Shown here piece by piece: positions 1 through 32,428 of a stretch of DNA of 32,428 bases; within the stretch, counting starts at the first letter, position 1; every line of letters starts with the position of its first letter. The stretch comes from Verrucomicrobiota bacterium. GTDB taxonomy: Bacteria; Verrucomicrobiota; Lentisphaeria; Victivallales; UBA1829. The translations under genes were made by a program, and so were the position numbers. The stretch covers positions 1-32,428 of the forward strand of contig JAKJHH010000021.1 of the NCBI GenBank assembly GCA_022703965.1, written 5' to 3'. The notes beneath the pieces are model-generated. The model had not been told where the DNA came from, did no database searches, and saw nothing but the letters and a program-made list of their open reading frames with translations.

Positions 1-1116
1 GAGAGTGCCGGGGAATTTGACTTTCTTTGTCTTTTCCGGCATTTTCGGGAAGAACTTGTTTTCGTCGAGCGCGAACCAGGGACCGAAAACTCCGATTTCA
101 GCGTTGATCTCGTACTTCGAATATTTGGGTTCCTTGCCCATTGAGGTATCCTTGCGGAGAGCAACGCGATCCTTCAGGCTGATGACCATTTCAGTAAACT
201 CGTCGAGAGTAGCCGGATGCTTGATGCCGACTATGCCGGCGTTGAGCACGAGTTTGCGTCCTATCGGCTTGAGCCATTTTTCTTCGATGCATTCAGGATC
301 AATGATGCCGAGGATTGCGCCGACGGTTGCGGCTGTGCAGTCCGCATCGCGTCCGCAGTTGTTGGCGAGGCAGATTGTCTTGCCGAATTTTTTCTTGCCA
401 AGCACAAGCGCCATAATCATGAAAGGAACGTTCATGACGACATCTGTGAAGTTTTCGCTTCCCCATTTCTGGAGAATCTTTTCACGGATATCAAGCGGTT
501 TCGAGGATGTCTTGCACCATTTGAGGGTATCTTTGATGGCCTTGGCAAGGCGTGAATCTTTCGGAATCACGGAAAGACCGATATCGATGAGCTTCTTTAT
601 GTCGGATTCGGCGAAGGCGGCGCTTTCGAGCGCGGCAAGGAACTGTTCAGCATAAATGCCGTCGCCATCGTGATCGACGCAGGCGTCTTCATAAGCGTAT
701 TTCGCGGCGAGCTCGGGATTTCCGGGTGCGAGGCAAGCCCAGAGTTCGCTGCGGATTGCGGCTCCGAGACCGTCGACAAAATAGTTGTCGTAGATTCCGG
801 TGTACGGAGCCTTAATGCCGAGGCGCAGGTTGCGGATAGCAATACCGTATTCGTCCCAGGGGAAGTTGACGTGATTGAGCCAGGCATCGGCGAAAACATC
901 GCGGTCGACAAGGGGCTTTTTCATCGCGTCGAGCTTGCATGCCCAGAGAACTTGAAGATCAAGGTCGTCATTCGGGATCATGTCCGTCGGCACCGGATTG
1001 TAATAATCCAGTTTCAAGGGACCGTTTGTGCCTTCATAAGGCTGTCCGAGGGTTCCGCCGGCGGCTTTGCCGAGCCAGCATGACATGACTTTCTCGCGGT
1101 AATTGCTGATCTTCAT
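1..1116 (-). CDS. ADP-ribosylglycohydrolase-fold family protein (partial, C-terminus off left edge)
   Basis: The frame is open from an ATG at 1116 to the window edge (372 codons, no stop). The N-terminus has the family's opening glycine-rich helix (SCWLGKAAGGTLGQPYEG). An acidic metal-site motif lies at residues 49-53 (NDDLD), and a second metal-binding motif at about 255-259 (GRDADC, Asp257 and Asp259), followed by the expected TAATVGAILG helix. Characterised members use these aspartates to hold two Mg ions and hydrolyse ADP-ribose N- or O-glycosidic bonds; many distant homologues sit in sugar clusters with unknown substrates. No signal peptide is seen, so it is probably cytoplasmic. It is the last visible gene of the operon, 20 bases after the dehydrogenase stop, so a sugar-related rather than protein-regulatory role is inferred. 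Family assignment is firm, substrate unknown. Confidence 0.85.
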   Translation of the reverse strand, partial: MKISNYREKVMSCWLGKAAGGTLGQPYEGTNGPLKLDYYNPVPTDMIPNDDLDLQVLWACKLDAMKKPLVDRDVFADAWLNHVNFPWDEYGIAIRNLRLGIKAPYTGIYDNYFVDGLGAAIRSELWACLAPGNPELAAKYAYEDACVDHDGDGIYAEQFLAALESAAFAESDIKKLIDIGLSVIPKDSRLAKAIKDTLKWCKTSSKPLDIREKILQKWGSENFTDVVMNVPFMIMALVLGKKKFGKTICLANNCGRDADCTAATVGAILGIIDPECIEEKWLKPIGRKLVLNAGIVGIKHPATLDEFTEMVISLKDRVALRKDTSMGKEPKYSKYEINAEIGVFGPWFALDENKFFPKMPEKTKKVKFPGTL

Positions 1117-1136
1117 TCTGCACACTCTCTGTCTTG

Positions 1137-2126
1137 TTATGTTGTGATGACTATTTTAATTGATTTATCGGGCTCTTCAAAGCGTTTTCTGAAGGCCTCG
1201 TTAATATCGTCGAGTTTATATACGTCGGAAACGACTTTCTTGAGATCGATATTCTTATCTTTAATGAATTTGACGTTGGGTTCATATTCCGATGGAGTGA
1301 AATAGAAAGACCATACAAGAGTTCTTTCAACCCATTCCTGAAGCTGATAGTTGCCGTCGAGTCCTGTGAAGGTGCATATCGAGCCGCCTTCTTTGGTGCT
1401 TTTGAATACTGTTTCGGTAGCTTTGGCGTTGCGGATGTATGTGTAAGCTTTGTCAGCTCCAATGCCGCCGCATATTTTCTTGATTTCAGCCTGAGTATCG
1501 CTTGTTGCCGGATTGATTGCATGTGTTGCGCCGAACTCAAGAGCTTTGTTCAGACGTTCTTTAACGGTGTCGATGCCGATGATTGTTTTTACTCCGTTTG
1601 CCTTCAGAAAGATTACCTGAAGGAGACCGAGAGGTCCGAGACCCCAGACCGTTACCTTGTCATCCTGTGCGGGCGGAAGGCGGCGCAGTCCGCGGAGAGG
1701 AACTCCGATAGCGTCGGAGAGCAAAGATGCTGTAATGTAATCGATTTCATCAGGACACTTGAAAAGCAGTTTTTCATTAAAGACCGAGTATTCCTGAAAG
1801 CCGCCTTCGATGAAGGATTTTTTCTCGCAGTTTGTGACGTTGCCGGCCTTGCAGTAAGCGCATTCGCCGCAGCCGAGGATCGCATAGCATACGACTCTGT
1901 CGCCGACCTTGAATTTTGAGGTTCCGCTACCGCATTCGACAATGATTCCGGAGGACTCATGTCCGTGTACGGGTTCGTTTTCGGAAGGTGCATTGCTCCA
2001 CCAGGTATCCGAGCCGCAGATTGAGCAGGCTTTGATCTGGACGAGATATTCGCCCGGTCCAGCCTTAGGCTTCGGAATATCTTTGATCGTTATTTCTTTA
2101 GAACCTGTATGAAATGCTGCTTTCAT
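1137..2126 (-). CDS. Zinc-dependent alcohol/polyol dehydrogenase (MDR family)
   Basis: This 329-residue protein has the layout of a zinc medium-chain dehydrogenase such as sorbitol or threonine dehydrogenase, oxidising a sugar alcohol or hydroxyl group with NAD(P). Catalytic zinc ligands are visible as Cys37 and the GHE motif (His56-Glu57). The structural zinc lobe has four cysteines, 86, 89, 92 and 100, in the standard C-x2-C-x2-C-x7-C spacing. The nucleotide-binding glycine motif is GLGPLG at about residue 160. Length is normal to slightly short. Its ATG overlaps the stop of the upstream Gfo/Idh/MocA gene (ATGA at 2123-2126), so the two are probably translationally coupled and act in one oxidation pathway. 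Cytoplasmic. The exact substrate cannot be read from sequence. Confidence 0.93.
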   Translation of the reverse strand: MKAAFHTGSKEITIKDIPKPKAGPGEYLVQIKACSICGSDTWWSNAPSENEPVHGHESSGIIVECGSGTSKFKVGDRVVCYAILGCGECAYCKAGNVTNCEKKSFIEGGFQEYSVFNEKLLFKCPDEIDYITASLLSDAIGVPLRGLRRLPPAQDDKVTVWGLGPLGLLQVIFLKANGVKTIIGIDTVKERLNKALEFGATHAINPATSDTQAEIKKICGGIGADKAYTYIRNAKATETVFKSTKEGGSICTFTGLDGNYQLQEWVERTLVWSFYFTPSEYEPNVKFIKDKNIDLKKVVSDVYKLDDINEAFRKRFEEPDKSIKIVITT

Positions 2127-3196
2127 TTCTTATCTCCTGTTTCAAATTTATATATGTTTTCGATTATTTCAATATCTTTTTCAGAATCTTTGAGACCGTT
2201 TTCAATTTTTCCGCTTTTTACGATGTTTATAAAGGCTTCCGTCTGGTTCTTGAACGCCCAGTTGCGGGTGTTCTCAAGAACGAGATTTTTATTGTAGTCG
2301 CCGTCTTCGCTGTAAATCTCAACTACTGCGGAAGTCTGTCTGTCGAGAGGCGAGGGGGTGAAGATCTTGACAGTTCCCTTTTCGTAGTAGATCTCTGTCA
2401 CTTCATCCCAGCGGTGCATTGCAAAGTTGACGCAGAATTCCATCTTGCCGGGAACACCGTCGAAGTCAAAATCCACAAGTCTGACCGAACCGCTGTTGAA
2501 GGCTCCTTTTACTTTAGCATCTTTTCCGGTCAGGAATCTGAGGAAGTTAACCGAGTGACAGCCGGTGTCAAGAAGTCCGTAGAAGGGGTTGGCGAATGAA
2601 TAGAAATCCTTGTCGCGCGGAGACTTGAGCCATGCCGGGCCGAAGTCGAGTTTAGATGCGTCAAAGGCAGGACTTTCATTGGAGCTGAAAGCTTTGTCGA
2701 GCTTGCCGACTGCCGCATCCCAATGACTTCCGATAAATGAATGAGTACGAATGAAAAGCATTTTTCCGAATTCGCCGGAGGCACTGATTTCTTTGAGCTT
2801 CAGGACATTCTGTTCATGACGTTTCATGTAGCCGATAACGACGCTCTTGCCTGTTTCCTTTGCGAGCCTGTCGAGTTTCGAGGCGGATTCGGCGCACATG
2901 GCTGAGGGCTTTTCCGTAAAAACATGCTTGCCCGCACTGAGAGCCGCCTTGATGCTTGCTTCATGGCACTGCACTGGGGTAAGAACATAAACGGCATCCA
3001 GATCCGATTTCAGAAGTTCTTCTTCCGAACTTGTGGATTTAGCGATTCCCCATTTTGCCGCAAGCTTATCCGCGACGCTTTTTCTGGGATCGCAGAGAAC
3101 TTTGATTTCGGCATCCTGACACGAAACCAGAGCCGGAATATGCGCCATCTGCGCCATATTGCCGCATCCGATCAGTCCAACTTTAACTTTCTGCAT
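2123..3196 (-). CDS. Gfo/Idh/MocA family sugar oxidoreductase
   Basis: The N-terminal Rossmann fold carries the dinucleotide motif GLIGCGNMAQ. The EKP motif typical of Gfo/Idh/MocA enzymes (TEKPSA) is present, followed by the C-terminal alpha/beta substrate domain. Such proteins oxidise, reduce or epimerise sugars or inositols with NAD(P). The ATG at 3196 is chosen over an upstream in-frame start at 3241 because AGAAAGG sits nine bases before it, and because the upstream start would place the coding region across the operator. Length from 3196 is 357 residues, normal for the family. It is first in a three-gene operon driven by the promoter at 3254-3282 and probably repressed by the divergent LacI protein. 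Substrate unknown. Confidence 0.93.
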   Translation of the reverse strand: MQKVKVGLIGCGNMAQMAHIPALVSCQDAEIKVLCDPRKSVADKLAAKWGIAKSTSSEEELLKSDLDAVYVLTPVQCHEASIKAALSAGKHVFTEKPSAMCAESASKLDRLAKETGKSVVIGYMKRHEQNVLKLKEISASGEFGKMLFIRTHSFIGSHWDAAVGKLDKAFSSNESPAFDASKLDFGPAWLKSPRDKDFYSFANPFYGLLDTGCHSVNFLRFLTGKDAKVKGAFNSGSVRLVDFDFDGVPGKMEFCVNFAMHRWDEVTEIYYEKGTVKIFTPSPLDRQTSAVVEIYSEDGDYNKNLVLENTRNWAFKNQTEAFINIVKSGKIENGLKDSEKDIEIIENIYKFETGDKK

Positions 3197-3233
3197 TTTT
3201 GCAACCTTTCTATTAGGAAGTTGTGAAATTGTG

Positions 3234-3252
3234 TACTGCAATTGTTGCAGTA
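3234..3252. promoter_or_regulatory. Probable LacI-family operator (perfect inverted repeat)
   Basis: TACTGCAA-TTG-TTGCAGTA is an exact 8-base inverted repeat with a 3-base centre. It begins one base beyond the -10 hexamer of the minus-strand operon promoter, so it covers the expected transcription start. The arms contain the TGCAA/TTGCA type half-sites common for LacI-family repressors, and a LacI gene starts 84 bases away on the other strand. Binding of that protein here is inferred. Confidence 0.7.
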
Positions 3253-3253
3253 T

Positions 3254-3282
3254 ATTATATCTGTGGCAATTTGAAAAGTCAA
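3254..3282 (-). promoter_or_regulatory. Sigma70-type promoter of the Gfo/Idh/MocA operon
   Basis: Read on the minus strand: TTGACT (3282-3277), a 17-base spacer, and a perfect TATAAT (3259-3254). The predicted start falls inside the inverted repeat at 3234-3252, the classical arrangement for steric repression. Confidence 0.75.
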
Positions 3283-3299
3283 TAGGGGAAGACTATATT
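3271..3299 (+). promoter_or_regulatory. Sigma70-type promoter of the divergent lacI-type gene
   Basis: TTGAAA (3271-3276), 17 bases, TATATT (3294-3299), then the regulator start at 3336. Its -35 lies within the spacer of the opposing promoter, so the two polymerase sites overlap and should exclude each other. Confidence 0.6.
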
Positions 3300-3335
3300 C
3301 AATTCCAGTCGCCTCAAAATTGATAAGGAAAGAGT

Positions 3336-4346
3336 TTGGAATCAGAAATGGCAAGAGAAGCGAAGAAGATAAACATACGTCAGATTGCCGAGTTGTCGGG
3401 GTGTTCTCCGTCTACGGTTTCCAGAGTTCTTTCGTGCAAGGATACCGACATCAAAATCAGCGAGGAGACCCGCGAAAAAATCCACAGTGTCTGTCGTGAA
3501 CTCGAATATATGCCGAGTATCCACGCATCAAGATTCTTCTCGAAAACCTCGCGCATCGTCGGCTTTCTTCCCGCACGCGACACCTTTATAGAGGATGACA
3601 ATCTTGCGCGTTCAATGGACGGCGCTTATTATGCCCTGAATAAGGCAGGATATCGCTGCATGCCGCTTCTTTACGACGAGCGCTTTATTGAAGACAAGGA
3701 ATATCTCAACGTGTTCCGCAGAAAAGAAGTTGATGCTCTGATAATCTGGGGGGCCGAGGATTCTTACTCATGGCTGGACGAGCTGGCGGAGGAAAAGCTT
3801 CCTTTTATCCTTCTTGCAAACCGCTTTAAGGAGTATCCTTATTTTTCCTGCGACAACCGTTTTGCGATTGCCGAGCTGGTGCGCCATTGCCGTCTGAAGG
3901 GAGCCGAAAACTTTGCATACGTTTCGATCTGCAACGTTGACAGCTGTAATCTTCGCAAAGAGGGATATCTTGGAGCTGTTCCCGGATCTTCAGAAAGACT
4001 TGATATCATTGAAGGCGGAATGAGCATAGACGACGGCTATCGTGCCGGCGAGAGAATTCTCCAGATGAAGCCCGACGCCGTTATCTGCGGAAATGATAGA
4101 CTTGCTCTCGGAGTCGAAAAACGTCTGCTTGAAGCCGGACTCCGAATTCCTCAGGACATCCTGCTGACCGGAGGAGACAATATAGAGCTTTCCGAACATT
4201 GCCGCGTCCCGCTGACGACCTTCGATCAGATGGCAAAGGACTGCGCTATAAAAGGCGTAAACGCTTTGCTAGAACATCTTAAGAACGGTACGGAAATCAA
4301 GTCTTCCCTGATAAGCCCCCGCCACATCTTCTGCGACTCGGCATAA
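3336..4346 (+). CDS. LacI-family transcriptional regulator
   Basis: A 336-residue repressor-type protein. The N-terminal helix-turn-helix (NIRQIAELSGCSPSTVSRVLS, about residues 12-32) and hinge helix are followed by a periplasmic-binding-protein-like sugar-sensing domain (from IVGFLPARD to the C-terminus, with ICGNDRLALG near residue 245). The start is a TTG at 3336, six bases after AGGA at 3326-3329. The in-frame ATG at 3348 has a poorer, longer spacing and would remove four residues without touching the domain. It is divergent from the oxidoreductase operon and is the obvious candidate to bind the operator at 3234-3252. The effector is probably a sugar or a derivative made by that pathway (inference). 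Confidence 0.93.
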   Translation: MESEMAREAKKINIRQIAELSGCSPSTVSRVLSCKDTDIKISEETREKIHSVCRELEYMPSIHASRFFSKTSRIVGFLPARDTFIEDDNLARSMDGAYYALNKAGYRCMPLLYDERFIEDKEYLNVFRRKEVDALIIWGAEDSYSWLDELAEEKLPFILLANRFKEYPYFSCDNRFAIAELVRHCRLKGAENFAYVSICNVDSCNLRKEGYLGAVPGSSERLDIIEGGMSIDDGYRAGERILQMKPDAVICGNDRLALGVEKRLLEAGLRIPQDILLTGGDNIELSEHCRVPLTTFDQMAKDCAIKGVNALLEHLKNGTEIKSSLISPRHIFCDSA

Positions 4347-4352
4347 ACCCGT

Positions 4353-5228
4353 TCAGTGTTTTTGGTGGCTTGCGTTTGAGACTTCTATTTTTCTGAATCG
4401 CCCTGGAGTGATTCCAAAATAGCGTTTAAAGATTCTATTGAAATAGAATTGATTTTGATATCCTACTGCTGAAGAAATATCTGATAGCTTGCGTGTGCTG
4501 TTGAGAAGAAGGTTTCTAGCTCTGAGCATTCTTTCTTCTTCTAGAAGCATTTGAAAAGGGCGACCTGTGACTTCTTTGACAATATGGCCTGCACGGGATA
4601 CGGAAACGAATAATTCACCTGCGATATCGTTTAAGGATATATCCTCATGAGCACGGTTGCGAATGAACGCCCTGATTAAAGAAAGACGTTCGTTGTGTTC
4701 AGGAATCAATGAAGAATCGGATTCCTCAATAATGGCAAGACCTAAAAGTTTCAGAAGAGAAGCCAGTGAATGCAATTTTTCCTCATCAGGGAATGAAAGT
4801 TGTTTATATGCATCATGAAACCACTTAGGCATAGATTGCTCTCCATCTCCTTCATCACGGAATACTCCGGCGAAAATAGTCATCTGATGAGAATTTTTAT
4901 AGATAATCGGAACAACCAGTTCAATCAATCCTTTCCAGCATTTTTTCAAAAATGGGTCCAGGACTGTTCCTGCGTGACGTTCTGCGTTGGTGAAGCATTC
5001 CTCTGTACATATTCTATTCCATTCAGGATTTTGACTGCGTTCTCTGTTACAGCATTTATGTGGATGGAGATGTCTTCCCGGAATGATTGAGTTACCTTGC
5101 GGATTCCCGAGCCTTCCATAGAGATCATGGACTGTAAGGCTGACATCGTATTGATTTTCTATGCTTTTAAGAACTTTTTCATATGGCCTTGAAAGACTGA
5201 TGGGGCTGTTAAGTGAAAAAAATTCCAT
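4353..5228 (-). CDS. AraC-family regulator with PocR-type sensory domain
   Basis: In this 291-residue protein, roughly residues 10-165 resemble a PocR ligand-binding domain. It has the characteristic cysteine spacing (HKCC, ICTEEC and KKCWKGL) followed by a small beta-rich segment (PIIYKNSHQMTIFAGVF). Residues about 185-285 form the AraC double helix-turn-helix, ending in the family signature (VGYQNQFYFNRIFKRYFGITPGRFRK). PocR domains sense small ligands, sometimes hydrocarbon or diol-like; the ligand here is unknown. It converges with the LacI gene (six-base gap) and is divergent from the pseudopilin and GH99-like pair, which it most likely controls. A weak ribosome site (GGTGA) precedes the ATG. 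Confidence 0.88.
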   Translation of the reverse strand: MEFFSLNSPISLSRPYEKVLKSIENQYDVSLTVHDLYGRLGNPQGNSIIPGRHLHPHKCCNRERSQNPEWNRICTEECFTNAERHAGTVLDPFLKKCWKGLIELVVPIIYKNSHQMTIFAGVFRDEGDGEQSMPKWFHDAYKQLSFPDEEKLHSLASLLKLLGLAIIEESDSSLIPEHNERLSLIRAFIRNRAHEDISLNDIAGELFVSVSRAGHIVKEVTGRPFQMLLEEERMLRARNLLLNSTRKLSDISSAVGYQNQFYFNRIFKRYFGITPGRFRKIEVSNASHQKH

Positions 5229-5277
5229 AAATCACCATTTATAGCTGTTTTGTATAAAAGTATAGCCGATGAATTGA

Positions 5278-5306
5278 TTGTCAAGGACTATTATTTCCAG
5301 TATAAT
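5278..5306 (+). promoter_or_regulatory. Sigma70-type promoter of the pseudopilin/GH99-like genes
   Basis: TTGTCA (5278-5283), a 17-base spacer and a perfect TATAAT (5301-5306), 40 bases before the pseudopilin ATG at 5347. The AraC-type gene starts 49 bases upstream on the other strand, so its product could act here. Confidence 0.65.
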
Positions 5307-5346
5307 GAGAAGAACTTGCGTTTCATTTAAGCAGAAAGGAACTAAA

Positions 5347-6072
5347 ATGGCAGACAGGGCTCCTATCAGTACGAGATTCACCCTCATTGAACTGCTACTT
5401 GTGATTGCAATAATAGCCATTCTTAGCGGAATGCTTTTACCGGTATTGAACAAGGCACGTGGAGCTTCATTGCAGATTGCCTGCATAAATAATTTGAAAC
5501 AATGCAGTCTTGCTCTTGTGCAGTATACTGCCGACAACAGAGAATATTATCCTTACTGCATAAATAATGCGGATGGCTCGACTTGGGATAGCCGGATTCA
5601 GATTTATAGTGGTCTCAGCTGGGGTAAAAATACGATGCGTACTTTCTTGTGTCCGGCGGATAATACGGGAAGAGACTATACGAATCCGGTCTATGCGAAT
5701 TTGGCTGCGCGGAGCTATGCTGTGAATTCCGGTGCCGGATCAAGTTCCGATTTGCTCGGGATTTCATGGGGAACTGACGGAACGGGAGCCTCAAGGATAT
5801 CCAGTATCGAAAATCCGTCTTCCACCATAGCTTTGGGAGAAAGAAAGGTTCCTGATGACAGACTCATGTTCTGCGGGAATACAAGATGCTCCAATCTCTA
5901 CGCATCGGTAGCATCCAGTCCTGTGTGGGAGCAGATGCCGTATTATCACAGCAATAAGAACAATTTTCTTTATTGCGACGGACGCGCAGCAGTAAGAGAG
6001 TATATAAATACAATAGGAACAGGCACAATGAATTCCCCTCGCGGGGAATGGACAAGATCGGGAAGGGATTGA
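5347..6072 (+). CDS. Type IV pseudopilin-like protein (prepilin N-terminal methylation motif)
   Basis: A 241-residue protein. A short basic leader ends at Arg10, followed by [16 protein letters not shown], with Glu15 at the +5 position required for pilin assembly, and then [10 protein letters not shown]. The rest is a soluble domain with paired cysteines and the C-terminal H-x5-FLYCDGR pattern common to the large Lentisphaerae/Planctomycetes pseudopilin family. The ATG at 5347 is chosen because AAAGGA precedes it and the leader has the right length; the upstream in-frame start would put coding sequence over the promoter. Expected location is the inner membrane or a pseudopilus. It is transcribed with the downstream GH99-like gene (8-base gap). 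The -1 residue is Arg instead of Gly. Confidence 0.9.
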
Positions 6073-6080
6073 AAGCGTAT

Positions 6081-8541
6081 ATGTTAAAGAAGATTTTTAT
6101 CCTTATTGGAACTTTGTGTATGATTTCTGCCTTATTGAGCGCAGAAGAAAAGATGACTTGTGCAAGTTACATGGGGTGGTACACTCCGTACAACACAGGT
6201 CGAGGCGCAGTGAATCCCACAGATTTTTCTTTGATTCCCCTTAGCTTGGCTCCAGGTGAAAAAGGAGGAAGCCGTGAGTTTGAAATCAGTATGCACAGGG
6301 AAGAGTTGAATTTGCTTGCCGCATCCGGCTGGAACACGATAGGAGTCGATGGTCTCTTCTATGATCATGCTGCGTTGAGTAATCCTGAAAAAAAGCATAG
6401 CATCAAGCGTCAGCTGGAATTAATGGAGTATTTCAGCGAGGCTGCAAAAGGACTGCCTCATGCTTCCATAAAGATGGTTCCTTTCATTGAATTTCTGGCT
6501 GCATATAAACAGATGGGGCACGATGCATCAGTGAAGTATTACATAGAAAATACCGAGTTGATGTTGAATCGTTTCGGGAGTTCCGATTTTTGGCGCAGAC
6601 AGGATGGACGTCCTATAATCCTGGTCTATGCTGTGAACGCTTTTCCGGCTGAATTCTGGAAAACTGTAGTGTCAGGAATAAAGGAAAGAGGGCATAACCC
6701 TTTCTGGATTATGGCAGCTGATGATTTGAACATCGCTCTTTATGGAGTTTGTGATGAAGCAAAATATAAAGATTATCTAGATGTCTTTGATGGCGTGTAC
6801 AGCTTTGGCTGTTCAGCTCCGCCTCTGTCCGCAACCTTAATTCCGGCTCCAAAGCTTGCAGATACATTGGAGCTACATTATGGCCGGGATATCTGAGTGA
6901 ACGTCCTTACAATAGGAACTTTATTGCACATGACGGGACAAGATTTCTGCGTAATGTGTGGTCGCTGACGAGTCCGGCAAAACCTGAGTTCCTGCATTGG
7001 GTATTCAACGACTATAAAGAAGCGACCACTTTGGCTCCGACATTCAGCACTCTAAGCTCCCGCCTTGAAATAAGCATGAGGTTTTTGTCGGATGATAATA
7101 GTAGAGCTCTTCCTGTGTCAGAAAATGGAGAATTGCAGTCAATTCTTTCATACAGGAAAGCTCTCTATTCAGGGGAGCCGCTTTCCGTAGAGTTTTTATG
7201 TTTGCCTGCCGGGGGAACAAGTGAAAAGAAGGCAGAACTGTTTCTTACTCTGCTTGATGAAAATGATAAAGTAATTGCAAAATCCTCTTCCGGGATGCTG
7301 GATTTTTCAAAGATGACAGAATACCGATGGAATGATATTTTGAAACCGGAAAGGAAAAAGAGCAGGGTAGTTAAGGTGCGAGCTGAATTAGTCTCGGAAC
7401 ACGGCAAGAAAATTCAATATGCAAATCTGCCGGATATCGCTGTCGTTCCGCCACTGACAAAAGCTGATCAGCTCTGGTACAGTCTTCCGTTGCATAAGAT
7501 GGCATCGTCTGAACGCAGTGTCAGCCTCAGCGTGAACGGGAAAGCCAGAAATGCAGTATTGAATGAAGGAATCAGATTTTTAAGTTGGAAGATCAACGGT
7601 GATAAAAACGAGGAGGCCTCTTTTGCGATCGCCCGCAGCGGACATTCTTTCAGAAGAATGGCGGCGCAGAAGATGTCACTCCAGGTCAAGGAAACCGTAA
7701 GTTTATATTATATCCGTCTGCTGCCCAGAAAAATATAATTGACTGGCAACCGACATCTATTCCAGGAGCTGAAGAATATTATCAAGTTCTCGCTCAGTTT
7801 CCAGATGGAAAGTGGGCATACTCTCCAAGTATATGGACTAGATCATCCTTTGCTTCTGATGAGCTGTGGGCCAGCTGGGTATTTTGTCCAGATTGGGAAA
7901 AAGGGATTATTCAGGATCGTGGAAACAATGGCTTCAACTTGAGTCTTCCGGAAAGAAAAGAGGCTTATTCATTTGCCGCTCTCAAGGGAGGCGGAAGAGC
8001 TTTGGAATTCAAAGGGGATTTCGTTCTGAATCCTTCATTGGAAAGCATTCCTTACGGCCCTTTGACAATGGAGGTTGTTTTTGCCGTGGAAAACGTATTG
8101 CGCCATCAATACATTGTCTATCAGCGTGGAGCTCAGGCCTCACTCAGGATAGATTCTCAAGGCTATTTGATAGCAGAACGGCTGCCGGAAAACCGTAAGC
8201 ATCCCAATCCATATATATCGTTGCGATCCGGAGAACCGCTTGAGTCCGGAAAGTGGTATCATGCGGTGATAAGCTTTGACGGAGAGACTTTAAGACTCTA
8301 TCTGAATGGAAAGGAAGAGGGGACTGTAGCTTGTCGCGGAACTAGATCCTCGGAAGGATTTTTCATCGGCGGTCTTGACATGAAATCAGATCTCATGGCT
8401 CCTGTCTCCGAAAATGGAATTTTTTCCGGCATGATATTCCGGATAAGTATAATCGGACGTCAGTGGACTGCCGTCGAGGTGATTGATGTATACAAGAGAC
8501 TTGAAATGCTTCCATTCTGGAAAACTAAAATCATCAAGTAA
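6081..8541 (+). pseudogene. Secreted GH99-like glycosidase with C-terminal LamG domain, broken by two frameshifts
   Basis: The ATG at 6081 opens a clear signal peptide (LKKIFILIGTLCMISALLSA). The first frame runs to a TGA at 6896 and has GH99/GH71-like features (MGWYTPYNTG, FDGVYSFGCSAPP). The protein continues in a second frame (LWPGYLSERPYNRN, HDGTRFLRNVW, FLHWVFNDYKEAT) to about 7620. It then moves to a third frame (FFQKNGGAEDV, then a LamG domain at about 7950-8530 with SGKWYHAVISFDG and LRLYLNGKEEG) and ends at TAA 8541. Adding one base near 6840-6875 and one T at 7621-7624 gives a single 820-codon reading frame. Related enzymes cleave alpha-mannosidic or similar linkages outside the cytoplasm. 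Real decay and sequencing error are both possible. Confidence 0.8.
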
Positions 8542-8559
8542 CATCGCTATTTGAGGTGG

Positions 8560-8578
8560 CTTCCGCGACTCGGCATAG
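8560..8578 (+). repeat. Short second copy of the 3' end of the lacI-type gene
   Basis: CTTCCGCGACTCGGCATAG matches the last codons and stop of the LacI gene (4328-4346, CTTCTGCGACTCGGCATAA) at 17 of 19 positions. In both places it ends in a stop codon and a GTTCAG follows within about 20 bases. It lies in the 48-base gap between the GH99-like pseudogene and the convergent pseudopilin. It may be a vestige of a duplicated regulator or chance. Confidence 0.35.
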
Positions 8579-8589
8579 AATTATTCTGT

Positions 8590-9207
8590 TCAGTTTTCTC
8601 TGTATTTCCAGATTTTTGCGGTACTGCTTTTTATGGGGAGAATTTCTGAAATGGAAAGAGACTGCACATGTGCGTCAATGTAAAGCAGATTGGCTCTGTT
8701 GTTATGGCGCGGATCAATGGAGTTTTTGTCTGTTCCTAAAGTCGTTTCAGGGTATAAGGCAAAAGCCCAGATATCTGCACCTGGCGGACTGTCAGTAATG
8801 TGGCCTTTTGATGAAGGAGAGACAATTGAGCCGGTTTTTTCTGAATTTGCATATTCGCATCGTATGTTTTTGGCATAAGTCCGACTATTGGATGTGGCAT
8901 ATCCCGGGCACATAAATGCAGGATTTTGATCATACGTGATATTGCCGAGATATGCTGTAAGCTTGGTCGGCCACCAGTCATAGTTTGAAACTCCGGTGTT
9001 GCTATATACCGAAACAAGATAATCATTGTAATCCATGGAGTAACTTAAAGATGCCAGTCCCATCTGCTTAAGCTTATTCTGACATGAACTCGACTTTGCC
9101 ATTGCTCGGGCTTTGTTGAGCGATGGAAGCAACATGCTTGCCAGGATTGCAATAATGGCGATAACGACAAGCAATTCTATTAAAGTGAATGCAAATTTTC
9201 TTTTCAT
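8590..9207 (-). CDS. Type IV pseudopilin-like protein
   Basis: A 205-residue protein with leader MKRKFA, then [16 protein letters not shown] (Glu11 at +5), then [10 protein letters not shown]. The body has conserved cysteines ([14 protein letters not shown]) and the C-terminal pattern [15 protein letters not shown], which is the typical H/D motif of this family. AAGGAATTATAAA before the ATG supplies a ribosome site. It follows the GH2-type gene by 17 bases, so both are probably in one transcript. Function is inferred as an envelope-anchored pseudopilin that may help place or export the partner enzyme; no member with this arrangement has a role I can name with certainty. Residue -1 is Ala. Confidence 0.9.
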
Positions 9208-9224
9208 TTTATAATTCCTTTTAA

Positions 9225-12200
9225 TCAGATAAATGTGTTTGAGGCTTCGAGAACAGTGATGCCGAAGATCATTGGATCATAAGGAGGATTTGATTCGCTC
9301 TTTATGATTATAGATTGAAGCTTCTTCTCCGGACTCTGATTTCTCCATTCAAAAACGAAGATATTTGCAACTTCGCCATCCCCGTTTGCGGGATTCTGGA
9401 AAGAAATACCAAGTTTTGCATTACGCAAATCCCCGGATTGAGCTTGACGACAGTCTCCGATCTCAGAACCGAAGCGAACGGGAACGCTGTCTTCGGTTCC
9501 ATCTGTAAATTTGAATGTTATTTTCAGAACCGAAGATGAGCTGTTGTTTTGGAAGAGAATTTTCCAGTTCCGAGTTGATGTCCATGCAAAGAAAATTGAG
9601 TCAGCCTGAATGTTGTTTGCAGGGATTTCTACACTCAGAGGAGTTTCTTTCTCGAATCTGTCTATTGGTGTATCATAAGTGATGGTTTTCAAGTCTATCT
9701 TAGAGCCTGTTCTGGCATTAAAACGTAACATCGAAGAAGCTGATGGCGATTCGGTCTTTGGGAAAATGAATGGAACAGACGCAAGCTCTGTTCTGCCTGA
9801 TGGGCAATTAGTCCCCATGTAGAATGATCTGGAGCTGTTAAGCACTTTGCTCATATCAAGAGGTATGAATTTTTTCGATTCAGATGACAGGTTTCTGATT
9901 TTTTTACCTTGGACAGCGACAGAAAGATTAGTTGACAGTTCAGCGATGAATCTGTTTCGCATATCCTGTTGCTTGACATCTCTGGCAAACGGGAGATTAA
10001 GGAAAACTATTTTACGTCCATCTGATTCAAAAACAGCATCAATGCCTTGACTTGTTGAAACTTTCCAGTCCTTGTTTCCGGCAAAGATACACGAAGGAGT
10101 AAAGAGACCTTGTCCCCATGCGAAATCATGAGAGCTTATGCCATTGAAAAGAGAAGTTTTGGAAGGAAGGAGAGATATACCCTTTAACGCTGTCGCTTTT
10201 TTACAGACAGGTGTGCTTTTGGCAAGGGAGGCAGCGAATTTTTCGATCTGATTTTCTTCCAGATTGAGAAGGAGAAGATTTTTTGCTGGAGCAGCTATTT
10301 CGATACATTTTTCAATTCCGAATATGGAAATACTGTCCCGGTCTATTGCCAGAGTAGAAGATTTAAGATCCATGTCCGGAGTGTAAGATTTCCAGCCTAA
10401 TGCAAGGAAATTTGAACATGAGTATTCCTGATTGCTGGCGAGATATATGCCGGGCTTGAGAGGCTCATTTGAGAACTCATTCAAGCGTTTGATGATTGAG
10501 TAGAAGATTCTGATTCCGGATGGAGATCTGGCCGCAAAATTAAGACAGCTTGCGATGTATAGCCCTTTTCCATTGGGGACTTCCATCAGATATACCTGAT
10601 CCAGATCATCGCCTCCATCCAGAATGTATGTGAAATTTCCTGAATCTGCTTTCAGCAAAACATTTTTACATAGAAGCAGATCATCTCCCCAGTATTTGAA
10701 ATCATTGTCGGTAAATGTCCATGAAGCATTATTCATAAGAGGGTGTGATGATGCGCGAATAAATCCTATGCACGATCCGCGATTACTGGATAGTTTTCTG
10801 GTATCAACAGGAACTGTTTCTGCGCTGAGGGCGGCATCAAGAATGAGGACTCGGCCTCCTCTTTCTGTAAATGAGGAAATATCTCCGGCTTTCGACTTTA
10901 TAGAGTCGACGGATATTGATCCGCAAATGATGAGGATTCCAGATGATGCTTGCTTAAGTTTCGCCGGATCGTCAATTTTTTCCAGAAGCAATCCGCAGGA
11001 TTTTGCCAGTTCCTCAATTGCCGAATCCTCTCCCCATATAGAGGCCTTAAGTTCGAGTTTGGGAATTTTCTGCGAAGATAGTACTTTAACAGGATCAACG
11101 TCATGGAAAACGACAGTTCCCTTTGAATCTTCAAGTCTGGCTTCAAGAGTACTGTTGCTATCTGTTTCTGATGGAGGTACTGTCACTTTAAAGATCTGTT
11201 CCGCAATAGTGTCAGGATTGATGCTTACATTGCGTGATTCAGTAAAGATGACTGATGAGGTATTGCGCAGGGATACAGTAAGTTTACCAGTAAACAAATT
11301 TTTATCATCGTTGAAGAGAATGACTTTTACTTGATTGGACGGGGATACGAGCACTGGACTTGCAAGTTTGAAATAGGCTCCGTATGCAACCGATTCCTGA
11401 CGGAAGACTTCCAGTATAGGGGAATCAAGTCCTGTGTAGAGGATGTTAGGACTGATTCCGGCAACATTCTGTTCTCTTGCGGCTCTTATTCTCAGACGCC
11501 AGTTTTCCCCTTGGAGCTTTTCGATTTCATTTTCGGATGCATTGGTATCGCTATAAAGAAGAGAATAGAAATCATCTCCATGGAAAAATGCCATATTCCG
11601 TTTTTCGCCAGGGATGAAATGTTCACCATATATCATCGGTTTTTTACCTGTCGGATTGTATTTGGTATAGTTGTCGATATAGAGTTTATTCGTCATAAGA
11701 TCCGGATTTTTTTTCCAGTACAGACAGCGTGGAAATTCAAGAGTCTCCGAAGGATAGTGAATATTGTATATATCCAGTTTTCCAAGAGCGTCCCCGAAGC
11801 CGCTATGCTGTACCGGACGTGTATTATCAAGTTTATGAATTTCTTCCTGAACTTTCAGAAGAAATTCCATTGTGGCTTCCGGGCGCGGAACAATCCAGTG
11901 TTCAAACTCATTGGAACCCGACCAGATGATAATAGAAGGATGGTTCCTCAGGTAACTTACAAAATTTCGAACATGCTCAATGCTGAGCTCGGTTTTCGGA
12001 CGGTGTGCCAGTGCGGCTTCTGCTATAAGTAGGAATCCCGCTTCATCTGCCGCATCATAGAATTCTCTGCTGAACGGTTGGCAATGGAGGCGCCCGTAAT
12101 TGAGCCCGGATGCCAGCATTCTCTCATAGACTTCTTTTGGGGAGAGTTTTTTGCCTTTGTACGTATTTTTATAACTCCATTCCCCTATATGAGCCCACGG

Positions 12201-13457
12201 TCCGCTTATTCTTATTTTCTTGCCGTTGAGATATATGTTTTCTCCGGAAATAGATACGGTGCGGTAGCCGAAACGCTCAGTTCTCTGCTGGATCAGCTTG
12301 TCATTAGAATAGATTCTGAAAGATGCATTATACAGATTGGGTTTGCCGATATCCCATTCATTGAGTTTTCCATTGCTTGGAATCGTGAATGAGAGGGCGC
12401 TTATGGAGTTTGGATCCATCGTTTTCGCTGTTTCAGACTTCAGTAACTCTTGTCCATCCATGGACTCTATCGTACAAGTGACTTTCAGTTTTTTAGAATC
12501 AGAGGACGCGTTTAGCAGTTGGGCAGAAATATCAAGCATTGAGTTTTTAATATCGCTCTTAATGAATATATCATTGACGTCACAACTGGATGAAATCTCA
12601 ATTTGAGGAGGAACAGTAAGTCCGTTGGTATACTTGAACATGGCTCCCACTGGCATTATGAAATCTCCTGAAGAATTCATGGCTGCCTTATAGTTTTCTG
12701 CTGTAATTTCGATCTCGGCTTTTCCTTCGGCGAGATACTTTGTCAGGTCAACACGCAGAGGAAGGAATCCTTCATAAAATTTGGCTGCTACTGCACCGTT
12801 TACCTTTATTGTATTAACAAAGGCACAGAAAGGAATAACGAGAACTGTTTTTTCATCAGGTTTAGGCTTGCCGTTCAGGGTAAAACGGTATTTATATGCT
12901 CTGATTTCTGTAGAAAGCGGAATAAAGTGGGAATAAGTTTTCCAGGTTCTGTTTTTATAATCGGAAGCATTTAAATTCAGTGACTGCCAGAAAGGAATGC
13001 AAGTGCTGTCATTCTCGCCTTCTCCTAGAGGCATAGCAGCAAGAGCGTTGACGGCTGTTGATTCCGGATTCCCGTCTTTACGTTCAGGAATCTGGTATGC
13101 AGGGACTTTTGTGTTCAGCGTTTCAGTAAGACTTGAGGCATTTTCATAAAAAGTGGCTTTTTCAAACTTCACTGTAGATGGAATTGCAGAAAAAGAGACT
13201 CTGTCAAAAGTATCTGATGGCGAAAATGCCAGCAAATCAACTTTGCGGTTTTTTCCTCCTGCAAGTTTGTATACATTGCAATTCTTAAGCTCTTGATCCT
13301 TTGAGAAAAAACGGATATTGAGATTCTTAGAGTCGATACTATCTGTTCCCATAATGGAAATAGAGAACGCCTTGGAGGGAGAATCAGCGGTGAACATTTC
13401 AGCATCCGGTGCAGTTTGTGTGGTATCTTGATTAGAGCTAGAGGAGTCACTTGTCAA
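9225..13457 (-). CDS. Giant GH2-type glycoside hydrolase, 5' end lost at an IS junction
   Basis: Numbering is from the first possible start, a TTG at 13457 (1410 residues). Order: an N-terminal region, a GH2 sugar-binding/jelly-roll part ([24 protein letters not shown]), an immunoglobulin-like part, and a TIM barrel (from about residue 405, [17 protein letters not shown]). The proposed acid/base is Glu517 in WSGSNEFEH and the nucleophile Glu612 in IYGEHF. More than 700 residues follow, including a Rossmann-like segment and C-terminal beta domains. Coding character clearly continues upstream of 13457 ([27 protein letters not shown]) to about 13540, where it runs into transposase sequence and then a stop at 13581-13583. 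No usable start, signal peptide or promoter remains, so the gene is probably inactive as it stands. Substrate may be a beta-galactoside, beta-mannoside or glucuronide. Confidence 0.85.
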
Positions 13458-13540
13458 TTTTAGACCGGATAGTTGAAGTGTCCAATAGTCCTTCGGGAGA
13501 ACTCCCTCTATAGCGATTTTTACAAAGCGCCAGCTTTTCT

Positions 13541-13828
13541 GAGAGTTGTAACCCTCAAAGCAATGGCAAGCTTGAGCGTTTTAATGGGACATTCAAGCAG
13601 GAGTGCATACGTCCCAAAGTACCGCTCTCAAAAGAAGAAGCTGAGCGTGAAGCCAAGAAATTTGTTGATTACTACAACAACGAACGTCTGCACAGTGCAA
13701 TAGGCTATATAAGCCCGAAAACAAAACTCGAAGGAAAGGAACGCGAAATATTTGAGCTCAGAGAAGAGCGCTTTGCCGCAGCAAGATTAGAGCGACAGAT
13801 CAAAAATAAAATCAGACAAGTTGCTTGA
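13541..13828 (+). pseudogene. IS3-family-type transposase, C-terminal remnant
   Basis: About 96 codons remain of an integrase-core transposase. The plus-strand frame reads CNPQSNGKLERFNGTFKQEC, then KKFVDYYNNERLHSAIGYISP and a basic tail ending at TGA 13826-13828. NGKLERF carries the last acidic residue of the DDE triad, and YYNNERLHSAIGYISP is the standard closing motif of the rve core. Everything upstream of the motif, including the first two catalytic aspartates, is absent, so it cannot transpose. It lies precisely between the truncated 5' ends of two divergent hydrolase genes. Confidence 0.85.
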
Positions 13829-13896
13829 AATGTTTTTTAAGCATAATAACAGTATTATTAATAGCTAAGCTGTTTTTCAAAAAGTTCATTTTTCGC
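13541..13896 (+). mobile_element. Truncated insertion sequence fragment (boundaries approximate)
   Basis: The left edge is inside the transposase gene, where GH2 coding sequence on the other strand stops making sense (about 13540-13560). The right edge lies between the transposase stop (13828) and the point where the GH39-like frame becomes open (13900). The 70 bases after the transposase stop are AT-rich with weak inverted repeats (TAATAA-N5-TTATTA near 13845). I cannot identify a matching left terminal repeat or target-site duplication, as expected if the left half was deleted. Confidence 0.6.
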
Positions 13897-13899
13897 TGA

Positions 13900-16800
13900 A
13901 CCAAGACAGTTCCGGGCTATGAAGGGGTAAATGCATGGCAGCTTGAACTTCCTGATTTTTACATCAACGAGGATTGTGAGGTCGAAGTATCTTTTGATGC
14001 AAAGACAGGATCTGCTATTGATGGAAAAGTATATGATGATCTGTCTTATTATCTGGACTTTCGAGCAATGCCTGACAAGGCAAAAGGACAATCATATTAC
14101 ACAGTACTGACAGGATTCGGATTTAAGCCTGTTCAGGGAGAATGGAAGCGTTTTTCAAAAAAGTTTAAAGCCATTAAAAATGACAATTTCTATCTCGTAT
14201 ATATCGCTGCAAATGCAGGACTTAACAATAATACTCAAAACAGTCTTTATCTTGATAACTTTAAAATAGAAGTACTGGGCAAGACTAAGAAAAATGCTGC
14301 TGAAATTGCAATTATTCCCTCGCAGCTTGAAGCTGTTTATAATAAGGACGAGGAGATTTCATTTAACCTGCGAGCATTGCTTGATTCCTCTGGCGACACT
14401 GAAACAGTAATTCTTGATATTCAGAGAGATTATGATGATAAAATCGTCAAGAAATTGAATGTAAAATTGAAGAAGAACGATTTTGTCAAAGGGCTTTATA
14501 CCGGAACCGTAAATTTCAAATCCGATCTTTTCGGTGCTTTCCATTGCAGTGTCTCAAATTCGGACAATATCTTATCAGTCGCAGGCGGAGACTTTTCGGT
14601 CATACATCCTCTGGTCAAACATAAATATCTGAGTCCGGGCTGGAGCATCGGCTTCAACAAGGACAGTTCCTGTCCTTCCGGAAGGAATCCTAAAGAAATT
14701 GATTTTACATCATATTACTGGCTCTTTTTTGGTTCTTTCGAGCGCGAATTCAGGATCGCGAGAATGTCCGGCATGAATCTTTCCCGCTTCTGGGGACACT
14801 GGCGCTATATTGAGCCTGAAGAGAATCAATTCCGTCTCGATGTTGTTCAGCCTTCAATGGATATGTATAAAAAGTACGATATTGATGTTATGTTTGTGCT
14901 TGGTGCAGACATGATGCCTTACAGCAGTAAAGAAGACGCGGACAAGACCTTTGCGAGCAACAAGAACAATATTCCTGCTTATATGCAGAAATATTATAAA
15001 ATGGCTTCAGAGAAACGAGGTTCAATACAGCCTCCGATGGACCTGTATAAGCGTTATCTTGACTATGTGCTGGAGAGTTGGGGAAAAGATGTAAAAGTAT
15101 GGGAGCTTTTCAACGAGCCCGGCCTTGGCGGGACTCCTGCAAAAGTTTATATCGATTATCTGAAGGAGACATATAAGACAGTCAAGGCTTTTGACAAGAA
15201 TGCTCCTTTGCTTGGCAACGGCGTTACAGGTGATTTCGGTATGAATGTTATAAAGTGGTGTGAGTCTCTGAACGAGGCTGATTCCGGCTATGAAAATTAT
15301 CTTGACGGCATAGCATTCCATCCATACGGCGGCTGTCTTGATTACCAGAAAGGGAACTACTTCCTTTACTCAAAGGTAATCAGCGACATCAGGAGCAAGC
15401 TCAAAGATAAAAAACCTCTCTGGAACACCGAATGCTTTTATATCACAAATTCCAGAAAGCCTCAGCGCGAATGGTACATAAACCTTTCCGAGGTTGGAGC
15501 AGGTGAACATCAGCGTCATTTACTTGAAAGCATGATGAATGGCGTCAAAGGCATTACAGCGTTGGCTGAAACGAGCATGTATAAAAGATCCGCACCTGTA
15601 ACAATTGCTCCGGCCTCGGAGATTGTTCCGGCGACGAATGCGCTTTCATTTATGCTGAAAGATATGGATAAGCTGGAAGTTCTGAGCTTGAATAAGTTCA
15701 TTAAGTCCGGCGTGTTCAGCAGTCAGGACGGCTCAAAGGCGCTTGGCTTTGTTTATGACCTGCGTCCTTCCGGCAGTCGTTGGGAACTTGCCGCTTCTCC
15801 ATGTAAGATATATGATCTCTTCGGCAATCCAGTGAGTGAAAAAAGTATTGCGCTGACTTACGAGCCTTACTATATTTCCGGAAGCCCTGCCGAGGTGAAA
15901 GCCTGTCTTGAGAAGTCGAAATTCATTCCCTCTAATCCGCTTGGACTGAAGGGGCGTTTCTTCAAGGATACTCTTTATATTGAGGGCAAAAACAACAGCG
16001 GAGCTCCTTGCGGCATCGAAGTCTCATTCAAGGGAGGAGACGCTGTACCGGCAAAAGTGGAATTTGTTTTCGGAAATGAATTGCTGTATAACACTCTTGC
16101 GTTTAAAGGCGCTTCAATAAAGAAGAGTCTTGACTGGGAAGCTTCCGTCGGAGGAGAAAAGAGCGGGAAGGGGACTCTTGAGATTCTTCCTTCAACTGGA
16201 GATTATGAGCTTGCTGGCGAGCCTGTGAAATTTACTTTGTCGAAAGGCTCGCTGCTGGAATTGAGCAGTGACGCTGAGTGTTTGAAGATAAAGGCCTTTG
16301 TCAAGGAATCCTCGATTGATGCGGCAAAGAATTCCAATTTATGGGAGGGCGATGCCGTTGAAATCTTTATCGATCCACAGCCTTTCGGCATGATGGATCA
16401 GCCTTATTCCATGATGGCAGGCGGTGCTTCAATGAATGTCTATCAGTATGTTTTTGCGGCAGCGCCTTCTGAGAACGGAACAAGTATAAGAGCGATGAAC
16501 AAGCTTAGAGGGGATTTCAAAAGCAAGGCATCTTCAACAACCGAAAAGATGGATGGCGGCTATGTCCTTTCGATTTCGATTCCTTTTGACGAACTTGAAG
16601 GACTCCACAAAGATTGCATCATAGGAATGGATCTTGAAATAGATCATCAGAATGCCGGAAAGACGGAGAAAGAATCCTTGGGATCAATGCCGGGAAGGTC
16701 GTATATCGAAAGATTGCATTATCCGCTTTTCAAAATAAACGGGGCACTCAAAAAAAAACTGAATTTAGAACTGCAAAATAAGGATTTTACTCTCGGAACA

Positions 16801-17289
16801 TACGGAGACCCCGAAGGCTGGTGCTATAAGATATTCGCCGGAACGGCAGTGAAAACTGTAGACGGCATAGGATTCGGTGGAAAGCGTGGTCTTCTCTTAA
16901 ATTTTCCAGAGGGTTCAGGAGACGGGAAGAGTCCCCTTTCCGTTATACAGCGCATAAAGGTGGAACCCGCTTTGCATGGGCTTGTAGTTTTTTCGGGACT
17001 CCTTAGAACAGAAGGACTAAAGCAAAGAAAATTAGCTCATATTAGCGGCAAGGAAACTGCCGGGCTACTCTTTCTTATTGATTTTTATGATGTCAAAGGA
17101 AAACACCTTGGATCGGCATTCTGGAAGGATCAGCAGGATGGAGATTTTCCGGTAAAAACAGACTGGAAAATATATCAGTTTTTTTCAGCAATTCCGTCAG
17201 GAACCGCTGAACTTACGCTTCAGTGCGGAATAAAAGCAAACGCATGCGGTATAGTATATGTCGATAATGTGAATCTAAGTTTTTTATAA
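13900..17289 (+). CDS. GH39-like glycoside hydrolase with CBM domains, N-terminus missing
   Basis: The frame is open from just after a TGA at 13897-13899. The first ATG (14068) has no ribosome site and lies inside a folded domain, so the true start is lost. Order: a CBM4/9-like jelly roll (about 13910-14280, ending LYLDNFKIEVLG), a linker/Ig-like part, and a clan GH-A barrel (from WSIGFN). Acid/base candidate is Glu350, counted from 14068, in WELFNEP; nucleophile is Glu455 in WNTECFY. A CBM9/DOMON-like domain follows (about 16200-16740, with WEGDAVEIFIDPQPFG), then a second CBM4/9-like jelly roll at the C-terminus (VYVDNVNLSFL). GH39 members release beta-xylose or iduronate among others; the specificity here is not readable. 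No signal peptide remains because of the IS junction. Confidence 0.85.
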   Translation, partial: TKTVPGYEGVNAWQLELPDFYINEDCEVEVSFDAKTGSAIDGKVYDDLSYYLDFRAMPDKAKGQSYYTVLTGFGFKPVQGEWKRFSKKFKAIKNDNFYLVYIAANAGLNNNTQNSLYLDNFKIEVLGKTKKNAAEIAIIPSQLEAVYNKDEEISFNLRALLDSSGDTETVILDIQRDYDDKIVKKLNVKLKKNDFVKGLYTGTVNFKSDLFGAFHCSVSNSDNILSVAGGDFSVIHPLVKHKYLSPGWSIGFNKDSSCPSGRNPKEIDFTSYYWLFFGSFEREFRIARMSGMNLSRFWGHWRYIEPEENQFRLDVVQPSMDMYKKYDIDVMFVLGADMMPYSSKEDADKTFASNKNNIPAYMQKYYKMASEKRGSIQPPMDLYKRYLDYVLESWGKDVKVWELFNEPGLGGTPAKVYIDYLKETYKTVKAFDKNAPLLGNGVTGDFGMNVIKWCESLNEADSGYENYLDGIAFHPYGGCLDYQKGNYFLYSKVISDIRSKLKDKKPLWNTECFYITNSRKPQREWYINLSEVGAGEHQRHLLESMMNGVKGITALAETSMYKRSAPVTIAPASEIVPATNALSFMLKDMDKLEVLSLNKFIKSGVFSSQDGSKALGFVYDLRPSGSRWELAASPCKIYDLFGNPVSEKSIALTYEPYYISGSPAEVKACLEKSKFIPSNPLGLKGRFFKDTLYIEGKNNSGAPCGIEVSFKGGDAVPAKVEFVFGNELLYNTLAFKGASIKKSLDWEASVGGEKSGKGTLEILPSTGDYELAGEPVKFTLSKGSLLELSSDAECLKIKAFVKESSIDAAKNSNLWEGDAVEIFIDPQPFGMMDQPYSMMAGGASMNVYQYVFAAAPSENGTSIRAMNKLRGDFKSKASSTTEKMDGGYVLSISIPFDELEGLHKDCIIGMDLEIDHQNAGKTEKESLGSMPGRSYIERLHYPLFKINGALKKKLNLELQNKDFTLGTYGDPEGWCYKIFAGTAVKTVDGIGFGGKRGLLLNFPEGSGDGKSPLSVIQRIKVEPALHGLVVFSGLLRTEGLKQRKLAHISGKETAGLLFLIDFYDVKGKHLGSAFWKDQQDGDFPVKTDWKIYQFFSAIPSGTAELTLQCGIKANACGIVYVDNVNLSFL

Positions 17290-17313
17290 TCTGAAAAAAT
17301 AAAAAATAATCGC

Positions 17314-17341
17314 TTGACTTTGCCGTTAATGTGAATAGAAT
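17314..17341 (+). promoter_or_regulatory. Sigma70-type promoter of the chemoreceptor gene
   Basis: TTGACT (17314-17319), a 16-base spacer and TAGAAT (17336-17341). A ribosome site GAGAGGG lies just before the ATG at 17405. This supports 17405, not 17484, as the original start of the gene. Confidence 0.6.
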
Positions 17342-17404
17342 CTATGTCATGGGGAAAAAACAGTCATAGTTTTTCAATTTCATTAAGCGAGAGGGTCTTA
17401 TCAG

Positions 17405-19592
17405 ATGAAACTCAGGTTCAAAATTGGCGGGGGCTTCGCGGTTATCCTTCTTCTGACATTATTGCTCGGATTGATTTCTCTATTTGCATTTAAGTCGGAT
17501 TAAGTCAGGTTCTGTTTACGTGGCTGATATTAATATGCCGCTGACAGATCAAATGGCAAATATAGAGAAGATTTTTACTTCCATGTTCCTGAATATTCGT
17601 TCTTTTGCGCTGTCAGGCGAAACTAGGTATTATGAACAGGGCATGACGTATCTTAAGGATGAAAAAGATGCCTTCCAGAAGCTTCATAAATTTGCCAATG
17701 AGAAAAAGCTGGAAGGCATTAAAACCGATGTGGATTCGACCCTCAAGATAATGGATGAATATGAGAATCTTACAAAAAAGACCTTTGAAAAGAACAGTGA
17801 CCTTGTAAAGCGTCGAGCTGACTCCGTGGAAGGAGCTAAGCAGGTGATGTCAGGATGTATGGATTTCCTTGCTAAGCTTGATAAGAAAGCAAAGGATGAT
17901 ATCGCCTCAAAATCTCCTTCAGCGGCTGACAGCTATGCAAGAGTGATTGAGTTCAGAACCATGATTGACAGTGTCTATAACATTCGCATAGCCGGACAAA
18001 GTGCTCAGGCGAGACGTGATTCAGGTATAATCAGACAGAGTCAGAAAGATATGGAAAAGATTCATTCGATTCTTGTACCCTTTCAGAAAGCAGCTTCAGA
18101 GTCCGAAAAGGCTTCCTTGGCTAAACTGGAAAAACTCATTATCGATTATTATGAAAATCAGGTAGAGATAGCTGATGATATGGATGCTATACAGAAGCTG
18201 ACGGAGGAACGTGCGAAATCATCAGATGCATTCAAAGCAAACTTAGATAAAATGAGTCAGAACGTCAACACAGACAGCGATGCAAAAGTGGAGTCAAATG
18301 TAAAAATAGCTAATGCCTCGAATTATATTCTCGTTGTCTGTATTATTGTTGTAGTTGCGCTTGGCGTTGTGATTGCGTTTATCATTACAAGAATGATAAG
18401 CCGTCCTGTCATGCAAACAGCCGAACTTGCCGGAGCGATGGCGGCGGGAGATATGACTCAGCGCCTGAAAGTCAACTCCAAGGATGAACTTGGAGATATG
18501 GCAAATGCGCTCAACAGTACATGCGAGAAGCTTGCTGCAATGCTGAAGACGATTCAGGCAAGTTCGGCAACTCTTGCGAATTCTGCATCCGAGGTATCTG
18601 GAATATCCTCAAGAATCGCCTCTGGAGCCGAGGAAATGACATCACAGGCGACAGCTATTGCCGGGGCTACTGAAGAGATGTCTGCGAACATCAAATCCGT
18701 TGATAATGCTGCCGCGAACATGAACCGCAACTCTCAAGCCGTTTCGGCGGCGGCTACTCAGATATCGCATAATATGTCCACAGTGGCTTCAGCGGTTGAG
18801 CAGTCGCAGAACAATGTTTCCTCATTGGCCTCGGCATCTGAAGAGATGTCCGCGACAATCAGTGAAATTGCTCAGAATACCGAGAAGGCAAACCATACCA
18901 CGGGCAATGCGGTTAAAGCTGTAGAACAGGCTTCTGAGCAGGTTACAGCGCTTGCAACATCCTCGCAGGAAATCAATCAGATTGTTTCGGTTATCATGGA
19001 TATTGCCGAGCAGACAAAACTGCTTGCCTTGAATGCGACTATCGAGGCTGCGAGAGCAGGAGAAGCCGGAAAAGGTTTTGCAGTTGTAGCCAGTGAAGTC
19101 AAGGAGCTTGCCAAGCAGACGAATGAGGCTACTGAAGACATTAAGAAACGCGTCGAAGGCATGCAGGATACAACCAGATCCACTGTGGATAAGATCAGCC
19201 AGATCAACTCCGTCATACGTGAGGTCAATGAAATTGTCGGCGTGATCGCAACCGCCGTTGAAGAGCAGAATGTTACGATGAAGACAAACTCTGAAAGCAT
19301 TTCTCAGGTTGCCGGAGGCATTCAGGAAGTTGCGCGGAATGTGTCTGAAGTCAATTCGGGCGTAAGTGAGATCGCCAAAAGTATTTCCGAGGTTGCGGAA
19401 GGTTCCGACAGCGTTGCAAAGAGTGCTTCAGAAGCTTCAATTGGAGCCGGTGAAGTTTCCAAGAATGTCGGTGGTATCAGTCAGAGTGTTGCTGAAAGCA
19501 GTCATGAATCTGCCCAGCTCAATCAGGCGGCTGTCAAGCTCGCCCAGATGGCTGACGAGCTTAAAGATATGGTTTCAATGTTCAAAGTTTAA
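17405..19592 (+). CDS. Methyl-accepting chemotaxis protein, frameshifted in the first membrane segment
   Basis: The ATG at 17405 starts a typical receptor N-terminus ([17 protein letters not shown], first membrane helix), but the frame hits TAA at 17501-17503. Removing one T from 17489-17491 joins it to the long frame beginning [16 protein letters not shown] and gives 728 residues. Then come a helical periplasmic sensor (about 250 residues), a second membrane helix ([20 protein letters not shown], about 18325-18390), a HAMP domain ([20 protein letters not shown]) and a long cytoplasmic coiled coil. The signalling tip [20 protein letters not shown] is intact. It should pass ligand information to CheA/CheW; no CheR-docking pentapeptide is seen at the C-terminus. 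As written only the soluble part is translatable, from a poor TTG at 17484. Confidence 0.9.
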
Positions 19593-19608
19593 GCAACCCC
19601 CCATAACA

Positions 19609-19659
19609 GCGCTTGAGTCGGTTTTTTCTGAGTTGCCGGCTCAAGCGCACTTCGTTTTT
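19609..19659. terminator. Hairpin between convergent genes, probable terminator
   Basis: GCGCTTGAGTCGG (19609-19621) pairs with CCGGCTCAAGCGC (19636-19648) over 13 positions with one G-U wobble and a 14-base loop. A T-rich run (GTTTTT) follows at 19654-19659. The loop itself holds six T residues next to the left arm. It lies between the chemoreceptor stop and the LamG gene stop and could serve both strands. Confidence 0.65.
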
Positions 19660-19666
19660 AAACTGC

Positions 19667-20338
19667 TTATTTTTCAGTTTCTATTGTGAGTTTTTCCATG
19701 CTGCCGAGGAAACGGGTCGGAGCGAAGCCGTCGCGAAGCTGGCCGACACAGAACCATTCAGTCGTAATGTTGAAGTTTTTAAGGATACTGCCGCGTCCGG
19801 CTTCTTTGCCGTCGATGTAAAGAACGGCCTCGCCGTTCTGTCTGTCTATTATGGCTTTGACGGTCTGCCATTCACCGATCTTGATACTGTCTGCCTGAGT
19901 TTTGACAGCAGAACCTTCTTTGCCGTTTCCGGTTTCGAGAATAAGACAGCCGTCGCCTTTCATGTAGGAATTGATGAAGAAGCGTATGCCATCCTTAGTG
20001 TAGCCGCCTGTCGTTGTAGTAAGAATCATCATGCTGTTCTGTGATTTTGCGGGTTTGATGACTGCTTCGATACTGAATTTGTCAGTGAAATTGATGCCGC
20101 CGACTCTGATTCCTCCGTCTCCGCTGAAAATAAGGGATTTCAGTCCGGCAGGGGAGTTCTCAAATTTTGCGTCGCGCTCCAGAATCTCGGAATCAAGAGC
20201 GGAGACAGTTTCTTTCACATTGCCACTTGTGAAGCCGAGTTCCAGACTCTTTACCTGCTCCGCGAAAAGAGCAGGGGTGAGGAGAGCGCTTGCGAAAATT
20301 GAACTCAGTGCGATAAGGTTCTTAAGATTGTTTTCCAT
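19667..20338 (-). CDS. Secreted stand-alone LamG (concanavalin-like) domain protein
   Basis: A 223-residue protein with an N-terminal signal peptide (NLIALSSIFASALLTPALFA) and one LamG/concanavalin A-like jelly roll filling the rest (GGYTKDGIRFFINSY, EWQTVKAIIDRQNG, VLYIDGKEAGRG, WFCVGQLRDG). No catalytic residues are recognisable, so a glycan-binding or surface-adhesion role is inferred. AAAGGA lies seven bases before the ATG, inside the end of the upstream DUF6259-like gene; the coding regions overlap by 34 bases. It closely resembles the LamG part of the GH50/42-like enzyme two genes upstream, suggesting that both recognise the same glycan. Last gene of the five-gene operon. Confidence 0.85.
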   Translation of the reverse strand: MENNLKNLIALSSIFASALLTPALFAEQVKSLELGFTSGNVKETVSALDSEILERDAKFENSPAGLKSLIFSGDGGIRVGGINFTDKFSIEAVIKPAKSQNSMMILTTTTGGYTKDGIRFFINSYMKGDGCLILETGNGKEGSAVKTQADSIKIGEWQTVKAIIDRQNGEAVLYIDGKEAGRGSILKNFNITTEWFCVGQLRDGFAPTRFLGSMEKLTIETEK

Positions 20339-23292
20339 GTGGAATCCTTTTCGATTTTGATTTTAAAGACTTTCCTGTAATTTTCGCCGGAGGCCGGAGT
20401 CTTGAAATAGACGAATCCGTTTTTATGCTCAAGTTCTGCTTTGCTGCCGTCCTCGAAAGTGATGGAGAGCGCTCTGCCGTCCGTAAGTTTTTCCGGGATG
20501 CCTGTCACTGTGCCGGGTATGGCGAAGACATAGGCATCGTTTCCCGAAGGGCAGATGTACATGAATTCCGTCATATTCTTCAGGTATCCGGCAATGAGAT
20601 CGGGCGAGCTGATTCTGAAGCCATACGGGGCAAGTCCGTCAATTTCTTTTGCGCTGAGACTTGCCTGAATTTTCATGTCGCCGTAAACGGAATTTACAGT
20701 TCCGTACTCGCCGCCTTCCCATGAGTGAGAGAAGTCCTTGAGTTTTGCTCCTGTGTAGCGCGAGGCTATTGTTTTCTGGACGACACCAAGGAACTTCAGC
20801 CATTCTACGCGCTCTGCGGAATCGGCTCTTTTCTGGTTGAACTGGAAGATCATTGAGTAGCCGAGCGCGAGAGTCCACGAGAGCATGCGGGGATCGTTTA
20901 CGCTCTGTCCGAGGTCGTGATGAGTCATTGAAACCTTATCGTGAGCCAGTGCGTGCGAAAGCGGGAATATTGTCCATGTTTCGGGATTGTAGAATTCCAT
21001 TATATGACGTGTTCCGCCTGCCTCTTCGTTTCTGCGCGGCATGAGGTCGAAAGTCAGTCCGCAGGTCTGAACTTCGCTGTCGAGTACGCCTGACCAGGCA
21101 TCTTCGGTTGAAAGCAGCGTGCGTTTGGAGTCTTCTCTGACCATCGAGACCATTCCTTCTGCATAAGCGTAGGGTGTCGGCGAGGCTGGATTCAGGTCGT
21201 ATTGCCAGTCTCTTGCACCGCACTGATCCTGAAAAATTATGTCTACAGGATATTCCTTAGTGAACTGATCTATTACTTTGCGGTTGATGTACTGGACGTC
21301 AGGATGCCAGAGGGTTGTCGTCCATCCGTCATTATGCTTGCCGTAGACCTCGTGACGGGGTTTGTTTTCGAGTGTCCTGAGCAGTCCTGCATCGCCTTTT
21401 TCGAGGAAATAAGGACCTTTAGGAGTATCGCACCACCATGTCGGATTTGTGTAGGGCATTACAAGGTGTCCGCGTTTCTGAGATTCAGCGATCACTTTTT
21501 TGAACTCTTCAGGGCTCCCGTATTTAGGGTTGGGCGGAAGGTGATCGGGATATTCCTTGTCGAAGCCGCCTTTGAGGTAACGGACAAGGTGAATTATTGA
21601 AGGAGACGGGATTTTGTCGAGGGATGCCAGTTCACCTGAGGCGGTGGGGAATTCCATTTTAACGAGTATGGCATTTTTGATTTTTTCGAGCTTGTCCGCA
21701 TCAAGTTTATCTGCAAGAGATTTCTTTATCGCATTGGCCTTGCAGAATTCGTCTGAGGCTTCGAGTATTGAACAGCCGGAAAGGACTCTGATTTCAGGAA
21801 GCTTCATTGATTCGTCTTTTTTGAGGTAAATTCCGAAACGGCGCTTGAGGTATCCGCCTTCCTCAGAACCGCCTGCCGAGAATTCGACAGGGACGATGAT
21901 ATTGGACTTATTGACTGCTCCGCTCCATTCGGGATAGTTTTGCGGCTGAACACCGAATATTGCGATATCTCCTGATTTGAGCTTGAAATGATAGAAGTCC
22001 GCAAAAGAACCGGGGCTTTTGTTTCTTTCGAGAGGGCCGGTGCTCAGGAAACGGGCGGGAAGCATTTCATAATAGAAAGGATGTCCTGAGGTCTCGAACC
22101 AGAAGCCGCCTTTTTTGACGAAGTTTTCGATCAGAGCCAGCGATTCGCCGAGCTTGCCTTCTCCGCTCGAAACCATCATTTCACCGTAAGGATTAAGAAT
22201 TGCTGCGCAATTTTGATTTGAAGCGGCATTTTTGAGCTCGTCTATTGAGGAAATGACGCGCAGTTTCAGCTTTCCGGCTTTTACTGCGGAAAGATTGCTC
22301 ATCATATTTTCCCAGTCGTTGACGGATATCGTAGTCCAGAAGCCCATGCCGGGGGCGTTGGGGAAGCGGATTATACAGATTTCACCGCGTCCGTCTTTCA
22401 GCATTTGAGAGCTGATTTTTTCGAGCGTAAGTTCAGTGAGCTTTTTGATGGTTTCCGCATATTCGCGTTCAGCGGCGGCACCGGGTCTGAAAAGAAAGCC
22501 TTTGCCGCCGAAAGAAGAGCCGCCGTAATAGATGTTTCCGTCCGATTCGGCGATTACGAGCTCACATTTATTTCTGAAGGTAGGACGTATTGCCTTTACG
22601 CTTTTTCCGTTGAGCTCAAGAGCGGCTTTGCCGAGGAAGTTTGCACCTTTTTCGCTTATCAAGAGAGGGGCTTCTTTTGCGCCGTCATTTTTTTCAGCAA
22701 GCTTATCGGCAATTGTGCCTGAAATCTGTCCCTGATAAACTTTATCCGTCCAGCGGAATACGTTTGTGTCGTCAGCATGATCTCTGAAGAATTCCTTGTT
22801 GAAGGCCGTGCCGACCGTGCGCGGCCAGCGTGTCTGGCAGATGAAAGACTCGATCTTTTCAGGATCGACGCAGAGGGTGCCGGGAGCCGAAAAGCCCATA
22901 ATCGGAGTCGAAGCAAGATTTTTCAATTCACTTTTGAAAGCTATATATTTATCTTCGGGCTGTACTTCTATGGAGCTTTCAATACTCTTGTTTTTATATT
23001 TGAATATGAGTTTCCTGTTTTCGATTATGCTGTATGAGAACTCGCAGTCAGCGGCTTTCAGTGTTTTTTTGTCGTCGATTGCGGCTTCCCAGAGGCCGGA
23101 CGAGGAGCTTTTCAGACTCGAAACAGTTCCATTCTGGATGAATTTATTGATGGAGCCGTTTTTGCTGCTGAATTCTACAGTGTAATTTTCTCCTTTTACA
23201 ATTATGCTGCTATCGTTTTCGGAGACGGATGCTGCCTGAAGAATCTGTGTTGTCGCGACTATGAATGCTACGATGCTTAAGCTGAATTTCAT
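20305..23292 (-). CDS. Large secreted DUF6259-like glycoside hydrolase candidate
   Basis: A 995-residue protein with a signal peptide (FSLSIVAFIVATTQILQAAS). The N-terminal ~300 residues are a beta-sandwich of the type found before GH barrels (YTVEFSSKNGSINKF, KLIFKYKNKSIESSI). A middle ThuA/GATase-like segment follows (AILNPYGEMMVSSGEG, FVKKGGFWFETSGHPFYYE). Then comes a TIM-barrel region (HLVRYLKGGFDKEYPDH, MPYTNPTWWCDTP), with candidate catalytic Asp689 in IIFQDQCGARDW and another acidic site in LSTEDAWSG. A beta-rich C-terminus ends the protein. This architecture recalls DUF6259 proteins, distantly like GH101/GH36-type enzymes; no activity can be assigned. AAAGGAG five bases before the ATG overlaps the stop of the upstream gene (10-base gap), so it is co-transcribed. 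Confidence 0.7.
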   Translation of the reverse strand: MKFSLSIVAFIVATTQILQAASVSENDSSIIVKGENYTVEFSSKNGSINKFIQNGTVSSLKSSSSGLWEAAIDDKKTLKAADCEFSYSIIENRKLIFKYKNKSIESSIEVQPEDKYIAFKSELKNLASTPIMGFSAPGTLCVDPEKIESFICQTRWPRTVGTAFNKEFFRDHADDTNVFRWTDKVYQGQISGTIADKLAEKNDGAKEAPLLISEKGANFLGKAALELNGKSVKAIRPTFRNKCELVIAESDGNIYYGGSSFGGKGFLFRPGAAAEREYAETIKKLTELTLEKISSQMLKDGRGEICIIRFPNAPGMGFWTTISVNDWENMMSNLSAVKAGKLKLRVISSIDELKNAASNQNCAAILNPYGEMMVSSGEGKLGESLALIENFVKKGGFWFETSGHPFYYEMLPARFLSTGPLERNKSPGSFADFYHFKLKSGDIAIFGVQPQNYPEWSGAVNKSNIIVPVEFSAGGSEEGGYLKRRFGIYLKKDESMKLPEIRVLSGCSILEASDEFCKANAIKKSLADKLDADKLEKIKNAILVKMEFPTASGELASLDKIPSPSIIHLVRYLKGGFDKEYPDHLPPNPKYGSPEEFKKVIAESQKRGHLVMPYTNPTWWCDTPKGPYFLEKGDAGLLRTLENKPRHEVYGKHNDGWTTTLWHPDVQYINRKVIDQFTKEYPVDIIFQDQCGARDWQYDLNPASPTPYAYAEGMVSMVREDSKRTLLSTEDAWSGVLDSEVQTCGLTFDLMPRRNEEAGGTRHIMEFYNPETWTIFPLSHALAHDKVSMTHHDLGQSVNDPRMLSWTLALGYSMIFQFNQKRADSAERVEWLKFLGVVQKTIASRYTGAKLKDFSHSWEGGEYGTVNSVYGDMKIQASLSAKEIDGLAPYGFRISSPDLIAGYLKNMTEFMYICPSGNDAYVFAIPGTVTGIPEKLTDGRALSITFEDGSKAELEHKNGFVYFKTPASGENYRKVFKIKIEKDSTWKTILRTLSH

Positions 23293-23302
23293 GTCTGCTC
23301 CT

Positions 23303-26089
23303 TTATTCGAGTATTACAGATTGATAGGTTTTTATATCTGAATGTCCGTATTCCTGCGGGAAATAAGCTTTTATGTAGCTTTCATCAAGGTCATCCACAA
23401 TGACTGCGAACTTGAAGCTTGAGGCTTTTTCCGGTGTGATTCCGGTGTGCTTCCACGGAATGCGGGCGGAGAGTTTCCAGATGCCGTTTGCGTTTGAGAA
23501 ATCTATTTTGACGTCCTTCAGGCTGCTGTTTGCGGATGGACCGCTCCACGCGTAGGCTTCCGGAGCTGAGCCGTCGGAATGGCCGCAGACTGCAATTTGA
23601 GCGTCGTTGAACCAGATTTCGATGGTATCGCCGTTCCAGATATCTTCACCGTGTTTATCGTTGATAAATTTATCGTCCATGATTTCCGCGTCGAGAATGA
23701 AAGCATCCTTATCCCATGAGAGCTTTAGCAGAGGCGAGAAGTTTTCCTTTTTGATGGAGCTTCTGACAAAAGGAATGATTTCGAGTTTGCTGTCTTTTTG
23801 TATTTTGAGCGGAGTTTTTGAGCTTTTTGTAGACTCAGGACGATAGAACTTATTCATATCGAGCGTGAAAGCTTTTTCGAGACCCTGATGTATTCTGAAA
23901 ACGCGTGCATTAGTTTTTCTTGCTTCCTCGATGAGCTCATAATAAGGCTGGTCGCACTGAGTTACGAAGCCGAAATTATGGTTTTCGCCGCCGATGGTTT
24001 TTGCTCCGGGAGACTGGTCTGCGGACTCAAACCATGAGAAGCCTGCGAAGAGAGGATTTGCGGCGATATTTTCCACATAATGTCTGTAGGCGAGTCCGCG
24101 TTCTTCCTGAGTCTGACATGTGCTGGTTTCACCGTAGGAGCGGAGTCCCTTGCCGGTACAGACGAAGGAGAATTCCGTCATCATCAGAGGCTTGCCGATT
24201 TTTTTGAAGGTGTCCATATGTCTGTTAGCCCAGTTCATCTCAAGGCTGTAATCATGAAGGAGGATTCCGTCGCAGTAGGGAGCTCCGGCTTCAATCCAGT
24301 ATATGGACTGGAGCGTGCAATGGGCATCGCCGAAGACAAGGTGATTCGGGTCGATTGATTTAAAATATTTCTGAACTTTTTCGTGGTAAAGTTTTGAGGC
24401 AATAACAGTGAATTCATCCATCAGGTTCTGAGGAATTTTGAAGTTTGCAATGACTTTATTGCGTGCCTCGGAAGGACTCATGCCAAGCATTTCAGCGGTC
24501 TTGGCTTCTCCTATTTTTTCCAGAAGGAAGTCTATGAAAGCTTTTTTGGCCGGGATTTCCTTTTCGGTCTTCATGAGTTCCTTGAATGTCTTTGGTCCCC
24601 AGCCGTTTTCATTCTGGAAGACCCAGCCGATGAGATACGGATCATCTTTCATTGAAAGTATGGTTTTTTCCATGTTCTTGAGCGCTTCATCAAAACGCGG
24701 ATCAAAGGGATCTGAAGATGGATTATCCTTGCCGATTCCAGGGTATCCGTAGGCGTTGATGTCGTAAAGATATGGCAGCTTAAGTTCTGGCTCAATCCAC
24801 CACTGTCCGGCGGCGTTGAAGCCCCAGTCATTGAGACGTTTCATGGTCACATCCGCCCATATTTTTCTGAACTCTTGCCCATATTTGCGCTTGAGATTGG
24901 CGGCGGGAAAACTGATGCTGTCTTTTCTGCTGTAGGCATCAGGGAATTCATTTTTATCGGGCAGCTCGCTGAAGATATCTCTTGGGCTGCCGTCCTTGTT
25001 TTTGAGCGGAGTACCGCGTCCGAACTTTGTATAATTGAGGCTGTCCATCCCTTTCAGGAAAAAGAGGTGTCCTTCGGGACTGACGAGCCACCAGCGTCCA
25101 TCCACTTTCTCGAAGCGGAAGAAGCCTGTAGCCTTAAAATTGCCGGCAGAGAGTTCTCCTCCGTACATATCGCATCCGTCGGCAGGAAGAGGCTTTGTGT
25201 TTTTCAGTAAATCAGCTTCTTTTTGAGCGTCGGCAACGAGATCTGCATCTGATTTGATTTTGTCCGGCCAGTCCGCGAGATTGTACTGTCCGTATTTATC
25301 TAGAAGGGGAATCGCCTGAATTTTTGATGAGGCTGCTGCGCTGTCCGCTGGCGGTTCATCGTTGAGTTTTAGATTATGGAGAGCCTTGATTTCCTCATCG
25401 CTCAGTATACCGGTGTAGAGGCGGAATTCGCTGATTTCACCCTTGAATCTGCTGACTGAACCGGAAGCGTTAACGAACTGGCCGATATACCATTCTTTAA
25501 CTTTTAGAGAGGATGGCATGAGGACAGAGCCTGCTGAAAGGATTTTCTGTCCGTCAACGTAGAGATAAGTTTCTCCGCTCTGTGTATTGCTTGTGACGGC
25601 GACACTGAGCCATTGTCCTGCTGGGATTACGGCGGATTTACTGCCTGTATCGCCGCCTTTTTCGCCATTGCCGCATTCAAAACGCAGGAATCGGTTGTTT
25701 GTGTCAAAGGAATTGATGAAGAATCTGAAACCGTTTTTTGTATAGCCGCCTTCGCTGTTCGAGGCTATTATCATGCTGCTGTTATTATCGTCAGCGCGAA
25801 GTCTGGCGAAAATGCTGAAGCTTTTTGGGAATTCGGTCTCTCCTGCTTTAAGGCGGGTGCTACCGTCGAAAACGATTGCTTCATCGCCGTTCGAGGTCTT
25901 GGCGAAGCTTATTTTTCCTTCCGGTACTGCCTGGATACCGTCGCAACGGATTTTTCCGTTATCGACGTGTACTTTCATGATTCTAAGCACTTTTGATGAA
26001 TCGCTTTTCATATCCTGAGCCGGACTCGAAAAGATGGCAAGACTCAGGAAAGAAGACAAGAAGAGGGTCTTGATGTGAGCTTTTCTCAT
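23303..26089 (-). CDS. Secreted LamG - GH50/GH42-like glycosidase - CBM9-like enzyme
   Basis: A 928-residue protein with signal peptide (TLFLSSFLSLAIFSSPAQ). Residues about 60-240 are a LamG domain. The barrel opens with VDGRWWLVSPEGHLFFLKG, a signature of GH50-type agarases and relatives. Proposed acid/base is Glu494 in GWVFQNENGW and nucleophile Glu639 in MMTEFSF, the layout of clan GH-A retaining enzymes. The C-terminal ~170 residues form a CBM9/DOMON-like domain (FILDAEIMDD, WNGDTIEIWFND, ARIPWKHTG). This points to cleavage of a beta-galactoside-type polysaccharide (inference). AGGAG ten bases before the ATG lies at the end of the upstream pseudopilin gene. GH50 against GH42-like subfamily cannot be settled by eye. 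Confidence 0.8.
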   Translation of the reverse strand: MRKAHIKTLFLSSFLSLAIFSSPAQDMKSDSSKVLRIMKVHVDNGKIRCDGIQAVPEGKISFAKTSNGDEAIVFDGSTRLKAGETEFPKSFSIFARLRADDNNSSMIIASNSEGGYTKNGFRFFINSFDTNNRFLRFECGNGEKGGDTGSKSAVIPAGQWLSVAVTSNTQSGETYLYVDGQKILSAGSVLMPSSLKVKEWYIGQFVNASGSVSRFKGEISEFRLYTGILSDEEIKALHNLKLNDEPPADSAAASSKIQAIPLLDKYGQYNLADWPDKIKSDADLVADAQKEADLLKNTKPLPADGCDMYGGELSAGNFKATGFFRFEKVDGRWWLVSPEGHLFFLKGMDSLNYTKFGRGTPLKNKDGSPRDIFSELPDKNEFPDAYSRKDSISFPAANLKRKYGQEFRKIWADVTMKRLNDWGFNAAGQWWIEPELKLPYLYDINAYGYPGIGKDNPSSDPFDPRFDEALKNMEKTILSMKDDPYLIGWVFQNENGWGPKTFKELMKTEKEIPAKKAFIDFLLEKIGEAKTAEMLGMSPSEARNKVIANFKIPQNLMDEFTVIASKLYHEKVQKYFKSIDPNHLVFGDAHCTLQSIYWIEAGAPYCDGILLHDYSLEMNWANRHMDTFKKIGKPLMMTEFSFVCTGKGLRSYGETSTCQTQEERGLAYRHYVENIAANPLFAGFSWFESADQSPGAKTIGGENHNFGFVTQCDQPYYELIEEARKTNARVFRIHQGLEKAFTLDMNKFYRPESTKSSKTPLKIQKDSKLEIIPFVRSSIKKENFSPLLKLSWDKDAFILDAEIMDDKFINDKHGEDIWNGDTIEIWFNDAQIAVCGHSDGSAPEAYAWSGPSANSSLKDVKIDFSNANGIWKLSARIPWKHTGITPEKASSFKFAVIVDDLDESYIKAYFPQEYGHSDIKTYQSVILE

Positions 26090-26772
26090 TATGTGGAACT
26101 CCTATTTGGATGTATGTGAAAAGATGTCGTCCTGATTTCCCTTGAGTGACAGATAACTGCGTCCGTCAACGTGGAGCGCGTGCCCATGTCATGAATCGGG
26201 ATTGCCTCATGTATGTTGGTTCCCGGAGACCATGGCTGGCAGATTGGACAGAATACTCCACCGACCGTTTTTTGTGTGTCGGTTCTTATCGTGTCAGTAA
26301 TCATGAGACGTTTTGAGGCATTCTTGTAATCCTGAAGTCTTGGATATCTGGCGTATCCGAAATTATGGGTTTCCAGAGGGCTGAGTCCGCCTCCACCCCA
26401 GGTTGTATCAATCTGTGCATCTGTAAATGATGGACAACGCCAGATTCCGGAACAAGCGGTTCCAAGTGGTTCATAATCCCATTTGCTGACAGAGAGGTAT
26501 CCGCCGTTTACGAGAATATTGCGCCACCAGCCTTTTTGAACATATGAAGCGAAATTTGCACCGTAATTCATACATGGAAGATACCCTGCAAAATCATTGG
26601 AATATAGACCCATACCGAGGCCGATCTGTTTGAGATTACTACGGCAGAGGATTGTTTTTGCCTTGTCCCTCGCGCTTTGGAGGGCAGGAAGCAGCATGCC
26701 CGCGAGTATTGCGATGATGGCAATGACAATCAGGAGCTCAATGAGAGTGAAATGTTTTTTTCTGGATTTCAT
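26089..26772 (-). CDS. Type IV pseudopilin-like protein with a shifted C-terminus
   Basis: Leader MKSRKKH, then [16 protein letters not shown] (Glu12 at +5), [12 protein letters not shown] and a soluble domain with cysteines ([18 protein letters not shown]). As written it has 227 residues, and the final ~35 do not resemble the family. Inserting one G into the GGG at 26183-26185 restores [19 protein letters not shown], the normal C-terminal H/DG pattern, and moves the stop to 26104-26102, just before the AGGAG of the next gene. So the written end overlapping the next ATG is probably an artefact of a one-base deletion. It is second in the operon, 12 bases after the LacI gene (GAGGAT before the ATG). 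Residue -1 is His. Confidence 0.88.
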
Positions 26773-26784
26773 GTTATCCTCGGC

Positions 26785-27777
26785 TCAGTTAAGGTTGCAG
26801 ACTGAATCGCGGTCGATAAGTTTGCTGTGAAGAACTTTTTCAAATACAGTTGAAGAGGGATTTTCCATCAGTTCGATGAGTTTTTCAGCCGCAAGAGCCG
26901 TGATTTCCTCAAGAGGTTGACGTATGACCGTCTGCGGCGGATTCATGAATTTGTAAATGGGAATATCTTCGACGGAAATCATGGAGATGTCTTTGCCGAT
27001 TTTCAGGTTCAGGACGTTTGATATGATGTGAATCGCTTCCAGAGCGCTGTCCTCACTGAAATTGAAGATGGCCTTGATGTCGCGTTCTACCCAGCGTCTA
27101 AGGATATCGTAAAGATTTTCCTCTCCGGTCTTTTTGATTTCGAGTGAGCTCTCCGGGAGTCCATTATCCCTCATGGCGGCAAGACATCCTTTTATACGGG
27201 CGGCGCATCCGCTTTCCATTGGGTCGAGAGCAAGGAATCCGGCAGTCCTGTGTCCGTTGCGTATAAAATGTTCGGCAGCCATGTATCCCTGCTCGAAGTG
27301 GTCGGCATATATCGAATGGACTCCGCTGGCGATCATGTTTGCGTTTGCCGCGATTACCGGCAGGTTGGGGATTTTCGCGAGTTCGGCGAGACGGTCGTCA
27401 AAGACTACGCCGACAATGCCGTTTACATGAGTCTGATATGCAAGTTCCAGATGTTCGATATCGATAAGTTCAACGGAAAAACCTTTGCTCATGAATGCAT
27501 CGGTAAGCAAAGAGCTCATCACAGTTACGTATCTGAGGGCTGCGGCAGGACTTCTCCGTCCGCAGACGATGCCGACGCATTTGGAGCGTTTTTTGGGGAT
27601 GTATCCGGCCTTTCTTGCTGCGAGCCAGACTTGCTTTTTCAGTTTTTCGTCCACATTGTCGCATCCGTTGAAAACGCGCGAGGCGGTGCCGAGAGCGACT
27701 CCGGCTGCTTTTGCCACATCGCTGATGGATATACTTTTATTGTCTTTTTCGGTTTTTTCGCGAATCTTGGCGCACAT
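26785..27777 (-). CDS. LacI-family transcriptional regulator, first gene of the glycosidase operon
   Basis: A 330-residue repressor-type protein. The ATG at 27777 is chosen because GGAGGG precedes it by eight bases; the upstream in-frame start at 27828 would overlap the promoter. The helix-turn-helix SISDVAKAAGVALGTASRVFNG lies at about residues 15-37, with the hinge LAARKAGYIP after it. The sugar-binding-protein-like core carries GIVGVVFDD, FIRNGHRTAGFLALD and FNFSEDSALEAI. It leads an operon with pseudopilin, LamG-GH, DUF6259-like and LamG genes (all gaps under 15 bases or overlapping), so it probably controls its own operon in response to a sugar set free by those enzymes. Effector unknown. 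Confidence 0.92.
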   Translation of the reverse strand: MCAKIREKTEKDNKSISISDVAKAAGVALGTASRVFNGCDNVDEKLKKQVWLAARKAGYIPKKRSKCVGIVCGRRSPAAALRYVTVMSSLLTDAFMSKGFSVELIDIEHLELAYQTHVNGIVGVVFDDRLAELAKIPNLPVIAANANMIASGVHSIYADHFEQGYMAAEHFIRNGHRTAGFLALDPMESGCAARIKGCLAAMRDNGLPESSLEIKKTGEENLYDILRRWVERDIKAIFNFSEDSALEAIHIISNVLNLKIGKDISMISVEDIPIYKFMNPPQTVIRQPLEEITALAAEKLIELMENPSSTVFEKVLHSKLIDRDSVCNLN

Positions 27778-27798
27778 AGTAAATGCCCTCCGCTTTTT

Positions 27799-27828
27799 AT
27801 TATAACACAGGGGAATAGAAGGAAGCAA
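27799..27828 (-). promoter_or_regulatory. Probable sigma70-type promoter of the lacI-led glycosidase operon
   Basis: On the minus strand a perfect TATAAT (27804-27799) is preceded after 18 bases by TTGCTT (27828-27823), a weak -35. The leader to the ATG at 27777 is short and contains GGAGGG. An inverted repeat TTTCAT-N6-ATGAAA (27836-27853), with a further TTTCAT at 27856, lies just upstream and could bind a regulator. Confidence 0.5.
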
Positions 27829-28120
27829 TAGAAGATTTCATATTTTGATGAAAAATTTCATTGGTGTTGTTTGTGTTTAATAATAAGGGTCTTACATCTT
27901 GTATGTCCAGTGCAGATGGCAAGGCTGGTGAAATATGGATTTTGAGTCATTGAAGCTGCACTTGCGAATAAATATCTTAGCTTAAGGCAATAAGCAGGAT
28001 TAAAAATAGATTAAAGTGCATGAAAGGTGCTTGCATATTCAAATCCGAGCTGTTTATTAGTGGAATAGGCTCATAGTGCCTGTGCGTAGAAATTTAATTC
28101 AATGAAAGGGGAGTATCTAA
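27829..28120. other. Intergenic region between two divergent operons, no gene seen
   Basis: This AT-rich stretch must contain the promoter of the Tad/Flp operon and the upstream part of the LacI-operon promoter. I see the inverted repeat at 27836-27853 and a loose AGTGCAG...CTGCACT pair (27911-27956). I find no convincing -35/-10 pair for the plus strand and no tRNA, riboswitch or ORF with a ribosome site. Confidence 0.5.
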
Positions 28121-28258
28121 ATGGGCAATATTCTCGTAGACGTAATTCTGGCTTCAATAGCAGTCAACATTTTCCTCGGTGTTTTCATCTACTACAAGCT
28201 TGACCAGATTCATGATGTCATGAAAAAGGACGGCAAAACAGATTCCGAAAAGAAATAA
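28121..28258 (+). CDS. Small single-pass membrane protein, first gene of the Tad/Flp locus
   Basis: A 45-residue reading frame with a strong ribosome site (AAAGGGGAG seven bases before the ATG). It has one hydrophobic helix (ILASIAVNIFLGVFIYY, about residues 9-25) and a charged lysine-rich tail (MKKDGKTDSEKK). It lies 55 bases before the Flp pilin gene in the same orientation. I do not recognise a family. By position it may be a pilus-assembly accessory or a membrane anchor for a partner; this is inference. Confidence 0.65.
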   Translation: MGNILVDVILASIAVNIFLGVFIYYKLDQIHDVMKKDGKTDSEKK

Positions 28259-28313
28259 TAATATCCATTTATACGGATAAAAAATAAAACCACATATGGA
28301 GGGCATAGATAAA

Positions 28314-28541
28314 ATGGCTAAGACAACAGGTAAACTTCATCGCAGAATTCTCAGAACAGTAGCAGGCGAATCCGGAGCGACATTCATTGAATACGCTCTG
28401 CTCGCAGGACTCGTAGGAATCATCGTTGCAATTGCAGTCGCTACATTCAGCGGCAAGATGAAGGAATTCTTCGGCAACATCACAACTAAGACAGATGATG
28501 CATCCAAGGCTGTTCAGAGCGCTGACATCAAGCCGAAATAA
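28314..28541 (+). CDS. flp: Flp/Fap-type pilin subunit
   Basis: A 75-residue prepilin. The leader ends AGESG (Gly21); mature Flp would begin ATFIEYALLAGLVGI, with Glu26 at +5 and Tyr27 at +6 as required by Flp pilins, in a single long hydrophobic helix. A short hydrophilic tail follows (GKMKEFFGNITTK). The ATG at 28314 is chosen because GGAGGG lies ten bases before it; the ATG at 28296 overlaps that ribosome site. It is the major subunit candidate of the Tad pilus, to be cut by the TadV-type peptidase encoded at 28855. A hairpin after the gene (28567-28591) may set its expression above that of the genes downstream. Confidence 0.92.
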   Translation: MAKTTGKLHRRILRTVAGESGATFIEYALLAGLVGIIVAIAVATFSGKMKEFFGNITTKTDDASKAVQSADIKPK

Positions 28542-28566
28542 TAATCTGTTTTGTTTGATCTAAAGT

Positions 28567-28591
28567 TTCCGCCTGATTTTGTCAGGCGGAA
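28567..28591 (+). terminator. Hairpin after the Flp pilin gene (attenuator or mRNA-stability element)
   Basis: TTCCGCCTGA and TCAGGCGGAA pair perfectly over ten bases around a TTTTG loop. Only three T residues follow, so complete termination is unlikely, and the downstream pilus genes depend on reading through it. It probably keeps pilin mRNA abundant relative to the assembly genes (inference). Confidence 0.6.
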
Positions 28592-28605
28592 TTTAAGGGT
28601 CTTTC

Positions 28606-28791
28606 ATGAAATCAAAATTCAGAAGGCTTCATAGCGACGAAAGTGCCGTTGTGTTCATGGAGTATTCCATGCTGCTGGCTCTTGTCGGAATCGCTGGACT
28701 TTCAATTCTGATGCCGGGCGGCATTGTTTATATGCTCCTGCGCGCAGATATGATTTTCCGCGCATCTATGATCGGTCTTCCGTTTTTTTGA
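28606..28791 (+). CDS. Second, minor Flp-like prepilin
   Basis: A 61-residue protein. The leader contains FRRLHSDESA, and the likely cut is after Ala14, giving VVFMEYSMLLALVGIAG with Glu19 at +5 and Tyr20 at +6. The C-terminal half is short, hydrophobic and ends MIGLPFF, unlike the hydrophilic tail of the first pilin. AAGGG precedes the ATG. Its leader is nearly the same as that of the TadG-like protein at 30600 (FKRLHSDENG). It may be a minor or tip pilin of the same pilus. Not a classical full Flp, so the function is inferred. Confidence 0.75.
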   Translation: MKSKFRRLHSDESAVVFMEYSMLLALVGIAGLSILMPGGIVYMLLRADMIFRASMIGLPFF

Positions 28792-28854
28792 TTGCACAGA
28801 CAGCCAGAGAAATCCGTCTTCCGATATGCGGCGTGACTTTGCGCCGGGAGTAGC

Positions 28855-29361
28855 ATGGACAAGAATATCCTTTATATAATACTTCCTCCGCTTTTCATTG
28901 TTGCGGCGTATACCGAAATGAAGAGCCGGAAGATTCCGAATTACCTGACCTACGGTGCGATAATATGTGCCGTGACAGGATCTTTTATCAGCGGAGGCTT
29001 GCCCGGACTTCAGAACTCCGTGCTTGGGCTTCTGATAGGCGGCGGAATTTTTCTGCCGTTCTGTCTTGTCGGTGCGCTCGGAGGCGGTGATTTCAAGCTT
29101 ATGGCTGCGGCCGGGGCTGTTGTGGCTTATCCTATGATATTCTGGGCCTTGTATTACACCTGCCTGTCCGGAGGAGTGCTTGCGCTTCTCTATATGATAT
29201 GGTCAGGACGTTTTCTGAGCAGTTTTGAAAACATTTTCAGAATGCTCCTTGGAATGAAACGCAAGGAAAAACCCGGCGAGGGACTTAAAAAGGAAATCAC
29301 AGTGCCTTACGGCATTGCGATTGCGGCAGGAACTCTTTGGGCGATTGTCATGGCTTCCTGA
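28855..29361 (+). CDS. tadV: TadV/CpaA-type prepilin peptidase (A24 family)
   Basis: A 168-residue integral membrane protein with about five or six hydrophobic segments, the size of the short A24B peptidases that process Flp pilins. The second catalytic motif is intact (GALGGGDFKLM, Asp79). The first, normally D-x5-IPN, reads EMKSRKIPN, with Glu21 where the catalytic aspartate is expected. GGGAG lies four bases before the ATG. It follows the two pilin genes and precedes the TadE/TadG-like genes, all of which carry matching cleavage sites. Activity with Glu in place of Asp is uncertain. Confidence 0.9.
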   Translation: MDKNILYIILPPLFIVAAYTEMKSRKIPNYLTYGAIICAVTGSFISGGLPGLQNSVLGLLIGGGIFLPFCLVGALGGGDFKLMAAAGAVVAYPMIFWALYYTCLSGGVLALLYMIWSGRFLSSFENIFRMLLGMKRKEKPGEGLKKEITVPYGIAIAAGTLWAIVMAS

Positions 29362-29376
29362 CAGAGGGAGAGCATA

Positions 29377-30591
29377 ATGGGACAAAAATTCAGAAACTGG
29401 CTTGGGCGTTTCAGAAAAAATGACGCAGGAACCGCCAGACTGGTCTGCAGGCGTTTCGCTTCCGGACGGGGCACCGCTTTTCTTGAATTTGCTTTAGTGC
29501 TTCCTCTTCTTCTTGCTGTAACTACTTTCATTATAGAAGTCTGCACCTATTGGGATGCCACTGTAATGGCAAACCATACAGCTTTCACGCTTGCGAGAAT
29601 CGCCAAGGTCAATGTCGTGGCCGGAAAAGTGGCTTTCCCGTCAGCTCTCAAGATTAAAAATACTTCCATTATGGATTCCGAAAAATTTACTACCACTATG
29701 CTTATGATGACCGCCACCAGCGGCTGGTTCAAAGGAACCAAGGAATGGATAAGCTTTCCCGACATCAAGGGAATTATACAAAAACTTATCTTCAAGAAAG
29801 AAGGCTCCGGCGGGGGCATTTTTGAATTTCTCATGAGCGCGATTCAGGGACTCCTTGATCCGCTTTTGGAGAAGCTTAACAAATTTCTGGAGGACATGAT
29901 TCAGAAGGCGTTTTCCGCCATTTTCGGACAGAGCGGCGGCCTGATGGCAAACCGTTATCTCAATTTGTACCGTATGGCTTATCAACGCTCAAAAATGGAC
30001 GGAGTGATAAAGACAGACGTAATAAGTCTCAAAGGCAAGACCATAAAGTATCCTACGCATATTGACTGGGAAGCATATTGGTTCTGGAAGGTTCCGCGCG
30101 TAAACGAGTATAAAAACCCGGCGATAGTGAGGGTTACAGTAAACTATCCTGTTACTGAAAACTGGATTTATGCGGCATTCATGCCGGGGGCGTCCAAAGG
30201 GAAAGTCTGCGCGACAGGGGTTGCCGCCATGCTTGTCGAACCTGATAAATTCAGCTCTTCTTACATTGCGACAAAATCCGGAGGAGTGCCTGAGAAGATT
30301 CCTGACTTCCAGAAAAATGAACAGGCATATAAAGAAGCCACCGACAAGTACTATGAGGCGAAGAAAAGCAGAGAAGATGCCGAGGCCGAGCTGAAAAAGC
30401 TTAAATCCAAGAAGGAAGAGCTTACCGAAGAGGAGAAAAAGCAGCAGGAAGACCTCGAAAAGAAGGTTAAGGACTTGAAGCAGAAAGAAGACGATGCTTA
30501 TAAAAAGGCAAAGGATCTCTATGGAAAAGTGAGCGGCGCTCCAGGTTCAGATAAGAGCGAGAAGAATAAAAGCAATAAAAAAAGCAAGTAG
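29377..30591 (+). CDS. TadE-like pilus pseudopilin with long coiled-coil tail
   Basis: A 404-residue protein. The basic leader ends RFASGRG (Gly32); the mature N-terminus TAFLEFALVLPLLLAVTTFI has Glu37 at +5, the TadE signature. A large soluble domain follows (about residues 60-290). The final ~100 residues (about 305-390) are almost wholly Lys/Glu with heptad-like spacing (EAELKKLKSKKEELTEEEKK, EDLEKKVKDLKQKED), ending in a lysine/serine tail. TadE proteins are usually under 200 residues, so this is roughly twice normal size. GAGGGAG precedes the ATG, 15 bases after the peptidase stop. Role inferred as a minor pseudopilin in Tad pilus assembly with an added structural arm. Confidence 0.82.
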   Translation: MGQKFRNWLGRFRKNDAGTARLVCRRFASGRGTAFLEFALVLPLLLAVTTFIIEVCTYWDATVMANHTAFTLARIAKVNVVAGKVAFPSALKIKNTSIMDSEKFTTTMLMMTATSGWFKGTKEWISFPDIKGIIQKLIFKKEGSGGGIFEFLMSAIQGLLDPLLEKLNKFLEDMIQKAFSAIFGQSGGLMANRYLNLYRMAYQRSKMDGVIKTDVISLKGKTIKYPTHIDWEAYWFWKVPRVNEYKNPAIVRVTVNYPVTENWIYAAFMPGASKGKVCATGVAAMLVEPDKFSSSYIATKSGGVPEKIPDFQKNEQAYKEATDKYYEAKKSREDAEAELKKLKSKKEELTEEEKKQQEDLEKKVKDLKQKEDDAYKKAKDLYGKVSGAPGSDKSEKNKSNKKSK

Positions 30592-30599
30592 GATATCTG

Positions 30600-31661
30600 A
30601 TGGAAATACTGAACAGATTCAAAAGACTTCACAGTGATGAAAACGGGGTGGCTCTGATTTATGCCGCCATTATTTCATTTCTGATTCTGGCTTTTTGCAG
30701 CATGATATGGGACACCGCCAAGATGTCGGAAACCAAGATGCAGACGCAGAACGCCGCTGATGCGGCTGCTCTGGAAATGGCTGCATGGCAGGCAAGAGGC
30801 ATGAACATGGTACAGGCATTGAATGAGGATATTTACGATACAGATAACATGCTCGGTTATACCTACGGAGCTCTTGCCGGACTGGAAACGCTGGCAAAAC
30901 TTGCTTACATAGTCGGAGCAGGCAAGGCTGCCGAAATAGCTTTGGCGGTTCCCATATACGCGGCCTGGGCGACTCATGCGGTGATGGTAAATCTTTTCAT
31001 GAAACCATTGCGTTTCGTGTATGCTAACGGGTCTATATTAATAGGTTACATTGCGGCGAATAATGCGGCGAAGGTCAACGGTGCGCCGGGAATATTTACG
31101 GCTCTTCTTCCGGATAAGTCTTCGGGAAATATTTTGTGGGATGGAGTGGTTAAAGTTTTGCGACCGCTTTTCAAAGAGTTTACGGCTGTAGGGATTCCGA
31201 CCGCCACGGGCTCAATTCTTACGCTTCCGCTGGCGGCTAAACATGACAAATCATATCCGCTTTACTCTAAAAATAATATACTTTTGAAGGCGGCTCTTGG
31301 GATTTTGAAGTCAAATTCATTTGTCAAGGTAAAGCTGGAACCTTGGGATGACGAATATTATGAATCGAAATCGCCGTATGATAAAAAAGAGCTTCCCGCC
31401 TGGGTCTGGTTTATTAAGGGACAGTCTGAAACCGGTCTGATATCCTCTTATTTTATTGGAGGAGGGGACAATGTTCAAAAAGTGCCGGTAATGGCATATG
31501 CCGTCGCAAGAGTCAAGGGCGGAAATGTGGTCAAATACAATGATGATAAGCATAAATTCAGGCCGACCGGATGCGGAGTCGGAGCGGATCCCTCTCTTAT
31601 TTCATGGGGCAAGATAGATACTATCCCCTGGAAACTTATGAGTGTGATTTGCTATCATTGA
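30600..31661 (+). CDS. TadG-like Flp pilus assembly protein
   Basis: A 353-residue protein whose N-terminus carries the TadE/G helix after a leader FKRLHSDENG (VALIYAAIISFLILAFCSMI, no Glu at +5, as usual for TadG). It continues KMQTQNAADAAALEMAAWQA, the hallmark stretch of TadG-like proteins. The C-terminal part lacks any visible vWA metal-site motif (DxSxS), so it is shorter than canonical TadG. A hydrophobic segment at about residues 100-145 may contact the membrane. The ATG overlaps the end of a GTAGGAT ribosome site, eight bases after the TadE-like stop. It probably helps build or anchor the pilus in the envelope. Confidence 0.82.
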   Translation: MEILNRFKRLHSDENGVALIYAAIISFLILAFCSMIWDTAKMSETKMQTQNAADAAALEMAAWQARGMNMVQALNEDIYDTDNMLGYTYGALAGLETLAKLAYIVGAGKAAEIALAVPIYAAWATHAVMVNLFMKPLRFVYANGSILIGYIAANNAAKVNGAPGIFTALLPDKSSGNILWDGVVKVLRPLFKEFTAVGIPTATGSILTLPLAAKHDKSYPLYSKNNILLKAALGILKSNSFVKVKLEPWDDEYYESKSPYDKKELPAWVWFIKGQSETGLISSYFIGGGDNVQKVPVMAYAVARVKGGNVVKYNDDKHKFRPTGCGVGADPSLISWGKIDTIPWKLMSVICYH

Positions 31662-31680
31662 AAGAAAAGAGAAAAGAAGA

Positions 31681-32340
31681 ATGAGAAACAGAAGAAATCT
31701 ATTTTACAAGGTATTCGGTCGTGAGCGCGGCGCGGTTTTTCTTGAAACTGCTCTCGTCATGCCGGTTTTCATTGTCATGCTCTGTTTCTGCGTGGATTTT
31801 CCTAGAATCATGACTATACAGCAGCGTCTTGTCAGCGCAAACCGTCTGGTTGCAGAGATCAAAGCCAGAAACGAAGGCAATTATGACAAGGTTATAAAGG
31901 AAGCCGATCTGAAGAACTATTGTTTTCCCGGAATGAAGTATTGTTCAACTCCCAAAATATGGACAGTAAAAAATAAAGGCTCATGTCTCTGGAATCTTTC
32001 CGAGACTTTTAAGGGGTTTCTTGGAAGCATAGGCTCTAAAATTACAGGAATTATCGCCAATATTATCAGCGGAGGCACACTGGGGGCATATTTTTCTGAC
32101 TTGGTTGAGGCGGATAAGTTTTATGGCGGCTATGTGTCTGTCGATGTGGATACAATTCTGCCGCCCGTGGTATATAGAAGCTGGGTTGGCTCTTCCTCAC
32201 GCTTCGCAAAGGGAGATTCGTTGAGGGTCGGCTCTCGATATGTGTGTTATATGCCTAACTGTGATGGATTCGTATTGCATGGTTCTTCATGGATAGGTTC
32301 AGTAAAGAACTTTTTCAAAGGTTGGACTCAGAAAAAGTAA
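31681..32340 (+). CDS. TadE-like pilus assembly pseudopilin
   Basis: A 219-residue protein. Leader MRNRRNLFYKVFGRERG, then AVFLETALVMPVFIVMLCFC with Glu22 at +5 from the Gly17 cut, the TadE arrangement. The remainder is a soluble domain with several cysteines (NYCFPGMKYCSTP, GSCLW, YVCYMPNC), which could form disulfides outside the cytoplasm. It begins 19 bases after the TadG-like stop with a weak purine-rich ribosome site (AAGAAG). Together with the 404-residue protein it gives two TadE-type subunits, as in classical tad loci with TadE and TadF. Confidence 0.82.
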   Translation: MRNRRNLFYKVFGRERGAVFLETALVMPVFIVMLCFCVDFPRIMTIQQRLVSANRLVAEIKARNEGNYDKVIKEADLKNYCFPGMKYCSTPKIWTVKNKGSCLWNLSETFKGFLGSIGSKITGIIANIISGGTLGAYFSDLVEADKFYGGYVSVDVDTILPPVVYRSWVGSSSRFAKGDSLRVGSRYVCYMPNCDGFVLHGSSWIGSVKNFFKGWTQKK

Positions 32341-32342
32341 AA

Positions 32343-32428
32343 ATGCTTAACAAAGATATAATCGTAAAAACACTATTAAGTTTTCTGCTAAGTGCCGGAA
32401 CTGCCTGGCTTGGTATTCATTTTTATAA
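32343..32428 (+). CDS. Start of a membrane-anchored protein, cut by window end (CpaB/RcpC-like by position)
   Basis: The ATG two bases after the TadE-like stop opens 28 codons (MLNKDIIVKTLLSFLLSAGT and AWLGIHFY) that look like a single N-terminal membrane anchor. CpaB/RcpC proteins begin this way and are common in tad loci, but nothing diagnostic is inside the window, so this identity is a guess from context. Confidence 0.45.
   Translation, partial: MLNKDIIVKTLLSFLLSAGTAWLGIHFY

Follow-up and report, generated by a model that had tools for sequence, protein, structure and literature searches.

An IS3-like remnant at the joint of two beheaded hydrolase loci in an uncultured Victivallales-type bacterium

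How two large hydrolase genes came to lie head to head without their starts, with the tail of a transposase gene wedged between them, is the question raised by the stretch of DNA analysed here (the window; 32,428 nt). The window makes up contig C133; the assembly it belongs to is fragmented, with 4.22 Mb in 380 contigs at a completeness of 78% and a contamination of 0.5%. The features that bear on the question are the following, with the IS remnant and both junctions delimited by comparison with a longer copy of the element on contig C8.

8590–9207, minus strand: pseudopilin (N_methyl/DUF1559) gene directly downstream of the GH2 gene (Pfam N_methyl, SBP_bac_10)
9225–13550, minus strand: 5′-truncated GH2 glycoside hydrolase gene, 1441 codons left (Pfam and relatives)
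13550–13551, no strand: junction 1, GH2 interior to orfB interior, no IS terminus, apparently illegitimate (identity to C8 stops abruptly)
13551–13908, plus strand: IS3-like remnant, C-terminal part of orfB and right terminal repeat, left part missing (match to C8)
13908–13909, no strand: junction 2, right IS terminus to interior of the GH39-like gene, apparently an ordinary insertion boundary (terminus as in C8)
13909–17289, plus strand: 5′-truncated GH39-like (clan GH-A type) hydrolase gene with a C-terminal CBM9-like domain (relatives; CBM9_1)

The product of the minus-strand gene matches Glyco_hydro_2 (42.9 bits) and Glyco_hydro_2_C (49.5 bits) above the Pfam cut-offs, and its residues 5–1436 are 35–36% identical to an intact 1741-codon ORF in G027 and G133, two genomes which are near-identical at this locus and were counted as one observation. 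Homology to these relatives extends to within about 5 codons of position 13550; judged from them, about 290 N-terminal codons are missing, including a signal-peptide-like start (such starts were read by eye from the sequences of the intact GH2 and GH39-like relatives). The frame, whose own stop codon is at 9225, stays open beyond 13550, fused into the interior of orfB, up to a stop at 13581–13583; the first in-frame start left is a TTG at 13457, which lies some 30 codons inside the GH2 homology, with coding continuing past it. The initial annotation, which described a GH2 gene running without a start into a transposase tail, thus holds.

Its description of the plus-strand gene, coding that emerges behind the IS equally without a start, is borne out as well. 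The 1126 codons left are 30–41% identical to intact relatives along their whole length; the frame is open from 13900, homology begins at 13909 (VPGYEG versus LPGYKG), and the first in-frame ATG, at 14068, is internal to conserved sequence, with about 75–85 N-terminal codons and a signal-peptide-like start lost by comparison with relatives. Since Pfam returned CBM9_1 but no GH39 domain for the product, and a profile of it gave weak PDB matches to GH-A type enzymes, “GH39-like” is to be read as a clan-level label.

Whether the two genes had ever been neighbours was judged from related loci, drawn both from a search of 137 genomes of the order and from a GTDB scan, the latter contributing metagenome assemblies of Victivallales, Lentisphaeria and Planctomycetota. 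On the GH2 side, the pseudopilin at 8590–9207 has a counterpart, 38–39% identical, immediately downstream of GH2 in G027/G133, the genomes with the only full-length relatives of GH2, which indicates that this side is still at its own old locus. On the other side, a co-directional pseudopilin gene lies directly upstream of the GH39-like gene in eight of ten distinct relative loci (L087, L088, L090, L091, L092, L093, L063 and L061; none was seen in L089 or L094), and in no relative locus is that position taken by GH2. Close relatives of the truncated ends of both genes occurred together in none of the other order genomes (137 searched), and the two genes were adjacent neither in those 137 nor in the flanks of the GTDB-scan loci. 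With a pseudopilin and never GH2 upstream of the GH39-like gene, and with GH2 keeping its own neighbour, it appears that two separate loci have been joined. A shared divergent promoter as the ancestral state, the loss of which had been proposed initially, is thus unlikely from the arrangement in relatives. Compared with the loci in Victivallales/Lentisphaeria and Planctomycetota in which GH2 and GH39-like genes stand beside DUF1559 pseudopilins, the window genes have the same domain make-up, and GH2 the same neighbour on its retained side; unlike their counterparts, both lack their 5′ ends.

Adjoining of DUF1559-type pseudopilin genes and large secreted hydrolase genes in the same orientation is a repeated pattern, seen in the window at 5278–6072, 8590–9207 and 26089–26772 and among relatives in L060–L063 and L087–L093; the pairing with GH39-like genes is found in Victivallales-type and Planctomycetota assemblies. 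A literature search on pseudopilin/hydrolase pairs in Lentisphaera turned up nothing relevant. A further gene group at 28855–32340, which includes a TadE-like protein and reaches the contig end, is apparently a Tad-type pilus cluster.

The element between the two genes is recognized by its other copies and fragments in the same genome:

C8 (L004), 10951–12026: longest copy, 1076 bp, with orfA and orfB
C71 (L069), 9070–9252: left end, lying within an asparagine synthase-type gene; identity to C8 98%
C363 (L005), about 3670–3893: MITE-like derivative of ~220 bp with both ends and without transposase, 82–90% identical to C8
C327: left end, 63 bp

In the C8 copy, the upstream orfA contains HTH_Tnp_1, and orfB matches rve_3 (1.5e-18), rve (2.2e-9) and rve_2; the best match of orfB is NCBIfam transpos_IS3 (3.4e-30), with 105 bits against a cut-off of 160, as the protein is shortened internally; IS481 follows close behind. 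The copy is defective, for orfB meets rve only from profile position 35 and the first part of the catalytic (DDE) domain is gone. Its termini read TGTCTTGCC... at the left and ...AACCAAGACA at the right; as inverted repeats, the left end is TGTCTTGCCTCAGC... and the right end, reversed, TGTCTTGGTTCAGC..., of which the window keeps the right one only. Judged by the orfB domain, orfA and the terminal inverted repeats, the element belongs to the IS3-like type. With the IS3 family (orfA/orfB, DDE transposase) it shares the orfB tail with rve, the HTH_Tnp_1-type orfA of the C8 copy and the TGTCTTG terminal repeats; it differs in that the window holds a 358-bp fragment and even the C8 copy is without the first catalytic-domain part. 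No near copies were found outside its own genome among the 137 genomes of the order. A second transposase fragment lies 0.6 kb from the C8 copy. C71, considered as the missing partner of the window, was rejected because its left flank is the asparagine synthase-type gene, neither GH2 nor GH39.

The window remnant matches C8:11669–12026 in 357 of 358 positions (99.7%; E = 2.5e-184, far beyond chance), with the sole mismatch at 13772, and covers the right third of the longer copy including the right terminus (...AAGACA); orfA is absent, and only the C-terminal part of orfB and the right terminal repeat are kept. Similarity between the two is lost directly to the left of 13551 and, on the other side, to the right of about 13908–13910. 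The transposase tail reported initially is therefore real, while the edges assigned to it (13457–13900) give way to 13551–13908.

With these edges the two junctions turn out to be unlike in kind. At the right, the terminus ends at the identical base in C8 and the window, followed by GTCC in the former and GTTC in the latter, and GH39 homology starts on the very next base (VPGYEGVNAWQLELPDFYINEDCEVEVSFDAKTG versus LPGYKGLCSYRFSLEDFYIYDDCEVEISFDAKAG), so that junction 2 reads as a normal insertion boundary inside coding sequence. Junction 1, by contrast, joins the interior of GH2 to an internal position of the IS and reads as an illegitimate joint. The initial view that this was “not a simple insertion” is well founded. 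As to a target-site duplication, which would measure 3–5 bp in the IS3 family, the left flank is gone in the window, and none is visible around the C8 copy.

The arrangement was probably reached in two steps. An IS3-like element would first have entered the 5′ part of the GH39-like gene, its right boundary persisting as junction 2; the GH2 gene would then have been joined to it by a deletion, or by another illegitimate rearrangement, between a breakpoint in orfB and one in GH2. The second step would have cost at least 0.7 kb of the IS, about 0.23 kb of the GH39-like gene, about 0.87 kb of GH2 and everything between, including the control region of GH2 and whatever lay upstream of the GH39-like gene, which in most relatives is a pseudopilin gene. 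Two hydrolase loci would thereby have come to stand head to head, both genes without start, signal peptide and promoter. The unlike junctions, the homology of both genes reaching up to them and the disappearance of both upstream contexts speak for this account, as do the even composition across the joint and the searches of this genome, which returned no second copy of either gene, no missing 5′ end and no reciprocal product. Insertion plus a single deletion is preferred as the version with the fewest steps; on the window side, an inversion or a translocation at these breakpoints would leave the identical picture. A reciprocal product was not found in the flanks of C8, C327 and C363 in this incomplete genome.

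There is precedent in IS150, a member of the IS3 family: IS-associated deletions that extend stepwise are documented for it (PMC11708052) from the long-term evolution experiment with E. coli. On the account given here, the cases are alike in that the IS lies at the deletion edge and insertion comes first and deletion second; the IS150 deletions have no target duplication around the IS. Unlike them, the element here has lost its own left part, the breakpoint lying inside it. Among the three options of the initial annotation (IS-mediated deletion, recombination between IS copies, assembly mis-join), a deletion or illegitimate rearrangement starting from within the IS fits best, with the other two as possible alternatives.

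The more serious of these is a metagenome mis-join, in which two different molecules, one carrying a truncated IS beside GH2 and the other the right end of the IS within the GH39-like gene, would have been merged in the 358 bp common to both. Usual assembly k-mers are shorter than that, the assembly is split into 380 contigs at 78% completeness, and trouble at this same IS is documented by C71, which terminates inside its copy and so exposes a break at the repeat. However, junction 1 is off any repeat boundary, so a real fusion of GH2 and IS would be needed anyway, and the error would come on top of two rearranged alleles. Moreover, C8, which alone among the other contigs has a near-identical right half of the IS, differs at 13772, composition (GC content included) is even across the joint, and neither gene has an intact or partial second version in the assembly: a search for second copies returned only distant paralogs, at most 34% identical over parts. 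A search for the missing 5′ ends with the N-termini of relatives, a weak test with queries about 35% identical and a genome about 78% complete, gave nothing significant. No papers were found on mis-joins at insertion sequences. Taken together, we regard a mis-join as unlikely.

Two IS copies, one already truncated beside GH2 and one in the GH39-like gene, could likewise have swapped flanks by homologous recombination, and substrates are present in the copies or fragments on C8, C71, C363 and C327. It would require an extra, earlier truncation beside GH2, though, and the other IS-bearing contigs, to which the analysis of contig ends was confined, carry neither the missing 5′ ends nor reciprocal flanks, as far as the incomplete genome goes; we consider such an exchange rather improbable. 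Transposase-driven adjacent deletion that set out from the left IS terminus and was extended by a second one reaching into the element is very improbable, for despite the stepwise-growing cases known for IS150 (PMC11708052), the classical process would keep both IS termini, and with the left part of the element lost the step would have gone without a trace.

The event looks recent, since the remaining frames of both genes (1441 and 1126 codons) are free of stop codons. Both truncated genes are probably pseudogenes, and young ones. A consensus scan detected no plus-strand promoter reading out of the right IS end. It would come as a great surprise if the joint were kept and the truncated proteins were still produced, for example from a TTG start or from an ATG within the gene, to serve as intracellular enzymes; in that event the IS would have brought about a change of location instead of two pseudogenes. 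For annotators the locus is a warning that both genes are 5′-truncated and do not form a divergent operon pair. What it records is genome decay of an ordinary kind and no new system: two genes truncated in connection with an IS. In an uncultured bacterium of Victivallales type, a single IS-linked rearrangement has very probably put two genes for polysaccharide degradation out of action.
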